A program made the position numbers and the translations under genes. Of a DNA stretch of 64,000 nucleotides, positions 1 through 64,000 are shown in pieces (positions within the stretch are counted from its first letter, which is position 1; every line of letters starts with the position of its first letter). The notes under the pieces were generated by a model. It had not been told where the DNA came from, searched no databases, and saw nothing but the letters and a program-made list of their open reading frames with translations. The stretch covers positions 43,888 to 107,887 of the forward strand of contig PLWX01000087.1 of assembly GCA_003151155.1 (NCBI GenBank), given 5' to 3'. Source of the stretch: Acidobacteriaceae bacterium. GTDB taxonomy: Bacteria; Acidobacteriota; Terriglobia; Terriglobales; Acidobacteriaceae.

Positions 1-1083
1 CTGCACCCACTCGAAGTAGGAGACGGTAACGCCACCGGCATTGGCGAGAATGTCAGGCATGACGAAGATGTTTTTATCGTTCAATATTTCGTCGGCGCCA
101 GAGGTGGTCGGACCGTTAGCCCCTTCGATGATTATCTTAGCTTTAATCTGCGAAGCATTCTTTGTGGTGATCACGTTCTCGGTGGCGGCAGGAATGAGCA
201 CATCGCAATCCGCGATCAATAATTCCGCGGTAGTAGCCTTCTCGGCGCCGGGGAAGCCATGAATGGTTCCGTTATGCGCCTTGTGATTCACGAGGGCATC
301 GATGTCGAGGCCCTTGGAGTTGAACAGACCACCGTCCCACTCGCCGATGCCGATGACTTTGTAGCCTGCCTGGTGCATGAGTTGCGCCGCATTGGAGCCG
401 ACATTGCCGAATCCTTGCACGATGACGCGGGTCCCTTCGCGAGACAGGTTGAATTTTTTGAGCGCCTGGTCTGCGGTGATCATCACGCCACGGCCGGTTG
501 CTTCACGACGGCCACGCGATCCGCCCATGTTCAAAGGCTTGCCAGTGACGACCGCGTTCACAGTCATACGCATGTGCATGGAGTAGGTGTCCATCATCCA
601 TGCCATCGTCTGTTCGTTGGTATTCACATCGGGAGCGGGAACATCTTTTTCAGGACCGATGAATTCGATAAGCTCCGCCGTATAACGGCGCGTCATGCGC
701 TCGAGTTCGCCCATCGACATCGTCTTCGGCTCGCAGATGATGCCACCCTTGGCTCCTCCGAAGGGGATGTTTACAACGGCGCACTTCCAAGTCATCCAGG
801 CGGCCAGAGCGCGCACTTCATCGATGCTGACCTCAGGAGAGAAGCGAACGCCGCCTTTCGCGGGGCCGCGGGCGAATGAATGTTGCACGCGATAGCCGGT
901 GAACATACGAATCTTGCCGTTATCCATGCCAACAGGAATGTTGACCGTGACTTCACGAGCGGGAACACGCAGAACGCTGACGATGCCTTCGTCAAGATTC
1001 AGTTTCGTGGTAGCTTCATCGAAGCGTAGGGCTTGCTGTTCCCACGGGTTTAATTCTTCTAGCGAGGTACTTGCGGTTGTCAT
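1..1083 (-). CDS. gdhA: Glu/Leu/Phe/Val dehydrogenase (glutamate dehydrogenase), 3' end outside window
   Basis: Oxidative deamination of glutamate to 2-oxoglutarate (or the reverse) with NAD(P), in the cytoplasm. The minus-strand frame is open from an ATG at 1083 to the window edge (361 codons), so the C-terminus is missing. Near residue 105 is the substrate-binding PFGGAKGGI motif with its catalytic lysine; PAPDVNT follows near residue 150, and the Rossmann dinucleotide motif GFGNVGSN lies near residue 220. The order and spacing are those of hexameric glutamate dehydrogenases. A 188-bp divergent spacer separates it from the kinase gene. Coenzyme preference cannot be told from the visible part. 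Family assignment is firm; the exact substrate (Glu rather than Leu) is the likely but unproven reading. Confidence 0.93.
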
Positions 1084-1271
1084 GCAATCTCCATTAGGAC
1101 GTTTCCGGAGGGCGATTTTGGCCAGTTTCAGGTAGGAAAGAGAGCCCTTCAGGCAAACCTTAGGAGTATATGTTGGAGGCATGAGCGAGGGCAAGTTACG
1201 CTGTCGGCACTTCGTTCTTCATTGACGCGCGCGCTTCCCATTCATAAGATGGTCACCCCGCACAATCAAGA

Positions 1272-3554
1272 ATGATCGACCAAATCATCTCGCACTACCG
1301 CATCGTTGAAAAGCTCGGCGGCGGTGGCATGGGCGTAGTGTACAAGGCGGAAGACACGCGCCTTCACCGCTTCGTCGCACTAAAATTCCTGCCGGAAAAT
1401 GTCGCTCGCGATGCCCAGGCACTGGCTCGCTTCCAGCGCGAGGCGCAAGCGGCCTCGGCGTTGAATCATCCCAACATCTGCACCATTTACGACATCGGCG
1501 AGGAGAACGGACAGGCCTTCATCGCCATGGAGTTTCTCGATGGTATGACGCTGAAGCATCGCATCGCCGGGCGCCCCATCGACCTCGAAGAACTGCTGAC
1601 CCTCGCGGTTGAGATCGCCGACGCGCTCGACGCCGCGCATAGCGCAGGGATCGTACACCGGGACATCAAGCCCGCGAATCTTTTTCTGACCAAGCGCGGC
1701 CACGCCAAGATCCTCGATTTCGGATTGGCGAAAGTGGGAGCGGCCGCGGTTTCGGCCAACCAAGTGGCGTCGGCCAACACCTTGTCCGTGGTGCGCGACG
1801 AAGACCTGACCAGCCCTGGCTCCACCCTTGGCACGGTCGCGTACATGTCTCCCGAACAAGTGCGCACGAAGGAACTCGATGCGCGCACCGACCTCTTCTC
1901 CTTCGGGGTTGTCCTCTACGAGATGGCAACCGGCACTCTGCCGTTCCAGGGCGAAAGCACCGGCGTAATTTTTAAAGCGATCCTGGACGCGACGCCCACC
2001 CCGATGGTCCGCATCAATCCCGCAGTACCGTTGGAACTCGAACGCGTCGTCAACAAGGCGCTGGAAAAGGATCGCGACCTCCGCTACCAGAGTGCCGCGG
2101 AGTTGCGGGCCGACTTGAAGCGTATTCAGCGCGGAAGCGAATCGGTACGCAGTGGCGTGCTACCCGCGCCTGCGACATCCAAGCGAAATGTTTTTATCGC
2201 TGCCGGTGTGCTGGGGGCCATTCTTGCCGGAGGAGGCATCGCCTGGAATGCGAAGCGTACTTCCGGATCTTCGGGTACGACTTCGGGGAAGCCTTCTGTC
2301 GCGGTGATGCCGCTGCAGAACCTGAGCGCGCAGCCGGATAGCTCCTACTTCAGCGATGGAATGACCGACGAGATCACCACCAAGCTCTCGAAGATCCAGG
2401 GTATCGACGTGGCTTCCCATTCTTCCGTCGTCGCCGCGAAGACTGCGGACAAAAGCGCAACGGATGTTGGCAAACTGCTGGGCGTCCGTTATCTGCTTGA
2501 AGGTACGGTGCGCAAGGCGGGAGAGCAGGTGCGCATCAACGTGCAACTGATTGACGCTGCCAGTGGCTTCCAAGTGTGGGCTGACGATTTCACCGGCGAA
2601 ATGAAAGACGTCTTCTCGTTGCAAGAGCAGACGGCGATGAAGATCGCACAATCGCTCAATCTAAAGCTGACGCCGCAGGAACAACAGGCAATCCAGCATC
2701 GCTACACGCAAAATCCCGAGGCTTACGATGCCTACCTGCGCGGCCAGGCGCTCGTTGCTAGTTTCGATCAGGCCGATTCGCTAGAAAGCGCCCGTAAAAA
2801 TTTCGAACAGGCGCTGCGTTCCGATCCGAATTATCCCTTGGCTATTGCGGGGTTAGCGTGGGTCGAGGGACAAATCTATCGCAACCTCGACGCCAACCCG
2901 GCGCACCTGCAGCGCGCGGAAAGCTATGCCCAACGGGCACTCGCGCTGGATCCGAAAGTTGCGGAGTCTCACATTGCGATGGGCACGGTGTATTCGGACA
3001 AGTACGACTACCCGCACGCGGCGGAAGAATACCGCACGGCTGTAAGACTCGATCCGGAGAACGGCTATGCCTCCGATCAACTCTCCTGGGCGCTCGGCTA
3101 TTTGCAGCCCCCACAGCCGGAGGAAGCGGAGGCCGCAGCACGCCAGGCGATCCGCCTGCAGTCGTCGCTGTATCCCGCCTACTATCATCTGGGGCGGGCG
3201 TTGATTTTAGAAAAGCGGTTTCCCGAAGCGATGGCCGCCTTCGAGCAGATGCGGCAGATCAGTCCGAAAGCGAATTCGGCCACGCTCGGGATTGGGCAGG
3301 TTTACCTCGCGCAGGGCGAGTATCAGAAAGCGATCGCCACAATATCGATCGACCTGAAGCCTTCGGGAATCTCCTACTACTGGCTGGGAGCGGCGTACGC
3401 CGCACACGGAGAGAAGGAAAAGGCCCTCAGCACGATGCAGAAGGCCTTCGATCACGGTTTTCGAGATTTCGCGGCGATCAACAATAGTCCGTACTTTTCT
3501 TCTTTGCTTGCCGATCCGCGCTTTCAGCAGATGCTTCAGCGCTATCGAAAATAG
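1272..3554 (+). CDS. Membrane-anchored Ser/Thr protein kinase with TolB/FlgO-like and TPR regions
   Basis: Hanks-type kinase, 760 aa. The glycine loop [13 protein letters not shown] is at residues 16-28, the ATP-binding lysine is K38, the catalytic HRDIKPAN starts at H129 and DFG is at 149-151; SPEQ replaces the usual APE. All catalytic residues are present, so it should be active. A single hydrophobic segment at about 306-325 would place the rest outside the cytoplasm. After it comes a region (about 340-460) like the FlgO/TolB-N-type domains often joined to acidobacterial kinases and adenylate cyclases, then TPRs up to about 750. The TPR tail suggests sensing or scaffolding through protein contacts. 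It converges directly on the PilZ gene, with adjacent stop codons. Substrates are unknown. Confidence 0.93.
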
Positions 3555-4157
3555 CTAATTCTTCTGCCCGGCAGGATGAAGCTCGTGCCGCTTCGCGTCA
3601 GCTGCCGTGCCTTCCACCGGCTTCTTTCCAAAATCGTAATCTTCAATCGTGCAAGCGATCAGGAATGCTTCCGGCTCTTTGCCTTTGCCGGTAACCGGAG
3701 TGACGCGAGCGACGGTGGCCTTGCAGGTTACATCGGCTGCTGAGTCGCCGGTGAGTTCCTCGGGCATCTCAAGCTTGATTTCCATGCTTATTCCGACCGC
3801 TAGTTCGCTTTCGCTGCGGAATAACAAGCCGGAACGGCTGAGATTTTCGGAAGTTCCGGAGATCCACGTTTCGCTGCCACTGGCACAAAACGAGACGGGC
3901 ACGACGTGCCGCAAGCGGCGATCGCGTGCGGTCCAGGTAACCTTGGGCTGACGGTGGGAGCGCCTGGTTTCGGCTGGGAGATCGTTTTCCACGAGGCCGC
4001 TACGGCGCATCTGTTTCCAGTCATAGCGGTACTTCGAACCGCAGTTCACGCATAACTGGTAATAGGCTCCGCTCTCTTCGCGCCGGGGCCAGGTGAACTG
4101 GTGAGGACACGTCCAGATGATGCGGCTGAGGAGGCTGCTTTTCATGCCGATTATCAT
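3555..4157 (-). CDS. PilZ-domain protein with N-terminal Cys-rich segment
   Basis: 200 aa. The C-terminal two thirds (about 70-175) resemble a PilZ domain: a basic RxxxR-like lead (RRLRHVVPV), then LSRSGLLFRS, where PilZ proteins carry the (D/N)xSxxG element, followed by beta-strand-rich sequence with a polar Pro/Glu stretch. PilZ domains bind cyclic di-GMP, but the DxSxxG motif here reads NLSRSG and the arginines are spaced atypically, so binding is uncertain. The N-terminus has a CPH and a CVNCG pair that may form a small zinc knuckle. No convincing ribosome binding site is seen, so an internal start at 4145 is possible. It lies tail-to-tail with the kinase. Confidence 0.75.
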   Translation of the reverse strand: MIIGMKSSLLSRIIWTCPHQFTWPRREESGAYYQLCVNCGSKYRYDWKQMRRSGLVENDLPAETRRSHRQPKVTWTARDRRLRHVVPVSFCASGSETWISGTSENLSRSGLLFRSESELAVGISMEIKLEMPEELTGDSAADVTCKATVARVTPVTGKGKEPEAFLIACTIEDYDFGKKPVEGTAADAKRHELHPAGQKN

Positions 4158-4256
4158 GTCGCTTTGCGGAGGGAAAATACAGTTACCAAGGTACCGAATG
4201 GGGGAGCACTTTCGCTTTTCTTTTCAGATACAACAAGAAAGCCCCGCTTAACGCGA

Positions 4257-4637
4257 TCAGGCGCCCTGGGCAGTTGCCTTCCTAGATAACAGTTCGGCAA
4301 CGATCGCCAACATGGCTTGTGGCGGACCACCTTTTTCGATATAGACTTCGGCGTGTTCGGTGCCGTCCGGCCGTTCGGGAAATCCGGAAATGATCACAAT
4401 CGGAACCGCGGGCTTGATCGCTTTCATCTGGGCGGTAATTTCTCCACCGGTGGTGCCTCGCAGGAAGTGATCGCTGATGACGAGGTCGATATCCTGTTCG
4501 GCGAATAGGAGCAAGGCCTCGACACTGTCGGTTGCTGTAGCCACTTCGTATCCGGCGCTTACCAGGACAAGCCGACGGATCATGACAGCATTGGGATCGT
4601 CATCGATGCAGAGAATCGTTATTCTTGAGGCCGGCAT
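4257..4637 (-). CDS. Single-domain response regulator (CheY-like receiver)
   Basis: About 126 aa, a receiver domain alone with no output domain. The acidic pocket (CIDDDPN), the phospho-acceptor aspartate in LVISDH, the switch serine in IISGF and the conserved lysine in YIEKGG are all present, so phosphorylation should be possible. The ATG at 4637 is chosen over the upstream ATG at 4712 because AAAGGGA sits at the right distance before it and the receiver fold begins at once. Such proteins act as phospho-relay intermediates or switch by protein contact. No cognate histidine kinase is encoded nearby. Confidence 0.88.
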   Translation of the reverse strand: MPASRITILCIDDDPNAVMIRRLVLVSAGYEVATATDSVEALLLFAEQDIDLVISDHFLRGTTGGEITAQMKAIKPAVPIVIISGFPERPDGTEHAEVYIEKGGPPQAMLAIVAELLSRKATAQGA

Positions 4638-4812
4638 AGCGGGATCCCTTTCCCTGGATGCGGATTCAAATGCCCGAACGACAAGATAGCATTCCCCGGG
4701 CCTTCGGCTCACGCTGGGACAACGCCATCTAACGCCAGACCGTAATTGATTTTAGAGAGCCGAAATTGGTGGCCTGTCCGTGGTTAAGATTTTCCGCTAA
4801 GCTGGTGGCATC

Positions 4813-5076
4813 ATGTTTGCCCGCAAGATCCGCGTCGAGTATGAATCGGAGGGCGAGCGAAAGCCTTGCCTGATGAAGTGGCTCGATAGCTTCAGCATGC
4901 GCAGTTTCACCAACGATTCCGTTTTTGACGACACCATCCCCACGGCCGACGGTCGCATGGAAATTGGTGCCCGGGTTCCGCTCGATCGATTGCAACACGA
5001 CATGGAAGATTGGTTCCGACGGAAGAGCTATTTGCCGCGAGGCAGCCGGTTGTCGATAGAAGAGATCACCAAGTAA
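4813..5076 (+). CDS. Small hypothetical protein (87 aa)
   Basis: A short charged soluble protein with no recognisable domain, signal peptide or membrane segment. The frame is followed at once by a strong terminator hairpin, which supports a real transcription unit. The sequence before the ATG has only a weak GGTGG as ribosome binding site. It is divergent from the response regulator and convergent with the lipoprotein gene. Function unknown. Confidence 0.6.
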   Translation: MFARKIRVEYESEGERKPCLMKWLDSFSMRSFTNDSVFDDTIPTADGRMEIGARVPLDRLQHDMEDWFRRKSYLPRGSRLSIEEITK

Positions 5077-5104
5077 AAAGCGGAAGCCGCAGCTTCCGCT
5101 TTTT
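5075..5104. terminator. Bidirectional rho-independent terminator
   Basis: A perfect 13-bp stem, 5075-5087 paired with 5092-5104, with a 4-nt loop. It is flanked by A5 on the left and T5 on the right, so it can work on both strands. It sits between the convergent small hypothetical gene and the lipoprotein gene. Confidence 0.9.
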
Positions 5105-5120
5105 GAACCGTACCGTTGAG

Positions 5121-5984
5121 CTATGGCTTGAGAAGGCCAAAGCTGACTTGGGATCCCGAATTATCCAGGAAGCATGCCGACCCGCCGTTGTAGATATAAC
5201 CGGCCCCTGCTAATTGGCTCGGGGTCACATAGCTGTTGGTCAAACCGACAAATCGCACCTCGCCGGCGACGCCGTTGTCCACCGTGGTGGCGTCTAGAAC
5301 CACTAGCGGCCCCGCCGCGTAAGAGAACTGCGATACCAAGGTGCCGGTTACGACGCAGCCGGTTACCGCGCTGAACGCTACCCCGGGTGCCGTTGTCGCA
5401 GTCAAGGGGAAAGTACCGTCGGTGTTGGGGGTAGTGCCTTCTGTGAAGTTGAAGGTCATGGTTCCCCCCGAAATCGAGCTCACGCCTGCCCATGTGCCGG
5501 TGTAGGCGCCGTCCGGGACAATAAGTCCACCGACCGAGCCCGCGTCGCCAGTATCGGACCCACCGACCACCGAATAGGTGCCGTCGAGCGTGGTCGTGCT
5601 CCCACTGCTACTGATATTCGGGAAGCTGATGGTAAAGGTTGATGAGCCAGCGGTGCCTGTCATCGTCAGCGTTCCGTTACTAACACTCCCCGAGATCGTC
5701 ATTGGTGTGATGCCTTTTGCTAAAGTAAAACCCGTCGCACTCGTCCCCGATACTTGCATCTTTCCGCCAAAGCTCGAACTCGACCCGGATAGATATCCAC
5801 CCATGTAGATATCACCATTAATCCCACCCGTCGCGTGGAACGCCCAATTGCCAGCTTGAATTGTTCCGCTGCTGCCGCTGCCACCACTGCCTCGGTTGAA
5901 GCCGTCAAACGACTTGCTTGATCCGCAGCCGACCATCCCTCCGATCGTGAAAATGAGAACTACCAGCAATAAGGCCTTCTTCAT
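5121..5984 (-). CDS. Secreted lipoprotein, Ser/Gly/Thr-rich
   Basis: 287 aa from the ATG at 5984, which has GGGAGGAT seven bases upstream; the longer frame to 6008 lacks one. The N-terminus MKKALLLVVLIFTIGGMVGC is a lipoprotein signal peptide with lipobox GMVGC, so the mature protein should be lipidated and exported. The rest is low-complexity and beta-rich, with no known catalytic motif. Two cysteines near the C-terminus could form a disulphide. It resembles the acidobacterial class of lipoproteins of unknown function. LexA is upstream on the same strand, about 190 bp away. Confidence 0.75.
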   Translation of the reverse strand: MKKALLLVVLIFTIGGMVGCGSSKSFDGFNRGSGGSGSSGTIQAGNWAFHATGGINGDIYMGGYLSGSSSSFGGKMQVSGTSATGFTLAKGITPMTISGSVSNGTLTMTGTAGSSTFTISFPNISSSGSTTTLDGTYSVVGGSDTGDAGSVGGLIVPDGAYTGTWAGVSSISGGTMTFNFTEGTTPNTDGTFPLTATTAPGVAFSAVTGCVVTGTLVSQFSYAAGPLVVLDATTVDNGVAGEVRFVGLTNSYVTPSQLAGAGYIYNGGSACFLDNSGSQVSFGLLKP

Positions 5985-6171
5985 CTGATCCTCCCGGGCA
6001 GCGCACATGATGGCAAGCCGAATTCCCGCCTCTTCAGTTCATTCTGTAAGCGTCGGAAGTTCGTGGAACTCTGTTCGCGAGTATAGAAGTTAGCCAGCTT
6101 CGTGGAAAAAGAAAAGCAGCAAGTGCGTGGGTACGAAAGACGTATCCGTACTAGTAAACAGCCTACAGATG

Positions 6172-6798
6172 CTAGTACTTGCGGAGGACGCCGATGACGC
6201 GACCCTGAACCTGGACGTTCTCGGCAGGAACACGTATGGGTTCCATCCTTGCATTGGAAGGTTGCAGACGCACGGTTGCGCCTTCGCGATAGATGCGTTT
6301 CAGGGTGGTGTCGGACTCATTGACGAGAGCCACCACGATCTCGCCATCGCGGGCGGTATTCGTACGTTCCACGAGGACGTAATCGCCATCGACGATATGC
6401 TCGTCCTGCATCGATTCTCCGGATACTTCGAGGACGAAGACGTCTTTCGCTCCGGTGAAATCGCCGAGAGAAATCGTCTCTGGGTTGCTGATGGCTTCGA
6501 TCGGCTGGCCGGCAGCGATGCGGCCGAGAAAGGGCAAAGCGGTATTGGCGGCGGCAGCAGCGGCAAAGGCCCGCTTCAATTGTCCCTTGGGCTTTACGAG
6601 GTCGATAGAACGGGCGCGGTTATAGTCGCGTTTGAGCAGCCCTTTCGCTTCAAGATTGCCGATATGTTTGTGAACGGTGGCCAGAGAAGAGAGCTCGACG
6701 CCTTCGGCGATCTCTTCGAAGGAGGGCGAGTAGCCGTGAGAGTCCACGAATCGCGAGATGAAGTCGTATATCTCTCGTTGCCGCCGAGTCAGCGCCAT
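6172..6798 (-). CDS. lexA: LexA repressor
   Basis: SOS-response repressor with self-cleaving serine-peptidase domain, 208 aa. The N-terminal winged helix (residues 1-65) has the LexA pattern of TRRQREIYDFI and GYSPSFEEIA. The cleavage site is A96-G97 in RIAAGQP, the nucleophile S129 is in GESM and the general base K167 is in TTLKRIY. All needed residues are present. The linker before the cleavage site holds an alanine run (79-84). I could not identify an SOS box of a known type upstream; the operator in this phylum may differ. Targets in this window are not evident, though recN lies about 13 kb away. Confidence 0.96.
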   Translation of the reverse strand: MALTRRQREIYDFISRFVDSHGYSPSFEEIAEGVELSSLATVHKHIGNLEAKGLLKRDYNRARSIDLVKPKGQLKRAFAAAAAANTALPFLGRIAAGQPIEAISNPETISLGDFTGAKDVFVLEVSGESMQDEHIVDGDYVLVERTNTARDGEIVVALVNESDTTLKRIYREGATVRLQPSNARMEPIRVPAENVQVQGRVIGVLRKY

Positions 6799-7024
6799 CG
6801 TGCATTTCCTTCGAGTCAGAAGTTAAAGAGCCCGCTGGCCGCAGTATAGCGAAAGGAAGGCGAAAGTCAAGCTAGGTCCGGGTGGGGACGAGAGTGGCGA
6901 ACCAGGTTCATTGCAGTCCGTGGGGACGAACACCGAATCGCAGGGACAGGCGCGGGACGGATGCCGGGTGGTAGCGCTAACTTACTCTACCGGGGATCGT
7001 CCATCGATCCGTAGGAGTTCAGCC

Positions 7025-7402
7025 ATGAACCTAAATACAAACGGCGCGAAAGCCATTGCAGCCTTAGTCGTTCTCAACGCCGGGCTGTTCCTATCGCATC
7101 ATCGCGTGCTCGCGGTTGTCCACGGACAATCCGGACCTGCGATCCAAGCGCAGATCGCCGCTAGCCGTGCGGAGGTCTGCAAGGCGCAAGCAGCTGCGCG
7201 CATGGTCGCGATGGAGGCTCGTATGCAGGCCCGCGTCGCGCAGCGCGAAGCGATGAAGGCACGAAAGCAGGTGCAGCAGGATGCCGTGCACGTCGCCGCC
7301 ATGGCGCCCAGTTCCGCAAGCGTGAAGACGCACACCACGGTGACCGACTATGTCCGCTGCATCCTTACCTCCAGCAGACGAGCCGTGAACGGCGGAATCT
7401 GA
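7025..7402 (+). CDS. Small secreted Ala-rich hypothetical protein
   Basis: 125 aa from the ATG at 7025, which follows AGGAG at 7013-7017; the frame is open further upstream but without such a site. The N-terminus has a hydrophobic stretch (AIAALVVLNAGLFL) that may act as a signal peptide or anchor. The middle is an alanine-, arginine- and methionine-rich helix, probably a coiled coil. A single cysteine lies in this helix (VCKA) and another near the C-terminus. No family recognised. Confidence 0.6.
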   Translation: MNLNTNGAKAIAALVVLNAGLFLSHHRVLAVVHGQSGPAIQAQIAASRAEVCKAQAAARMVAMEARMQARVAQREAMKARKQVQQDAVHVAAMAPSSASVKTHTTVTDYVRCILTSSRRAVNGGI

Positions 7403-7559
7403 CTGCGCGTTTGTGTTTCCGATTACCTTCGGCACACCCGTCAGGCAGCCTTTTCGATGGGATTTAGGGTGGATTTCAGCGGCTCTCTCAGGTAACACTA
7501 CATTGCTGGTGTGAGCACCTTCTGCATACAATGAAGGGTACTCGAGAGCCACCCTGTCC

Positions 7560-10151
7560 ATGTCCGATATTTCCAAGCATTTGGAAAAGGCCGAGAAGTA
7601 TCTCCAGCGAGGAAAACACGACAGTGCCCTCGAGGAATACTTGCAAATCCTGGATGAGCAACCCTCAAACTTAGGGGTTCGCCAGACCGCGGCGGAGCTC
7701 TGCGTCAGATTGAACCGGAACACGGAAGCTGCAACCATGTTTTCGCACATCTTCGACGGCCAAGCCGCCGCCGGGGACAATGCGCGCGCCGTGATCACCT
7801 ACAAGAAGCTGGCGCGGGTCGGGAAACCAACTTTGCAGCAGATGCTGCAGTTCGCGCATATCCAGGAAAAGAGTAACCGCAAAGAAGCGCTTGAGGCATA
7901 TGCCAGCCTGGCCGAAGAATATCGCGCTGCGAAAAAGACTGCAGACCTGCTGGAAGTTTATCGGCGTATGTCTTCTCTCGACCCATTGATCGAGAACTTC
8001 GCGCAAGAGGGTGAACTTTCGGCGCAGATGGGCGATACCAGGGCAGCGGCCGTGGCCTTCGTGCAGGCTGGCGTGCTGGTTGAAAAGTCAGCTGGCGACG
8101 CCTCGTATTTCTATCAACAGGCTTACCGTTACGATCCCACAAATCCCGGTGCTGCATTTGGACACGGGCACGCTCTGCTTCTCGGAGGGGAAGCCGAAGA
8201 TGCGGTGCAAATTCTGGAACCGCTGGCAAATTATCCTTCGAGCCCGGTGGAGGCGCGCGAGGCTTACGCGCGTGCACTGTTGCTTGCCGGACGCGTGGAA
8301 CAGGCGGAGCCGGTGGTATGGAAGTTATACGAGTTTGATTCGCGGAAGCTCGACGAAATTCTCGAGCTCATCGGCGATTTCATCTCCCTCCAGCAGGACG
8401 ACAACGCCCTTAGGCTGACGCGAAAACTACAAGAGCAGATGGCGAGGACCGGACGCCGTCGTGAATTCGTTCAGATTATGCAGGAGATGGTGGAATCTCG
8501 CGCGCCTTCGATCCCTTTCCTGTATTACATGGTCGAGCTCTATAACCAGAACAACCGCGAGCACGATTATTGCGCGACGTTGCTTCGACTCTTCGATTTG
8601 CATTATGCGGCAGGCGAACATCTCCAGGCTGGAGATTGCCTCGATCGAGCAGCGGAAGTGGATCCCTACGAAGCTGGACACCAGAAGCGACTGGAACTGC
8701 TGCGTGGCAAGATCGAAGACAATCGTTTCAATGCGATTGCCAATCGTTTTGGATTTGTCAGCAAAGTGGATCAAGCGGGCGGAAGCGCGTCGGCTTCGGA
8801 GTCCTCAGAGACCAGCGAAGGCAGCGAAACGACGGTACTTGAGGATCTTATCCTTCAAGCCGAAATCTTCATGCAGTACTCGATGCGCGCCAAAGCGGTT
8901 GAGCGCTTGGAGAGAATTCACAAGCTGTTTCCGCGCGAAGAAGAGCGTAGCGACAAATTGCGAGAACTTTATCAGAGCGCCGGTTTCTTCCCGCAATATT
9001 CGCCGAAGACAGTTGGCGAGCAGGCGAAACTTGCAACCGCGAATACTTCGAAAAATCGCAGCGCAGATCCTTATGGGGACGGCAGGGGAAATGGCGCAGC
9101 GAATGAGAACTCCGTCGATAACATCTCGCGAGTCACGGACATTACGCGCAACATCTATCGCCAGGGCAACGTAAAGGCGGTGCTCTTCACTTCGGTGAAC
9201 GACATTGGACGGCACTGGAACGCCAGTCGCTGCGTTGCCGGACTTTGTTCCCCTGGGAAGCCGCCCTCGGCAGCGCTGGAATACTGTGCTCCGGGCATTC
9301 CGCAATCCGATGTTCCTTCGATCGTAAAACTGATCGCCGTTCTGCAGCCGCTTGCGGTGACGATGGGCATGGTATCCATATCCAATGCGCGCGGTGCACA
9401 CGAACTGGCTGAAGTTTTTGACGTCATCGAGAATCTTGGCATCGAATCGCTGCTTGCGGTACCGCTTGCCGAAGGCGATCAACATGCAGGGCTGTTAATT
9501 CTTATGCAGTGCACCCCACGCGTCTGGGGACAGACGGACGTGGTCGTCCTGCGAACCATCGCGGATCAAATGGTCCTGGCGGTGCATAACGCCAAGCTTC
9601 GTAGCCTGGTAAAGAATCTGGCAGTCACGGAAGAAAAGTCGGGACTACTAAAACGTTCGTCGTACCTCGATGTGCTGATGTCGGAGGTTAAGCGCGCACT
9701 GCAAGCGAATGCGCCGGTGACCCTGATGATCATTGAGTTCGGCAAGGCCGGTACGCTCGCGCGCGAGATGGGAGAAGCGGTCGTCGACTCGGTGGTGCAG
9801 CAGATTGGCCAGACCGTTCAATCTCATCTTCGCCAGAACGACGTGGCAGTGCGCTACGACCTGACCCAGATCGCCGTCGTACTCTCGGACACGACCGATA
9901 AGAACGCTTTCTTCGTCGCCGATAAACTTCGCAAGGTGCTCGGGACAATTAAAATTCCCGGACGTGAACAGGCCGTACCCATCAATATCGGCATCGCCGA
10001 AGCGGTAATGAATCCACATTTCGATCCCGTCGATATCGTCACCGAAGTGATCAATCGCGTAGAGGCAGCGCTCGACGTGGCGAAGGCAACCGGCGGCAAT
10101 CGATCGCATGCGCTGGCACCGGCCTATATGACGGCGGCTGCAGGCGACTAA
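7560..10151 (+). CDS. TPR protein with GAF and degenerate GGDEF-like domains
   Basis: 863 aa, cytoplasmic. Residues 1-490 are TPR-like helical repeats; a Ser/Glu-rich linker lies near 410-425. About 540-690 resembles a GAF sensor domain (ending in ADQMVLAVHNAKL). About 700-855 has the length and secondary-structure pattern of a GGDEF domain, but where the GG(D/E)EF signature should be it reads RYDLTQIAVVLSD, so diguanylate cyclase activity is unlikely. This points to a scaffold or ligand sensor, not an enzyme. The next gene begins 28 bp downstream, suggesting co-transcription with the radical SAM-like protein. Confidence 0.82.
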   Translation: MSDISKHLEKAEKYLQRGKHDSALEEYLQILDEQPSNLGVRQTAAELCVRLNRNTEAATMFSHIFDGQAAAGDNARAVITYKKLARVGKPTLQQMLQFAHIQEKSNRKEALEAYASLAEEYRAAKKTADLLEVYRRMSSLDPLIENFAQEGELSAQMGDTRAAAVAFVQAGVLVEKSAGDASYFYQQAYRYDPTNPGAAFGHGHALLLGGEAEDAVQILEPLANYPSSPVEAREAYARALLLAGRVEQAEPVVWKLYEFDSRKLDEILELIGDFISLQQDDNALRLTRKLQEQMARTGRRREFVQIMQEMVESRAPSIPFLYYMVELYNQNNREHDYCATLLRLFDLHYAAGEHLQAGDCLDRAAEVDPYEAGHQKRLELLRGKIEDNRFNAIANRFGFVSKVDQAGGSASASESSETSEGSETTVLEDLILQAEIFMQYSMRAKAVERLERIHKLFPREEERSDKLRELYQSAGFFPQYSPKTVGEQAKLATANTSKNRSADPYGDGRGNGAANENSVDNISRVTDITRNIYRQGNVKAVLFTSVNDIGRHWNASRCVAGLCSPGKPPSAALEYCAPGIPQSDVPSIVKLIAVLQPLAVTMGMVSISNARGAHELAEVFDVIENLGIESLLAVPLAEGDQHAGLLILMQCTPRVWGQTDVVVLRTIADQMVLAVHNAKLRSLVKNLAVTEEKSGLLKRSSYLDVLMSEVKRALQANAPVTLMIIEFGKAGTLAREMGEAVVDSVVQQIGQTVQSHLRQNDVAVRYDLTQIAVVLSDTTDKNAFFVADKLRKVLGTIKIPGREQAVPINIGIAEAVMNPHFDPVDIVTEVINRVEAALDVAKATGGNRSHALAPAYMTAAAGD

Positions 10152-10179
10152 TCCCGAACCTGCGCTATCATCGATAGCG

Positions 10180-11223
10180 ATGTCTCTGGCGACCACAAGC
10201 AAATCAACGTACCCTTTCCAAACCGACGATCCTCGGCTCTCTTCCATTCACGAAAAGATCGTTGGCAAACAGCGACTTGATCTCGCGGACGTTACAGCGC
10301 TTTATGTGTCGAAGGACATTCTCGCGATTGGATGGCTGGCAAACCATGCGCGTGAACGTAAGCACGGGCATGCGACGCTCTGCTCGGTCGATAGCATCGC
10401 GCTTTCGCGAGCAGCCAGCAGTGCCGGCTGCGCTATGTGTGGCCGTCGCGTACAGGCCAACGACTTGCTATCGCAAGTGGAGAAGTCTGGGCAAAGCGTC
10501 GACGAGTTTGTGGTTCTCAATAACAGCCCTAACAGCCCTGACCTGGAGGCACTCTTTCGCGCAATCGAGAATTTGAAGAGTCTTCGGCCGGATGTGATCG
10601 TGTCAGCCCTGACCGTAGAGGAAATTGCGGCCGTCGGAGAACCGAAGGAACTCTGTCACTCACTGCGGCGAGCGGGGGCAGATGGATTGATCGGGAGCGG
10701 TGCTGAAATATTCTTACCTGTGCTACGTCATCGAATGTGGCATCACGCGGGCACCGCCGAAAAGCGGTCGGCAGTCCGTGATGCCGCGCGTGCAGCAGGC
10801 CTTGCCGTCCCCTCTATTCTTGTGCGACGAGGCGGAAGCTTCTCGAGTCCAGAGCAACAAGCCGAGGAATTGCTGAGTTTTCGCGGTCCGGGTGGGGAGA
10901 GTTTCGCGGCGGTCTCCTTCGATCCCGACGCGAGCACCAGCCTGAACGTACCGGTGACGACCGGGATGCAGGAGATGAAGCAGATCGCGATCGCGCGTCT
11001 TGCGCTCGACGCCGTGCCACACATTCGTGCGTACTGGGAAATGCTTGGCAGCAAACTGGTGCAGATTGCATTGCGTTTCGGTGCAAGCGCTCTCGATGGC
11101 ACGCCCCTCGATGAGACGGAAAATCTGGACGCGAGAAGTAGCGAACTTGCCCGCGAAATTAAAGTTGCGGGAAGGGAACCGCAGCAAGTTCAGACCAACC
11201 GCAAACTGGTAGTCCTCGCCTAA
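10180..11223 (+). CDS. Degenerate MqnE/CofH-type radical SAM homologue
   Basis: 347 aa. The C-terminal part (about 255-325: MQEMKQIAIARLALD, HIRAYWEMLG, QIALRFGASALDGT) closely follows aminofutalosine synthase MqnE of the futalosine menaquinone pathway. The N-terminus also follows it (VSKDILAIGWLANHARERKHG). However, the radical SAM CX3CX2C motif reads S80-x3-C84-x2-C87, so the first cluster cysteine is serine. Loss of normal 4Fe-4S/SAM chemistry is inferred, unless C68 supplies the ligand. It is probably a paralogue with a new role, tied to the upstream TPR-GAF gene (28-bp gap). A true mqnE would be expected elsewhere in the genome. Confidence 0.75.
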   Translation: MSLATTSKSTYPFQTDDPRLSSIHEKIVGKQRLDLADVTALYVSKDILAIGWLANHARERKHGHATLCSVDSIALSRAASSAGCAMCGRRVQANDLLSQVEKSGQSVDEFVVLNNSPNSPDLEALFRAIENLKSLRPDVIVSALTVEEIAAVGEPKELCHSLRRAGADGLIGSGAEIFLPVLRHRMWHHAGTAEKRSAVRDAARAAGLAVPSILVRRGGSFSSPEQQAEELLSFRGPGGESFAAVSFDPDASTSLNVPVTTGMQEMKQIAIARLALDAVPHIRAYWEMLGSKLVQIALRFGASALDGTPLDETENLDARSSELAREIKVAGREPQQVQTNRKLVVLA

Positions 11224-11267
11224 AAAAATGCCCGGTTGGGCGCCTCTTAAAGCTCTCCGGTGTGACC

Positions 11268-11585
11268 TCAAGACGCGAGCGGGTCTTCTTTGCGATCGTT
11301 CTGATTGCGTTTCTGGCGCTCGACCGTATCCTGATCGTTCTGCTCACCCTCGGAAGTCTGCTTGCCGGACGATTGCGCGGGATCGCCACCGAATCGGGAG
11401 TGCTGGGTCTGGCCTTCCATGGAGTGTTCTTCGTTTTCGCCCGGTTCGGGGAAGTCGGAATCCTGCCCCTGCATGGTCTCGCCCTTATTGCGGTGCGCGT
11501 TCTGGCCGGTCATGGAAACGTTGGACGTCTCGCCGGGCTTGTCTTGGGCTACCGCGCCCTTGCTGGCATCTGGATCTTTAGACAT
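11268..11585 (-). CDS. Small hydrophilic, likely disordered protein
   Basis: 105 aa, almost free of hydrophobic residues and rich in Asp, Glu, Gln, Asn, Ser and Gly. It has no cysteine and no membrane segment. The ATG at 11585 is preceded by GTGAGGAG at good spacing. The composition is like desiccation- or stress-related hydrophilins, but this is only a compositional likeness. It is convergent with the radical SAM-like gene and divergent from the next small secreted protein. Confidence 0.65.
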   Translation of the reverse strand: MSKDPDASKGAVAQDKPGETSNVSMTGQNAHRNKGETMQGQDSDFPEPGENEEHSMEGQTQHSRFGGDPAQSSGKQTSEGEQNDQDTVERQKRNQNDRKEDPLAS

Positions 11586-11743
11586 GAAGGCTCCTCACTT
11601 GAACAGAGTCCAGATTCGGTTGGGATGTTGCCTTGGGTGACTCGAAGGTCATCACACTTTTGGGGCTTGCAATCCAGCCGTCGGAGGAGCAACGTAAACG
11701 CGCAACTCTGGATGCGGTTGCAAAACGGGCGCGGGAGAGATTC

Positions 11744-11992
11744 ATGGGGCCTATCGTGCGTTGGCTATGTATCGGAACGATGTTCATCGTGGGCGCAGGC
11801 GCACGTGCCGATAACAGCGGTGTGCCGGCGCACGCCAGGCAGGGTGACCTTGATGCACGAGCCCACTTGCAGGCCGTTCACGACGAGATGCAGCGCGAAT
11901 GCGGAGCTGCGCCCGGTAGTCCACGTTGTCTGCGCCTCAAGCGGGAATTTCGCCAGGAAGCAAGGAACTATCACAGGCGTTACCACCGATAG
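11744..11992 (+). CDS. Small secreted protein (82 aa)
   Basis: The start at 11744 follows GGGAGAG; an in-frame ATG at 11633 would add 37 residues before a signal peptide and is disfavoured. Residues 1-22 (MGPIVRWLCIGTMFIVGAG, then ARAD) form a classical signal peptide with an A-x-A cleavage site. The mature part is about 60 residues, basic, with a cysteine pair (REC and PRC). No known family. Confidence 0.6.
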   Translation: MGPIVRWLCIGTMFIVGAGARADNSGVPAHARQGDLDARAHLQAVHDEMQRECGAAPGSPRCLRLKREFRQEARNYHRRYHR

Positions 11993-12047
11993 GCTCCAGC
12001 CTTTTTCATGGCTACGCTTGGCGTTCCTCTGTTGATATGCTGACCCT

Positions 12048-12371
12048 ATGAGTTCGGCTGGGGCTCTCTACCGACCGTTTGACCGTCTCCTGAAAATCGA
12101 GATTGCCGGCCGGATCTTTGAAGTCCCCGAGAATAATTCGCTGCTGCGTGCACTGCAATATCTCGCTCCCGAAGATGTAGCCATGGGACGCTTTTGCTGG
12201 AACGAAGACTGCCAATACTGCCGTGTCACGTACGATCTCGGGGAAGGCACACCGAGTCGAACTGCGCTGGCGTGCAAAGTGGGCGCGCACGAGGGCATGC
12301 GCATCCGGGAATTAAGTTTGGAACTGCGGTATTGCTTACGAAGTTTGCAGCTCGCCGATCCCGCCAAATAG
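12048..12371 (+). CDS. Small [2Fe-2S] ferredoxin-like protein
   Basis: 107 aa. The arrangement C50-x4-C55-x2-C58-x17-C76 inside a beta-grasp-like sequence (ENNSLLRALQYL before it, ALACKVGAHEGM after it) matches the N-terminal 2Fe-2S domain of formate dehydrogenases, NuoG and related subunits, and plant-type ferredoxins in general. It is here a free-standing protein, probably a cytoplasmic electron carrier. No redox partner gene is adjacent. The cluster assignment rests on motif spacing. Confidence 0.72.
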   Translation: MSSAGALYRPFDRLLKIEIAGRIFEVPENNSLLRALQYLAPEDVAMGRFCWNEDCQYCRVTYDLGEGTPSRTALACKVGAHEGMRIRELSLELRYCLRSLQLADPAK

Positions 12372-12423
12372 CTCCTTAAACATTTTTCAGAACATATCCG
12401 TCCCGCTGCCGTCTTTACGGTAG

Positions 12424-12987
12424 ATGCGCAACGGAGGCGACGTTATCGCGGTGCGGCTTTGGACGAAGGCGTCGGACGAAACCGCGTGGGAAAGCTGCGT
12501 CCGCGAACACGGGCAGATGGTGTATCGCATCGCGTTCTCGGTGTTGCGCAACTCGCACGCTGCCGAAGATGCCGCTCAGGACACGTTCCTGCGGGCGTTG
12601 CGCTCTGGAAAGTTGAATGACATCAGGGATGCAAGGGCATGGCTGGCGAAAATCGCATGGCGCAGTGCACTCGATCATCGCCGCAATGACGAGGTGTCGA
12701 TCGAGTCGGTGGCCGAACCGGAGTCGCAGGTGCTTAATGTGGAGAACCAACTCCTGCGCGATGAGCGCACGCGACTGCTGCACGAGCTAATCCGCTCGCT
12801 ACCGCGTGATTTGCAGGACGTGGTGACGCTTTCCACGGTACAGGAGTTGAGTGGCGCGGACGTCGCAGTCATTCTCGGCATTCCCGAAGCTTCGGTCCGA
12901 ACCCGCATGCATCGCGCGCGTGAGTTGATGAAACAGAAATGGGAGTCGCGGTTGCGGCAGCAATCTTTGGAAAGGAGGGAAGGATGA
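12424..12987 (+). CDS. ECF-type RNA polymerase sigma factor
   Basis: 187 aa, sigma-70 family with regions 2 and 4 only. Region 2 (about 25-95) has MVYRIAFSVLRNSHAAEDAAQDTFLRAL and ARAWLAKIAWRSALDHRR; region 4 (about 120-175) has the LPRDLQDVVTL, LSGADVAVILGIPEASVRTRMHRARELM helix-turn-helix. The stop overlaps the ATG of the next gene (ATGA), which encodes a membrane protein likely to be its anti-sigma factor. The start is not certain: GGAGG lies just inside the frame, so a GTG at 12451 could also serve. Confidence 0.92.
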   Translation: MRNGGDVIAVRLWTKASDETAWESCVREHGQMVYRIAFSVLRNSHAAEDAAQDTFLRALRSGKLNDIRDARAWLAKIAWRSALDHRRNDEVSIESVAEPESQVLNVENQLLRDERTRLLHELIRSLPRDLQDVVTLSTVQELSGADVAVILGIPEASVRTRMHRARELMKQKWESRLRQQSLERREG

Positions 12988-13502
12988 TGGAGACGATAGA
13001 TGCATTTGAGTCCTGGTTCGACGAAGCCATGACGGATTGCGGTGAAATCGAGGCTCCGCCAGGTTTCGAGGCGAGAACCATAGCGACTCTGCACCAGCAA
13101 CGATCACGTCGTCACTGGTTAGGAGCGCTCAGTCTCACCGCTGCGCTGACGGCGGCCGTCTTCTTATTCGTGTTTTACCGGCTTCTCCCCGTCCAACCAG
13201 ACGTGCAGGAGCCTCCGTTAGTTCAGGCCAGCATCCAGGTTCCGAGTTTCCAGCGCATGCAGAAGCGATCACCCGTCCGCGCTTCGCACTTAGGAGCGGA
13301 AGACAATAGTCGCCGGGGTGTGCCGATTGTTGTCCCTCCACTCACTGCACAAGAAGAGGCGATTCTGCGTCTTGCGCGGAACTCGGCCGCGAAGCAGCTC
13401 GCATCCATCGGCACAAACCGTGACGACTTGACCGCGGGAAGCCAACCACTCGAGATTCAAGCACTGCAAATCCCCCCCGTCGGAAGAGAGGAAGAAAAAT
13501 GA
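12984..13502 (+). CDS. Putative membrane anti-sigma factor
   Basis: 172 aa from the ATG at 12984, preceded by GGAGGGAAGG and overlapping the sigma stop by four bases. Residues 1-40 are acidic and cytoplasmic (FESWFDEAMTDCGEIEAPPGFEARTIATL); one membrane helix lies at about 45-66; the rest is a periplasmic tail rich in Pro and basic residues. Size, topology and tight coupling to an ECF gene argue for an anti-sigma factor, but no zinc HxxxCxxC motif is present. The next gene again overlaps at its stop (ATGA). Confidence 0.68.
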   Translation: MMETIDAFESWFDEAMTDCGEIEAPPGFEARTIATLHQQRSRRHWLGALSLTAALTAAVFLFVFYRLLPVQPDVQEPPLVQASIQVPSFQRMQKRSPVRASHLGAEDNSRRGVPIVVPPLTAQEEAILRLARNSAAKQLASIGTNRDDLTAGSQPLEIQALQIPPVGREEEK

Positions 13503-13987
13503 TTCATCGAACGTTTCTAATGTGTTTCTTGATCGCAAGCGCGCTTGCATTTGGACAGGACCAGAAAGTCGAACCACATTCGAGGTACAGGCTGGAGTTC
13601 GTTCTGAAGCAACTGGATCACGGAAAAGTTCTCAGCACTCACAACTTCGTAATGTCGGCGGAGAGCAACGGAAGCACTTCGCAGGTCCGGACGGGTAATC
13701 GCATTCCCATTGATCTCGGGGGTGAAAAAGGCCTGCAGTATCAAGACGTGGGTTTCAGTTGCGACGCGCGTATCAACCCGGTGGGAAGCTCGAATGTGGG
13801 GCTCGAGATCGGCTGGGAATTAAGCACGATGCCTGGGGCAACCGGCTCAGAGCGAGTGGTTCGGCAAGTGAAAGGCCGTTCAACGCCACTAGCGCCCGTT
13901 GGAAAGCAAACCTTAGTAGGTAGCGTGGACGATATCAACTCTGGTCAGCAATTCGAGCTAGATGTAACCGTAACGCCTGAACAGTAA
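13499..13987 (+). CDS. Secreted protein in ECF sigma operon
   Basis: 162 aa with a signal peptide (MIHRTFLMCFLIASALAFGQ). The mature part is predicted beta-rich: RYRLEFVLKQL, QVRTGNRIPIDLG and YQDVGFSCDARI recall the short beta-domain seen in some secretin-like or outer-membrane-associated proteins, but I cannot name the family. It overlaps the anti-sigma-like gene by four bases and ends just before a strong terminator, so it is the third gene of one operon. It may be the signal partner or an envelope target of the sigma system. Confidence 0.66.
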   Translation: MIHRTFLMCFLIASALAFGQDQKVEPHSRYRLEFVLKQLDHGKVLSTHNFVMSAESNGSTSQVRTGNRIPIDLGGEKGLQYQDVGFSCDARINPVGSSNVGLEIGWELSTMPGATGSERVVRQVKGRSTPLAPVGKQTLVGSVDDINSGQQFELDVTVTPEQ

Positions 13988-13999
13988 GGAGCACAGACG

Positions 14000-14027
14000 A
14001 AAACGCCTCCGAACGGGGAGGCGTTTT
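14000..14027. terminator. Terminator between convergent operons
   Basis: A perfect 11-bp stem (AAAACGCCTCC at 14000-14010, matched at 14017-14027) with a 6-nt loop and A/T runs on both flanks. It ends the sigma operon on the plus strand and can also end ybgF on the minus strand. Confidence 0.9.
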
Positions 14028-14047
14028 CCGTTGCCAGCTATGGTGAT

Positions 14048-14926
14048 CTACGAGGGCTTCTTTTTAGTCGTTCCCGCGCCGGGACTGAGGCGCGCCAGGC
14101 GATCGCGGGCCTGCTGGGCCTCGATCGAACGTGGATAGCGATTCACCAGTGAACGCAATTCGCGTACGCCGGCATCCCGCTGGCCGAGTTCGAGGAGTGC
14201 GAAACCCTTCTTCAACTGTGCGGCTGGGGCCTTGTTACCACCGGGATATTGCTCGAGAACTTTGTCGTAATCCTTCACCGCAGCGTCGAAGTTTCCCTGG
14301 CGATATTCAATATCCGCAATGTAGAACTGGGCGTTGCCGGCGAGATCGTTGTCGGCATAAAACTTCATGAAGTCGCCAAACTCACCGTTAGCGAGGTCAT
14401 ACTTCGCGGAGTTGTAATCGCGTAGCGCGTTGTTATAGAGCACGTCGGCGGGAGGCGCAGCCGGCTGCGGTGGCGCGACAGGCCCGGTCGTCGGAGCAAC
14501 TCCACCGCCGTTCGGCACAGCTCCAGCATTCATGTTCTGTCCTTGTTGCGCCATGTCGTCCAATTTCTTGGAAAGCGCAGCGACGCGGGCTTTGAGTTCA
14601 TCTACAGAATCGTGCAGCGACTGGATCTGGCTGCTGACCTGGTCGGTCCTGTTGCCAGACTCCTGCTGCTGCTGTTGCAAAGTGCGGGTGAGAGCATCCA
14701 CGCCCTGCGTCACTTTGTTCATGTTGTCGGTGCTCTGTTCGAGGAGGTTGCGCATGACGCCCATGCGCTCGTCGAACGACTGCTTCATCTGCGTCATCTG
14801 GTCCTGTAGCTGTTGGACCTGGGTTTGCAGCTGGATCGTTTCTTTGCTTACGCCAAAAGCCGATTGCGCCGGCATGAGCGTCAAGGTGAGGAGCGCGGTA
14901 CTGAGAACAACATTTCGAATTCGCAT
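14048..14926 (-). CDS. ybgF: Tol-Pal system protein YbgF/CpoB
   Basis: 292 aa periplasmic protein. A signal peptide (to about residue 25, AFG) is followed by a Gln-rich coiled coil (about 30-125, many QQLQDQM-like heptads), a Pro/Gly linker and three TPRs (about 165-280: YNNALRDYNSAKYDLANGEF, AQFYIADIEYRQGNFDAAV, AQLKKGFALLELGQRDAGV). This is the CpoB architecture. In other bacteria CpoB links outer-membrane constriction with peptidoglycan synthesis. It is last in the tol-pal cluster, but a terminator lies between it and pal, so it probably has its own promoter. Confidence 0.92.
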   Translation of the reverse strand: MRIRNVVLSTALLTLTLMPAQSAFGVSKETIQLQTQVQQLQDQMTQMKQSFDERMGVMRNLLEQSTDNMNKVTQGVDALTRTLQQQQQESGNRTDQVSSQIQSLHDSVDELKARVAALSKKLDDMAQQGQNMNAGAVPNGGGVAPTTGPVAPPQPAAPPADVLYNNALRDYNSAKYDLANGEFGDFMKFYADNDLAGNAQFYIADIEYRQGNFDAAVKDYDKVLEQYPGGNKAPAAQLKKGFALLELGQRDAGVRELRSLVNRYPRSIEAQQARDRLARLSPGAGTTKKKPS

Positions 14927-15096
14927 GGCAATGCCTATGTTAGATGCGGAATGGCTGGTCCGGAGTAACTAGCTATGTTACAAGACGCGATGCGACGGCG
15001 CAGGTTATCCGGATTACCAACCGCGAGGGCTAACGCCCGATTGAGGGTGCATCGTTTCGGCACGATTTGAGTCGTGCCGTTTCTTATACCGCAAAA

Positions 15097-15150
15097 CAAA
15101 AAAAGCGGCGAAGTCCTCCGCGCTCCGGAGAGCGGGAAGGATTTCGCCGC
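15097..15150 (-). terminator. Terminator after pal
   Basis: On the minus strand a long stem (GCGGCGAA at 15105-15112 pairs with 15143-15150, with further inner pairing) is followed by seven T residues at 15104-15098. It lies directly downstream of the pal stop. Confidence 0.82.
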
Positions 15151-15156
15151 GTGATT

Positions 15157-15894
15157 TTACTTCGAGATGACGAAGTGTGCGCGGCGATTTTGCTGCCAGC
15201 ACTGTTCGTTGCTCTCGGTGCAAGCAGGCTTTTCCTTGCCGTAGCTGATGGTGCGAATGCTGGCGGCGGGGATGCCCAACTGCACAATTGCGTTCTTGGC
15301 CGCGGAGGCACGATTGTCGCCAAGCGCGAGGTTGAACTCAGTCGAACCGCGCTCGTCGCAATGACCTTCGACGGTGAAGTGAATATTCGGGTGCTGCTTG
15401 AGGTAGTTGACGTTCGCCTGCAGAACAGATTGGTCGCCAGGCCGAACCGTGTACGCATCGTAATCGAAGAAAATATCCTTCACATTTTGCGCAAACGCTT
15501 GTTCTTCGGTCAGGCTGACTTCCGAGGGCTGCTGCGTGGTCGCCTGGGTCACGGTTACGCGCGCAGTGGCTTCCTGCGTGCCGCCGGCACCCTTGGCGAT
15601 CAGGTGGTAGGTGGTGGAATCCGTGGGCGTAACCTGCTTGGAACCGCTGGCATCGACCGTACCGAACCCGTCAATCACTATGTCGGTGGCGTTTGAAGTC
15701 TGCCAGCTCAGAGTGGTCTGCTGACCAGCGTTTACCGTATTCGGGCTCGCGGTCAAGGTGGCCGTCGGGGCTGCGGGTGGCGGCGGTGGCGGTGCCGGGG
15801 GCGGTGGGGTCTTCTTCTTTCCACATGCGCTGACGGCGACCATCATCGCCAGCACCACGATCATAAGAGCCCACTTCATGCGGTTACGATTCAC
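15157..15894 (-). CDS. pal: Peptidoglycan-associated lipoprotein Pal
   Basis: 245 aa outer-membrane lipoprotein. The lipobox VSAC places the lipidated cysteine at residue 24. A proline-rich spacer is followed by an Ig-like stretch (about 48-115), unusual in a Pal, and by the C-terminal OmpA/peptidoglycan-binding domain (about 130-245), with HFTVEGHCDERGSTEFNLAL, NRASAAKNAIV and TISYGKEKP. It binds peptidoglycan and the TolB propeller. It sits about 100 bp after tolB in the same direction. Confidence 0.95.
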   Translation of the reverse strand: MNRNRMKWALMIVVLAMMVAVSACGKKKTPPPPAPPPPPPAAPTATLTASPNTVNAGQQTTLSWQTSNATDIVIDGFGTVDASGSKQVTPTDSTTYHLIAKGAGGTQEATARVTVTQATTQQPSEVSLTEEQAFAQNVKDIFFDYDAYTVRPGDQSVLQANVNYLKQHPNIHFTVEGHCDERGSTEFNLALGDNRASAAKNAIVQLGIPAASIRTISYGKEKPACTESNEQCWQQNRRAHFVISK

Positions 15895-15996
15895 TTAACT
15901 CCTCCAATTCCGAAGACTCTACCGGTCCTCGTTGCGCGGGTGTGCCCGCCATTTCCTACAGAATATGAGACAAGAACTCTGAATTCCACTTCTAAA

Positions 15997-17331
15997 CTAT
16001 TTCAGACTCCAATTCGGCATGCTGTTGCCGCTGGCATTCGTGAGTTGGGTCTGTTGACTTCCGTCCGCCAGCATCGACCAGATCTGGTCGCGGCCAGTAC
16101 GGCTGGATTGAAAGACGATATGACGCCCGTCCGGGGACCAGGATGGGAAATCGTTGCGGCCGCCGTCGTGGGTTAGCTGCACCCACTGATGGCTGGCAAC
16201 GTCCATGATGTAAATATCCTGCGCGCCTGGCGCACCGGGACCGTAATGGCGGATCCATGCGAAAGCGAGGAACTGGCCGTTCGGCGACCAAGAGGGTGAA
16301 ATCGCATAACCCTGATCGGTCATCTTCTGCACGTTGGAGCCGTCGGCATCCATGGTGAAAATCTGTGGCAGGCCGGTGCGTCCGCTGACGAACGCAATCT
16401 GCGAATTGGTCTTCGGATTCCAGACCGGGGAGGTATCGGGGCCCTTCACGTCGGTGAGGCGCTTCAAGCCGCTGCCGCTAACGGCATCGACGGTGTAGAT
16501 TTCAGGATCGCCGCTACGCGAGGACGAGAATGCAAGCTTGGTTCCGTCGGACGAGAACGCGGGCGCGGAGTTTGTGCCGCCGAATCGGGGGAAACTCACG
16601 AGGCGTCCGAGTTCGTTGGAATACATGCCGATCTCCCAGCCGTTCGACATCCAGGAGAAAGCCACGCGGGCATTGTCAGGCGAGATGCGCGGCGATAGCG
16701 CGATCGAGCCGAGGTGCGTGACGGGCTTCTGGTTCGAGCCGTCGTAATCCATCTCCCAAACCTCTTTATGCCCGGTGCGGTTGCTGATGAAGTAAATCTT
16801 CGTCTCGGCAATCCCCGGCAATCCGCCACCGAGGCGGAAAATGATCTCATCGGCGAACTTGTGTGCGATGAGACGAGCGTTCTCGACCGTCGCCCCGTCC
16901 TTATACTGCTTTCCCAACACCTGTGGCGACTGCGGATTTTTCACGTCGTAGAGCCAGCCCTGCACGGTGACCTCGCTGCCGCCAACGTTGAGATTACCGA
17001 AGGCGAGCATGCTGGCGTTTGGCGGAGGTCCTCCCCACTGCGCAAGGTTGACCTCGGAGGGCTGTCCCGGAGCTTGCACGGGGTTGAAACTCTTGGAGAC
17101 GAGATCGAAGAGACCGGCCTGGTAAAGATCGTTCCAAAGCGTGGTATTGAAGGCCGTGAGAAGCGATTCGCTGCCGGATGCCGTGGTCTTAAAGTCAGGG
17201 ACGGCGAGGCGAACTTTTTCGACGCCGAGATTCGTGCCGGTGCGGATCCAATCGGTTTGCGCCGCCAGCGGCAAGCACGCCATGAGCAGAAGAACGAAAA
17301 CTGCGAACTTTCTTAGCATTACGGATCCCAT
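15997..17331 (-). CDS. tolB: Tol-Pal system beta-propeller protein TolB
   Basis: About 444 aa periplasmic protein. The frame is open to 17457, but a signal peptide (MLRKFAVFVLLLMACLPLAAQ) shows the real start is at 17331 or 17319; the former has AAGGA before it. The TolB N domain (about 25-160) is followed by WD40-like PD40 repeats with the pattern SPRISPDNARVAF, APAFSSDGTKLAFSS, SPSWSPNGQFLAF and FPSWSPDGRHIVF. It works with Pal and the TonB/TolA-like protein in envelope constriction. Confidence 0.95.
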   Translation of the reverse strand: MGSVMLRKFAVFVLLLMACLPLAAQTDWIRTGTNLGVEKVRLAVPDFKTTASGSESLLTAFNTTLWNDLYQAGLFDLVSKSFNPVQAPGQPSEVNLAQWGGPPPNASMLAFGNLNVGGSEVTVQGWLYDVKNPQSPQVLGKQYKDGATVENARLIAHKFADEIIFRLGGGLPGIAETKIYFISNRTGHKEVWEMDYDGSNQKPVTHLGSIALSPRISPDNARVAFSWMSNGWEIGMYSNELGRLVSFPRFGGTNSAPAFSSDGTKLAFSSSRSGDPEIYTVDAVSGSGLKRLTDVKGPDTSPVWNPKTNSQIAFVSGRTGLPQIFTMDADGSNVQKMTDQGYAISPSWSPNGQFLAFAWIRHYGPGAPGAQDIYIMDVASHQWVQLTHDGGRNDFPSWSPDGRHIVFQSSRTGRDQIWSMLADGSQQTQLTNASGNSMPNWSLK

Positions 17332-17446
17332 TACTGTCCTTAGATTGAGTGTGAACCAGAGCTGCTCGAAGCTGTAGGATCGAACAGCGAAACGCTGGTT
17401 CCATCCGCTAAAGGGCGCAAAATCGCTTGCAAAATGCGAGGCCCAA

Positions 17447-18250
17447 CTACCTTTCAAAATAAAACTCTACCGAAACCTTATTTCCAGAATATCCACCCGG
17501 CAACGGTCCGAACGTATCAATGCGCTGCAGTGCTCGTGTCGCGGAGATGTCGAGCGATGGAATTCCGCTCGATTGCTCCACGCGAACGTTGCCTGGGCTG
17601 CCGTCGCGGTTGATGTCGAACGTGATGTAAGTCCGCTTACCCGGCGGAGTGTGCGGATCCACTTCGTAGCGCAACCAGTTTTCCGTCACCTTTCGGCGAA
17701 CTGCGTCCACGTAATAAGCGAATCGATTGCCGAAATCCCCATTACTGCCCATCGAGATTCCGCCCTTGGTGTTGCCAATGGCAAAACTCGTCCCGGCGTT
17801 GCTATACACCGAACTGACCTGGCCGCCTTCACCATAAGGTATCTCGTTTGCGGCCTGCTGCACCGGTGGCGGTGTTTTTTTTATGTCGCGTGGGGTCGGA
17901 GCTTTTTCCTTGATCTTGTTTTTCGTCTGCTTATCGGGAATCGCGAGCGCATCGGGCGGCGGCGTTTCTTTCACAGCCGGCGCGGATTGTGTCAGTCCCT
18001 TCGACTCGTTCGCCAGCACGTTCTGGCTCTCGGTCGGAGGATGCGGCAGAGGCACGGTGGCGACCAGCGTCGCGCTCATTGCTCCTCCACCACCCGAGGT
18101 TGTACCGCCCCAGCTTTCGCCGGAGTTATGGAACTGGATCCATCCCGTAAAGATGATCGCGAGCGTCAATGCGACGTGCAGAGTGGCTGACACACTGAGC
18201 CCCGTGGCCCAGTGCTCATGCTCTTCGAAAATTTCAGCGCGTACTGCCAT
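17447..18250 (-). CDS. TonB/TolA-like energy-transducing protein
   Basis: 267 aa. One N-terminal membrane helix (about 18-38) is followed by a Pro/Lys-rich periplasmic linker (about 75-130, with KNKIKEKAPTPRDIKKTPPP) and a C-terminal TonB/TolA domain (about 170-267: YYVDAVRRKVTENWLRY, TYITFDINRDGSPGNVRVEQSSG, ATRALQRIDTFGPLP, VSVEFYFE). Position between tolR and tolB gives it the role of TolA. It overlaps tolR by 17 bp, so translation is coupled. Confidence 0.9.
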   Translation of the reverse strand: MAVRAEIFEEHEHWATGLSVSATLHVALTLAIIFTGWIQFHNSGESWGGTTSGGGGAMSATLVATVPLPHPPTESQNVLANESKGLTQSAPAVKETPPPDALAIPDKQTKNKIKEKAPTPRDIKKTPPPVQQAANEIPYGEGGQVSSVYSNAGTSFAIGNTKGGISMGSNGDFGNRFAYYVDAVRRKVTENWLRYEVDPHTPPGKRTYITFDINRDGSPGNVRVEQSSGIPSLDISATRALQRIDTFGPLPGGYSGNKVSVEFYFER

Positions 18251-18665
18251 TCTTCTCGGTCAGCGGTTGAGTGACGATACTTACGTTGGTGATACCGGAC
18301 TGCTTCACCGCGTCCATGACGGTAGCGAAAGCGCCGAAGGGCACGTTTTCGTCAGCACGCAGGAAAATTGCCTGTCCTTTAGGATCGCGAATCTTCTCGC
18401 GAATTTTCTGCGGGATGTCATGGATGTTGACGGGATCGTTGCCGAAGTAAACCCGCTGCTGCTTGTCAATGGAGATCACCAGGCGTTCTTCGGTGATCTC
18501 TTTCACGGTCTTCGTTTTCGGCACGGCCACATCGATGCCGGACTGCAGGATCGGCGCAGTCACCATGAACATCACCAGCAACACCAGCACGACATCCACG
18601 AACGGGGTCATGTTGATGTCAGAGAGCGAAGACTGTGTGCGCCCGTGATTATTGGTGAACGCCAT
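18234..18665 (-). CDS. tolR: TolR/ExbD biopolymer transport protein
   Basis: 143 aa. A single membrane helix (about 20-40) carries the proton-path aspartate in NMTPFVDVVLVLLVMFMV. The periplasmic domain runs from 45 to 135. It forms the proton-driven motor with TolQ. It starts immediately after the tolQ stop and overlaps the next gene. Confidence 0.95.
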   Translation of the reverse strand: MAFTNNHGRTQSSLSDINMTPFVDVVLVLLVMFMVTAPILQSGIDVAVPKTKTVKEITEERLVISIDKQQRVYFGNDPVNIHDIPQKIREKIRDPKGQAIFLRADENVPFGAFATVMDAVKQSGITNVSIVTQPLTEKNGSTR

Positions 18666-19376
18666 TTACCGCTCCACCAAGTCAACGCCCGGACGCTGCG
18701 GAGCCGGGGTTGTGCCAACTCGCTCCACGGTGTTCAGAATCTCGAGGCTGAAATCATCCATGCGCGCGCCGAACTCGCGGATGTTGTTCATGTACATGTT
18801 GTAGAAGATCACGGCGGGCACGGCGGCAAACAATCCGGCGGCAGTGGTGATCAACGCTTCTGAGATTCCAGGCGCGACTGCGCGCAGAGTCGCGGAACCG
18901 GCGTCGCCCAGTCCGTGGAAAGCATCGATGATGCCCCAGACGGTACCGAACAATCCGATGAACGGGGTGACGGCGCCTGTCGTAGCGAGCCATGGAAGCC
19001 GGCGCTCGAGGCGAGTCAACTCTTCGCTCGACGCGATCTGGGTGGCGCGCTGGATTGAACCTACGTTCAGGCGCGTCCCCTGGCGGCGCAATTCTTCATA
19101 GGCGCCTTCAAACACTGGCACCAGCGGACTGGGCTTGAACTGCTCAGCCACGTTGGCGACATCCTGCATGCGCTGCGCCTTGCGGAAGGCGCGCACGAAG
19201 CGTCCGCTCTGCACTCGCGCGCGGCGGTAGAGGCTGAGCTTCGAGACGATGATCGACCAGGAGAACAGGCTGAATGCAAAGAGGATGAAGAGAACCGCGC
19301 GTGCCACCAGGCCGCTGTTGGTAAACAGACTGGTGATCTCGCCGGAATCGGCAAATGCGAATAAGTGATAGGCCAT
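18666..19376 (-). CDS. tolQ: TolQ/ExbB/MotA-type proton channel protein
   Basis: 236 aa with three membrane helices (about 25-47, 135-157 and 175-197). The family motifs GLFGTVWGIIDAFHGL and EALITTAAGLFAAVPAVIFYN are intact. It is first gene of the tol-pal cluster on the minus strand, with tolR starting right after it. Confidence 0.95.
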   Translation of the reverse strand: MAYHLFAFADSGEITSLFTNSGLVARAVLFILFAFSLFSWSIIVSKLSLYRRARVQSGRFVRAFRKAQRMQDVANVAEQFKPSPLVPVFEGAYEELRRQGTRLNVGSIQRATQIASSEELTRLERRLPWLATTGAVTPFIGLFGTVWGIIDAFHGLGDAGSATLRAVAPGISEALITTAAGLFAAVPAVIFYNMYMNNIREFGARMDDFSLEILNTVERVGTTPAPQRPGVDLVER

Positions 19377-19679
19377 CTTTTGTCTGTCAGGTCGCCGCTT
19401 TGAACGGCACCTGTCGCGTCGCGGAGTGAGCCTCTCGGGCCCAGGGTGAACAAATGCAGGATTGCGAGCCTTGCCAAGTCCTGCCTGAACCGGAATGAAA
19501 CCAGAGTCTCACATCCGTGGGATGCGTAAGTTCCATTATAGTCAGTTCGACGGCGAAGCATCGGATTGACTGCGGGATTCTCGTGAATTGCTGTGAACGA
19601 TTGTGGTTCCCGCGGGTTACGGCGAAAGCCTGTGTTTCGTGCTATCCTGCGCGAGAAATCTCCTCATTCGAGTCTTACC

Positions 19680-21365
19680 GTGCTCCTGGAATTGCGCGTC
19701 GAAAACTACGCGGTCATCGATAACGTGGTGGTGGAGTTTGCCCCGGGGCTGAACCTGCTGACTGGCGAGACCGGCGCGGGTAAATCGATCCTCATCGATG
19801 CGCTGACGCTGCTGCTGGGTGATAAAGCATCGGCAGACGTAATTCGCCATGGCACGGAGAAAGCTGTGGTTGCAGCGGTCTTCGAAGCAGAGCCAAGCGG
19901 AATTGCCGCGGTCCTGGAAGCGAATGGCCTCGACTCCGAAGGCGATCAGATCATCCTGAGGCGGGAAATCACAGCGAATGGCCGCGGTCGAGTCTTTATC
20001 AACAATCAACCGGCGACCGTCGGCGTGCTGAGGCAGTTAGCCCCGCATCTTGCCGTGATCCACGCGCAGAATGCAGCGGTGCTGGGCTTTGATCCTGAGT
20101 CACGAATGGCGCTCCTGGACTCATATGCAAGTTCCGATTTGTCAGTGACTGCGACGGCGCACGCGAAGTGGAAAGAAGTCTCCTCGCGTATCGCAGATCT
20201 CGAGCGCGATGAGCAAGACCGGTTGCGGTTGCTCGATCTCTGGAAGTTCCAGCACCAGGAGATCGGACAGGGCGATTTGAAGTTCGGCGAAGATGAAGTG
20301 CTGGAAACCGAGAAGCGCGTGTTGGCGAACTCCGAGCGGATCTACACGGCTGCTATGAGCGCTTTCGATCACCTCTATGAAGGCGAGGGATCGGCTTCGG
20401 AGCAATTGCGCGCCGCGGCGAAACAGTTGGAAGATCTGGCACGTTTCGACGAGAAGTTTCGCGAACAAGCAGCCGTCGTCGAATCGGCCCGGATCTCGGT
20501 GGAAGATATCGGGACATCTTTGCGCGATTATGCCGAGGGAATCCAGTCGTCTCCCGAACGTCTGGCGGAAGTCGAGGATCGGCTTGCGCTGCTCGATCGC
20601 CTCAAGCGCAAGTACGGTAAATCGCTGGAAGAAGTAATCGCCTACGGTGAAGAACTTGCACGAAAACTCAACGAGATGGAGAACAAGGACGAGGTGCTGC
20701 GCGTCCTGAAAAAACAACTTGCCGCTGCGGAGAGCGAGTATCTCGAAGCCGCGCGCTCTCTCTCACGCAAGCGTTATGACGCCGCAAAGAAGTTGGAGAA
20801 GACGGTCGAAGCGGAGATCAACGATCTTGCAATGAAGGCACGCTTCAAAATCGAGATTGGCGGTACTGATGAAGAATCCAACTGGACGGTCATCGGTTTC
20901 GATCAAGTGTTGTACATGATTTCCGCAAATCCCGGTGAACCGCTCGGTCCTGTCGACGAGATCGCATCGGGCGGTGAGCTTTCGCGGGTAATGCTGGCGC
21001 TAAAGGCAAGCGTGGAAGCAGGCAAAAGTCGCAGCAAGAAAGATCCCGCTCACCAGCGAACCCTGGTGTTCGACGAAATCGATACAGGTATCGGCGGTCG
21101 CGCCGCGGAAGCCGTCGGCAAGAAGTTGAAGGCGCTCTCCAAAACCAAGCAAGTGCTGTGCATCACCCACCTGCCGCAGATCGCGTCGTTTGGCGATCAC
21201 CACTACCTGATCGAAAAAAAGGAAGCATCAGGACGAACGAAAACGACAGTTCGACCGCTCGATCTCGAAGATCGCACCGAGGAGATTGCCCGCATGTTAA
21301 GCGGCGCCAAGCTCACGGAAACCTCTCTCAAGCACGCCGAGCAGATGTTGAAGGCAAACGCCTAG
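19680..21365 (+). CDS. recN: DNA repair ATPase RecN
   Basis: SMC-like ATPase for double-strand-break repair. The frame is open from 19593, but a GTG at 19680 gives a start directly at the conserved MLLELRVENYAVIDN and a length of about 561 aa, typical for RecN. Walker A is GETGAGKS; long coiled coils lie between about 150 and 390; the ABC signature is ASGGELSRVMLALK and Walker B is TLVFDEIDTGIGG, followed by LCITHLPQIA. In many bacteria recN belongs to the SOS regulon; no recognisable LexA site was identified here. Confidence 0.95.
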   Translation: MLLELRVENYAVIDNVVVEFAPGLNLLTGETGAGKSILIDALTLLLGDKASADVIRHGTEKAVVAAVFEAEPSGIAAVLEANGLDSEGDQIILRREITANGRGRVFINNQPATVGVLRQLAPHLAVIHAQNAAVLGFDPESRMALLDSYASSDLSVTATAHAKWKEVSSRIADLERDEQDRLRLLDLWKFQHQEIGQGDLKFGEDEVLETEKRVLANSERIYTAAMSAFDHLYEGEGSASEQLRAAAKQLEDLARFDEKFREQAAVVESARISVEDIGTSLRDYAEGIQSSPERLAEVEDRLALLDRLKRKYGKSLEEVIAYGEELARKLNEMENKDEVLRVLKKQLAAAESEYLEAARSLSRKRYDAAKKLEKTVEAEINDLAMKARFKIEIGGTDEESNWTVIGFDQVLYMISANPGEPLGPVDEIASGGELSRVMLALKASVEAGKSRSKKDPAHQRTLVFDEIDTGIGGRAAEAVGKKLKALSKTKQVLCITHLPQIASFGDHHYLIEKKEASGRTKTTVRPLDLEDRTEEIARMLSGAKLTETSLKHAEQMLKANA

Positions 21366-21386
21366 ATATATTTCAAAAAACAAGCA

Positions 21387-21458
21387 TTTACGGCATATTT
21401 CAAGGTTATGTATAAAATATATTACGTTTTTATAGCATTTATGCTAGATTATCGTAAT
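21387..21458 (+). promoter_or_regulatory. AT-rich promoter with dyad operator before the AbiE-like pair
   Basis: TTTACG at 21387-21392 and TATAAA at 21411-21416 form a plausible -35/-10 pair with an 18-bp spacer. Downstream is a dyad centred between 21439 and 21440. Its inner arms are TAGCAT and ATGCTA (21433-21446), and its outer arms are ATTACG (21421-21426) and CGTAAT (21453-21458), the last overlapping the ATG at 21457. AbiEi antitoxins are known to autorepress by binding inverted repeats at their promoter, so this is a good operator candidate. The 90-bp region is much richer in A+T than its surroundings. Confidence 0.6.
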
Positions 21459-22248
21459 GAACATTGGAGATCGACTATCCGACTATGAGGCTCGCGGCTT
21501 CGACGAAAAGGATGCGATCGTCAATGTTCTGCTGGAAGTGGCATTGCATTCCTTGTTCGTTGCATTTCCCACGACCTTTGTCTGTTTCGGTGGCGCGACA
21601 CTGGTAATTTTTTTCGGAAGTTCGAGGGTTTCCAGCGATCTTGATCTCCTCGTGGGGAACGATTCGATCCCGGGCACCGACGAAATTCTCGCTGCTCTAT
21701 CGGTACCTCTCACTGAAGCGGCGAAACTCCTGCGCATCTCTCCTCCCGAATTCAGCGTCATTCGATCAGGGCCCGATCTTCACAAACTGCTTGTCAACTC
21801 TGCCGGGGAACGCCTCTTCACCATCGACGTGACCCGAATCAGCGGAGTGATTCATAGCGAATTGATCGAAGCTCCCCTCGTCCTGGATGCGACCCCAACG
21901 GTCAAAGCGAGAATCGTAACTCGGAACTGGATGCTGCTCCAGAAGGCGGAGGCCTTCTTGACCCGTCGCATGCTTAAGACGCGTGATGCATTCGATATCA
22001 AACTCCTACTGGATACCGGCGCGGCGCTCAATGAAACTCTCGCGGCAAATCTTTCGGATGGCCGAGCATCGGAACGCCTGGAAGATCGCGATTTCATTGC
22101 GCATCGGATTGAGCAAGTCAGTGCAAAACAATGTGAGCTCGAACTTCGACCGGTTCTTCCCAACGAGGTTTACCGCGATCTAGCGACCCAAGACTTTGAG
22201 CCTCTGCGTGCGGCTCTCGGCGTGCTTTTTGCGGAGTGGCTCAATTGA
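21457..22248 (+). CDS. AbiEii-like nucleotidyltransferase (toxin candidate)
   Basis: 263 aa. The nucleotidyltransferase signature of the AbiEii/type IV toxin family is visible: GGATL at 45-49, then R57 and DLD at 61-63. A later basic block (RRMLKTRDAFDIKLLL) matches the family's K-x-RD-x-x-D region. AbiEii proteins are bacteriostatic toxins in abortive-infection modules; related enzymes pyrimidinylate tRNA acceptor ends. It is followed 7 bp later by an AbiEi-like gene, the reverse of the usual abiEi-abiEii order. The AT-rich promoter suggests acquisition by transfer. Confidence 0.8.
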   Translation: MNIGDRLSDYEARGFDEKDAIVNVLLEVALHSLFVAFPTTFVCFGGATLVIFFGSSRVSSDLDLLVGNDSIPGTDEILAALSVPLTEAAKLLRISPPEFSVIRSGPDLHKLLVNSAGERLFTIDVTRISGVIHSELIEAPLVLDATPTVKARIVTRNWMLLQKAEAFLTRRMLKTRDAFDIKLLLDTGAALNETLAANLSDGRASERLEDRDFIAHRIEQVSAKQCELELRPVLPNEVYRDLATQDFEPLRAALGVLFAEWLN

Positions 22249-22255
22249 GGTGACG

Positions 22256-22876
22256 ATGGACTGGGCAAAGTTCGTAACCGAAAAATCGCGCCGTGCCGCC
22301 GTTCTGCGGGTGGACGAAGTGGCGAAGGAACTCGGCTTACACGTCGAGGTTGCTCGCCAAGGCCTCGTTCGGCAGGAAGAACGAGGTCTCGTGGAACACT
22401 TGGGGAAGACAATCTTTCTAATTCGCACCTCACGCGATACATCGGGACGCGAATTGATCAACGAGCTACGCCCTGACTCCTATCTCTCTCTGGAGACTGT
22501 CTTGCGCGAATCCGGGATTTCAACCCAGTCGCCTAAATATCTGACATGCGCTACCACGGGCCGTGCAGCCGAGTTTCGCTCGAAATCCTTCGCTGTCATC
22601 TACCAACACATCTCTCCGAAGCTCTTCTGGGGTTTTCAAGAAAAGCGCACTCTATACGGCTCCTACAAAGTGGCCGAACCGGAGAAGGCGCTGCTCGACT
22701 GGATCTACCTCGCACGGCAACGAGGACTCCTGGCTGCTACCGACGAACTCGATGTCTCGGGGATCGATCGCGGGAAATTGCTGGACTATGCGACGAAGTA
22801 TCCGAAGCCGGTGCGGCAGCAGATCACGGAATTGCTGGCCGAGTTTGCAGCGGGGCAGGCGGGATCATCGACGTAG
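22256..22876 (+). CDS. AbiEi-like antitoxin / transcriptional regulator
   Basis: 206 aa from the ATG at 22256, with GAGGTG just before it. The N-terminal part (about 1-65) is a winged-helix-like domain (VDEVAKELGLHVEVARQGLVRQEERGLVEHLGKTIFLI), and the remainder has the AbiEi pattern LRPDSYLSLETVLRESGI, then FWGFQEKRTLYGSYKVAEPEKALLDWIYLA. AbiEi proteins neutralise AbiEii and repress their own operon. It is the second gene here, translated right after the toxin candidate. Confidence 0.8.
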   Translation: MDWAKFVTEKSRRAAVLRVDEVAKELGLHVEVARQGLVRQEERGLVEHLGKTIFLIRTSRDTSGRELINELRPDSYLSLETVLRESGISTQSPKYLTCATTGRAAEFRSKSFAVIYQHISPKLFWGFQEKRTLYGSYKVAEPEKALLDWIYLARQRGLLAATDELDVSGIDRGKLLDYATKYPKPVRQQITELLAEFAAGQAGSST

Positions 22877-23054
22877 CAGAACCGCGATTGCGAACCACTC
22901 GCATCGTCGCAGCCACTTTAACCCCGCCGGTCACGTCGCTATTTCCCCGCTCAGCAACCTACTCTGCCCGTTCCCTTCCAGCCACTGATTCGTACCGCTT
23001 TCCGGGCATATAATTGGAGTATCTCGCAGTGGGGCTTTAAGACAAAGGAACTAC

Positions 23055-24887
23055 ATGGCAACAACAGAAGTGGCTGCGCCGCCGCTCGGAGCGCAGCGGA
23101 CGCCGGTCGTCAACGATTTCAGCATCCAGGTGGCGACGGTCAATGGTTCGGGTTCGCAATCGGCGAACACGGTTCTACTCCGCACGATCTTCCAGATGGG
23201 CATCCCTGTCTCTGGCAAGAACCTCTTTCCGTCGAACATTGCCGGCCTGCCAACCTGGTACACGATCCGCGCCAGCAAGGACGGCTTCATTGCGCGCAAG
23301 AAGGAAATTGATTTCGTCGTCGCGATGAATGCCGAGACTGCGAAGGACGACGTTCTCTCGCTGGAACCCGGCGCGGTCGTGCTCTATGACGAACCGCTGA
23401 ATCTTCGCGAGCTACGCAGCGATGTGACGTTTTATTCCGTCGCTTTCGACAAGATCGTCGCCGAGGTTTGCAAGGAAGCCAAACTCCGCAAACTTGTGAA
23501 GAACATGATCTACGTCGGCGTGGTTGCGAAGCTTCTCAACTTCGACATGAAAGAAGTCGAGAAGGCGATCCGCAAGCAGTTTGCGACGAAGGTCAAAGCC
23601 GCCGACCTGAACTGGAACGCCGCGCAAGCAGGCTACGACTACGCTACGGGTTCCTTGACCAAAGAAGATCCGTTCCGCGTTGAGCGGATGAACAAGACCG
23701 AGGGGCAGATCATCATCGACGGTAACGCCGCGGCCGCACTGGGTGCCATGTTCGCGGGCGTGAGTGTGGTGACGTGGTATCCGATCACGCCATCGTCCTC
23801 GCTGGTTGAGAACCTGATTGAGTACATGAAAGAGCATCGGGTCGGTCCCGATGGTAAAGCGACCTTCGGCATCGTGCAGGCGGAGGACGAACTTGCCGCG
23901 GTCGGCATGGTGCTGGGCGCCGGTTGGATGGGCGCTCGTGCTATGACTGCAACGGCAGGCCCGGGCATCAGTCTGATGGCCGAATTCACCGGACTGGGCT
24001 ATTACGTGGAAGTGCCCGCGGTGATCTGGGACGTGCAGCGCGTGGGACCCTCGACCGGACTGCCGACGCGTACCTCGCAAGGCGACATCATGAAGGTTGC
24101 CAACTTGTCGCATGGTGATGCGCGGCATCCGATGCTCTTCCCGAGCACGGTCGCTGAGTGCTTCGAGATGGCCGGTACGGCGTTCGATCTTGCAGAGACC
24201 TTGCAGACACCGGTGTTCGTGATGAGCGATCTCGATCTCGGTATGAACAACTGGATGAGCGAGCCGTTTCAATATCCCGACAAGCCGTTGCAGCGCGGCA
24301 AGGTGCTTTCGGCAGAGGATCTCAGCAAGGCCGGCGGTTTCGCGCGCTACAAAGACGTAGACGGCGATGGCATTCCATATCGCACCACGCCGGGGACGAG
24401 GCATCCTTCGGCAGCATGGTTCGCGCGCGGTAGCGGACACAACGAGAAAGCGCAATACACCGAGCGCCCGGACGATTACGTGAACAACATGGATCGCCTG
24501 GCGCGGAAGTTTGCTACCGCCCGCAAGCTCATTCCTCCGGCGGAATTAGTGCAGGATGGAGCGAAAGTCGGCATTATTGCCTATGGAACATCGCATCACG
24601 CGATGGTCGAGTCGCTCTCTCAACTGCTGAAGGAATACGGCGTCGGTATCGACTACCTGCGGTTGCGTGGATTCCCGTTTGGCGAAGAAGTCCACGACTT
24701 CATCGCGCGGCACGATCGCGTGTACGTGGTCGACCAAAACCGCGACCACCAGATGTTCGACCTCCTGAAACTCGATATCAAGGCCGAGCACGTAACCAAG
24801 CTGCGCAGCGTGCGCCACTACAATGGCCTGCCGCTCGACGCGCGCACCGTGACCGATGCGGTCCTGGCGCAGGAAGAGGTGAAGTAA
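23055..24887 (+). CDS. korA: 2-oxoglutarate (2-oxoacid):ferredoxin oxidoreductase, fused gamma-alpha subunit
   Basis: 610 aa cytoplasmic enzyme subunit. Residues about 20-190 are the gamma domain (VNGSGSQSANTVLLRTIFQMG) and about 215-600 the alpha (pyrimidine-binding) domain, with NAAAALGAMFAGVSVVTWYPITPSSSL and the GPGISLMAEFTGLGYYVEVPAV block. The gamma-alpha fusion is usual in KorA. With KorB it oxidises a 2-oxoacid to acyl-CoA with ferredoxin reduction, as a TCA-cycle or reverse step. It ends in a TAATG overlap with korB. The exact 2-oxoacid cannot be read with certainty. Confidence 0.9.
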   Translation: MATTEVAAPPLGAQRTPVVNDFSIQVATVNGSGSQSANTVLLRTIFQMGIPVSGKNLFPSNIAGLPTWYTIRASKDGFIARKKEIDFVVAMNAETAKDDVLSLEPGAVVLYDEPLNLRELRSDVTFYSVAFDKIVAEVCKEAKLRKLVKNMIYVGVVAKLLNFDMKEVEKAIRKQFATKVKAADLNWNAAQAGYDYATGSLTKEDPFRVERMNKTEGQIIIDGNAAAALGAMFAGVSVVTWYPITPSSSLVENLIEYMKEHRVGPDGKATFGIVQAEDELAAVGMVLGAGWMGARAMTATAGPGISLMAEFTGLGYYVEVPAVIWDVQRVGPSTGLPTRTSQGDIMKVANLSHGDARHPMLFPSTVAECFEMAGTAFDLAETLQTPVFVMSDLDLGMNNWMSEPFQYPDKPLQRGKVLSAEDLSKAGGFARYKDVDGDGIPYRTTPGTRHPSAAWFARGSGHNEKAQYTERPDDYVNNMDRLARKFATARKLIPPAELVQDGAKVGIIAYGTSHHAMVESLSQLLKEYGVGIDYLRLRGFPFGEEVHDFIARHDRVYVVDQNRDHQMFDLLKLDIKAEHVTKLRSVRHYNGLPLDARTVTDAVLAQEEVK

Positions 24888-25927
24888 TGGCGACGACAAC
24901 GACTCCGCCACCGAAGACGAATCACATCGGCCTGACCGTGCTCGACTATCGCGGCGGCAAGACAACGCTCTGCGCCGGCTGCGGCCACAACGCGATTTCA
25001 GAACGTATTCTCGACGCCATGTACGAGATGGGGGTTGAGCCCGAAGGAGTGGTCAAGATGAGCGGCATCGGCTGCTCGTCAAAGACACCGGCATACTTCA
25101 TGTCGCGCTCGTTCAGCTTCAACTCCGTGCACGGACGTATGCCTTCGGTTACGACGGGCGCTGTACTGGCAAATCAGAAGATGATGGCGATCGGCATCTC
25201 CGGCGATGGCGACACCGCATCGATCGGCATGGGCCAGTTCGTGCACTTGATGCGCCGCAACATCCCGATGATCTACATCATCGAAGACAACGGTGTGTAC
25301 GGGCTCACCAAGGGCCAGTTTTCCGCCACCGCGGATCTGGGTTCAAAGCTCAAGACGGGAGTGATCAACGATCTTCCGCCGGTGGATACCTGCGCGTTGG
25401 CGATCATGATGGGCGCGACTTTCGTGGGTCGTTCGTTCAGCGGCGACAAGAAGCAACTGCACACCATGTTGAAAGCAGCCATCGCACACAAGGGAACGGC
25501 GATGCTCGATGTGATTTCGCCTTGCGTGACCTTCAATGACCACGAGGGTTCCACGAAGTCGTATAAGTTCATGAAGGACCACGAAGAGCCGTTGCACGAC
25601 TTGAACTTCGTGCCGCACTTTGAAGAGATCGACGTGGATTACGACGAGGGAACGACGACTGCAGTCACGATGCACGATGGTTCACGACTCCTCCTTCGAA
25701 AGCTAGAACAGGACTACGACGCAACCGATAAAGCCAATGCCGTGAAGCGCATCATGGAGTCGCACAAGACAGGGGAGATCCTGACCGGTGTGTTCTATGT
25801 GAATCCGGAGGCGCCGACGTTCCTTGATTTGCTCAACATGACGGATACGCCACTTGCGAGTTTGCCGGAGTCGGTGCTGCGTCCGCCAAAGAGCGTTCTC
25901 GATGCGGTAATGGACGAATACCGGTAA
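24887..25927 (+). CDS. korB: 2-oxoglutarate (2-oxoacid):ferredoxin oxidoreductase, beta subunit
   Basis: 346 aa TPP-binding subunit. It shows LCAGCGHNAIS, GIGCSSKTPAYF and the TPP/Mg motif GISGDGDTASIGMGQF...EDNGVYGLTKGQ. The cysteines C-x2-C near residue 28 and the later one in GIGCSS may ligate a 4Fe-4S cluster, as in related enzymes. The start codon overlaps the korA stop, so expression is coupled. A terminator follows at 25953. Confidence 0.92.
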   Translation: MATTTTPPPKTNHIGLTVLDYRGGKTTLCAGCGHNAISERILDAMYEMGVEPEGVVKMSGIGCSSKTPAYFMSRSFSFNSVHGRMPSVTTGAVLANQKMMAIGISGDGDTASIGMGQFVHLMRRNIPMIYIIEDNGVYGLTKGQFSATADLGSKLKTGVINDLPPVDTCALAIMMGATFVGRSFSGDKKQLHTMLKAAIAHKGTAMLDVISPCVTFNDHEGSTKSYKFMKDHEEPLHDLNFVPHFEEIDVDYDEGTTTAVTMHDGSRLLLRKLEQDYDATDKANAVKRIMESHKTGEILTGVFYVNPEAPTFLDLLNMTDTPLASLPESVLRPPKSVLDAVMDEYR

Positions 25928-25952
25928 TTACTGCAGCTTTCGATTTACCGCG

Positions 25953-25977
25953 AAGGCCTCCATCGCGGAGGCTTTTT
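25953..25977 (+). terminator. Terminator after korB
   Basis: GCCTCC at 25956-25961 pairs with GGAGGC at 25967-25972 across a 5-nt loop, followed by TTTTT. Confidence 0.82.
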
Positions 25978-26191
25978 GCGTGGGCGTCTGTGAAAACGGA
26001 GTAGCTGTTGTCCTCATAAAGGTTTGTCTCACCTCAGCTTCTCGTCCCGCTAAATCTCGATTCTACACAAGATTCCAAAGCTGAATCTGCAACCCCCGAA
26101 TGTTGCATCACGTCTGTTGGTATGGAGTACAATTCTCGCCCACGAGGGACTGTGTGGCAGCAGCGGTTGCAGTGTTCCGCTGAGGGTAGGC

Positions 26192-27238
26192 ATGAACGTC
26201 CATATTAGTTATAAGGGTCTGGAAAAGACCCCCGACGTCGAATCCACCATTCAACAACACCTCAAAAAATTAGAGCGCAGGCTGCAGCTTTTCCGGCCAG
26301 AGCTGGTGAATCTGCATGGCAGCGTTTTGCAGAAATCGCCGCGTGCGGGATTCGTGGTGGCCCTTAATTTGCGAATGCCGTCTACCGATCTCGCGACCGA
26401 GCAGGCGAACCAGAATGCCGCGATGGCGATCAAGGCCGCGTTCGACTCGTTGATCGAACAGGTAACCAGCCACAAAGACCTACTGCGCAATCATCACCGC
26501 TTTCCCGGCAGACGACGCGGGTCACTGCGACGTCCTGAAGGGACCGTTCCTTTCGAAAAGACGATGGCGTCGGTTAAGTTGGAAGACGTTTCCAACGAAG
26601 ACGTCAACAGCTACATCAACGCAAACCTGCCACGCTTGCGGCGTTTCGTGTCGCGAGAAATTCATGCTCGCGAGAATGACGAACAGATCGGCCGTGGCGC
26701 GTTGAGCGTGGACGAAGTGATCGGTGAAGCTATCGGCGACGCTCTCAGCGACTCGCATGAGCGACCCGAAAAAATGCGCCTTGAGCCCTGGCTATATCGG
26801 TTGGCTACGGCGGCCCTCGATCGCCTTAGTAGAGGAGACTCCGGCGGCAGCAACGTCGCGCTGGAGCGGCCGGATGATCCGCGCAATGAAGATGCGAGCG
26901 ATGAAAATGTTCTGCAATTCCACCAACCCGACGACGATCTTTCGTCACGCAGCCTGACGGCCAACGATCAGGTTGCCAACCCCGAAGAGCTAGCCGCGAA
27001 AGACGAGATGATCACGCTCGTCGAACGCACGCTGCGCGATGCGGGACGACGGGAACGAGAAGCATTCATCCTGTATACGATCGAAGGCTTCACCGTCGAG
27101 GAAATCGCCGACATCACACAGAGACCGCACGAGGAGGTGAGGAAAGGCGTGCACACCGCGCGCGAACACCTAAAGAGGGCATTGCCTGTGAAGGATGCGC
27201 TCAGCGACCGATTAATCGAGCACTCCAAAACAGCCTGA
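26192..27238 (+). CDS. HPF/RaiA ribosome-hibernation domain fused to sigma-70-like regions 2 and 4
   Basis: 348 aa from the ATG at 26192, which follows GAGGGTAGG; the longer frame from 26117 has no such support. Residues 1-100 match the HPF/RaiA fold (MNVHISYKGLEKTPDVESTI, LKKLERRL, AAMAIKAAFDSLIEQVTSHKDLL). Residues about 138-212 resemble sigma region 2 (INANLPRLRRFV...LEPWLYRLATAALDRL). Residues 277-331 are a clear sigma region 4 helix-turn-helix (RREREAFILYTIEGFTVEEIADITQ, then VHTAREHLKRAL). The linker is acidic. Whether it binds ribosomes, RNA polymerase or both is unknown. The eRF1-like gene starts 52 bp downstream. Confidence 0.85.
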   Translation: MNVHISYKGLEKTPDVESTIQQHLKKLERRLQLFRPELVNLHGSVLQKSPRAGFVVALNLRMPSTDLATEQANQNAAMAIKAAFDSLIEQVTSHKDLLRNHHRFPGRRRGSLRRPEGTVPFEKTMASVKLEDVSNEDVNSYINANLPRLRRFVSREIHARENDEQIGRGALSVDEVIGEAIGDALSDSHERPEKMRLEPWLYRLATAALDRLSRGDSGGSNVALERPDDPRNEDASDENVLQFHQPDDDLSSRSLTANDQVANPEELAAKDEMITLVERTLRDAGRREREAFILYTIEGFTVEEIADITQRPHEEVRKGVHTAREHLKRALPVKDALSDRLIEHSKTA

Positions 27239-27290
27239 CACTTCAAACAATCACGACCCTCAAACCACCGAACCATCAGGAGACTGAGGA

Positions 27291-28457
27291 ATGATCACGC
27301 GGGACGAGATTCGCGAGATATCGGAAATCTATTCACCAGAAGGGTGCGCACTCACGTTCTACTACCAGCCGGCTACTCCGTCGGACAAATCTCATCGTCA
27401 TGAAGCAATTTTTGTAAAAGACATGGTTCGCGAAGCGCTAGCGCAGGCTGAGCTGCAGGGCAAGAATCCGTGTGCCCGGCAGGATGTGGATCGCATCCTC
27501 AACATGGCGGATCAACTTCAGGGCAATGGCCGGAAGGCGAAGGCGATTTTTGCCTGTGCCCACCGGGGGATCTGGAAGGAATATGATCTGCCGCCTCTGC
27601 TCAAGAAAACCCAGCTTACGGTGAACTCGCGCTTCCATCTCAAGCCGCTGGTTCCGGTGCTCGATTCTCTTCCCCGTGTGCTGATCGCACTGATCGATCG
27701 TACGAAAGCGCGCATCTTTGAATTGGCCGATGAAAAGTTGACGGAAAAGCAGGACTTCTTCAACGACCTTCCGCGTAAAGGGAAAAGCGATGGCTTCGCG
27801 GGCTATGACGCCGGTCATGCCGAGCGTCACGAACTCAATGATGCGATGGTTCACTTCAAAACAGTTGCCGACTATCTGCAGAGCTATTGCCAGCGGACGC
27901 ATTGCGACAAGGTTGCGATCGGATGCCGCGACGAAAGCTGGTCGGAGATCCGGCCCAACCTGCATACCTATACGCTCGATCACCTGGTCGGGCAGTTCCG
28001 CATCGATCCCAAGAGCGCTTCTCCGCAAGAGGTGAAGGAAAAAGTAGATCTGCTGCTTGCCGAAGAAGACGGCCGACGCAAACTCGACCTGCTCAGCCAG
28101 GTCATTGGCGAAGCGGGACGCGATGGTCGCGGAGCGCTTGGACTACGCCGGGTACTGCGCTCGCTCGAGATGGGCGAGGTGCAGACATTGTTGATCGAGG
28201 ACAAGTTCGCGGCGCCGGGGGTGCAGTGCACCAACTGCAATCACATCGACATCAACATGTCGCACACCTGTAGCGGGTGCGGACAGCCGACGATCGGGGT
28301 AGAAGACATCGCCGATCCGCTGCTGGCGCGTGCCATGGCTGCGGGAATCGAATTGCAATATCTCCCGGCCAACGGTGATCTGGATCGCGTCGGAAGGATC
28401 GCGGCGCTGCTGCGTTTCCGCGCCGACCAGAATACTTCGATGAAGCAGGCCAGCTAG
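27291..28457 (+). CDS. Bacterial eRF1-like (baeRF family) protein with zinc ribbon
   Basis: 388 aa. The middle part (about 130-220: RVLIALIDRTKARIFELADEKL, then HFKTVADYLQSY, KVAIGC) follows the ribonuclease-H-like middle domain of archaeo-eukaryotic release factors, and the C-terminal region is an L7Ae-like domain carrying a zinc ribbon, C313-x2-C316 and C327-x2-C330. There is no canonical GGQ motif; the segment DGFAGYDAGHAERH occupies the corresponding loop. Bacterial members of this family are thought to act in ribosome rescue. Co-direction and a 52-bp gap to the HPF-sigma fusion support this. Start is the ATG at 27291, with GGAG 5' of it. Confidence 0.75.
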   Translation: MITRDEIREISEIYSPEGCALTFYYQPATPSDKSHRHEAIFVKDMVREALAQAELQGKNPCARQDVDRILNMADQLQGNGRKAKAIFACAHRGIWKEYDLPPLLKKTQLTVNSRFHLKPLVPVLDSLPRVLIALIDRTKARIFELADEKLTEKQDFFNDLPRKGKSDGFAGYDAGHAERHELNDAMVHFKTVADYLQSYCQRTHCDKVAIGCRDESWSEIRPNLHTYTLDHLVGQFRIDPKSASPQEVKEKVDLLLAEEDGRRKLDLLSQVIGEAGRDGRGALGLRRVLRSLEMGEVQTLLIEDKFAAPGVQCTNCNHIDINMSHTCSGCGQPTIGVEDIADPLLARAMAAGIELQYLPANGDLDRVGRIAALLRFRADQNTSMKQAS

Positions 28458-28576
28458 TCTCTCAACAGGTTTCACGGCAAAGCGCGGATCGCTCCGCGCT
28501 TTTGCTTTGTCTGCGCAAATGCTTTCGACCCGCGTGGTATCCTTCCGCCGCGAACCAATTCATCGGAGGCCACTGC

Positions 28577-29785
28577 ATGAAGTTCTCCCGCCGCGATTTC
28601 ATCGCCACCACGGCTCTCGGCACTGCATCTCTCGCACTCGATCTGAACGCGCAAACGCCCAGCAAACCGCAGTCTTCCGGATCGGGCAAGAACATCCTGA
28701 TCTGCGCTGCCAACGGCTTCAACTATCTCGATCGCGGGCACGCGGTGCTGGAAAAAGGCGGCGATACGCTCGATGCCATCATCGAAGTCATCCGCGGGCC
28801 AGAAGAAGATCCCAACGACGACAGTGTTGGTTATGGCGGACTGCCCAACGAAGAGGGCGTGGTGGAACTGGATGCGTGCTGCATGCATGGGCCCACCCGG
28901 TTGGCGGGATCGGTGGGCGGGGTGCAGGACATCATGCACGTGGCGTTGCTGGCGAAGACCGTCATGGAGCATACGGGGCACGTGATGCTGGTCGGTGAAG
29001 GCGCGAAACGGTTCGGCGTCGCGCATGGATTCCCGACGATGAACCTGTTGACCGAACACTCGCGCAAGGTGTGGCTGTTGTGGAAGGAGACCATGTCGAA
29101 CCAGGACTGGTGGGGTCCGGGGCCGGCGAGTCCGAACTTCAAGTTCCCTACGGCGGGCACGAAGAGCGAAGACCTGAAGCAGCGCATCCTCGAAATGGAG
29201 GAACTGGCGGAGAAACTGGAGATCGAGCCGGAGCGACGCATGGCGGCGATTCACAAAGTGCTGTATCCGCCGACGGGAACGATCAACTGCTCGGCGTTGA
29301 AGTCGAACGGCGAGATGAGCGGCGCGACGACGACGAGCGGACTGGCATGGAAACTTCCGGGCCGTTGCGGCGATTCGCCGATCATTGGCGCGGGATGCTA
29401 CTGCGACCAGGATGTGGGGTCCGCGGGCGCTACGGGGAGCGGAGAAGAGAACATCAAGATCGCGGGCGCGCACACGATCGTGGAGAACATGCGGCATGGG
29501 ATGTCGCCGAAGGAGGCGGGCATCGACGCGCTGAAGCGGATCGTGCGTAACTACAACGGAGACATGTCGCGGCTGAAATTCGTGAGCATGAAGTTTTACA
29601 TTCTGCGCAAGGACGGTGAATACGCAGGCGTTTCGATGTGGAGCGGAACCAAGGAACAGCCTTCGAAGTTCGCGATTCATGATGGCACCAAGCGGTTTGA
29701 GAATGCGGTTGCGTTGTATGACGGCGAACCGCAGGAATGGCCGCCGATGCCGGAGTTGTCGACTTCGACGTATTCGCAGTTGTGA
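28577..29785 (+). CDS. Tat-exported N4-(beta-N-acetylglucosaminyl)-L-asparaginase family hydrolase
   Basis: 402 aa from the ATG at 28577 (GGAGG upstream). The N-terminus MKFSRRDFIATTALGTASLA is a twin-arginine signal peptide. The Ntn-hydrolase pattern of glycosylasparaginases follows: GGLPNEEGVVELDA, then SGATTTSGLAWKLPGR with the threonine at which autocleavage is expected, then GDSPIIGAGCYCD and ATGSGE. Exported, it would cleave the GlcNAc-Asn bond of glycopeptides, or have isoaspartyl or asparaginase activity. A MarC gene follows. Confidence 0.9.
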   Translation: MKFSRRDFIATTALGTASLALDLNAQTPSKPQSSGSGKNILICAANGFNYLDRGHAVLEKGGDTLDAIIEVIRGPEEDPNDDSVGYGGLPNEEGVVELDACCMHGPTRLAGSVGGVQDIMHVALLAKTVMEHTGHVMLVGEGAKRFGVAHGFPTMNLLTEHSRKVWLLWKETMSNQDWWGPGPASPNFKFPTAGTKSEDLKQRILEMEELAEKLEIEPERRMAAIHKVLYPPTGTINCSALKSNGEMSGATTTSGLAWKLPGRCGDSPIIGAGCYCDQDVGSAGATGSGEENIKIAGAHTIVENMRHGMSPKEAGIDALKRIVRNYNGDMSRLKFVSMKFYILRKDGEYAGVSMWSGTKEQPSKFAIHDGTKRFENAVALYDGEPQEWPPMPELSTSTYSQL

Positions 29786-29790
29786 GCCAG

Positions 29791-29846
29791 ACGCAAGATC
29801 CTTCGCTGCGGACGATGTGCGTCCTTCGCCCAGGATGACAAACGCA
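29791..29846. repeat. Dispersed palindromic repeat, family A, copy 1
   Basis: The arms CGCAAGATCCTTCG and TTCGCCCAGGATGACAAA enclose a short hairpin (GGACG / CGTCC). Related copies lie at 30777-30838 and 42173-42231; the stem sequence differs in each, but its pairing is kept. Confidence 0.65.
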
Positions 29847-29964
29847 AGCAGAGTTGCCGTTTAACGATCAAATTTTGCCATTCGGCCTCGCGGGAGATAC
29901 GCGGGGCCGGGTTGTTTGCGAAGATAGAAGCGTGGGATTCGCAGCCTTCCAAGTCGGGCACATT

Positions 29965-30615
29965 ATGCACGGGGCATTCTCCGCGCACATCGTCCAGTTC
30001 ACGCTGGTGGCGATCAGTTCGGTTTTTTTCCTGGTCGATCCTTTCGCGGTGATTCCTACGTTCCTGGTGATGACGGCGCGGCATGATTCCGAGACGCGGC
30101 GGCGCATGGCAGCACGGGCCTGCTGGACGTGCTTCATCGTGCTCTCGGCGTTTGCGGTTGCCGGGACAGCGATTTTCAAACTCTTTGGTATCACCCTGCC
30201 GGCCTTTGAAATCGCGGGAGGACTGATCCTCTTATTGATCGGTCTTGATATGTTGCAGGCGCAGCGCTCGACCCAGGAAGGTCCGACAGAAACCCTCGAA
30301 GGCACGATCAAGGACGACGTCGGGATCACGCCGCTGGGCATCCCGATGCTGGCCGGGCCGGGGGCGATTTCGACCGTCATGGTGCTGAACGGCAGCGCGC
30401 GCAACTGGTCGACGACGATCCCGGTGTTCGCGGCGATCGCGCTTTCGTCGATCGTTTCCTACTGGATTCTTTGCGCGGCGGAGCGGGTGAGCAAGCGCAT
30501 GGGGCAGACCGGCATCCGGGTGCTGATGCGCATCATGGGACTGATGCTGATGGCGATCGCGATCCAGTTCATGATCAACGGCGCGACCAATTTGGGACTG
30601 ATCAAGGTTGATTGA
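29965..30615 (+). CDS. MarC-family integral membrane protein
   Basis: 216 aa from the ATG at 29965, with six hydrophobic helices. The family pattern LVDPFAVIPTFLVMT is near residue 25, the helix with FEIAGGLILLLIGLDML is near 80, and GIPMLAGPGAISTVMVL is near 125. Its length fits the MarC family (about 210 aa). An in-frame ATG at 29854 would add a hydrophilic extension without signal and lies inside a dispersed repeat. Function of the family is not settled; transport is assumed. Confidence 0.88.
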   Translation: MHGAFSAHIVQFTLVAISSVFFLVDPFAVIPTFLVMTARHDSETRRRMAARACWTCFIVLSAFAVAGTAIFKLFGITLPAFEIAGGLILLLIGLDMLQAQRSTQEGPTETLEGTIKDDVGITPLGIPMLAGPGAISTVMVLNGSARNWSTTIPVFAAIALSSIVSYWILCAAERVSKRMGQTGIRVLMRIMGLMLMAIAIQFMINGATNLGLIKVD

Positions 30616-30672
30616 GGGTACCCCCTCCCCCCCTGCCTCTATTGTTATCAGCGGGTTAGCGAGATAATCTCC

Positions 30673-30730
30673 GCAAAATCTTCAATCGATTGAGGTTAGA
30701 GGCAAAATCTAGAAAAGATTGGGGTTAGCT
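30673..30730. repeat. Two imperfect 29-bp tandem copies
   Basis: Both units start with GCAAAATCT and end with GATTG(A/G)GGTTAG followed by two variable bases; about three quarters of positions match. Confidence 0.6.
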
Positions 30731-30776
30731 CACGTATTCCGGCGAGTTCAGGCATTTGCTTGGGGTGCCCGGCGAA

Positions 30777-30838
30777 ACGCAAGGTACTTCGGCTACGAAT
30801 CCGCATCGGTATGCGGATTCTTCGTTCAGCATGACAAG
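30777..30838. repeat. Dispersed palindromic repeat, family A, copy 2
   Basis: The arms CGCAAGGTACTTCGGCTAC and TTCGTTCAGCATGACAAG flank a perfect 10-bp hairpin (GAATCCGCAT / ATGCGGATTC). Confidence 0.7.
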
Positions 30839-31128
30839 TCCGCCTGTTTTATGACGATTCCTCCTATTTTTAGAATAGCAATTCGGGAGGGGGAAACCGG
30901 ACACATTGGCGGAGTTTCTATTTGGTTTGTTTGTAGCGGGTTGAGAGAAATTCGTCGGATTTTGTGACTTGACACAGAATTTGAGGCTGGCGCGCGGGAT
31001 GCCGAACTTCCGGAGGATTGCCGGACGCGGCGAGCGAGGCGACGCTGTTGCGGTTGTTCAGGTACTTGGGCGCGTCGGACTCGCGCTGGTTCCTTTCAGC
31101 AGAAGACAGTGACGCGAGCCAGATACAA

Positions 31129-31157
31129 CCCATGTCTCGAAAATCGCGAGACATGGG
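31129..31157. repeat. CCCATGTCTCG palindrome
   Basis: A perfect 11-bp stem with a 7-nt loop. A similar CCCATG-type hairpin with another stem is at 37227-37254. It has no T run, so it is not a standard terminator. Confidence 0.65.
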
Positions 31158-31289
31158 CCACCCGGCCGGTTCGCGATTCGAACCGTTGTCCGTTGAAATT
31201 CTGACGGGAATCACCCTAGACTAATCGCGGATATTGGAATTGCATTCGGCAATGCAAGAGGTTGAGGACGCGGACGACGGAGGATGGCT

Positions 31290-31880
31290 ATGAGTGCAGT
31301 GAAAGCGCGGAACAGTGGTAGCAGTAAAAAAGAACCGTCAGCAGGACAACGTGAGGAACTCCTCAAAACATTGAAAGCGCGATTCGAGAAAAACGGGAAC
31401 CGACACAAAGGTATCGAATGGTCCAAGGTACAAGCGAAGCTGGAGGCGAATGCCGAGAAGCTGTGGTCCCTGAGTGAAATGGAGAGAACGGGCGGTGAGC
31501 CGGACGTGGTTGGCCAGGATAAGAAGACGGGCGAATGTATTTTTTACGATTGTGCGGCGGAGAGTCCGAATGGGCGGAGGAGTATCTGTTACGACCGTGA
31601 AGCGCTGGAGTCACGGAAAGAACATAGGCCCGCGAATAGCGCCATGGCGATGGCAGCCGACATGGGGATTGAGCTTTTGACGGAAGCACAATATCGAGAG
31701 TTGCAGACGATGGGAAAGTTCGATACGAAAACTTCAAGCTGGGTGGAGACACCTGCTGCGATCAGAAAACTTGGCGGAGCCCTGTTTTGCGATCGCCGCT
31801 ATGACACGGTTTTCACGTATCACAACGGAGCGGAATCCTATTATGCCGGCCGGTCGTTCCGAGGCTCGCTGAAGGTCTGA
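31290..31880 (+). CDS. DUF4256-family protein
   Basis: 196 aa. GGAGG at 31279-31283 is seven bases from the ATG at 31290 but touches the ATG at 31284, so 31290 is taken as the start. The core (NRHKGIEWSKVQAKLEANAEKLWSL, MERTGGEPDVVG, YDCAAESPNGRRSICYDREAL) is that of the DUF4256 family, soluble proteins of unknown function. No signal peptide or membrane helix. It is convergent with the DUF1801 gene. Confidence 0.82.
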   Translation: MSAVKARNSGSSKKEPSAGQREELLKTLKARFEKNGNRHKGIEWSKVQAKLEANAEKLWSLSEMERTGGEPDVVGQDKKTGECIFYDCAAESPNGRRSICYDREALESRKEHRPANSAMAMAADMGIELLTEAQYRELQTMGKFDTKTSSWVETPAAIRKLGGALFCDRRYDTVFTYHNGAESYYAGRSFRGSLKV

Positions 31881-31902
31881 GTTTCTTGATTCGAAAATCA
31901 GG

Positions 31903-32394
31903 TCAGGTTTTCCGCACGGTCTTCTTGCTTTCGATTTGAGCGAGGCGGGCTTTCACCATTTTTTTTATTAACGCGGCGGGGACAGGTTTCTCGGCGGGAA
32001 ATTGGATGGTGCCTTTACTGGTCGGATAGCGCTTCAGTTCGTCCTTGAACATCGCGATGACGGACGCGGTGGGGAACAGGCTGCAGTGGTTGGTGAATGC
32101 AGCAAAGTGGATGACGTTTTGTTTGTACTTGAAGGTCGGGATGCCGTAGCAGATGGTCTCGATCGCTTCTTTCGGTACGACGGAGCGGATGGTGGCGCGG
32201 ATGTTTTGCAGCGTGGTGCGGGCGGGCTCGGGGACGCCGGCGAGATAGGCGTCGATGGTAGTGAAGGATTTCACGCTTGCGGGATTGTACGACGCCGCAC
32301 CTAAGAGAAGGCAATTTGGTGGTGGTTTTTTGCAGGGCGGCATTCTACAAAAGTGCCGCCTTTCTTCTTTCTTCATGAAAGATTCTTCATTCAT
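31903..32394 (-). CDS. DUF1801/YdhG-like protein
   Basis: 163 aa in the full frame. The conserved part begins near residue 41 (SFTTIDAYLAGVPEPARTTLQNIRATI, then AIETICYGIPTFKYKQNVIHFAAFTNHCSLFP and FPAEKPVPAALIKKMVKARL), the YdhG fold, possibly iron-binding. The first 40 residues are Cys- and Pro-rich and unlike the family, so the true start may be a GTG near 32274 or the ATG near 32343. Soluble; function unknown. Confidence 0.78.
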   Translation of the reverse strand: MNEESFMKKEERRHFCRMPPCKKPPPNCLLLGAASYNPASVKSFTTIDAYLAGVPEPARTTLQNIRATIRSVVPKEAIETICYGIPTFKYKQNVIHFAAFTNHCSLFPTASVIAMFKDELKRYPTSKGTIQFPAEKPVPAALIKKMVKARLAQIESKKTVRKT

Positions 32395-32469
32395 CCGGCT
32401 TAAACATTTTGTTTACCGTTCAGAAATATGCGGCTGGTACTCCTAAAGCTCCCAGGAGGATTGCCCTAT

Positions 32470-34188
32470 ATGTCCCAGTCGAAACTATTGGCCGTGCTGT
32501 GTGTGGCGGCTTTGGCGTTGTGTGTGAGTGCAGGAGCACAAGAAGGTCCAACATCGAGCTACAAAGGAAAAGCGAGCCGAGTGCTGCTGATCAGCATTGA
32601 TGGAATGCACTCGCTGGATTATCAGAACTGCGTGCGCGGCGTGAGCAGCGTGAATGGCGGCGCGTCGTATTGCCCAACCCTGGCGGAACTCGGCGAGCAC
32701 GGCGTGAATTACTCGAACGCGAGTACCTCGAAGCCTTCGGACTCGTTTCCGGGACTGACCGCAATCGTTAGCGGTGGATCGCCGCGTACGGAAGGCGCAT
32801 ATTACGACGTGGCTTACGATCGCGTGCTGGCGCCTCCGGCGAAGACGACCGGCAACGGCGTAGCGGCGGGAACGTGCACGCCGGGTCAGCCGAACGGAAC
32901 GCGGACGGAGTACGAAGAGGGCATCGATAAAGACCAAAGCCAGCTGAATGGCGGTGGGGATTCCGGGCTGGGGTCGATCGATCCGCAGCGCTTGCCGCGC
33001 GATCCGTATAACAATTGCGCGCCGGTCTATCCGTGGAACTTCGTGCGCACGAATACGATCTTCGGCGTGGCGCACGCGGCGGGCCTGTATACGGCCTGGT
33101 CGGATAAGCATCCGGCGTATCTTTCGGTCTCCGGGGCGGGGAACGGAAAGAACGTGGACGACTTTTTCGGGCCCGAAATCAACTCGGCAGTCGTGCCGTT
33201 GAACGTGACGACGCCGGGACCTGACAGCACGAGCTGCAATCCGATTCCGGATCCCGCGCAGACGGGCGATTACACCACGAGCTTCCAGAATATCCGTTGC
33301 TACGACACGGTGAAGGTGAATGCGATCCTGAACGAGATCGATGGCAAGGATCACACGGGCACGCGATCGACACGGGTACCGGCGATCTTCGGGATGAACT
33401 TCCAGGCGGTCAGCGTGGGAGAGAAGCTGATCGAGGGCGGTACGGTGAAGGGCGGATACCTGGATGCACAGGGAACGCCGAGTACGCCGCTGGTAAAGGA
33501 AATCCAGTTCGTGGATGCGGCGATCGGCGAGATGGTGTCGGAGTTGAAGAAGCGCGGGCTTTATGACTCGACGGTGATCATCGTTACGGCGAAGCACGGA
33601 CAGTCGCCGATCGACCCACATCGCTACCACGGGATCCCGGGCGCAAGCGGAACGGGTGGCGCTTCGCCGGCAACTTTGATCGCTGACTTGCTGCCGTTCT
33701 CCGAATCGCCGAACAATCCGACGGGCATTGGACCGACGGAAGACGATGTTTCGCTGCTGTGGCTGTCGGATAAATCGACCACGCAACAGGCGGTGAACAC
33801 GATCGAGGCAAATGGAAGCGCGGCGGGATTGGGCGAGATCTTCTACGGACGCTCGATTACGACGATGTTCAACACACCGGGCTTGCCGCCGTATGGCGAC
33901 CCGCGAACGCCGGACATTATCGTGACGCCGAACTATGGCGTAGTGTATACCGGCAGCTCGAAGAAGCAGGAAGAACACGGCGGCTTCAGTCACGACGATA
34001 CGAACGTGATGCTGCTGATCGCGAACCCGAACCTGCGGCAAGCCACGATCAATGTAGCGGTGGAGACTTCGCAGGTGGCGCCGACGATCCTGACGGCGCT
34101 GGGCCTTTCCCCCGACAAACTGCAGGCAGTGGAGATCGAAGGTACGCCAGTGTTGCCGGCTCCGGAGCAGCTGGAAGGGCACGAATAG
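32470..34188 (+). CDS. Exported alkaline-phosphatase-superfamily phosphodiesterase/nucleotide pyrophosphatase-like protein
   Basis: 572 aa from the ATG at 32470, preceded by AGGAGG. A signal peptide ends near AGAQ (residue 24). The type I phosphodiesterase fold is shown by the metal-binding start VLLISIDGMH, the nucleophile region NASTSKPSDSFPGLTAIVSGGSPRTEGAYYD, and the later VIIVTAKHGQSPIDPH and EEHGGFSHDDTNVMLLI metal ligands. It may release phosphate or cleave phosphodiesters in the periplasm. Substrate unknown. It is convergent with hemH. Confidence 0.88.
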   Translation: MSQSKLLAVLCVAALALCVSAGAQEGPTSSYKGKASRVLLISIDGMHSLDYQNCVRGVSSVNGGASYCPTLAELGEHGVNYSNASTSKPSDSFPGLTAIVSGGSPRTEGAYYDVAYDRVLAPPAKTTGNGVAAGTCTPGQPNGTRTEYEEGIDKDQSQLNGGGDSGLGSIDPQRLPRDPYNNCAPVYPWNFVRTNTIFGVAHAAGLYTAWSDKHPAYLSVSGAGNGKNVDDFFGPEINSAVVPLNVTTPGPDSTSCNPIPDPAQTGDYTTSFQNIRCYDTVKVNAILNEIDGKDHTGTRSTRVPAIFGMNFQAVSVGEKLIEGGTVKGGYLDAQGTPSTPLVKEIQFVDAAIGEMVSELKKRGLYDSTVIIVTAKHGQSPIDPHRYHGIPGASGTGGASPATLIADLLPFSESPNNPTGIGPTEDDVSLLWLSDKSTTQQAVNTIEANGSAAGLGEIFYGRSITTMFNTPGLPPYGDPRTPDIIVTPNYGVVYTGSSKKQEEHGGFSHDDTNVMLLIANPNLRQATINVAVETSQVAPTILTALGLSPDKLQAVEIEGTPVLPAPEQLEGHE

Positions 34189-34240
34189 TTGTTCCTGGTT
34201 TTGCGATGGCGGGCATTTACGTGCCCGCCATTTTTATTGG

Positions 34241-35260
34241 CTAACGGGTTGTCGGACGAGCGGGCATGGGACAGCAGTTGTCGGCGCAAATGTCGGGACG
34301 CGGGCCGAGGATGCCTAAAGCGAGGCGAGGCTGCGAGGCATCGATGCGTTCGGTGATGAGTTCGCGGATCATCTGAATGAAGCGCGGATGAGTGCCGGCG
34401 GTTTCGGCGCGGACCATTTGCAAGCCGAGTGCCTCGCAAAGCTCGCGGGCCTGGGTGTCGAGATCGAAAATGATCTCCATGTGGTCGGAGACGAAACCGA
34501 TGGGCGCGATGACGACGGAGGTCGTGTTTCCGCGGGATTTCAGTTCACGCAGGTGGTCGAGGATGTCGGGCTCGAGCCAGGGCTGCGACGCAGGGCCGCT
34601 GCGGCTTTGATAGACAAGACGCCAATCGGTGCGGCCTAATTCTTCGGCAACTAGCCTTCCGGTTTCCTGCAATTGCTTTTCGTAGTCGCTGGTCTGCGCC
34701 ATGCTCATGGGGATGCTGTGCGCGGTGTAGATGAGGTGCGCGGTCTCGCGTTGATCTTCGGGAAGTTTAGCGAGGGCGTGGCGAACGCGATCAACGAGGG
34801 TGGCGATGAAGCCGGGATGATTGTAGAAGGCGCGGAGCTTGTTGACCTGCGGAGCGCCAGCGCCGACGACCTGCTGCGCGTGGGCGATGTTCTCGCGATA
34901 CTGGCGGCATCCGGAGTACGAACTGTAGGCGGAGGTGACGAAGGCTAACGCCTGGCGGACGCCCTCATGTTTCATTCGTTGCAGCGTGTCGGTAAGCAGT
35001 GGATGCCAGTTGCGATTGCCCCAGTAGATCGGCAGATGAGGACCGTGGGTCTCGAGTTCGGCTTTGAGGGCGGCGATGAGCTGGCGGTTCTGATCGTTGA
35101 TGGGGCTTTTGCCGCCAAACTCGTAATAGTGCTTGGCGACCTCGAGCATGCGTTCGTGGGGTACGTTTTTGCCGCGCAACACGTTTTCGAGGAAGGGCAT
35201 GACTTCGTCGGGAGCTTCGGGGCCGCCGAAGGAAGTGAGAAGGATGGCGTCGTAGGTCAT
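34241..35260 (-). CDS. hemH: Ferrochelatase, likely with a 2Fe-2S cluster
   Basis: 339 aa from the ATG at 35260, four bases after the peroxiredoxin stop. It inserts ferrous iron into porphyrin (or coproporphyrin) at the end of haem synthesis. ILLTSFGGPEAPDEVMPFL, FVTSAYSSYSGCRQYRENIA, IYTAHSIPM (H181) and SDHMEIIFDLD (E262) are the family blocks. C118 and the C-terminal C325, C329 and C330 match the four-cysteine pattern of ferrochelatases with a 2Fe-2S cluster. The upstream frame to 35329 is unlikely to be translated. Confidence 0.93.
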   Translation of the reverse strand: MTYDAILLTSFGGPEAPDEVMPFLENVLRGKNVPHERMLEVAKHYYEFGGKSPINDQNRQLIAALKAELETHGPHLPIYWGNRNWHPLLTDTLQRMKHEGVRQALAFVTSAYSSYSGCRQYRENIAHAQQVVGAGAPQVNKLRAFYNHPGFIATLVDRVRHALAKLPEDQRETAHLIYTAHSIPMSMAQTSDYEKQLQETGRLVAEELGRTDWRLVYQSRSGPASQPWLEPDILDHLRELKSRGNTTSVVIAPIGFVSDHMEIIFDLDTQARELCEALGLQMVRAETAGTHPRFIQMIRELITERIDASQPRLALGILGPRPDICADNCCPMPARPTTR

Positions 35261-35264
35261 GCGT

Positions 35265-35786
35265 TTATTTCTTTTGTAAATCGGCCAGCGCGGCGAGGAC
35301 TTCGTCGCTGTGCTTCTTGGGATCCACATCGGTATAGACTTTGGCGATTTTGCCTTCGGGATTGATCAGGAATGTATGGCGGGAGGCGAACTTCACAACG
35401 CCGAGATTGGTCAACGATCCATATTGCTCGGTGACTTTGTGGTCGGCATCGCTAAGCAGTTTGAAGTTTAGACCTTCCTTAGTGCAGAACTTCTTGTGCG
35501 AATCGACGCTGTCGACACTAACGCCGAGGATGACGGCGTTCTTCGCGAGATATTTCTGCTGGTCGCGCTCGAAGTTATGCGCCTCGAGGGTGCAGCCGCT
35601 GGTCATGTCCTTGGGATAGAAGTAGAGGACAACCCATTTGCCGTGGAACTGATCGAGGCTGAGCGAGGTGCCATCCTGCGAGGGCAAAGTGAAGCCGGGC
35701 GCGGTTGTGCCGGTTCCCGGAATAGATGCGGCCGCGGAAAGAACAGGCGACAGAAGGAGTGCGAGAGCGAGTACTCGGAGTTTCAT
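35265..35786 (-). CDS. Exported peroxiredoxin (BCP/AhpC-TSA type)
   Basis: 173 aa from the ATG at 35786 (GGGGAAAA before it). A signal peptide ends around LSAAAS. The thioredoxin-fold core has FYPKDMTSGCTLEAHNF with the peroxidatic cysteine, and a second cysteine in HKKFCTKEGL that may resolve it. It would reduce peroxides outside the cytoplasm. The hemH start is four bases after its stop, so the two are probably one operon, linking haem synthesis and oxidative-stress defence. Confidence 0.9.
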   Translation of the reverse strand: MKLRVLALALLLSPVLSAAASIPGTGTTAPGFTLPSQDGTSLSLDQFHGKWVVLYFYPKDMTSGCTLEAHNFERDQQKYLAKNAVILGVSVDSVDSHKKFCTKEGLNFKLLSDADHKVTEQYGSLTNLGVVKFASRHTFLINPEGKIAKVYTDVDPKKHSDEVLAALADLQKK

Positions 35787-35904
35787 GTTTTCCCCACGAT
35801 AGCGCTGCTTTGAGCGTAGCAGATTGGGGACTGGATTCGGGGAACTGGGTCGTGGGAGGAAAAGTTGCGAGAGGCGGAAGCGATGTGAGTTAAAACGCTG
35901 CGGG

Positions 35905-35943
35905 AGGACCCACCCTGTCCTGCGGACAAGGGTGGGGCACCCA
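35905..35943. repeat. Dispersed palindrome (CCACCCT...AGGGTGG)
   Basis: Arms CCACCCTGTCC and GGACAAGGGTGG pair with one bulged base. It lies between the glpX stop and the peroxiredoxin start. No T run, so a repeat is more likely than a terminator. Confidence 0.55.
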
Positions 35944-35970
35944 CAGTAACCGACACCCACGGTAACGGAG

Positions 35971-36969
35971 CTAGAAGCGCACCTCGACGTTGGGCTTGCG
36001 GTCGAGGTGAATGGTATCGATGAAGCGCACCTTGCCGATGTTGAGCTTCATGACCAGCGAACTGGTGCGGACGCCTTCGCCGAAGAAGCGGACGCCCTTG
36101 AGCAGCGAACCTTCGGTGACGCCGGTGGCGGCGAAGATGATGTTCTTGCCAGGCGCGAGTTCGTCGGCGCGATAGATACGCTTGACGTCTTTGATGCCCA
36201 TGCCTGACATACGTTCTTCCTGCTGCGGGGTGTAGCCGACGAGACGGCCTTCCATGTATCCGTTGAGACAGCGAATGGCGGCGGCGGTCAGCACGCCTTC
36301 GGGGGCGCCACCGGTTCCGATGACTGCGTGCACGCCGGTGCCGCGAACAGCGGCCGCAATACCGGCAGCGACGTCACCATCGCTGATGAGACGAATGCGC
36401 GCGCCGGCGGCACGAATGTCAGCAATGAGGTTTTCGTGGCGGGGACGATCGAGGACGATGATAACGAGGTCTTCGACATCGCGATCGAGCGCGGTGGCGA
36501 TGGCCTTGAGATTTTCTTCGACAGGACGATCGAGGTGGACGACGCCACGACACGGGGAACCGACGATGATCTTTTCCATGTAGCAGTCGGGGGCGTGCAG
36601 CAGTCCGCCATGTTCGCTGGCGGCGAGAACGGTGATGGCGCCGGGCGATCCGGTGGCGCAGAGGTTGGTGCCTTCAAGGGGATCGACCGCGATGTCGATC
36701 TCGGGATCGCTTTCTCCCATGCGACCGACCCTTTCGCCGATGTAAAGCATGGGGGCTTCGTCGCGCTCACCCTCGCCGATGACGATGGTGCCGCGCATGC
36801 GAACGCTGTGCATGGTGCGGCGCATGGCCTCGGTGGCGACGTGGTCGGCGCGCATGCGGTCGCCCTGGCCCATGGTCTTGGCCGATTCGATGGCAGCCTC
36901 TTCGACAACCTGGAGAAATTCGAGGGCGAGATCGCTCTCGATGCTGGGGATTGCGGGTTTAGTTTCCAA
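35971..36969 (-). CDS. glpX: Fructose-1,6-bisphosphatase class II (GlpX)
   Basis: 332 aa from a TTG at 36969, preceded by GGAGGG at correct spacing; the frame to 37035 passes through repeat-rich sequence and lacks a site. It hydrolyses fructose 1,6-bisphosphate in gluconeogenesis. Family blocks are [64 protein letters not shown] and the metal-site region [14 protein letters not shown]. The length matches the family. Confidence 0.95.
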
Positions 36970-37105
36970 TGAGCCCTCCGGGTGCCGTCCGCTGAAGCGG
37001 ACTCTAACGTTTGTCGATGCGCTCCCACCACTCACGTGGTGGGCTATTGCGTTTCGTCGCTTCGCGACTGGTGTATGCAGGGGCTAAAGCCCGCGACGAT
37101 TCATT

Positions 37106-37179
37106 TCGAATCGGTATGACTGTAGTCGTGCCTTGATACAAATCTCGAATCGGTATGACTGTAGTCGTTCCCTGATACA
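37106..37179. repeat. Two 35-bp direct repeats, 39-bp period
   Basis: Both copies carry TCGAATCGGTATGACTGTAG followed by TCGT and (G/T)(C)C(T/C)TGATACA; they start at 37106 and 37145. Confidence 0.75.
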
Positions 37180-37226
37180 CATCGTCAGAGTCTTGCGAAC
37201 TTGCAATGCTCCCGCCTGACACAGAG

Positions 37227-37254
37227 CAGCCCATGATCCGTAGACCATGGGCTG
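37227..37254. repeat. CAGCCCATG palindrome
   Basis: A perfect 9-bp stem, 37227-37235 paired with 37246-37254, with a 10-nt loop and no T run. Confidence 0.65.
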
Positions 37255-37284
37255 GCTGCGAACTGAAGATTGTGCTCCCTCGGG

Positions 37285-38463
37285 TTAGAAGCCGTCAATC
37301 CCGGTGATGTGCTGGCCGATGATGAGGGTGTGGACGTCGTGGGTGCCCTCGTAGGTCTTCACCGACTCGAGGTTCATCATGTGGCGGAAGACCGGGTATT
37401 CGTCGGCGATACCGTTGCCGCCGAGGATGTCGCGGGCCATGCGGGCGCACTCGAGCGCCATCCAGACGTTGTTCCGTTTGGCCATGGAGATGTGCTGATG
37501 TCCGGCTTTGCCCTGGTCTTTCAGGCGGCCAACTTGCAGCGCGAGCAGTTGCGCCTTGGTGATCTCGTTGATCATCCAGACGAGCTTTTCCTGCACGAGT
37601 TGGTGACCGGCGATGGGCATGTCGTGGAACTGTTTGCGGAACTGCGCGTACTGTAGGGCGCAGTCGTAACAGGCCATAGCGGCACCGATCGCACCCCATG
37701 CAATTCCGTAGCGCGCCTGGTTAAGGCACATCAGCGGGGATTTCAGCCCTTCGGATTTCGGAAGCAAGTTCTCGGCGGGAATTTTGACATCCTGCAAGGA
37801 CAAGCTTGAAGTGACAGATGCGCGAAGGGACCACTTGCCGTGGACATCTTTGGCGACGAAGCCGGGACGATCGGTTTCGACGAGGAATCCGCGGATGCGT
37901 CCGCCTTCGTCTTCGACCTTCGCCCAGATGACGGCGACGTCGGCGATGGAACCGGAGGTGATCCACATTTTCTCGCCGCTGATGACGTAGCCATCGCCAA
38001 CTTTACGGGCGCGGGTGCGCATGGCAGAGGGATTGGATCCGGCGTCGGGCTCGGTAAGGCCGAAGCAGCCGAGTTTTTCACCCTTGGCCATGGCGGGGAG
38101 CCACTTATCTTTTTGGGCGTCGCTACCGAAGGAGTAGATCGGATACATCACCAACGCCGACTGCACGCTGACGAAGCTGCGCACGCCGCTGTCGCCGCGT
38201 TCGAGTTCCTGCGTCATGAGGCCGTACTCGACGTTGCCCATCTCGGCGCAGCCGTAGCCTTTGAGGTTGGCGCCAAAAAAGCCGAGCTCGCCCATGGGCT
38301 GAACCAGTTCCCTGGGGAAACGGCCATCGCGGTTGCACTGCTCGATGATGGGAATGAGGTTGTCTTCAATGAACTTACGGGTATTCTCGCGGACGAGGCG
38401 CTCGTCGTCGGTGAGGAGCGTGTCGAATTCAATGTAATCGACGCCCTTGAATTTAATGGCCAT
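37285..38463 (-). CDS. gcdH: Acyl-CoA dehydrogenase, glutaryl-CoA dehydrogenase type
   Basis: 392 aa flavoenzyme. It has the family blocks GCFGLTEPDAGSNPSAMRT and KMWITSGSIADVAVIWAKV, and the catalytic glutamate in KTYEGTHDVHTLIIGQHITG, a context typical of glutaryl-CoA dehydrogenase. It would oxidise and decarboxylate glutaryl-CoA to crotonyl-CoA in lysine/tryptophan breakdown. The subfamily call rests on the C-terminal block and the general pattern; other acyl-CoA substrates cannot be excluded. It stands alone, with repeat-rich spacers on both sides. Confidence 0.9.
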   Translation of the reverse strand: MAIKFKGVDYIEFDTLLTDDERLVRENTRKFIEDNLIPIIEQCNRDGRFPRELVQPMGELGFFGANLKGYGCAEMGNVEYGLMTQELERGDSGVRSFVSVQSALVMYPIYSFGSDAQKDKWLPAMAKGEKLGCFGLTEPDAGSNPSAMRTRARKVGDGYVISGEKMWITSGSIADVAVIWAKVEDEGGRIRGFLVETDRPGFVAKDVHGKWSLRASVTSSLSLQDVKIPAENLLPKSEGLKSPLMCLNQARYGIAWGAIGAAMACYDCALQYAQFRKQFHDMPIAGHQLVQEKLVWMINEITKAQLLALQVGRLKDQGKAGHQHISMAKRNNVWMALECARMARDILGGNGIADEYPVFRHMMNLESVKTYEGTHDVHTLIIGQHITGIDGF

Positions 38464-38653
38464 GCAGGTCTCGCTTTTCTGTGGTTCTCAGGAAGGCGCG
38501 GCGGGGGCAGCGGAATACGCGGCTCGTCGCTGTTCAGGGAACTAATGAAGATACAAGGGGGCGGGGAAGAGGGTCAAACGGGGTTAGGTGTGTTTTTGAT
38601 GGAGGAGGCCGGAACGCTTTCGGATTTTGAGCGAAGCGGAGGACTCGTGAGTT

Positions 38654-38848
38654 TCAGGCTTCTTCGCGCCGCCAGTGTTGTTTGACCATGGCGCGGAGTC
38701 GCGATTCTTCTTCGCGAGTGAATTCAGAGGCGGATTTGTAATGCAGCGCGCGCAGGAAATCGCCTTCTTCTTCAGTGAGACGATGGAGTTTGATTTCGCG
38801 GGCTTGGCGGCGAAGCTCTTCGAGTTCATGCAGACGCTGTTCGTTCAT
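38654..38848 (-). CDS. Small helical charged protein (64 aa)
   Basis: The frame from the ATG at 38848 gives a Glu/Arg-rich, all-helical protein (NEQRLHELEELRRQAREI...). No clear ribosome binding site is seen and the frame extends to 38890. The composition looks like a real small protein and not a random frame, but support is modest. Confidence 0.5.
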   Translation of the reverse strand: MNEQRLHELEELRRQAREIKLHRLTEEEGDFLRALHYKSASEFTREEESRLRAMVKQHWRREEA

Positions 38849-39001
38849 GGGCGGGTGACATTGTACTGCGGACGGAGCAGAGTACAACAAGGAAGGTGCT
38901 GGCTTCGACCTCAGGGGCTAAAGCCCACTCTTCTCCGGCGCGCTGACGCGGCGCTTCACCCCAAGGCGAAGCGAGGCACGTGCAGCGCGAGCGTTCTTTC
39001 T

Positions 39002-39475
39002 CTACGGATGATCGAAGCGGAGGAGATGGCCGGGTAGCACGAACGCGCCTTCGAGGTTGGGAGGGAGTTTGCCGGTCCAATTGATGCAGCAGCGATTGAT
39101 AAGCCGCACTTCGGCGGGATGTTCTTCCCACTGACCTTCTTTTTCTTCGCGCACGGCCACGGCAAAGACATCCTCGCGTTTCGGGTCGCCTTCTTTCCAG
39201 GAAAAGATGGAAGCTTCAAGTCCCTCGCTCAGCGACTCATTGGGAAGCACGCATAGAACCCATTCGTGCATGGTGTCCATGGAGTACGCGCCGGGCGTGA
39301 CACCGGGAATGCATTTGCGGATCAATGCACCGTATTCCCGAGCGACTTTTTCGACGGAGTCATCGGGCGTGTCGTCGATGATCAGCACTTGATCGCAAGG
39401 ACGGAGAGTTTCCAGGAGGCGGCCGAGACGGGGGCCGTCGTTGCGCGCATGGATAATTGCACTAAGCTTGGGCAT
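39002..39475 (-). CDS. Short glycosyltransferase family 2-like protein
   Basis: 157 aa from the ATG at 39475. The start MPKLSAIIHARNDGPRLGRLLETL and the later QVLIIDDTPDDSV are the beginning of a GT-A fold (nucleotide-sugar binding with a DD pair), but the protein is only half the length of a usual family 2 enzyme. The C-terminal part (INWTGKLPPNLEGAF, then RFDH) may keep a minimal acceptor region. It could be a specialised or degenerate transferase. The long frame upstream of 39475 is a shadow of the neighbouring glycine-zipper gene. Confidence 0.7.
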   Translation of the reverse strand: MPKLSAIIHARNDGPRLGRLLETLRPCDQVLIIDDTPDDSVEKVAREYGALIRKCIPGVTPGAYSMDTMHEWVLCVLPNESLSEGLEASIFSWKEGDPKREDVFAVAVREEKEGQWEEHPAEVRLINRCCINWTGKLPPNLEGAFVLPGHLLRFDHP

Positions 39476-39560
39476 TTGGGAAAAACGCTGCCTCAGGTTG
39501 GAGGGTAAATCAGCAGCGCGGGTTGCAGGAGGTCCGATCCAACGTTGGTGGTATGAGCAA

Positions 39561-39589
39561 AAGAAAAAGGCACGAAAAATCGTGCCTTT
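39561..39589 (-). terminator. Terminator after BON/glycine-zipper lipoprotein gene
   Basis: A perfect 10-bp stem (AAAGGCACGA at 39566-39575, TCGTGCCTTT at 39580-39589) with a 4-nt loop; on the minus strand it runs into a T-rich tail. Confidence 0.85.
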
Positions 39590-39609
39590 GAGCTCGAAAA
39601 AAAGGACCG

Positions 39610-40737
39610 CTATTCGTTCATCTGGCTGCGTCCCGCGTTGCGGTCGTTGGTCGCTTGCGGAGTTACGGTTAAGGGATTCTGCAACGAAAAGCTGAGCAGG
39701 GCTTCGGGGCCAAGCTTGATCTGATTCGCTTTGTTGGTGGCGGCTGCCGCGCCTGCACCCGCACCACCTCCAGCTACCGTGCCGATGGCAGCACCTTTGC
39801 CGCCACCCGCAATGCCGCCGATGATGGCGCCGAGGAGAGCACCGCCGCCAGCCTTGGCTGCGGTCTTCTTGCCTTGTCCAGTGCCGTTCTTCGCCCACTG
39901 GTTGGTGGAGATGTTGTAGGTCTTTCCGTTAATCGAAAGCGAGGTCAGTTCGATGGTGAGGTTGGAGGCGCCGGCGAAACGACCGGCACTCTTCACATCC
40001 ACCACGTGACCTTGTACATCGGCATCGCGCGGAAGAACGACCTGGTCGTCAATCACGATCGGCGAATTCAGGGTGGCGCGGAAGGTGTCGCCGACCTGGT
40101 TGCGTTCGGAGTCGAGGCCATCGAGAAGGCGCACGGAGAGCGAGGTGCCAGAGGGAATCGTGACCTTCGCCGGTGGTGGCGGAGGAGGCGGCGGAGTGTT
40201 CTGCACCGGAGCGGAAGCAGGCGTAGCGTCGTTTGAGGCCGGCTGGGCTGCGGGGGCTTCGGAGGAAGCGAGGTCCTGGTAGATCTTGTCGTCGTCCTTC
40301 GGCTGGTTGCGATGTTTCTTATCGCGCGGCTTGTCGCTTGCCATCTTGGGGGCCGGAGCACTGTAGCCGACCTGCGCGGTGGGAGCAGGTTGCACCGGGG
40401 CGGCGGGTGGCGGAGCAGTTTGTACGGCCGCGGATGGACGGCTCGAAGTGTCAACCTGGAGGTTGTTGATAACGGTCTTCACGCCAGCGATGGCGGCAGC
40501 GTCGTTGGACGCGGCGGTGCGTTCGCTGTCAGAAGAGACGGTGCCGCTCAGGGTGACCACGCCATTCGAGGCCTGTACGGCGATGGTCTTCGACGGCACA
40601 GCGGCGTCGCGCGCGATTTTATCCTGCGCGTTCGAGGCGAGTTGGGCGTCGTTGGGCTGCTTGTTGCAGGCTGCGGCGAAACTCAAGACGAGAAGTATCG
40701 AAGCAAATGAAATGAGCGAACGTAAATGTGCTCGCAT
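39610..40737 (-). CDS. BON-domain lipoprotein with glycine-zipper region
   Basis: 375 aa. The lipobox FAAAC places a lipidated cysteine at about residue 24. A BON domain follows (about 30-95: [30 protein letters not shown]...). A Pro/Ala/Gln-rich linker covers about 100-185. A beta-rich domain with [33 protein letters not shown] lies at 190-285, and a glycine zipper ([20 protein letters not shown]) lies near 300-335. BON domains bind phospholipid surfaces; the protein is probably an envelope-stability lipoprotein. The terminator just downstream suggests a single-gene unit. Confidence 0.85.
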
Positions 40738-40873
40738 GGGTGATCCTTCTTCCGAAGTGATGTCTACCAGAATAGACGAGAGTGACTGGCTTCGGTTAAT
40801 GAAGAAACGTAAATTCGCGGTAAAGGCAGGGCCAAAGTGGGTACCTTGGTCACTGTCCTTTTCGGTTAAGGCC

Positions 40874-41920
40874 TTACGCGAAAAGCGCGAGTTGATCGGG
40901 TTTTACGCTGACCACGGGGCGACGTTCTTCATAGCGTTGGCGATGGGCGGGGAAGCCATGCTTCCGTTTCAAGGACGACATGAGTTGTTGGACGCGCTGG
41001 CGGTAGGCGTCGGGAACGAAGGCGCTCTTGCCATAGCGCTTGCGGTAATTTTCCGCCATGTGCGGGAATTCTTTTTCCAAAAACGGCATGAAGACGCTGG
41101 CGGAACACGGTTTCAGAAAAAGCGGATTGGCGAAAATGGAGCGAGCGCCATGGGCGCGAGCGGCGGCGACAAGGGCGTCGAGATCGCGGGGACGATCGGT
41201 GATGCCGGGCAGGACCGGGGCGCAGGAGACACCGCAGGGGATACCGGCGTCATTGAGGATTTTGATCGCATTGAGACGTAGATCGGGACGTGGAGCGCGG
41301 GGTTCGAGGATGCGTGCGAGGTTGGCGTCGAGGGTAGTGATGGTGATATTCACGGAGATCTGGTTGTTTTCGCCGATGCGACGCAGGAGTTCGAGATCGC
41401 GCAGGATGAGCTGCGACTTGGTGATGATGCCGATGGCAAAGCCGCGATGCAGCGCGAATTCTTCGAGGATGCCGCGGGTAACTTCGTAGCGGCGCTCGGC
41501 GGGTTGATAGGGGTCGGTGGCGGTGCCGATGGCGATCTCTTCGCCGGTCTTTACCTTGCGCAGGTCGTGGCGCAACAAGTTCGAAGCCTGCCGCTTGACG
41601 AAGATCTTGCGCTCGAACTCGGTGTTGTCACGCAGTTCCATGAACTCGTGAGTGTAGCGGGCGTAGCAATATTTGCAGGCAAACTCGCAGCCGCGATAGG
41701 GATTAATCGTCCAGGTGAAGGGCATCCGCGGGGTGTTGCACTTGTTGAGCAGCGAACGCGCGGGCAGGGTCAGGTATTCGACTTCGTGGCCGAGGCGGAT
41801 GGATTCGCCTTCGGCGGCGAGACGGGCGATGCCGACGAGGGTGGGGGAAATGGGTCCGGCGTTGTTGCGTTCGTAGGACAGCAATGGCGGGGCATCGAAT
41901 TTGTGGGCGAGAGCGGACAT
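40874..41920 (-). CDS. Radical SAM protein, PA0069/spore-photolyase-related family
   Basis: About 348 aa. The 4Fe-4S motif C-x3-C-x2-C is intact in YRGCEFACKYCYARYTHEF. The later GTATDPYQPAERRY, GFAIGIITKSQLILRDLELL and ITTLDANLARILEPRAPRP follow the family of single-domain radical SAM proteins related to spore photoproduct lyase. Function unknown. The start is uncertain: ATGs at 41920 and 41929 and a TTG at 41935 are in frame, with GAGG near the first two. Confidence 0.86.
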   Translation of the reverse strand: MSALAHKFDAPPLLSYERNNAGPISPTLVGIARLAAEGESIRLGHEVEYLTLPARSLLNKCNTPRMPFTWTINPYRGCEFACKYCYARYTHEFMELRDNTEFERKIFVKRQASNLLRHDLRKVKTGEEIAIGTATDPYQPAERRYEVTRGILEEFALHRGFAIGIITKSQLILRDLELLRRIGENNQISVNITITTLDANLARILEPRAPRPDLRLNAIKILNDAGIPCGVSCAPVLPGITDRPRDLDALVAAARAHGARSIFANPLFLKPCSASVFMPFLEKEFPHMAENYRKRYGKSAFVPDAYRQRVQQLMSSLKRKHGFPAHRQRYEERRPVVSVKPDQLALFA

Positions 41921-42172
41921 GGGGGCCATCCTCAAGGGAGGAGGAACGGGGCAGGCATCGCCAGAGCGGGCGGTCGCACCTGCCGTTCCTCAGCAAAGGC
42001 GTAAGAGGGAGACTTTCGCCTTTTGTTCGCTGTGTACAGTAACCCGGGGGTGAGGCCTTGTCAAGTGGCCGGAGCAGCAGATTCGCAGGTCGGCGGGGGC
42101 TGCGCAATGGCTAGGGAGATACTCGGGTGGATTGTCATTTTGCACCGTCCAATTTTGGGTCGCAAAGGCAAA

Positions 42173-42231
42173 GCGCAAGGTCCTTCGGCTGCGAACGCGG
42201 GCGGTACCGCGTTCTTCGCTCAGGATGACAA
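42173..42231. repeat. Dispersed palindromic repeat, family A, copy 3
   Basis: The arms GCGCAAGGTCCTTCGGCTGC and TTCGCTCAGGATGACAAG flank a hairpin with stem GAACGCGG / CCGCGTTC. Confidence 0.7.
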
Positions 42232-42365
42232 GGGTTTTAGATTGTTCAGTTTGACCGAGAAGCAGGTTGCCACGTCGCTGCGCTCCTCGCAATGACAGCA
42301 AGAGGGAGCGTTTGAGAGCGTCAACCGGGAGGTGGGCTTGCCGCGCAAGGGATGTCTGACGCCCA

Positions 42366-42397
42366 AGAAAAAACCCGTCCTCGGTGACGAGGACGGG
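42366..42397 (-). terminator. Terminator of the M16 peptidase operon
   Basis: A perfect 10-bp stem (CCCGTCCTCG at 42374-42383, its complement to 42397) with a 4-nt loop; on the minus strand it is followed by TTTTTT. Confidence 0.9.
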
Positions 42398-42413
42398 ACA
42401 TGGACTGAGAAAG

Positions 42414-44627
42414 CTATTTCGGTTGGTCGGTGGACGGCGGTGCGCTGTCTGCGGGCTTCTCCCAGATTTTCGGATCGATCTTGGGGTTGATGACCCACTC
42501 CTTGATCGTGTCCTTCGCTGAAGGCTTGCCGTTGTCACTAACGGCGCGGTTGGTGTAGAGGTTCACGCCGCTGAAGGATTTCCAGTCGGAATATTCGGAG
42601 GCGCGATTGACGGGGCCGGCTTGCCCGAGCGCAGAGAATTCGCTGCGCAGCGGAAGATCGGTTTTGGGATCGAGATACCAGGTCGCTTCGGCGCCATCGG
42701 CGTTGATCTTCAGAACGTTGGCTTCCACCTCTCTGATTTTTTTGGTGCCGGCAGCGGTGAAGGTGTACTTCGGATCGTCGAGGTGCTGGGCCACGGCGAT
42801 GACATCGCGCTTGAGACTCTTCAGCGCTTCTTCTTTTGCAGGCGGAGGCATCTCGCCACCCTGGCCTCCGGCGTTCATGTAACTCGCACCCGGCCACGCG
42901 GCCATGATCATTTTGCCCATCGGCGTGCTCAGTTGCGAATAGACATGGTCGGGATACTCGACGAAGTTGTCGGATTCGATCGACACCTCGCCTTGCGGCG
43001 TATGGCGCAAGCTGGTGGATTTCTGCTCGATGGCTTTAACGGCGGACACTTTATCTTTCCCGCCTAAAGCCTGTACGAACTTTGCGGCGAGCGCTTTGCC
43101 TTCGGGATTGCTCGCGGCTGGAGCGGCCTGTGCTGGTGCTTCAGAGGAGCCTTGCGGCTCCTCACCACCATTGCCAGGGATGCTGATGTCGATCGGCGTC
43201 ACTTTGCCGAGGAGCGAAAGTTTTTCTTCTCCCATCTCAGAAGAATTGCCGACGACGAGCACTGGCAGCTGTTCCTTGTGGACGTACTTGCGGGCGACGC
43301 GGGCGACTTCGTCGGAGGTAACCTTCTCGATGTTGGTGCGATAGAGTTCGAGGAAGTCGAGCGGGTAGTGGTAGAACTCGTAGGCCATCTTCTCGCGCAG
43401 AACTTTCTCTGGCGTATCGAAGTTGAAGATGAACGAATTCAGGATTGCGCCCTTGGCACGCGTGAGTTCTGCAGGGCTGGGAGGAGTTTTCACCAGGTCA
43501 TCGATCTGCGCGTTCAGCGACTGGATGGCTTCGACGGTGGTCACGCTCTTCGTTCCCATGCCGATGCGGAAGACACCGGGGTGGTCGAATGAGGATCCGA
43601 TGGAGCCGTACACCGCGTAAGCGAGACCTTGCTTGGTGCGGATCTGTGAGAAGAGACGCGATGAGAAGCCTCCGCCGAAGACTTCGTTCATCACTTCAAC
43701 GGCGTAGTAGTCGGGGTTATTGCGCAGGATGCCGGGAGCGACCATGCGGATCTCGCTCTGGTTCACATCGTTTTTCTCAACGAAGTAAATTCCGGGAGCG
43801 GCGGTTTTGAATTCGGCGTGGAAGGGCGGAAGCTCGGGACCTTTCTGCCAGCTTTCGAAGGCGGAACGAAGCTTCTGCTCCATCTGCTTCGAGTCGAAGT
43901 CGCCGATAACGCCCATGATGATGTCGTTGGGATGGAGGTGTTGTTCGTGCCAGGCCACCAGGTCTTCGCGAGTAACGGCATCGACGGTGGCGTACTCGGG
44001 GGTGCGGGCGTAGGGATTGTCTTTACCGTAAGCGAGCTTGGCGGATTCGCGTCCGGCGATCGAACCGATCTGATCGTTGCGGCGTGCGATAGTGGACTTC
44101 ATCTCTTCTTTCGCGAGTTCGATCTTGTCGTCGCGGAAGGCGGGATTGCGCAGCACATCGAGATAGGTGGCGAAGACGGTTTCGAAATCCTGCTTGAGAC
44201 AGGTCAGCGCGATGGTGGTGGAGTCGGCGTTGTCGTCGGTTTCGATCTTGGCAGCGCGAGCTTCGAGAAGGTCGTCGAGTTCATCGCCAGTCTTCGTTTT
44301 TGTTCCGCCGGTGCGCCAGACGTCGCCGTAGATGTCGAGCAGACCGACTTTGGCGGCAGGTTGTTCACGCGAACCACCTCGGATACGCATGGTGGCGTCG
44401 ATGATGGGAAGCTCGTGATCTTCCTGGAGGAAGATCACCATCCCATTCGAAAGCTGAATGCGTGTCGGTTCGGCGGGCTTGAAGGGCGGCAAGGGTGGAG
44501 TGGGAATTTTGTCCCATGCGGAAGTCTGGGAGGCCTTCTCATTTGGGGCGGTCTTGGTTTGTGCCAGGCCGGTGGAGAGCGACAAGAGCGAGGTTGCGAA
44601 TAGTGCGATGAGCGTGCGCTTCGTCAT
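42414..44627 (-). CDS. Exported M16-family protein, catalytically degenerate, with extra C-terminal domain
   Basis: 737 aa with a signal peptide (to about LAQ, residue 23). Two M16 domains are visible (about 45-250 and 260-470, e.g. GGGFSSRLFSQIRTKQGLAYAVYG), but the HxxEH zinc motif is replaced by GLLDIYGDV, so peptidase activity is lost. Residues about 510-725 form an additional domain (ALGGKDKVSAVKAIEQKSTSLRH..., WYLDPKTDLPLRSEFSALG) of lipoprotein-carrier-like beta type. It overlaps the start of, and is translated with, the active M16 protein upstream. Likely the partner subunit of a heterodimer. Confidence 0.87.
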   Translation of the reverse strand: MTKRTLIALFATSLLSLSTGLAQTKTAPNEKASQTSAWDKIPTPPLPPFKPAEPTRIQLSNGMVIFLQEDHELPIIDATMRIRGGSREQPAAKVGLLDIYGDVWRTGGTKTKTGDELDDLLEARAAKIETDDNADSTTIALTCLKQDFETVFATYLDVLRNPAFRDDKIELAKEEMKSTIARRNDQIGSIAGRESAKLAYGKDNPYARTPEYATVDAVTREDLVAWHEQHLHPNDIIMGVIGDFDSKQMEQKLRSAFESWQKGPELPPFHAEFKTAAPGIYFVEKNDVNQSEIRMVAPGILRNNPDYYAVEVMNEVFGGGFSSRLFSQIRTKQGLAYAVYGSIGSSFDHPGVFRIGMGTKSVTTVEAIQSLNAQIDDLVKTPPSPAELTRAKGAILNSFIFNFDTPEKVLREKMAYEFYHYPLDFLELYRTNIEKVTSDEVARVARKYVHKEQLPVLVVGNSSEMGEEKLSLLGKVTPIDISIPGNGGEEPQGSSEAPAQAAPAASNPEGKALAAKFVQALGGKDKVSAVKAIEQKSTSLRHTPQGEVSIESDNFVEYPDHVYSQLSTPMGKMIMAAWPGASYMNAGGQGGEMPPPAKEEALKSLKRDVIAVAQHLDDPKYTFTAAGTKKIREVEANVLKINADGAEATWYLDPKTDLPLRSEFSALGQAGPVNRASEYSDWKSFSGVNLYTNRAVSDNGKPSAKDTIKEWVINPKIDPKIWEKPADSAPPSTDQPK

Positions 44628-46138
44628 TACTGTTGCGCTCCCTTCTGCGGTGCGGCGGTCTGGATATAAGCGACGGAGCGGTTGTTCTCGGTGAAGATCT
44701 GGTTCGCGATGCGACGGATGTCAGCCTTCGAAACCTTGTCGATGCGATCGACGGATTTGAAGAGTTCGCGCCAATCGCCATAGCGAGTCTGATATTCCGC
44801 GAGTTCGTTGGCGAGACCCTCGTTGCTGCCGAGTTTGCGGATGAGTCCGGCTTTCTCGCGGGTCTTGATCATCTGGAGTTCTTCGTCGCTGACGTCGCTG
44901 GTTTTCAATTTCTCAATCTCGGCATGGATAGCGTCGCCAACTTCCTGGGTGGTATGGCCGCTGGTGGGCAGCGCGTAGAAGACGAAGAGGTGGGAGTACT
45001 TGATGCCGGGGAAGCCGCTGAATCCGGCAGCGGCGAGAGCAATCTTCTTATCGCGCACCAATGAGCGATAAAGGCGCGAAGTGCGGCCGTCGGAGAGCAG
45101 GTCGGTAATGACGTCGTAGACGGCGTCGTCGGCGTTGAGATAGTCGGGACGATGATAGCCCTCGAGGTAGTAGGGCTGCGATTGGTCTGTCAGCTTGACG
45201 ACGCGCTCGGAGTTCTGCGGCGGCTCGACGGAAGTTTCGTCAATCGGCTTGGAAGCGGAGGGAATGCGGGCGAAATACTTCTCGAGAACGGGAATGGCTT
45301 TCGCGGGATCGATGTCACCGACAACGCCCACCACCATGTTGCTGGGAATGTAGTACTGGTGGAAGAAGTGCTCGGCGTCGGTGGCGGAGAAGGTCTGGAG
45401 ATCCGAGTAGTAACCGACGGTCGGACGATGGTAGGGGCTGGCAGTGAACGACTCGGCGGTGAACTGCTCGATCAGGCGGCCGATCGGGGAACTGTCGGTG
45501 CGCATGCGGCGCTCTTCGACGACGACATCGCGCTCCTTATAGAACTCGCGCATCACGGGATGCAGGAAGCGTTCGGACTCGAGGTAGGCCCAGAGTTCGA
45601 ATTTGTTGACTGGAAGCGAATACATGTAGTCGGTACTGTCCCACGAAGTCTGGGCGTTCAGGCCTTCGCCGCCAGCGCTTTCGACGATCTGGCCGAACTG
45701 ATTGGGGATCACGTATTTGTTAGCCTCGGCGATGGTGTCTTTCCAGGCCTTCTGCAACTCAGCGACTTTCTTATCCTCGCGGCCGACACGCTTCTCGCGC
45801 TCATCGATGTAGGCGGTGTAGGCCTTCTCCACCTTTTCAAGAGCGACCTTCTCGGCGGTCCAATCGGTGGTGCCGATGGTCGGAGTGCCTTTGAAGGCCA
45901 TGTGCTCAAACATGTGCGCCAAGCCGGTGCGTCCGCGAGGATCCTGCGAAGATCCGGCATCAACGATTGTGTAGAAGGAGAAGACGGGAGCTTCGTGGCG
46001 CTGGCAGATGACGAAGGTGAGGCCGTTGGGCAAGGTCTTGACGGTGACGCGCTTTTCGAACGATGTCATGTCTTGCGCGGAGAGAAGAGCAGAGAGCAGG
46101 AGCAGCGCGAAGACAAGCTTCGCGGTGAGGCATTTCAT
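44627..46138 (-). CDS. Exported M16-family zinc metallopeptidase (active subunit)
   Basis: 503 aa from the ATG at 46138 (GGAGG upstream). A signal peptide ends near SAQ. The inverse zinc motif is H-M-F-E-H in GLAHMFEHMAFKGT, and the distal glutamate is in KERDVVVEERRMR. Second-domain blocks are SDGRTSRLYRSLVRDKKIALA. It should degrade peptides in the periplasm together with the inactive partner downstream, as in other bacterial M16 pairs. Its stop overlaps the partner's start by a base. Confidence 0.92.
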   Translation of the reverse strand: MKCLTAKLVFALLLLSALLSAQDMTSFEKRVTVKTLPNGLTFVICQRHEAPVFSFYTIVDAGSSQDPRGRTGLAHMFEHMAFKGTPTIGTTDWTAEKVALEKVEKAYTAYIDEREKRVGREDKKVAELQKAWKDTIAEANKYVIPNQFGQIVESAGGEGLNAQTSWDSTDYMYSLPVNKFELWAYLESERFLHPVMREFYKERDVVVEERRMRTDSSPIGRLIEQFTAESFTASPYHRPTVGYYSDLQTFSATDAEHFFHQYYIPSNMVVGVVGDIDPAKAIPVLEKYFARIPSASKPIDETSVEPPQNSERVVKLTDQSQPYYLEGYHRPDYLNADDAVYDVITDLLSDGRTSRLYRSLVRDKKIALAAAGFSGFPGIKYSHLFVFYALPTSGHTTQEVGDAIHAEIEKLKTSDVSDEELQMIKTREKAGLIRKLGSNEGLANELAEYQTRYGDWRELFKSVDRIDKVSKADIRRIANQIFTENNRSVAYIQTAAPQKGAQQ

Positions 46139-46207
46139 CGGACCTCCAAAAGCCAAAATTCGAGGGTACGTGTGGGGGAAGGGGAGTGTCAATTTGGGGA
46201 ACGTCTA

Positions 46208-46233
46208 ACACGGAGGCACGGAGACACGGAGGG
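46208..46233. repeat. Short tandem ACGGAG(G/A)CAC repeat
   Basis: Three near-repeats of a 9-bp unit (CACGGAGG/CACGGAGA/CACGGAGG) upstream of the aminotransferase gene and outside coding sequence. Confidence 0.55.
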
Positions 46234-46291
46234 TTCGATTCGGGGGATAGAATGAAGGTGATCTTTTAACCATCTATTTGGAAGGCATGCG

Positions 46292-47530
46292 ATGAGCACT
46301 TATTCGGAGATTGTCGAACGCGAGAAGCAGTACCTGCTGCCGACGTACGCGCGGTACCCGCTGGGGTTGGAGCGGGGTAAGGGCGTTTACCTGTATGACT
46401 TTGAGGGGAAGAAATATCTCGACCTGTTGAGCGGATTGGGAGTGAATGCGTTGGGGCATGCGCATCCGCGGATCGTTAAGGTGATTCGCGAGCAGGCGGC
46501 GAAGGTGATCCACCTCTCCAACCTTTATTACAACGAGTACCAGGGGTCGCTGGCGGAGAAGCTGTGTACCGCGTCGGGATTAGCGCGAGCATTTTTCGCC
46601 AACAGCGGTACGGAGGCAATTGAAGGCGCGCTGAAGCTAGTGCGGGCCGCCGGTCACGATCGCGGGGGAGAGCGGAAGTCGAAGGTGGTGGCGATTGACG
46701 GATCGTTCCACGGTCGCACGCTGGGAGCGCTGTCGATCACGGGGCAGCCGAAGTATCGCAAGAACTTCGATCCGTTGCCCGGCGGGGTGCAGTTCATTGG
46801 CTACAACAGCATTGAGGATTTACATGCCGCGGTGGATGACGAAACCTGCGCGATCGTGATCGAGCCGATCCAGGGCGAAGGCGGGGTACGCCCAGCGTCG
46901 GTGGAGTTCCTGCGAGCGGCACGGGAAGCGGCAACGCGGCACAACGCGGCGCTGATCTTCGACGAGATTCAATGCGGCATGGGACGAACAGGGAGGTTGT
47001 TCGCGTTCGAACACTTCGGGGTGAAGCCCGACGTGGTTTGCCTCGCGAAGCCGATTGCCGCGGGATTGCCGCTGGGCGCATTCCTTGTAACGGAAGAATT
47101 GGCAGCAGCGATTTCGCCGGGCAAGCATGGGACAACATTTGGCGGAGGTCCGCTGGCGTGCCGGGTGGCGCTGGAGTATTTGGCGATCCTGGAAGACGAG
47201 AAGCGACTGGAGCAGGTGCAGCGCGTGGGGGCATACTTTACTCAGCATTTACAGCAACTCGTGGAGAAGTTTGAGATCGTGGTAGAGGCGCGCGGAGTGG
47301 GGATGATGCAAGCGATCGAGTTGAACGTTCCCGCGAAAGGCTTTGTGGAAGGCGCGATTGCCGACGGAGTGCTGATCAACGTGACACAGGAGAAAGTACT
47401 GCGGTTCCTGCCGCCGTTTCTGCTGGAAGAGAAACATGTGGATAAGGGGATCAAGACGCTGAAGAAACTCTTAAAGACGGCGCAGAAGGAAGCAAAGGCG
47501 GAGCGGAAGGCGACAGCGGTGGCGGGCTAA
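46292..47530 (+). CDS. argD: Acetylornithine/ornithine-type class III aminotransferase
   Basis: 412 aa PLP enzyme. Blocks include YDFEGKKYLDLLSGLGVNALGHAHP, ANSGTEAIEGALKLVR, IDGSFHGRTLGALSITGQPKYR, EPIQGEGGVRPAS, LIFDEIQCGMGRTGRLFAFEH and the PLP lysine in VVCLAKPIAAGLPLGAF. This fits acetylornithine aminotransferase of arginine synthesis (N-acetylornithine + 2-oxoglutarate). No other arg gene is nearby, so succinylornithine or lysine-pathway roles remain possible. The start has GGAAGG seven bases upstream. Confidence 0.88.
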   Translation: MSTYSEIVEREKQYLLPTYARYPLGLERGKGVYLYDFEGKKYLDLLSGLGVNALGHAHPRIVKVIREQAAKVIHLSNLYYNEYQGSLAEKLCTASGLARAFFANSGTEAIEGALKLVRAAGHDRGGERKSKVVAIDGSFHGRTLGALSITGQPKYRKNFDPLPGGVQFIGYNSIEDLHAAVDDETCAIVIEPIQGEGGVRPASVEFLRAAREAATRHNAALIFDEIQCGMGRTGRLFAFEHFGVKPDVVCLAKPIAAGLPLGAFLVTEELAAAISPGKHGTTFGGGPLACRVALEYLAILEDEKRLEQVQRVGAYFTQHLQQLVEKFEIVVEARGVGMMQAIELNVPAKGFVEGAIADGVLINVTQEKVLRFLPPFLLEEKHVDKGIKTLKKLLKTAQKEAKAERKATAVAG

Positions 47531-47634
47531 AGCGCAAAAAGTTGGGGAGCCGGTTGGAGGCTCCCCTATAGAAGCGACAGAGGCGATATATCAGTTAGTT
47601 AGATAAGCAAGCGCGGTACCCGGTTGCTCGCAAG

Positions 47635-48501
47635 ATGCAGGAGACACAAACATATTCGGCGGTGGAGACGGAGCACGATTGGGCTACGCCCAGCGGGCAC
47701 CGCATGCACTATCACAAAGTGGGCACCGGGGCGCCGCTGCTGCTGATTCACGGGTTGGTGGCCTATTCCTTTTCCTGGCGATTCAACCTGCCGGTTTTGG
47801 CACCCGATTTCACGTGCTACGCGGTCGATCTGCTGGGGATGGGTGACTCCGAACGCCCGAAAGGCATCGACGTATCACCACGAGCGATTGCCGAAAGCCT
47901 GGTGGCATTTATGCGCGACCAATCTTCCGAGCCTTGGAGCGTGATCGGCAGCTCGCACGGTGGCGGAGTGGCAATGTGGGTGGAACGGCTGGCGCGTGAG
48001 GCTGGAATCCCGTTGGGCCGACTGGTGCTGGTCGCGCCGATCAATCCGTGGTCGAGCCATGGCCGGGTAATGGCGCCGGTGGCCGCCCATCCAATTACTA
48101 CCGCGATCGTTTGGGCGTTGGGCTTCGCGTATGTTCCAGTGCGTCGGGTCACTTTTAGGAGGATGTATGGCGATCCGACGCGGGTAACAGAAGCCACGAT
48201 TGAAGGATATGCCCGACCGCTGCGCATCAAGGGAACGGTGGCGCACTGCCTGGCGCTGCTTAAGAATTGGAACCGCAATGTCAATGAGTTGGAAGAAGTG
48301 ATGCGCGGGATCGACGTTCCTACGCTGCTGGTGTGGGGGACGCGGGATCGGCTTGTCTATCTCAGCTCCGCACAGCGCATGCTGGAGACGATCCCCGATG
48401 CGCGGCTGGTGACGATCGAAGGCACCGGGCATCTGCCCTACGAAGAGCAGCCAGACAAATTCAATGCCGCTGTGACGGCCTTCCTGAGAGACGAGGAGTA
48501 A
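47635..48501 (+). CDS. Alpha/beta hydrolase
   Basis: 288 aa soluble protein. The fold is shown by LLLIHGLVAYSFSWRFNLPVLAP, the oxyanion-hole HG, the nucleophile elbow GSSHGGGVA (serine nucleophile), VPTLLVWGTRDRLV with the acid, and GTGHLPYEEQPDKFNAAV with the catalytic histidine. The substrate is unknown. Its stop is directly followed by the TTG of the DedA gene, so they form one unit. The ribosome binding site at 47635 is weak. Confidence 0.88.
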   Translation: MQETQTYSAVETEHDWATPSGHRMHYHKVGTGAPLLLIHGLVAYSFSWRFNLPVLAPDFTCYAVDLLGMGDSERPKGIDVSPRAIAESLVAFMRDQSSEPWSVIGSSHGGGVAMWVERLAREAGIPLGRLVLVAPINPWSSHGRVMAPVAAHPITTAIVWALGFAYVPVRRVTFRRMYGDPTRVTEATIEGYARPLRIKGTVAHCLALLKNWNRNVNELEEVMRGIDVPTLLVWGTRDRLVYLSSAQRMLETIPDARLVTIEGTGHLPYEEQPDKFNAAVTAFLRDEE

Positions 48502-49107
48502 TTGGAGTCTCTCTTCGGCATTCTGAAAGACCACTTCAACGATCACGGATATTGGACCGTAGCGTTGGCGCTGCTCCTGGAAAACGCGGGAGTACCGGTT
48601 CCGGGCGAAAGCATTCTGCTGTTTGCAAGTTTCCTGGCCTATTCACAGGGAACGATGCAGCTGCGATGGATCATTCCGATTGCGATCGTGGCGGCTGTGC
48701 TCGGCGATAATCTTGGCTACTGGCTGGGCCTGCGTGGCGGGCGTCCGCTGCTTGAGCGCTACCAGCGATTCTTTCGCATATCACCGGCAAGCCTGGCGAA
48801 AGGCGAACGAACCTTCGAGCGTTTTGGAGCTCTCACCGTATTCCTGGCACGCTTCATCTTCGGATTGCGCGTAATCGCAGGACCATTAGCTGGCGTGCTG
48901 AAGATGCCGTGGCGGCGCTTTCTCCTCTTCAATGCTCTAGGCGCGACCGTCTGGGTGATCGTGATCTCGGTAGTCGGCGCTTTGTTCGGGCGCCACTGGG
49001 AACGGGTGATGGAGGTGATGGGCGAGGTGAATACCGGGATTCTCATCGTTGCCGCCGTGGTGATCGCGCTGCTCTGGTGGCGTTACCGATTCCGCAAAAA
49101 TTCATAA
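48502..49107 (+). CDS. DedA/VTT-domain membrane protein
   Basis: 201 aa with about five hydrophobic segments. It starts with a TTG immediately after the hydrolase stop; GAGGAG overlaps that stop. The family blocks are LLENAGVPVPGESILLFASFLA, VAAVLGDNLGYWLGLRGGRPLLERY and FGALTVFLARFIFGLRVIAGPLAGVLKMPWRRFLLFNALGA. DedA proteins affect lipid flipping and membrane homeostasis. Confidence 0.9.
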   Translation: MESLFGILKDHFNDHGYWTVALALLLENAGVPVPGESILLFASFLAYSQGTMQLRWIIPIAIVAAVLGDNLGYWLGLRGGRPLLERYQRFFRISPASLAKGERTFERFGALTVFLARFIFGLRVIAGPLAGVLKMPWRRFLLFNALGATVWVIVISVVGALFGRHWERVMEVMGEVNTGILIVAAVVIALLWWRYRFRKNS

Positions 49108-49271
49108 GCCATTTGCGTTGGCGTAATGCCGATGAGAGATGGTCGAGTGGGCCTGCATGTGGGCGACAAAAGCGTCGTTTCGTTCTCAAGTTACTTTCGG
49201 AAGTGTCCGATGGTGTACCTGAGCGTGATATTTCTTGCCACATTTTGAGGGTTTTGGCATCCAATAGAGAC

Positions 49272-49508
49272 ATGGCGACCACACGAGTAAAGCGCGTGTT
49301 ATGGCTACTGGCAGGCTGGACGCTGCTGGCGGCGGGAGGCGTTGGAATCTTCCTGCCCCTGCCTGGGGTAGCGTTGATCGCGCTTGGGTTGCTGGTGCTC
49401 TCCACCGAGTACGTTTGGGCGCATAGTTTAGTCGGGCGGTTGCGCGGGCGGTTTCCTAAGACCGTGGGCGCGATGGAGAAATACTCGAGCCGCGCCGCCG
49501 ACCACTAA
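49272..49508 (+). CDS. Small membrane protein, PGPGW-like
   Basis: 78 aa with two hydrophobic segments. Residues 10-60 (LWLLAGWTLLAAGGVGIFLPLPGVALIALGLLVLSTEYVWA) resemble the TIGR02611/PGPGW family, small membrane proteins of unknown function. It lies 164 bp after the DedA gene and 26 bp before the DUF58 gene. No clear ribosome binding site. Confidence 0.72.
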   Translation: MATTRVKRVLWLLAGWTLLAAGGVGIFLPLPGVALIALGLLVLSTEYVWAHSLVGRLRGRFPKTVGAMEKYSSRAADH

Positions 49509-49534
49509 GCTTTCTTCTACAATCGCATCATCCG

Positions 49535-50923
49535 ATGCGCGAGCTTCTCGAAAAACTGCTGGCTAAGATCGACCGCGGAGCGTGGGTACGTTTTCTCATC
49601 GCCGTGTTCGGGCTCACGCTGGCGTTCGCCTCGGCGCTGCTTTCCACCGTCGCAAACGAAACCGGAAACGTTTGGGCTGCGATCATCCTGGCGAGCGCCT
49701 CACTGATTCTTGCGGCGGTGGTGGCGATCGCAGTGGTTCCCTACCTTGCGCGGCGGGTGGCGATACGGCGGATGCGCGACGCGCTGAACTACGAGGTTAC
49801 GCGCGAAGGCGCGATCTACCTGGTGCTTGCGCTGGTGATTGGGATCGCGGCATTGAATACGGGCAACAACCTGCTGTTTATCGTGGTGTCGGCGATGCTG
49901 GCGGCGGTGATGGTGTCGGGGATCGCGAGCGCGATCGTGCTGCTGGGGATCGAACTCGACGTGGTGGTGCCGGAACATCTCTTCGCCGGGAATGCGGCGC
50001 TGGCGCGATTGGTGCTTCGCAATAAGAACCGATGGGTGCCGGCGTTCTCCATCAGTGTGGTGGCACCCAAACACAAGAAGCCCAAGAAGCACGTCAGTAT
50101 GCATCGATCTTCGTTTCGCTTTCCTCCGAAATCGAAGGCTGGCGAGGAATGGTTCATGTGGCCGGATTTATCGGTGCGCTGGACGACTGACCCACCGCCG
50201 CCGGCGGACATGTTTCGCGAGACGGTTTACTTCCCCTTCATTCCAGCGCGGCAATCAGCGCAGGCGGAAGTGGAACTGCGGTTCGCGAAACGCGGATCGT
50301 ACGTACAGAACGGGTTCGGTCTACAAACCAGGTTTCCATTTTCGTTTCTCACCAAGACGCGCACTATCGCTATGCAGCGGGAAGTCGTCGTGTATCCATC
50401 GGTGGATGCTACGGACGAGTTTTACGAGATGCTGCCGCTCATCACAGGAGAGTTTGAGACCTACGTGCGTGGGCGCGGATACGACCTGTATCGGATCCGG
50501 GACTATGCGGCGGAAGATTCGGCACGCCACGTGGATTGGAAGGCGACGGCGCGTACCGGTCAGCTGAAAGTTCGCGAGTTCACCCGCGAAGATGAACGTA
50601 AGCTGCGGTTGGTTTTTGATAATCCGGAGCCGGGCAGGATTTCACCCGAAAACTACGAACGCGGGGTGGCGCTGGCGGCGTCGCTGGCCTGGCACTTTGC
50701 GGCTGAATTGGCGGAACTCTCGTTTGCGGCCCCCGGCTATCACGGTTCGCCAGAGGTCTATGACTTTCTGCGGCATGTAGCGCTGGTGCAGCCTTCCGAG
50801 GGACCTTCGGTACTGGATTCGCTGGAACTGACCGAAGACTACAACATTGTTGTGACCTCGCGGAAACAGGGCAGTATTCCCACGCCACTGTGGAATTGCT
50901 CTTACTTTGTCTTCCTGGATTGA
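49535..50923 (+). CDS. DUF58-domain membrane protein
   Basis: 462 aa. Three or four hydrophobic segments lie in the first 150 residues. The DUF58 signature GRGYDLYRIRDYAAEDSARHVDWKATARTGQLKVREFTREDERKLRLVFDN sits at about 310-360. DUF58 proteins are usually next to MoxR ATPases and transglutaminase-like proteins; neither is seen here. Extra soluble domain after about 150 (VAPKHKKPKKHVSM...). Function unknown. Confidence 0.85.
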   Translation: MRELLEKLLAKIDRGAWVRFLIAVFGLTLAFASALLSTVANETGNVWAAIILASASLILAAVVAIAVVPYLARRVAIRRMRDALNYEVTREGAIYLVLALVIGIAALNTGNNLLFIVVSAMLAAVMVSGIASAIVLLGIELDVVVPEHLFAGNAALARLVLRNKNRWVPAFSISVVAPKHKKPKKHVSMHRSSFRFPPKSKAGEEWFMWPDLSVRWTTDPPPPADMFRETVYFPFIPARQSAQAEVELRFAKRGSYVQNGFGLQTRFPFSFLTKTRTIAMQREVVVYPSVDATDEFYEMLPLITGEFETYVRGRGYDLYRIRDYAAEDSARHVDWKATARTGQLKVREFTREDERKLRLVFDNPEPGRISPENYERGVALAASLAWHFAAELAELSFAAPGYHGSPEVYDFLRHVALVQPSEGPSVLDSLELTEDYNIVVTSRKQGSIPTPLWNCSYFVFLD

Positions 50924-50996
50924 GGGTTCCTGCACGCGCGGACCCGCAAGAAATCTGCAGGAATTCGTTCATTGGCCTTGCGTCAGAGCTGGAAAC

Positions 50997-51008
50997 GGGC
51001 TAAAGTCC
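50997..51008. repeat. GGGCTAAAGCCC-family element
   Basis: GGGCTAAAGTCC here is one of four related short palindromes in the window; the others are at 15027-15038, 37081-37092 and 38915-38926. All are intergenic. Confidence 0.5.
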
Positions 51009-51068
51009 GCTCCCACAGTGGGCGGATGGCTGCACCCTTTCGGGTCGTGAGCCATCAGGAGGTCATGG

Positions 51069-51497
51069 ATGGCAGCAATCCTGGAGTTGCTGAAAAAGAA
51101 CCAGCACGATCTACACGTGGTGCAACACGATCAGACGGTGATCGAAGTTGTACATTTCATGGTCGAGAACAATGTTGGCGCAGTGCCCGTGCTGGAAAAC
51201 GGGGAACTGGTCGGCATTTTTTCCGAGCGCGACCTGATGACCAAGGTCCTGGTGCGCGGGCATGACCCGAACAATACATCGGTGGAGCATGTCATGTCGC
51301 CCGATCCGTTGCGAGTGGCGCCGGATGTATCGATTCATGACTGCATGGTGCTGATGAAACAGCATAAGTTTCGCCATCTACCGATCTGCGAAGGCAGCAA
51401 GATCGTGGGCTTGCTGTCGTTGCGCGACATCCTGATGCATGAAGTGGATGAGCAGGACGTCGAAGTGCGCATGATGCGAGCGTATATAGCGAGCTGA
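51069..51497 (+). CDS. Two-CBS-domain protein
   Basis: 142 aa. Two CBS motifs are visible: residues about 10-60 (VVQHDQTVIEVVHFMVENNVGAVPVLENGELVGIFSERDLMTKVL) and 70-130 (VAPDVSIHDCMVLMKQHKFRHLPICEGSKIVGLLSLRDILMHEV). A Bateman module of this size binds an adenosyl nucleotide as sensor. AGGAGG lies seven bases before the ATG. A terminator follows. No partner gene is evident. Confidence 0.9.
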   Translation: MAAILELLKKNQHDLHVVQHDQTVIEVVHFMVENNVGAVPVLENGELVGIFSERDLMTKVLVRGHDPNNTSVEHVMSPDPLRVAPDVSIHDCMVLMKQHKFRHLPICEGSKIVGLLSLRDILMHEVDEQDVEVRMMRAYIAS

Positions 51498-51531
51498 CAG
51501 CGGAAGAATTATCCATCGCGAAGAGAAAGAC

Positions 51532-51557
51532 ATCCCTGCCTGCGGGCAGGGATTTTT
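51532..51557 (+). terminator. Terminator after CBS protein gene
   Basis: ATCCCTGCC (51532-51540) pairs with GGCAGGGAT (51545-51553), followed by T5. Confidence 0.88.
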
Positions 51558-52302
51558 ATGCGCCGGCGCTCTTCGTCTTGAGGCCAACGATCAGTTCGAT
51601 CTGATCGCAAATCCACTGGGCTTCGTTGTGGTCAGGAATGGCCTTGCCCAGTTGGAACGAGTTGCGTTTCCGATCGGTCAGCATCACGGTGTAATAGGCG
51701 ACGCCTCGGCTTCCTCCAGATTGCATGGTGATCTTGGGATACAGCGAAAGGACGTCGCTCGCGTCCCACCGTTTGTTCCCGCGCCAGCCCAGGGTGTTGG
51801 TGTGCAGTGTGAGCTCACTGGCGTTCGCAACGATACGGGCGGTGCCGAACCACAAGTTGAGGCCGATGATGATTAGCAGCAGATCGAAGAACCCGAAGAT
51901 GACTGCGAAGAAAATGGGTGCATGCAGGCGAAGAATTACAGCTTCAGCCCCTCCGAAGAGGAGGGCGAATATCGTAACTCCAAAAGCGGCGCTCACGCTT
52001 CGGCCAGCTGGATAGTAGAACTGCGTGCCGCCCTCCGGCGCGGGAGAAACCACGACGGTGGGTCGAAGGGGAGCGGCTGGAGGGTGCGCGCGCTCGGCAA
52101 CTTCTTCTTTGGTCTCCCAACTTTCGACAGTGGGAGAGTCAGCGGTCTGGAAGACGGGAACTTCGTAGGTCTCGTCAAAGTTGACGCCGGGAACATCCGC
52201 TTTCGCGCGAACCAGCCAGAGGATTTCATTCGACGGATTGCTGTGGTTCGCTCGATTGGAGGTTGCGTGGGATGTCGAAATCGAGCGGAATGGTCGAGCC
52301 AA
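51556..52302 (-). pseudogene. C-terminal part of a frameshifted membrane protein
   Basis: This frame (NPSNEILWLVRAKADVPGVNFDETYEVPVFQ, two membrane helices at about 120-165, then a soluble tail) continues, in a different frame, the sequence that ends in IPLDFDIPRN in the frame at 52226-52882. In related membrane proteins (DUF3592-like) these two stretches are contiguous, so one base is probably gained or lost near 52230-52260. No own ribosome binding site is seen. It is either a recent pseudogene, a sequencing error or a programmed frameshift. Confidence 0.6.
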
Positions 52303-52882
52303 CCGGTCCGGCCATGATCTGTTCCGCGCCGAGATTCTTTTTGCCCTGCCAGCGAATGTATTCGAACGTCGACCGGCTGTTACCCGTGCCGCTGGTGACG
52401 CGGTTCACGCAAGTTAACGCAAGATTGATGCCATGCGGCAACGGATAGGGCAGGTGAACGTCGATGGTGCCCTTCAGATTTCTCCCCAAGACCGCGGGAA
52501 GGGTTTGCAGCTGTATGCAGGTTTTGCCGAAGCGCGCCAGACGTAAAGTTTGCAGGCTCGCCCAGATAAGAAGACAGATGCCGATGAGCGGGAAGAGTGC
52601 CACGAACAAGGGAGCCCATGGATTTCGCGATGGGGTGGGGTTTTGGAAGAAGAAATAAACAGGCAACGCCGAGCCGCCGCTCCATAGCAACGCGAACACC
52701 CACGTGGAGATCGCCGACCCCCCGGTTCGCCCGAGAGCGCGACCCTGCGCCCAATCCTTACGCCACAACCAGGGTTGGCCGGGATTCGCCTCCTGAATGG
52801 CCTTAAGCTGGCGAGTTTTCTTCATTCCGCCAATGCCGGCTGCCACAATTACACACCCAAGCAGAAATAAGCCGCTGCCCAC
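52226..52882 (-). pseudogene. N-terminal part of the same frameshifted membrane protein
   Basis: 218 aa from a GTG at 52882. It contains hydrophobic segments near 1-20 and 65-115, then a beta-rich part ending in TIPLDFDIPRN, where the frame is lost. The open frame extends upstream as GGCLALFALPFIAGGG...FFAI to about 53040 without an ATG, so the N-terminus also appears damaged or is started in an unusual way. A TATAAT lies at 53041-53036 on this strand. Confidence 0.6.
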
Positions 52883-53142
52883 AAAAACGCCGACCCAAGG
52901 ATTGTGGAACTTCGGATCGTTCAGCGAACGATAGCTGACGATAGCGAAAAATCCGCCACCCGCGATGAAGGGAAGGGCAAATAGCGCAAGGCATCCGCCG
53001 GCAACATTGGCCTGATTGGTAGGTATGGTGGCGGAATTATAGGACGCGCTTGGCCTGTTTCCGAGGGCGAACGTGGTTCCGCAGCTCAGATTTCGGCAAC
53101 CCGGCCCACCCCTGCATTCAGGAGCTTCATCTAATTACGAAA

Positions 53143-53203
53143 CTAAACCTTTTGAGATGGGTTCCTTCCTGTTCAGGCAGGAACTACGAGCCTGCCGGTT
53201 TAG
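53143..53203 (+). other. Structured 5' leader of the outer-membrane barrel gene
   Basis: CTAAACC at 53143-53149 pairs with GGTTTAG at 53197-53203. Inside are two alternative hairpins: GTTCCT/AGGAAC (53161-53184) and GGCAGG/CCTGCC (53176-53196), which share bases and exclude each other. This is a possible regulatory leader; no riboswitch class is recognised. Confidence 0.35.
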
Positions 53204-53247
53204 CAATCACGTGGGACGGGTAACAGACCCTTTGGAGATGGGACACA

Positions 53248-53832
53248 ATGCGTAAGATTTCAGTACTGGCAATGCTGGCGACAATCCTGATGCTGGCGCC
53301 GGCCATGTTTGCACAAGATCACGGGGAAGTAGGAGTGTTTGCCGATTACACCCGACTCGGCACCGGCGGCAGCAGTGCACTGAACTTTGTGGGTGTAGGC
53401 GCTCGCGTCGGATTCAACATTCATCCGAACGTGGCCCTGGAAGCCGAGGGGTCGTATGACCCGAACCGTTCGTATGTGACCACCACCGACAACGGCGGCG
53501 TGTTTAATACATTCAATTCCAACCTGCATATTGCGCAAGCCATGTTCGGACCGAAATTCCAGTTCGGTACCCACGCGGTGCGTGCCTTCGTAACGGTGAA
53601 GGGTGGTCTCATTACCTTCCGCGGGGGCAACCCGAGCTTCATTGGAACAGTGAATAGCGTTCCCACGGGTAATACCGATGGCGTGCTCTATCCGGGCGGC
53701 GGCCTGGAAGCATTCCTCGGACCGATCGGACTTCGCCTCGATGTGGGCGACGAAATCTATTTCACCAGCAACACGTCGAGCAGCGCACACAACAATCTGA
53801 AAGTGAGCTTCGGACCGCACATCCGCTTCTAA
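53248..53832 (+). CDS. Small outer-membrane beta-barrel protein
   Basis: 194 aa with a signal peptide (MRKISVLAMLATILMLAPAM, cleaved near FAQ). The mature part alternates hydrophobic and polar residues (VGVFADYTRLG, VGVGARVGFNIHPNVALEAEGSYDPNR, GLRLDVGDEIYF) and ends in phenylalanine (GPHIRF), the outer-membrane C-terminal signal. This fits an eight-strand OmpA/OmpX-type barrel. GGAG lies 8 bp before the ATG. Expression unit: own leader and terminator. Confidence 0.85.
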   Translation: MRKISVLAMLATILMLAPAMFAQDHGEVGVFADYTRLGTGGSSALNFVGVGARVGFNIHPNVALEAEGSYDPNRSYVTTTDNGGVFNTFNSNLHIAQAMFGPKFQFGTHAVRAFVTVKGGLITFRGGNPSFIGTVNSVPTGNTDGVLYPGGGLEAFLGPIGLRLDVGDEIYFTSNTSSSAHNNLKVSFGPHIRF

Positions 53833-53858
53833 ATTTCAGCCAGCGATGCAAACCAGAG

Positions 53859-53888
53859 CAGGCAGCTCCTTGGAGCTGCCTGTTCTCT
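53859..53888 (+). terminator. Terminator after outer-membrane barrel gene
   Basis: CAGGCAGCTCC (53859-53869) pairs with GGAGCTGCCTG (53872-53882); TTCTCTT follows. Confidence 0.82.
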
Positions 53889-53957
53889 TGCGGCCTCGTT
53901 TCGCCCTTGCGGAGCGGGTGAAGGAGGCGCGCGCTATGGTAAAGTTGAAGACAGAGC

Positions 53958-54033
53958 GAGCGCGTAGCTCAGTTGGTAGAGCACCTGACTTTTAATCAGG
54001 TGGTCATGGGTTCGAGCCCCATCGCGCTCACCA
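53958..54033 (+). tRNA. tRNA-Lys (anticodon TTT)
   Basis: The acceptor stem GAGCGCG pairs with CGCGCTC. The D-arm GCTCAGTTGGTAGAGC, anticodon arm CCTGA-CTTTTAA-TCAGG with anticodon TTT, and T-arm with GGTTCGAGCC are all present. The 3' CCA is encoded. It reads AAA/AAG lysine codons. Confidence 0.97.
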
Positions 54034-54227
54034 TCGCATTCCTCCTGCAATATCTTGTAATACATCAGATCCGCGACCAGGAATCTACCCCTGTAACTTG
54101 CAGGCTGCCGCCACGCGTTTTAAGTGGCTTTGATGTCACTCGATTCCGTGAGTGTCGTCTTCTCAACAGCAAATACATCGTGTTTACGTGAATCAAGCCG
54201 TTGAGCGAGGCAAGCCCGGCTGGCGAT

Positions 54228-54590
54228 TCACTTGGAAACTAGGACGATCGTCTTCAAAATATCGAATTCAGCGGGAGGGCTGTGCCTCATCGGTGAGACA
54301 GGTAGTAAAGGCGAGAACACTTCGTGCACATCCATCTGTGACGTCGAGGTCCAACTGTCGATGTTGTATTGGATCGAGGCCTCAGGAATCTTTCTCGCGT
54401 CGGTTCTCGCCGGAGAAACCACTCCTCCGACAATGTTGGCTTGAAGGTGCAAGCTTGCGGTCGACGCGTTTTTTGTTCTTCCGTGTACGGCTTGCCCCTC
54501 AAGTGCAACCGAGAACAATGCGATGGCAACCAGCAGGCTTAGGAATCTCGATCTCGGGCAGCACGTAATCTTTCCAAAAATGACGAGCAT
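54228..54590 (-). CDS. Possible small secreted protein
   Basis: 121 aa from the ATG at 54590. Residues 14-35 (RFLSLLVAIALFSVALEGQA) look like a signal peptide. The mature part begins SLHLQANIVGGVVSP and has no cysteine. It shares the direction of the pilin-like operon, but about 780 bp lie between. A random frame cannot be excluded; ribosome binding site is weak. Confidence 0.4.
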   Translation of the reverse strand: MLVIFGKITCCPRSRFLSLLVAIALFSVALEGQAVHGRTKNASTASLHLQANIVGGVVSPARTDARKIPEASIQYNIDSWTSTSQMDVHEVFSPLLPVSPMRHSPPAEFDILKTIVLVSK

Positions 54591-55372
54591 CCGCGTCGAT
54601 CCAGTCTCTTTCGCTATGGATGAGTGAGCCGGCATCCCCGGTTGGCTCAAGATGCCAATTTGGTGAGAACTTCTCTGCTGCGACAGCCCGTTAGGCGATG
54701 TAATTTGTCCCGCTCGCCTTGCGATAGGGGAGTGCGGTGCCCTCGCGATGGATTTATTACAACTCATAGCTTCGGCTCATCCGGGTGAGCAACCTTAGTA
54801 GGAAACGACGAGGCCATCCTGTAGGACCGGACCCATCGCTACTGTCGTTAAAGAGCAATTAGGCGACCACCTGCCGAGATAGCGAATCGGTGAGGGTTGT
54901 CCCGATAACTCGCAGGCTTCTCACGAGTTGCAGACATCCCAGCAATTGGAAAGGAGCAGGAACGCCTTCTGTTTGCAGCCGGTGTGTCTGGATCATGGAC
55001 GTGCCTTCTCATTACCAGAGGTAATCTGCCTTTCCCCTCTCATCTACTGAAGTAGCGGCTCCGCATTAAGGCATGGAACACGACCGCCGATCGGTTTATT
55101 TCAAGTCGATCGTTGAGCAGCGCATTCTCGTCCTCATAATCCGCGGGTACTCGCGCTATTTGCGAGTTCCGTCTATAAGGCTGTTATCGACAGACAGCCG
55201 CACAAACCTTAGATGGATTGCAGTACCTTGGTAACGATCAGAATGCCAATCGCCCATGACATGCGACACGGCAATGCATCTCACAGGGGGCACTTTTCGC
55301 GCGTGCTAGGGAGTAGGCTTCGAAAGGAATGGAATTAGATCAACAAGCGACTTCTAGACCCAAATAGAGGGC
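54591..55372. other. Gene-free region
   Basis: I see no coding sequence, repeat array or RNA gene with support. Composition is mixed, with stop codons in all frames at short intervals. Confidence 0.5.
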
Positions 55373-58246
55373 TCAGCGGCCGGGAATCAGCGCCGCGCTA
55401 CGAACCTCTTGCGCGGTTTTTCCAACCAGGTACGGCACCATCTCCTGGTTGCTGATCACGATGGTTGCGCCTGTCACCTCAATTGGTTCGGCGGGCATGT
55501 GCACTGGTCCGCTGGGCACCTTCATTCCGGGAGGAACGGGCCGTACTGGGACGACAGTGATTGTAAGATCGCCGGCGGGCAGATGCCGCAGCACGAAGTT
55601 GCCGTCCTTGTCGGATACGGCCGTGGCGCCGTCGGCGCTAAGACGGACGCCTTCCAGAGGAACGAGCACCGGCTTACTGTCTTTGCCGGTGGACGGCCCT
55701 TGTAGATAGACGCGGCCCGAGATGCTGCGCAGAGCTTGCACCGGGATGTCCAGCCTCACCGAGGACACTGGACTGATATGCACCGGGAAGGAATCCTGCG
55801 GTACGGTGTAGTTCGGTGGAACGCTATCGGGATCGACTTGAACCGTGTAATCGCCGGGGCTCAGATCTTCGACTTCGAACTCGCCACCCTCGGAAGCAAG
55901 CGTCCGTTTTGTTTTGCCGTCGTCCAGGATTAGCCGGACTTCCGGCATATCCTTGGAATCCGGCTGACGTTTTCCTTCGAATCGCAGGTCATTGAACACC
56001 GATCCGAGCAGACGCGCAAAATCGACGACCCCGAAATTCACGACCGCGAGATTGGAACGTACCAGGTCGACACCAATATTCGCTTTGGTCGTCATGCGCA
56101 CTGGCTGGCCAAATTGTGTTACATCGAGCGTAACTTCATGAGTTCCCGACGACACGCCAGAGAACTTGTATCGTCCTGCGGCATCGGTTGTGGTGCTTTC
56201 GCCGGTATCCAAACGCACTTGCAGTCCTGCCATGCCCGTATCCCCGGCTTTGAAGAAGCCCTTCACTCCGATGTCTCGGAAGATACGGCCTTCGATGACC
56301 CGGGGATGATGTAACGGCGCAAGGAAGATCTCTGGAGAAGCGGTGAAGGTTTTGGTGAAGCCGAAGGAGAAGATCGAAGTGTGCTGCGCAACGCCTGTGG
56401 TATTCACCAGGACCCACTGATTAGTGAGGGCGGAAGTGAGCAGCATTGAGCTGTTCAGACGGTACGCCAGCCCGTATCCGAGGTAAGGCGCCCAGGACTC
56501 AGTGGTTCCATTCGTCGAGCGTGCGAGCGAGAAGCTCGGGCCGAAGTTGAGACGGTTCCCAAGGTGGAATTGTCCGGCCACCGATACCGAGGTTCCAACT
56601 GGATTTTGCGCGTTGAGAAGAGCGCGAATTTCTGGCGGAAGATTTGGGGAATTGACGAACGAAACAGGATCGCTCAGAAACAGATTCTGAAGTTCAGGCG
56701 ATAGCAGGCTCAATTCGTTGTGCAGCTTACTCACGAGCGAGGGATTCGTCCGATCGTGTTCGACGGCGACAAACAGGTTGCCGCCTTTCACCGGCATGCT
56801 GAGAGTATCGCTGAACAGGTACTGGTCTTCTGAGCTTAACTGCAGCGGATCCTGAAAGGAACCCACGGAAAACTGCGTGGAATTGGAGACATGACGAGTG
56901 AAGATCGTATGCCAATAGGCGTCGAAGCGGTTTCCGGTCGCCGAGCCGCTGGCGAAGCCCCCGGTATTGTGGCTGTAGGTGTAATTGAGCGAGACGTCGT
57001 TCTTATCTCCGAGCTTCGCGGTGACAGAAGGACTGAGGTAATCCGAATTTCCTGAGGTTGTAATGCCCGCGAAGCCTTGGGTCACCACATGCTGGTAGCT
57101 GAGAGTCTCGGTCAACCAGTCGGTATTTCTATAGGACCATCCCGCTCTCAGAGAGGAGGTCCCGGTCAGCAGAGCTCCCAACTGGTTCATCGGATTGAGA
57201 AGCGAAGAGGTAATCGCGGAACCGTAGGCGGTCATTCTGGCTCCGCTATATACGAATTCGCCGCGCAGCATACCGCCATGATTGCTGATGCCCGCCACGC
57301 CTTGTACGCTCAGCTCGGGGTTGATTCGCCATCGCGCCCCCACGTCCTGCATAACATTGTTGCGCCTGCCCGAGTCGAGTCCAAGAAAATCTAAAGGCGC
57401 GTTGATGTAGGAGGTTGCCGCAAAGATGTCGAGATACTCGGTCTGCTTTCTACGAAACGAGAAGCCAGCTACGTCGCGAGTAGCACCCAGGCTAAGGTAG
57501 TAATAAGGAATCGTGCTTCCGCCGAAGAAGTCATAGTGGTTGTCGCCGCGGTTGAGGGTTACGCTCACTCCACGCAACGCCACAAAATCACTGAACGAAT
57601 AGGATGCCAAACTCGGTTGCGATCCGCTGCCGACCAGATTCGCGTTGAAGTCTATGGCCCGCACTTCGAGGTGCGGGTCGTAATAGGTAGCGGAGGCGGT
57701 GCGCACGTTGAAGTTGTGCCCAGCGGAGATGCTGTTGTCTTCGAACTGGCCGCTGAAATCGAAGTGGCCGTCGCTTCCCATCAATTGTGACCACGACATC
57801 CCGTTCAGGAACGCGACGGAGCTCACCCCTCCGATCCTTGCCGTCTCGACGTTCGTACTCAAGCTTCCGTGTGCCATCTCCGCCTGCCTCTGCAATAAAG
57901 CTGGAGGAACGACCACGAGCGGCCTTTGCACGACCCTTACCCTCATGCTGACAGGCTTACCGTTAAGGTAGCCGAGAATGACGGTCTCGCCTCGCTCTAC
58001 ACCCGTGAACTTGATCGTGTCGTACCCAGCCGCGGCTTGGACGATATCAGGATCCAGGACTACGAGATTGGTAAGGCCGGCGGCAACCACGGTCTTTGAG
58101 GACTGCCAGTAAACCTCGACAAGAGAGGGCAGAGAACTATCGTCACGGAGTGTTTGAGCAAACAGCGCAGGCGCTAAGGACAGCAGTATCGTGAGAAGGC
58201 CTATGCCTTGCACGATTCGCCCGATTCTCTGTGTCCTTCGCGACAT
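55373..58246 (-). CDS. Large outer-membrane barrel protein with secretin-type N domain and three Ig-like domains (usher-like role)
   Basis: 957 aa with a signal peptide (to about AQ, 31). Residues about 36-110 (KTVVAAGLTNLVVLDPDIVQAA, GETVILGYLNGKPVSMRVRVV) match the pilus-formation N domain found at the start of type II/III secretins. Residues about 130-640 are alternating beta-strands rich in aromatic residues, a large barrel. Three SdrD B/carboxypeptidase-regulatory-like domains follow: 651-738, 747-840 and 842-935. It is the last gene of an operon with two pilin-like proteins and a chaperone, the position of an usher, but no usher domain is recognised. It may be a new export or assembly platform. 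Confidence 0.8.
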   Translation of the reverse strand: MSRRTQRIGRIVQGIGLLTILLSLAPALFAQTLRDDSSLPSLVEVYWQSSKTVVAAGLTNLVVLDPDIVQAAAGYDTIKFTGVERGETVILGYLNGKPVSMRVRVVQRPLVVVPPALLQRQAEMAHGSLSTNVETARIGGVSSVAFLNGMSWSQLMGSDGHFDFSGQFEDNSISAGHNFNVRTASATYYDPHLEVRAIDFNANLVGSGSQPSLASYSFSDFVALRGVSVTLNRGDNHYDFFGGSTIPYYYLSLGATRDVAGFSFRRKQTEYLDIFAATSYINAPLDFLGLDSGRRNNVMQDVGARWRINPELSVQGVAGISNHGGMLRGEFVYSGARMTAYGSAITSSLLNPMNQLGALLTGTSSLRAGWSYRNTDWLTETLSYQHVVTQGFAGITTSGNSDYLSPSVTAKLGDKNDVSLNYTYSHNTGGFASGSATGNRFDAYWHTIFTRHVSNSTQFSVGSFQDPLQLSSEDQYLFSDTLSMPVKGGNLFVAVEHDRTNPSLVSKLHNELSLLSPELQNLFLSDPVSFVNSPNLPPEIRALLNAQNPVGTSVSVAGQFHLGNRLNFGPSFSLARSTNGTTESWAPYLGYGLAYRLNSSMLLTSALTNQWVLVNTTGVAQHTSIFSFGFTKTFTASPEIFLAPLHHPRVIEGRIFRDIGVKGFFKAGDTGMAGLQVRLDTGESTTTDAAGRYKFSGVSSGTHEVTLDVTQFGQPVRMTTKANIGVDLVRSNLAVVNFGVVDFARLLGSVFNDLRFEGKRQPDSKDMPEVRLILDDGKTKRTLASEGGEFEVEDLSPGDYTVQVDPDSVPPNYTVPQDSFPVHISPVSSVRLDIPVQALRSISGRVYLQGPSTGKDSKPVLVPLEGVRLSADGATAVSDKDGNFVLRHLPAGDLTITVVPVRPVPPGMKVPSGPVHMPAEPIEVTGATIVISNQEMVPYLVGKTAQEVRSAALIPGR

Positions 58247-58248
58247 GG

Positions 58249-59055
58249 CTATTTCGGATCCACCGTGAAGGACGATTGACGGGTTTCCACCCGATCTGGC
58301 CCATACGTGAGCGTCAGCACCGCCGTGTACTCCCCGGCGGGGAGATCTCCCGGCCAGGAGATATGCATCATGTTTTTCTGTCCCGGCAACAAACGCATCA
58401 TCTCGCTCTGCGCCTTGGCCGCCAGCTTGCGGTTGGAATCAAGGACGGCCAATCGGCCAACCGGGAAAAGATGAGTATTTCCTGTGTCGGTGAGATCAAA
58501 GCTGAGATCGAGATTCTGATTCGCCGCCGGCGGTGTCACTTTCAGAGAACCGATGTCGAGGTTGAATTGAGTGGTACCCTCCGCGGAAAGAAGGACGAGG
58601 CAGCCAACCCGAACATTGGTGAATACCGCCTTTCCGTCCTTCGTCTTGTCCGGCGTGAGCTTGGGTTTGGATTCCACGAACAGTACCGCGTAGTAGCCAC
58701 CCTTGGCATCTGCCGGAGGAGTGACTAGAGCTTTCATCTTTTGCGTACCTTTTGCAGGAATCTCAAAGTGCTCTGGAACGAACTGGATCCAATTTGCTGC
58801 CGATCGTGGAGAGGTTCCTGGAACCGAGAACACCTTTTCATTCTTCTCGTCGTACCAGAAATCGGTGATGCGTACGTTCATCTCAACGGGCGCATCGTCT
58901 CCATTCACGCTCGCAAGTTCAATTTCAAACGGGACGCCGGGCTTGAAGTCCTGCACTACCTGGGCGGGGGCGATTCCGACTGACTGCGCTCGCACGGGCG
59001 CCGAGGCCGCGAAGGCGAAGATCAAAAAAAGGCAAGCAGCGATGCGATTTCTCAT
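58249..59055 (-). CDS. Periplasmic pilus-assembly-type chaperone
   Basis: 268 aa with a signal peptide (to about VRA, 23). Two Ig-like domains: residues 24-140 (GIAPAQVVQDFKPGVPFEIELASVNGDDAPVEMNVRI... GTQKMKALVTPPADAKGGYYAVLFVESKP) and 150-268. The pattern is that of chaperones that complete pilin subunits by strand donation. It starts inside the stop of the subunit gene (ATGA) and is followed 2 bp later by the barrel gene, so all are co-expressed. Confidence 0.75.
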   Translation of the reverse strand: MRNRIAACLFLIFAFAASAPVRAQSVGIAPAQVVQDFKPGVPFEIELASVNGDDAPVEMNVRITDFWYDEKNEKVFSVPGTSPRSAANWIQFVPEHFEIPAKGTQKMKALVTPPADAKGGYYAVLFVESKPKLTPDKTKDGKAVFTNVRVGCLVLLSAEGTTQFNLDIGSLKVTPPAANQNLDLSFDLTDTGNTHLFPVGRLAVLDSNRKLAAKAQSEMMRLLPGQKNMMHISWPGDLPAGEYTAVLTLTYGPDRVETRQSSFTVDPK

Positions 59056-60119
59056 CAGGGCACCGTAAGGGTGTAGGTAACCGTTGCATTGTCCGTTCCC
59101 ATGAACGGTGTCGTGGGTTTCTGATACACGAGAAGACCCAGGTATCTTGTATTTGCGGAACGATTCGCAGCTGTGGTGGTCAAGATGGTTGGCGAGCCCG
59201 CGGTTGTGGACAGGGCCGTATAGGGTCCTGCACCGAGCGCAGCGTCCTGCAATTGCAGGTTTGTCGGATGGGCGAAGTTGACGCTGACGTAGGCTTTGAT
59301 AGTGGCGGTCAAGGATGAGAAGTCGGTAAAGGCCACATTGAAGAGATACGGGGTGGAATAGATGGTGCCTCCGGCGGCGGATACGGTGGTTAATCCTGCA
59401 CCCGGCGAAATGCCCAGACCGTTCACATTTCCGAAGCTCGTGGAGTAGTCACTCGCGGCGGTGATCGTGAGCCCACCCGTCGCGGTACCGAGAGACATTC
59501 TTACTGCATTCTGCACCGTCTGGCTTGGCGTGCCATTGAAGGTCCAGGTGGCGGTCGCCACTACCCTGTTTGTACTCAGGTCCGTCATGCGATACGTAAC
59601 CACCGCTGAAGTGTCGACTCCGGCGAAGGCGGTGGCTCCATTGTTGTCGGGGATAAAAATGCCGATGCCCACCGTGACCGCGGTTCCATTGCCCATGCCC
59701 GGAGCCGCTACCACATTGCTGGGCGCGCCCGCCGCGGTAGACATCGCGGCATAACCGCCTGACGTTGTACACGCGCCCGTGCTCGGACAGTTCTCCACCA
59801 CTTGAGCTCCGGGATGCGCAAAGTTTATGCTGACGTACGCGGTAAGGCTGGCCTTATGACCGTTAGCTAATCCTGCAAACTGCACTTGAAATTGCGAATA
59901 ATAGATTGCGCCATTTGAGAGCGCGGCCACGGTTAACCCGGTGCCCGGTGTACCGATACCCAACGCGTTCATATTGCCGAAGGTGTTGACATAGTCCGAA
60001 CCGACTAAAACCCCGGTGATACCGCCCGGACTCGCGAGCAATTGAAAGCTCTGCCCGCTGGCCTCCGCCACGAACAGCAGGAAATACATAGTAAAAATGA
60101 AGGTTGTTAGCCTGAACAC
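59055..60119 (-). CDS. Two-domain pilin-like secreted protein
   Basis: 354 aa starting with a GTG at 60119 (TGGAGCGAGA upstream). A signal peptide ends near SGQS. The mature protein is a tandem duplication: SDYVNTFGNMNALGIG...AYVSINFAHP in the first half returns as SDYSTSFGNVNGLGIS...AYVSVNFAHP in the second, each about 165 residues. The fold is all beta. It resembles spore-coat-U/archaic-pilin-type subunits in size and context, but the family is not certain. The arrangement suits a tip or minor subunit. Confidence 0.72.
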   Translation of the reverse strand: MFRLTTFIFTMYFLLFVAEASGQSFQLLASPGGITGVLVGSDYVNTFGNMNALGIGTPGTGLTVAALSNGAIYYSQFQVQFAGLANGHKASLTAYVSINFAHPGAQVVENCPSTGACTTSGGYAAMSTAAGAPSNVVAAPGMGNGTAVTVGIGIFIPDNNGATAFAGVDTSAVVTYRMTDLSTNRVVATATWTFNGTPSQTVQNAVRMSLGTATGGLTITAASDYSTSFGNVNGLGISPGAGLTTVSAAGGTIYSTPYLFNVAFTDFSSLTATIKAYVSVNFAHPTNLQLQDAALGAGPYTALSTTAGSPTILTTTAANRSANTRYLGLLVYQKPTTPFMGTDNATVTYTLTVP

Positions 60120-60144
60120 TCTCGCTCCAGACTTCTGGCAGGCA

Positions 60145-60183
60145 CGATGGGCGGAAAATCTTTATTCCATTTGCCGCCCATCG
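60145..60183 (-). promoter_or_regulatory. Intercistronic hairpin
   Basis: A perfect 10-bp stem (CGATGGGCGG at 60145-60154 with 60174-60183) lies between the first subunit gene and the rest of the operon. No T run follows, so it is likely an mRNA processing or stability element that lowers downstream expression. Confidence 0.5.
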
Positions 60184-60234
60184 TAGCTCGCGCTGAGCGC
60201 TCTGATCCTCGCCTTCCGGTGAGGAGCGACCCGG

Positions 60235-60864
60235 TTACTGAATCGTCATGGTGAATGTGACGGTTGTGGAAACGGTACCAGCCGTTGCCGTAGGAGCAAC
60301 CGAAAGACCCAGGAAACGGGTCAACGGTGCACCGTTCGCATTCGCGGCCGAAAGAACTGTGCCGGAGACAACCGACGTTGATGCGGTGATCGGGGCCCAC
60401 GTCGTTGCGCTCAAGCCAGTAGTATTGGCCTGGTCGGTGCTGGTGTTCGGAACCTGAACAGTGACTCCGGTTTCCAGCGCCGGGGCAATCGCTTTAATCG
60501 AAGCGGTTCCCGTCGCGGTTACACCCGACCATGAAGGCGTCAACGTGTAATCGGTGTAGTAGATGGCCGGTGTCGATCCCGCAGTCGTGGGAGCGAACAC
60601 ATTGCAGTTGCCGGCATTGATTCCAACGCCGTCAACGTTGCCGAAGTTCATCGCGTAATCCGTTCCCGATCCCGGGGTGATTGCGCAATGATTGACGCCC
60701 GCTAAGGTGCCGGTCGAAAGGGTCAGCTTGACCGCGCTTTGAATGGTCGCGTTGACTGTTAGTGTCGGTGAAACGGTGTTTGTGTTCGACGCCTGAGTGC
60801 CTGCAAACGCAGCTGCGCTCATCAACAGCGTGGCGGCGAAGACGAGTATTGACTGTTTCCGCAT
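60235..60864 (-). CDS. Single-domain pilin-like secreted protein (probable major subunit)
   Basis: 209 aa with a signal peptide (ending AFA, 21) and GGAGAGAG nine bases upstream of the ATG. The mature N-terminus is rich in Thr/Val strands (TVSPTLTVNATIQSAVKLTLSTG). It shares the SDYAMNFGNVDGVGI-type element and the IYYTDYTLTPSW strand with the two-domain protein, and has two cysteines in the positions for a disulphide. It ends with a strand of alternating Val/Thr (VSTTVTFTMTIQ), as in chaperone-clamped subunits. First gene of the operon with the strongest start, hence probably the major subunit. Confidence 0.72.
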   Translation of the reverse strand: MRKQSILVFAATLLMSAAAFAGTQASNTNTVSPTLTVNATIQSAVKLTLSTGTLAGVNHCAITPGSGTDYAMNFGNVDGVGINAGNCNVFAPTTAGSTPAIYYTDYTLTPSWSGVTATGTASIKAIAPALETGVTVQVPNTSTDQANTTGLSATTWAPITASTSVVSGTVLSAANANGAPLTRFLGLSVAPTATAGTVSTTVTFTMTIQ

Positions 60865-61326
60865 TTTGAACTCTCTCCCATTGCTACAACTTCAGATAGC
60901 GCCCAATCGTGAAGATCGAGATATGACGTGCTCTTCGGTCTGCATTCGTTGAGCGTAGTGCCATCATCAAATGGACCCGAGTAACAGACAAGGTTACGGC
61001 GTTGTGTACTAAGGTAACGGGAACCACCGGGGGTACTACCGAGCGTGGGTTTGCCATGCCCGCGGTGGTTACGCTTCAGATCACGTGACAATCACTCTCC
61101 AGGGGGCAGTCGTCGATCTGCCTATTGAGTTTTTGCCAACAAGCACGTGACGACAGTCCGCAGAAAAATTAATCATCCCGTGCGGGTGCTGAAGATTTTC
61201 GTTTTGGGCCGGCCGCGCCAGCAGGGCCCTCAGCCACTACAATGGCTGGGCTCGTCCTTCTATACGGCAAACCGACGGACCAAATCTTCTCGGTATTTCA
61301 AGTTTCGCAGCGGATGGAGAGTGACT
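60865..61326. other. Divergent promoter region
   Basis: No gene seen. It contains short inverted repeats, GTAAC/GTTAC (60981-60997) and AACCACCG/CGGTGGTT (61022-61070). It must hold the promoters of the pilin-like operon and of the propeller gene. Confidence 0.45.
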
Positions 61327-62400
61327 ATGCAATGCAAAGGGCTGAATCGTCGAATAAGCGGGGGACTCTCAGCGATCATGATCTGCCTGGCGCAAGGAGG
61401 GCTCGCGCAATCCAGGCCGCAGCGAACATTACTGGCGCTCTCGAAGAGCGATCACACGCTCGCTATGGTCGATCCGGCCACGCTCAAGGTGATTGCCCGC
61501 GCGCCCGTGGGGGTTGACCCGCACGAGGTGGTTGCATCTTCAGATGGGACGAAGGCCTATGTCTCTATTTATGGTGGTGGCCGTTACCATGCGCTGTCGG
61601 TGGTCGATCTCGTCAGCCAGAAGACCCTTCCTGATATCGACACCGGGGCATTGAATGGTCCACACGGGCTTACGTTTGTCGGAGGAAAAGTCTGGTTCAC
61701 GGCGGAAGGTGCGAAAGCCGTCGCGAGGTTTGATCCGGCCACGTCAAAAATCGATTGGATCATGGGCACTGGGCAGAACCGCACGCACATGCTCTGGGTG
61801 ACCGACGACGAGAAGAAGATTTACACCACCAACGTTAGCTCAGGGACGGTGAGCATTCTGGAGCAGGTCGTGATACCGCCCATGGGACCGCCGCCGGGAG
61901 CGAAGGGTCCGCAGGGGCCACCACCGCCGGGCGCCGGCCAGCCACGCATGGACTGGAACGAGACGGTGATCCCGGTTGGTAAAGGTGACGAGGGCTTCGA
62001 CGTCTCGCCCGATGGCCGTGAATTATGGACCGCGAATGCGCAGGAGGGTTCGCTGTCAATCATCGATCTCGCCAGCAAACAGGTGAAGGCTACGCTGGAC
62101 GCGAAGGTCGTCTCGGCGAACCGCCTCAAGTTCACTCCGGATGGCAAGTTCGTTTTCATCACAACTCTGGACGGAGGCGACATGGTCATCTACGATGCCG
62201 CGTCGCGGAAAGAACACAAGCGCGTGGCAGTCGGACATGGCGCTGCGGGCATACTTATGGATGCAGTCGGTGGCCGCGCTTTTGTTGCGTGCACGCCCGA
62301 CAACTACGTCGCGGTTGTGGATCTGAAGACTTTGGAGGTCACCAACCATCTGGATGTCGGCGGCGGCCCGGATGGGCTCGGGTGGGCGGTTCGACCGTGA
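61327..62400 (+). CDS. Secreted YVTN-type beta-propeller protein
   Basis: 357 aa from the ATG at 61327 (GGAGAGTG upstream); an in-frame ATG at 61147 would precede a signal peptide by 60 residues. Signal peptide to about LAQ. The mature part is made of propeller blades with the YVTN pattern: TLAMVDPATLKVIARAPVG, PHEVVASSDGTKAYVSIYG, LWTANAQEGSLSIIDLASKQVKATLD, AFVACTPDNYVAVVDLKTLEV. A Pro/Gly-rich loop (about 185-205) interrupts it. It may bind a partner protein or ligand outside the cell. Enzyme function is not evident. Confidence 0.85.
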   Translation: MQCKGLNRRISGGLSAIMICLAQGGLAQSRPQRTLLALSKSDHTLAMVDPATLKVIARAPVGVDPHEVVASSDGTKAYVSIYGGGRYHALSVVDLVSQKTLPDIDTGALNGPHGLTFVGGKVWFTAEGAKAVARFDPATSKIDWIMGTGQNRTHMLWVTDDEKKIYTTNVSSGTVSILEQVVIPPMGPPPGAKGPQGPPPPGAGQPRMDWNETVIPVGKGDEGFDVSPDGRELWTANAQEGSLSIIDLASKQVKATLDAKVVSANRLKFTPDGKFVFITTLDGGDMVIYDAASRKEHKRVAVGHGAAGILMDAVGGRAFVACTPDNYVAVVDLKTLEVTNHLDVGGGPDGLGWAVRP

Positions 62401-62463
62401 GGTCCGTGATTGCGAATCGAGATCGAAGCGCCGCTGGCGCTGACTTATACTAGCCACACACTG

Positions 62464-64000
62464 ATGGGGTTCCTTCGAGTTCTTCTCTGCGCCATCCTTG
62501 CTGCCACCGCGGCTGCCCAAACTGCGCCGAAGCCAGTTGCCGATTTTGTCGATCTCGCCGGCAAAGCGGGGTTCAACGTCACCACGACGTTTGGTGGCAA
62601 GACGGAGAAGAAATACATCATCGAGACGACCGGCACCGGCGTCGCCATTCTTGACTACGACAATGATGGGTATCCCGATATTTACGTGGTGAATGGAACC
62701 ACGCTGGATACAAAATCCGACGGACCTACCAGCAAACTGTTCCATAACAATCACGACGGCACGTTTAGTGACGTCACGGACAAAGCCGGAGTCGGACTGC
62801 GCGGGTGGGGACAGGGCGCCTGCGTCGGCGATTATGACAACGACGGCTACGACGATCTGTACGTCACGTTCTACGGCAAGAACCACCTGTTTCACAATCG
62901 CGGCAACGGTACGTTTGAAGACGTAACCGATAAAGCGGGCGTCGGAGGCAGCGGACACGATTGGAGCTCGGGGTGTGCGTTCGTCGACTACGACCGCGAC
63001 GGCAAGGTCGATCTCGCGGTCGCGCACTACGTCGATTTCGATATCGCGACAGCGCCGAAGCCGGGTGAGAGCCAGTCATGCGTGTGGAAGGGCGTGCCGG
63101 TGATGTGCGGTCCGCGCGGCCTGAAACCCGCGCGCAACGTGCTCTATCACAACCTGGGAAACGGCAAGTTCGAAGATGTAAGCGAGAAAGCGGGATTCCA
63201 AAAAACGGTTGGGACGTATTGTCTCTCGGTCTCGCCGCTTGATTATGACGACGACGGCTGGCCCGACATTTACATGGCTTGCGATTCCACGCCCTCGATT
63301 CTCTATCACAACAAACATGACGGAACGTTTGAAGACGTAGGCATCAGCGCAGGCGTAGCTCTGAATGAAGATGGCCGCGAGCAAGCCGGTATGGGCTCAA
63401 CCGTCGCGGACTACGACGGCAACGGCAAACTCGATATCTTCAAAACGAATTTTTCTGACGACACTTCTACCCTTTACCAGAACAACGGTGGCGGATCATT
63501 TACCGATGCGACCTTCGCTGCCGGGCTGGGATTGCACACGCAATATCTCGGCTGGGGCACGATGTTCTTCGACTTCGACAATGACTCGTGGCCCGACCTT
63601 CTGGTAATCAACGGTCACGTTTACCCCGAGGTGGAGAGGCAGCATCTCGGCAGCGATTACGAACAGCCGCGGTTGCTGTATCGCAATTTGGGGAATGGTA
63701 AGTTCGCCGATGTGGGCGATGCCGCGGGTGCGGCCTTCCAGGATCGCGCTTCCGGCCGTGGGCTGGCGATCGCCGATTTCTGGAATGATGGCCGCCAGTC
63801 GGCCGTCGTGGCCAATATGAATGCGCCGGTCGCGCTGCTGGTGAACCAGATGAAATATGCGAATCACTGGGTCGCGTTCAAAACAGTCGGCACCAAGTCG
63901 AATCGCGATGGGCTGGGGGCAAGAATCAGCGTGACCATCGGGAAGCGAGTGCTCGTCGATGAAGTACGCAGTGGTTCCAGCTACGACTCCAACAACGACA
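62464..64000 (+). CDS. FG-GAP/CRTAC1-type repeat protein, 3' end outside window
   Basis: 512 codons visible. A signal peptide (MGFLRVLLCAILAATAAAQ) is followed by FG-GAP/VCBS repeats with calcium-site motifs of the type DYDNDGYPDIYV, DYDNDGYDDLYV, DYDRDGKVDLAV, DYDDDGWPDIYM, DYDGNGKLDIF and DFDNDSWPDLLV. The visible end (LGARISVTIGKRVLVDEVRSGSSYDS) opens an ASPIC/UnbV domain. Such secreted proteins form calcium-bound propellers. TATACT lies 12 bp before the ATG, so the leader is very short. No ribosome binding site is seen. Confidence 0.85.
   Translation, partial: MGFLRVLLCAILAATAAAQTAPKPVADFVDLAGKAGFNVTTTFGGKTEKKYIIETTGTGVAILDYDNDGYPDIYVVNGTTLDTKSDGPTSKLFHNNHDGTFSDVTDKAGVGLRGWGQGACVGDYDNDGYDDLYVTFYGKNHLFHNRGNGTFEDVTDKAGVGGSGHDWSSGCAFVDYDRDGKVDLAVAHYVDFDIATAPKPGESQSCVWKGVPVMCGPRGLKPARNVLYHNLGNGKFEDVSEKAGFQKTVGTYCLSVSPLDYDDDGWPDIYMACDSTPSILYHNKHDGTFEDVGISAGVALNEDGREQAGMGSTVADYDGNGKLDIFKTNFSDDTSTLYQNNGGGSFTDATFAAGLGLHTQYLGWGTMFFDFDNDSWPDLLVINGHVYPEVERQHLGSDYEQPRLLYRNLGNGKFADVGDAAGAAFQDRASGRGLAIADFWNDGRQSAVVANMNAPVALLVNQMKYANHWVAFKTVGTKSNRDGLGARISVTIGKRVLVDEVRSGSSYDSNND

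Follow-up and report, generated by a model that had tools for sequence, protein, structure and literature searches.

The 64,000-nucleotide window analysed here, a contig stretch from an Acidobacteriaceae bacterium, carries a gene that joins a ribosome-hibernation (HPF/RaiA) domain to a sigma-factor-like half, and only 52 bp separate its stop from the gene at 27291-28457, which encodes a Balon-like protein (Table 1). We lean, with moderate confidence, towards reading the pair as a two-gene ribosome-hibernation module, in which the HPF domain and the Balon-like protein would park ribosomes and the sigma-derived half would act as a PhyR-type docking module instead of an active sigma factor. The architecture of the fusion, its conservation, its linkage to the Balon-like gene, the loss of hallmark sigma residues and the stress-island context of its relatives were observed directly, whereas the docking of a sigma-binding partner by the sigma fold would follow from the analogy with PhyR. 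The HPF-sigma fusion represents a widespread, apparently undescribed family.

Table 1. Features of the fusion locus, in window coordinates
Feature	Position	Strand	Evidence
GGAGTACAAT, window version of the family motif CGGGTGTAnAATY upstream of the fusion	26124..26133	+	22/22 loci align on the motif
HPF-sigma fusion gene (348 aa)	26192..27238	+	open from ATG 26192 to stop 27238; Pfam/NCBIfam, model, homologues
HPF/RaiA (S30AE) domain, residues 1-103	26192..26500	+	PF02482 4.6e-8; model vs RaiA 8rd8_D
Sigma region 2-like helices, residues 135-215	26594..26836	+	TIGR02937, model, residue comparison
Acidic sigma2-sigma4 linker, residues 216-262, motif FxQPDExLxxED (window: QFHQPDDDL)	26837..26977	+	
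Sigma region 4-like HTH, residues 263-331, without the usual recognition-helix K-S-R..R	26978..27184	+	PF08281 5.2e-6, PF22233 1.1e-6
Balon/baeRF-family-10 hibernation-factor gene (388 aa)	27291..28457	+	PF18854 1.5e-14; profile to Balon MSMEG_1130; no GGQ
Zinc ribbon, Cys 313, 316, 327, 330	28227..28280	+	invariant in 18 homologues

The reading frame of the fusion could also open at a TTG (26117), but the ATG was preferred because relatives begin with MNVHxSYK at this codon. Searches with hmmscan against Pfam placed S30AE at residues 3-96 (34.1 bits, cut-off 23.7), Sigma70_r4_2 at residues 287-327 (26.4 bits, cut-off 25.7) and PhyR_sigma-like at the same place as the latter (28.7 bits, cut-off 27), and the NCBIfam sigma70-ECF model (TIGR02937) covered residues 140-331 (45.3 bits, cut-off 42.9). 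Sigma70_r2 (PF04542) on its own stayed under the Pfam threshold, with an E-value of about 0.07 in one relative. A profile built from 65 fusions matched HPF chains over residues 1-105 (E 7e-10) and ECF sigma chains over residues 165-332 (E 1.5e-16). The sequence-only reading had described a single protein combining HPF/RaiA with region 2-like and region 4 sequence, and this description is borne out, with S30AE at the N-terminus and an ECF-type sigma2-sigma4 arrangement at residues ~135-331. Pfam searches up to E 1 found no long-HPF C-terminal dimerisation domain, the C-terminal half being sigma-like instead, and no receiver-domain match was obtained. Across the fusions the HPF half is mostly basic, a few HPF domains of the family being neutral or slightly acidic, and the sigma-like half is strongly acidic.

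Structure prediction led to the same picture, both halves of the model resembling solved HPF and sigma folds. The AlphaFold model, built with 65 relatives (mean pLDDT 81), comprises an HPF fold (residues 1-103), three sigma2-like helices (135-215), a poorly ordered linker and a four-helix sigma4 domain (263-331). In structural comparisons the predicted HPF part superimposed on RaiA 8rd8_D with Z 15.3 and an rmsd of 1.5 over 99 residues. The best whole-sigma match of the sigma part was the NepR-bound ECF sigma RpoE of Bartonella (Z 14.3, rmsd 4.2, 151 residues), and PhyR-NepR (Z 11.8), CnrH-CnrY and SigW-RsiW were also among its matches. A fusion from an alphaproteobacterial stress island is predicted to adopt the same fold as the window protein.

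To define the spread of the fusion, we searched genomes of the window's own family (f1, 37 genomes), of a sister family (f2) and beyond. Some match to the fusion protein at E <= 0.001 was found in 46 of 61 relatives, part of these matches being ordinary sigma factors, and strong, fusion-grade matches (E <= 1e-20) in 23 of the 37 f1 genomes. A profile search yielded matches at E <= 1e-12 in 25 of 297 genomes, patchily distributed over many other Acidobacteriota families, a few of the matches spanning sigma region 4 only. Scanning genomes with the pattern QPDExLx[LV]ED recovered 80 loci, mostly full length and all fitting the fusion profile, from Acidobacteriota, Alpha-, Beta- and Gammaproteobacteria, Nitrospirae, Tectomicrobia and others, and Pfam independently lists the combination of S30AE with sigma region 4 in members of several distant groups. 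Altogether, more than 100 homologues keep the fused architecture across phyla; with the HMM matches given above, this answers both grounds for refutation named in the sequence-only reading, a lack of significant HMM matches and a local mis-join. A rival explanation would be that two genes are read as one, or that a random HTH-like stretch resembles a sigma by chance. Region 2 alone does fall under the Pfam threshold, as noted above, but given the full-length homologues in many phyla, with their conserved linker, and the match of both modelled halves to solved folds, this explanation has a nearly negligible probability. Database labels of the homologues read 'sigma-70 family', 'FliA', 'sigma-28' or 'hypothetical'. 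Seven f2 genomes that are nearly complete (95-98%) encode no S30AE protein other than the fusion, which consequently probably does the HPF work there. The window genome also encodes a long HPF (L194) and, on another contig (L193:1511-1855), a third S30AE protein of 114 aa, the gene for which sits, from a reading of the open reading frames, between response regulator and P-type ATPase genes.

The sequence-only reading had also recognised an eRF1-like protein with a zinc ribbon downstream of the fusion, and this assignment holds: the protein matches baeRF_family10 in Pfam (54.9 bits, cut-off 27.1), and the four ribbon cysteines are conserved without exception among its homologues. The NCBIfam model of the Rv2629-family RHF was hit at 5.3e-12, below the model's cut-off. 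Used as a single sequence, the protein found no match in the PDB, but a profile of 18 homologues did, with Balon MSMEG_1130 on the ribosome as the best match (8v9j, E 2.8e-20), ahead of aRF1; 8v9k (E 2e-14) and 8rd8_B (E 3e-9) matched as well. Inspection by eye of the window protein and its alignment revealed neither GGQ nor NIKS, the catalytic loop reading DGFAGYDAGHAERH. The proposed function as a rescue factor fits less well: since GGQ is lacking and MSMEG_1130 is the best PDB profile match, identification of the partner as a hibernation factor of the Balon type is preferable. Like Balon, Rv2629 and MSMEG_1130 (baeRF), it is an aeRF1-like protein next to a RaiA-type gene; it differs from them in belonging to the baeRF_family10 subfamily, in its four-Cys zinc ribbon and in scoring below the cut-offs of the NCBIfam Balon models. 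Family 10 has been described as containing a well-conserved Gln (PMC6514570), which is absent from this loop of the window protein. Burroughs and Aravind reported baeRF-HPF neighbourhoods and suggested non-catalytic inhibition (PMC6514570).

Surveying the genomes for linkage of the fusion to eRF1-like genes, as the sequence-only reading had proposed, revealed a clear association. In f1, a Balon gene of the baeRF10 type was present in 17 of the 23 genomes with a fusion, always adjoining it, and in 0 of the 14 fusion-less genomes, these being simple counts uncorrected for kinship. The pairing recurs under other flanks at loci L064 and L098-L100 (GroESL, or Hsp20-ClpP-FtsH), and at L065:4975-6541 an unfused short HPF (122 aa) is followed 37 bp on by a Balon-like gene, a pair devoid of the sigma part. 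The link is thus not explained by synteny alone. Nor is it obligatory, since several f1 genomes, and the f2 genomes throughout, have the fusion but lack this Balon type. In several other families the fusion has a 390-aa gene (c4) downstream, which was considered as a Balon counterpart and rejected, its sequence reading as an aminotransferase. According to the Balon report (PMC10901736), Balon and RaiA occupy one ribosome together, Balon genes most often adjoin raiA, and other Balon neighbours include alternative sigma70 factors, Hsp20, HdeD and MarC; the RaiA and alternative sigma70 entries in the figure legend of that report may represent the HPF-sigma fusion under either name. In the window, the fusion locus has genes for ferredoxin oxidoreductase subunits, asparaginase and MarC as neighbours. 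The MarC family membrane protein is encoded at 29971-30615, two genes past the Balon-like gene, and MarC is one of the Balon neighbours listed in PMC10901736. A DUF4256 protein (308 bits) is encoded at 31284-31880.

We then asked what remains of sigma function in the fusion by aligning 105 distinct fusions against 12 canonical sigma factors encoded in the window's own genome. Eight hallmark positions follow textbook sigma functions. At these positions, picked with the same alignment in view, the fusions keep 0-3 of the 8 ECF hallmarks (the window protein 2), compared with 5-8 of 8 in the 12 own-genome ECFs, with no overlap. The Gln of region 2.2, found in 91% of the ECFs, is replaced by Asp in 93% of the fusions and by Gly in the window protein; the Asn of region 2.4 (83% of the ECFs) is rare in the fusions, and the K/R-S-R..R series of the recognition helix is scattered or acidic in them. 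Mean charges differ accordingly, the recognition helix carrying -0.3 in the fusions and +3.8 in the ECFs, and the linker -10.6 and -4.8, respectively. The HTH and the entire sigma part of the fusions are acidic, whereas most ECFs of the window's genome are basic or close to neutral. The residues common to fusions and ECFs (R289, A306, L327 and W200) are fold-holding ones. The element best conserved between phyla, from Acidobacteriota to Proteobacteria, is the interdomain FxQPDExLxxED. One canonical ECF of the same genome (L185) has a sigma2-sigma4 linker, LFLEDLLPSPDAGPE, that resembles the QPDE motif of the fusion, and this factor is possibly a relative of the fusion's parent sigma.

The f1 relatives (L002-L022) have in common the sequence GG(T/A)GTAnAAT, located 41-101 bp ahead of the fusion start and without a clear -35; it is probably a promoter -10 region. 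The CGGGTGTAnAATY motif hardly occurs outside the fusion locus, with about one site per genome; a regulon with a shared promoter, which we considered, found no support, and one conserved promoter fits instead. The best scores for an ECF-type promoter upstream of the fusion averaged 6.5, slightly above the 6.2 of shuffled sequences, and sigma-70 promoter scores equalled those of shuffles. The sole exact GTGTAnAAT of the window lies inverted on the minus strand at 26060-26068, ~130 bp before the fusion begins, 0.64 such sites being expected by chance.

In Proteobacteria, the fusion resides within mobile chaperone/protease islands (FtsH, ClpG/K, Hsp20, HdeD, GroEL/DnaK). The alphaproteobacterial gene set is FtsH-ClpG/K-fusion-HdeD-hyp-NDUFS4-like-Rhomboid-ClpP-Trx-KefB, and in Burkholderiaceae the fusion adjoins GroESL, DnaK and Hsp20. 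On the Escherichia coli plasmid pKL53-L (L170:14001-15146), orf11 of the tLST heat-resistance island proved to be a divergent HPF-sigma fusion with both HPF and sigma parts, the gene being identified as orf11 by the order hdeD-orf11-trx. Alone, orf11 has no Pfam match, but it matches the fusion profile with E 5e-25 over profile positions 1-329, carries the linker motif as FYQHDDTLKLAD and clusters in the tree with Burkholderia and gammaproteobacterial members. Compared with the window gene, this full-length homologue of the tLST/LHR island has a more divergent HPF domain and, in place of a Balon neighbour, a mobile chaperone/protease island around it; conversely, the tLST flanking genes clpK/ftsH/hsp20/yfdX/hdeD/trx/kefB are not the neighbours at the window locus. 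A Paracoccus fusion protein has homologues in 302 plasmid records, mainly from Klebsiella and Enterobacter, pKL53-L being the one for which tLST identity was checked. Previously, orf11 was described as sharing less than 30% identity with any protein whose function is known (PMC8290217). LHR2 carries it in disrupted form (PMC5383660), and its deletion in E. coli is reported to have caused no drop in acute heat or chlorine resistance (PMC8407380); on these accounts, orf11 is dispensable for acute survival.

How might the two proteins act together? By analogy with what is known of their families, the HPF domain of the fusion would bind the 30S neck and block the mRNA/tRNA channel, as RaiA/HPF do, and the Balon-like partner would fill the A site, sharing the ribosome with it. 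The C-terminal half would be the descendant of an ECF sigma, stripped of its promoter-reading and core-gripping residues, and such a sigma mimic could capture RNA polymerase itself or a sigma-binding partner, for example an anti-sigma factor, thereby tying ribosome parking to the stress programme. PhyR offers the precedent: its ECF structure is correct, its contacts to promoter and core are degenerate, and it titrates an anti-sigma (PMC8103513). A link between ribosome and transcription through sigma mimicry is conceivable, and a tentative extension of it would be a ribosome-occupancy switch, to which we give limited credence: on idle ribosomes the fusion would hide or present its sigma mimic, release or docking would titrate an anti-sigma or hold RNA polymerase, dormancy of ribosomes and of transcription would become one event, and orf11 would be the hibernation component of tLST. 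Next to the fusion we saw neither an anti-sigma (NepR-like) gene nor a receiver domain; with no anti-sigma gene recognised there, docking to RNA polymerase or a plain scaffold role has to be weighed as well.

The loss of promoter- and core-contact residues makes a PhyR-like sigma mimic or docking module likelier than an active sigma factor. Under the sequence-only proposal, the fusion would be released from ribosomes to guide RNA polymerase, that is, it would be an unusual but active ECF sigma, held on ribosomes by its HPF domain and directing the polymerase to stress promoters upon release. The above-cut-off sigma70-ECF match, the sigma2 and sigma4 folds that appear intact in the model, the deposited annotations of homologues as sigma factors and the existence of ECFs with N-terminal extensions of unknown mechanism (PMC8103513) all agree with such activity, but the hallmark contacts are gone family-wide, the acidity of the HTH and whole sigma part sets it apart from the ECFs of its own genome, the upstream region shows no salient ECF-type promoter, and its conserved motif is nearly exclusive to the fusion gene instead of regulon-wide. 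Given that the basic residues for DNA contact have disappeared from the region 4.2 recognition helix, and that Asp mostly stands in place of the region 2.2 Gln, we disfavour this proposal and regard it as quite improbable. Alternatively, the sigma fold could be a mere scaffold that replaces the long-HPF dimerisation domain, touching the surface of the ribosome or a second fusion molecule, or covering the basic face of HPF, without any transcription link. Such a role would suit the absence of a long-HPF C-terminal domain in the Pfam searches and the pairing of a strongly acidic sigma-like half with a mostly basic HPF half, and HibA, an HPF joined to a module exploring vacant ribosomal sites (PMC13324472), provides a parallel; it is nevertheless unlikely, since the sigma2-sigma4 layout and FxQPDExLxxED, conserved from Acidobacteriota to Proteobacteria, exceed the needs of a mere spacer.

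The preferred reading, a hibernation module with a sigma-derived docking half, combines elements that are already known separately, namely HPF with an added module (HibA), PhyR-type sigma mimics and HPF-Balon neighbourhoods. With RaiA/HPF, including long HPF, the fusion shares the S30AE fold and sequence and, as RaiA often does, it adjoins Balon; its sigma-derived C-terminal half, in place of a detectable long-HPF dimerisation domain, is the difference. HibA is an archaeal HPF-CBS fusion with the CBS module N-terminal to HPF (PMC13324472), whereas the window fusion is bacterial, with a C-terminal sigma-like module. The resemblance to PhyR, of the alphaproteobacterial general stress response, extends to the degenerate ECF sigma fold lacking promoter and core contacts and to the related region 4 sequence (PF22233), but PhyR has a receiver domain and a NepR partner, whereas the fusion has an HPF domain and no partner was seen. 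From ECF sigma factors, with which it shares the sigma2-sigma4 fold, the fusion is distinguished by lost hallmark residues and high acidity. In the open-licence literature we found no description of HPF joined to a sigma fold, or of orf11 as such a protein. If the reading is correct, ribosome hibernation and sigma/anti-sigma control, usually studied apart, would be linked in one polypeptide across several phyla, orf11 of tLST, an open item in the heat-resistance field, would gain an identity, and heat-resistance islands would seem to carry ribosome protection besides chaperones and proteases.
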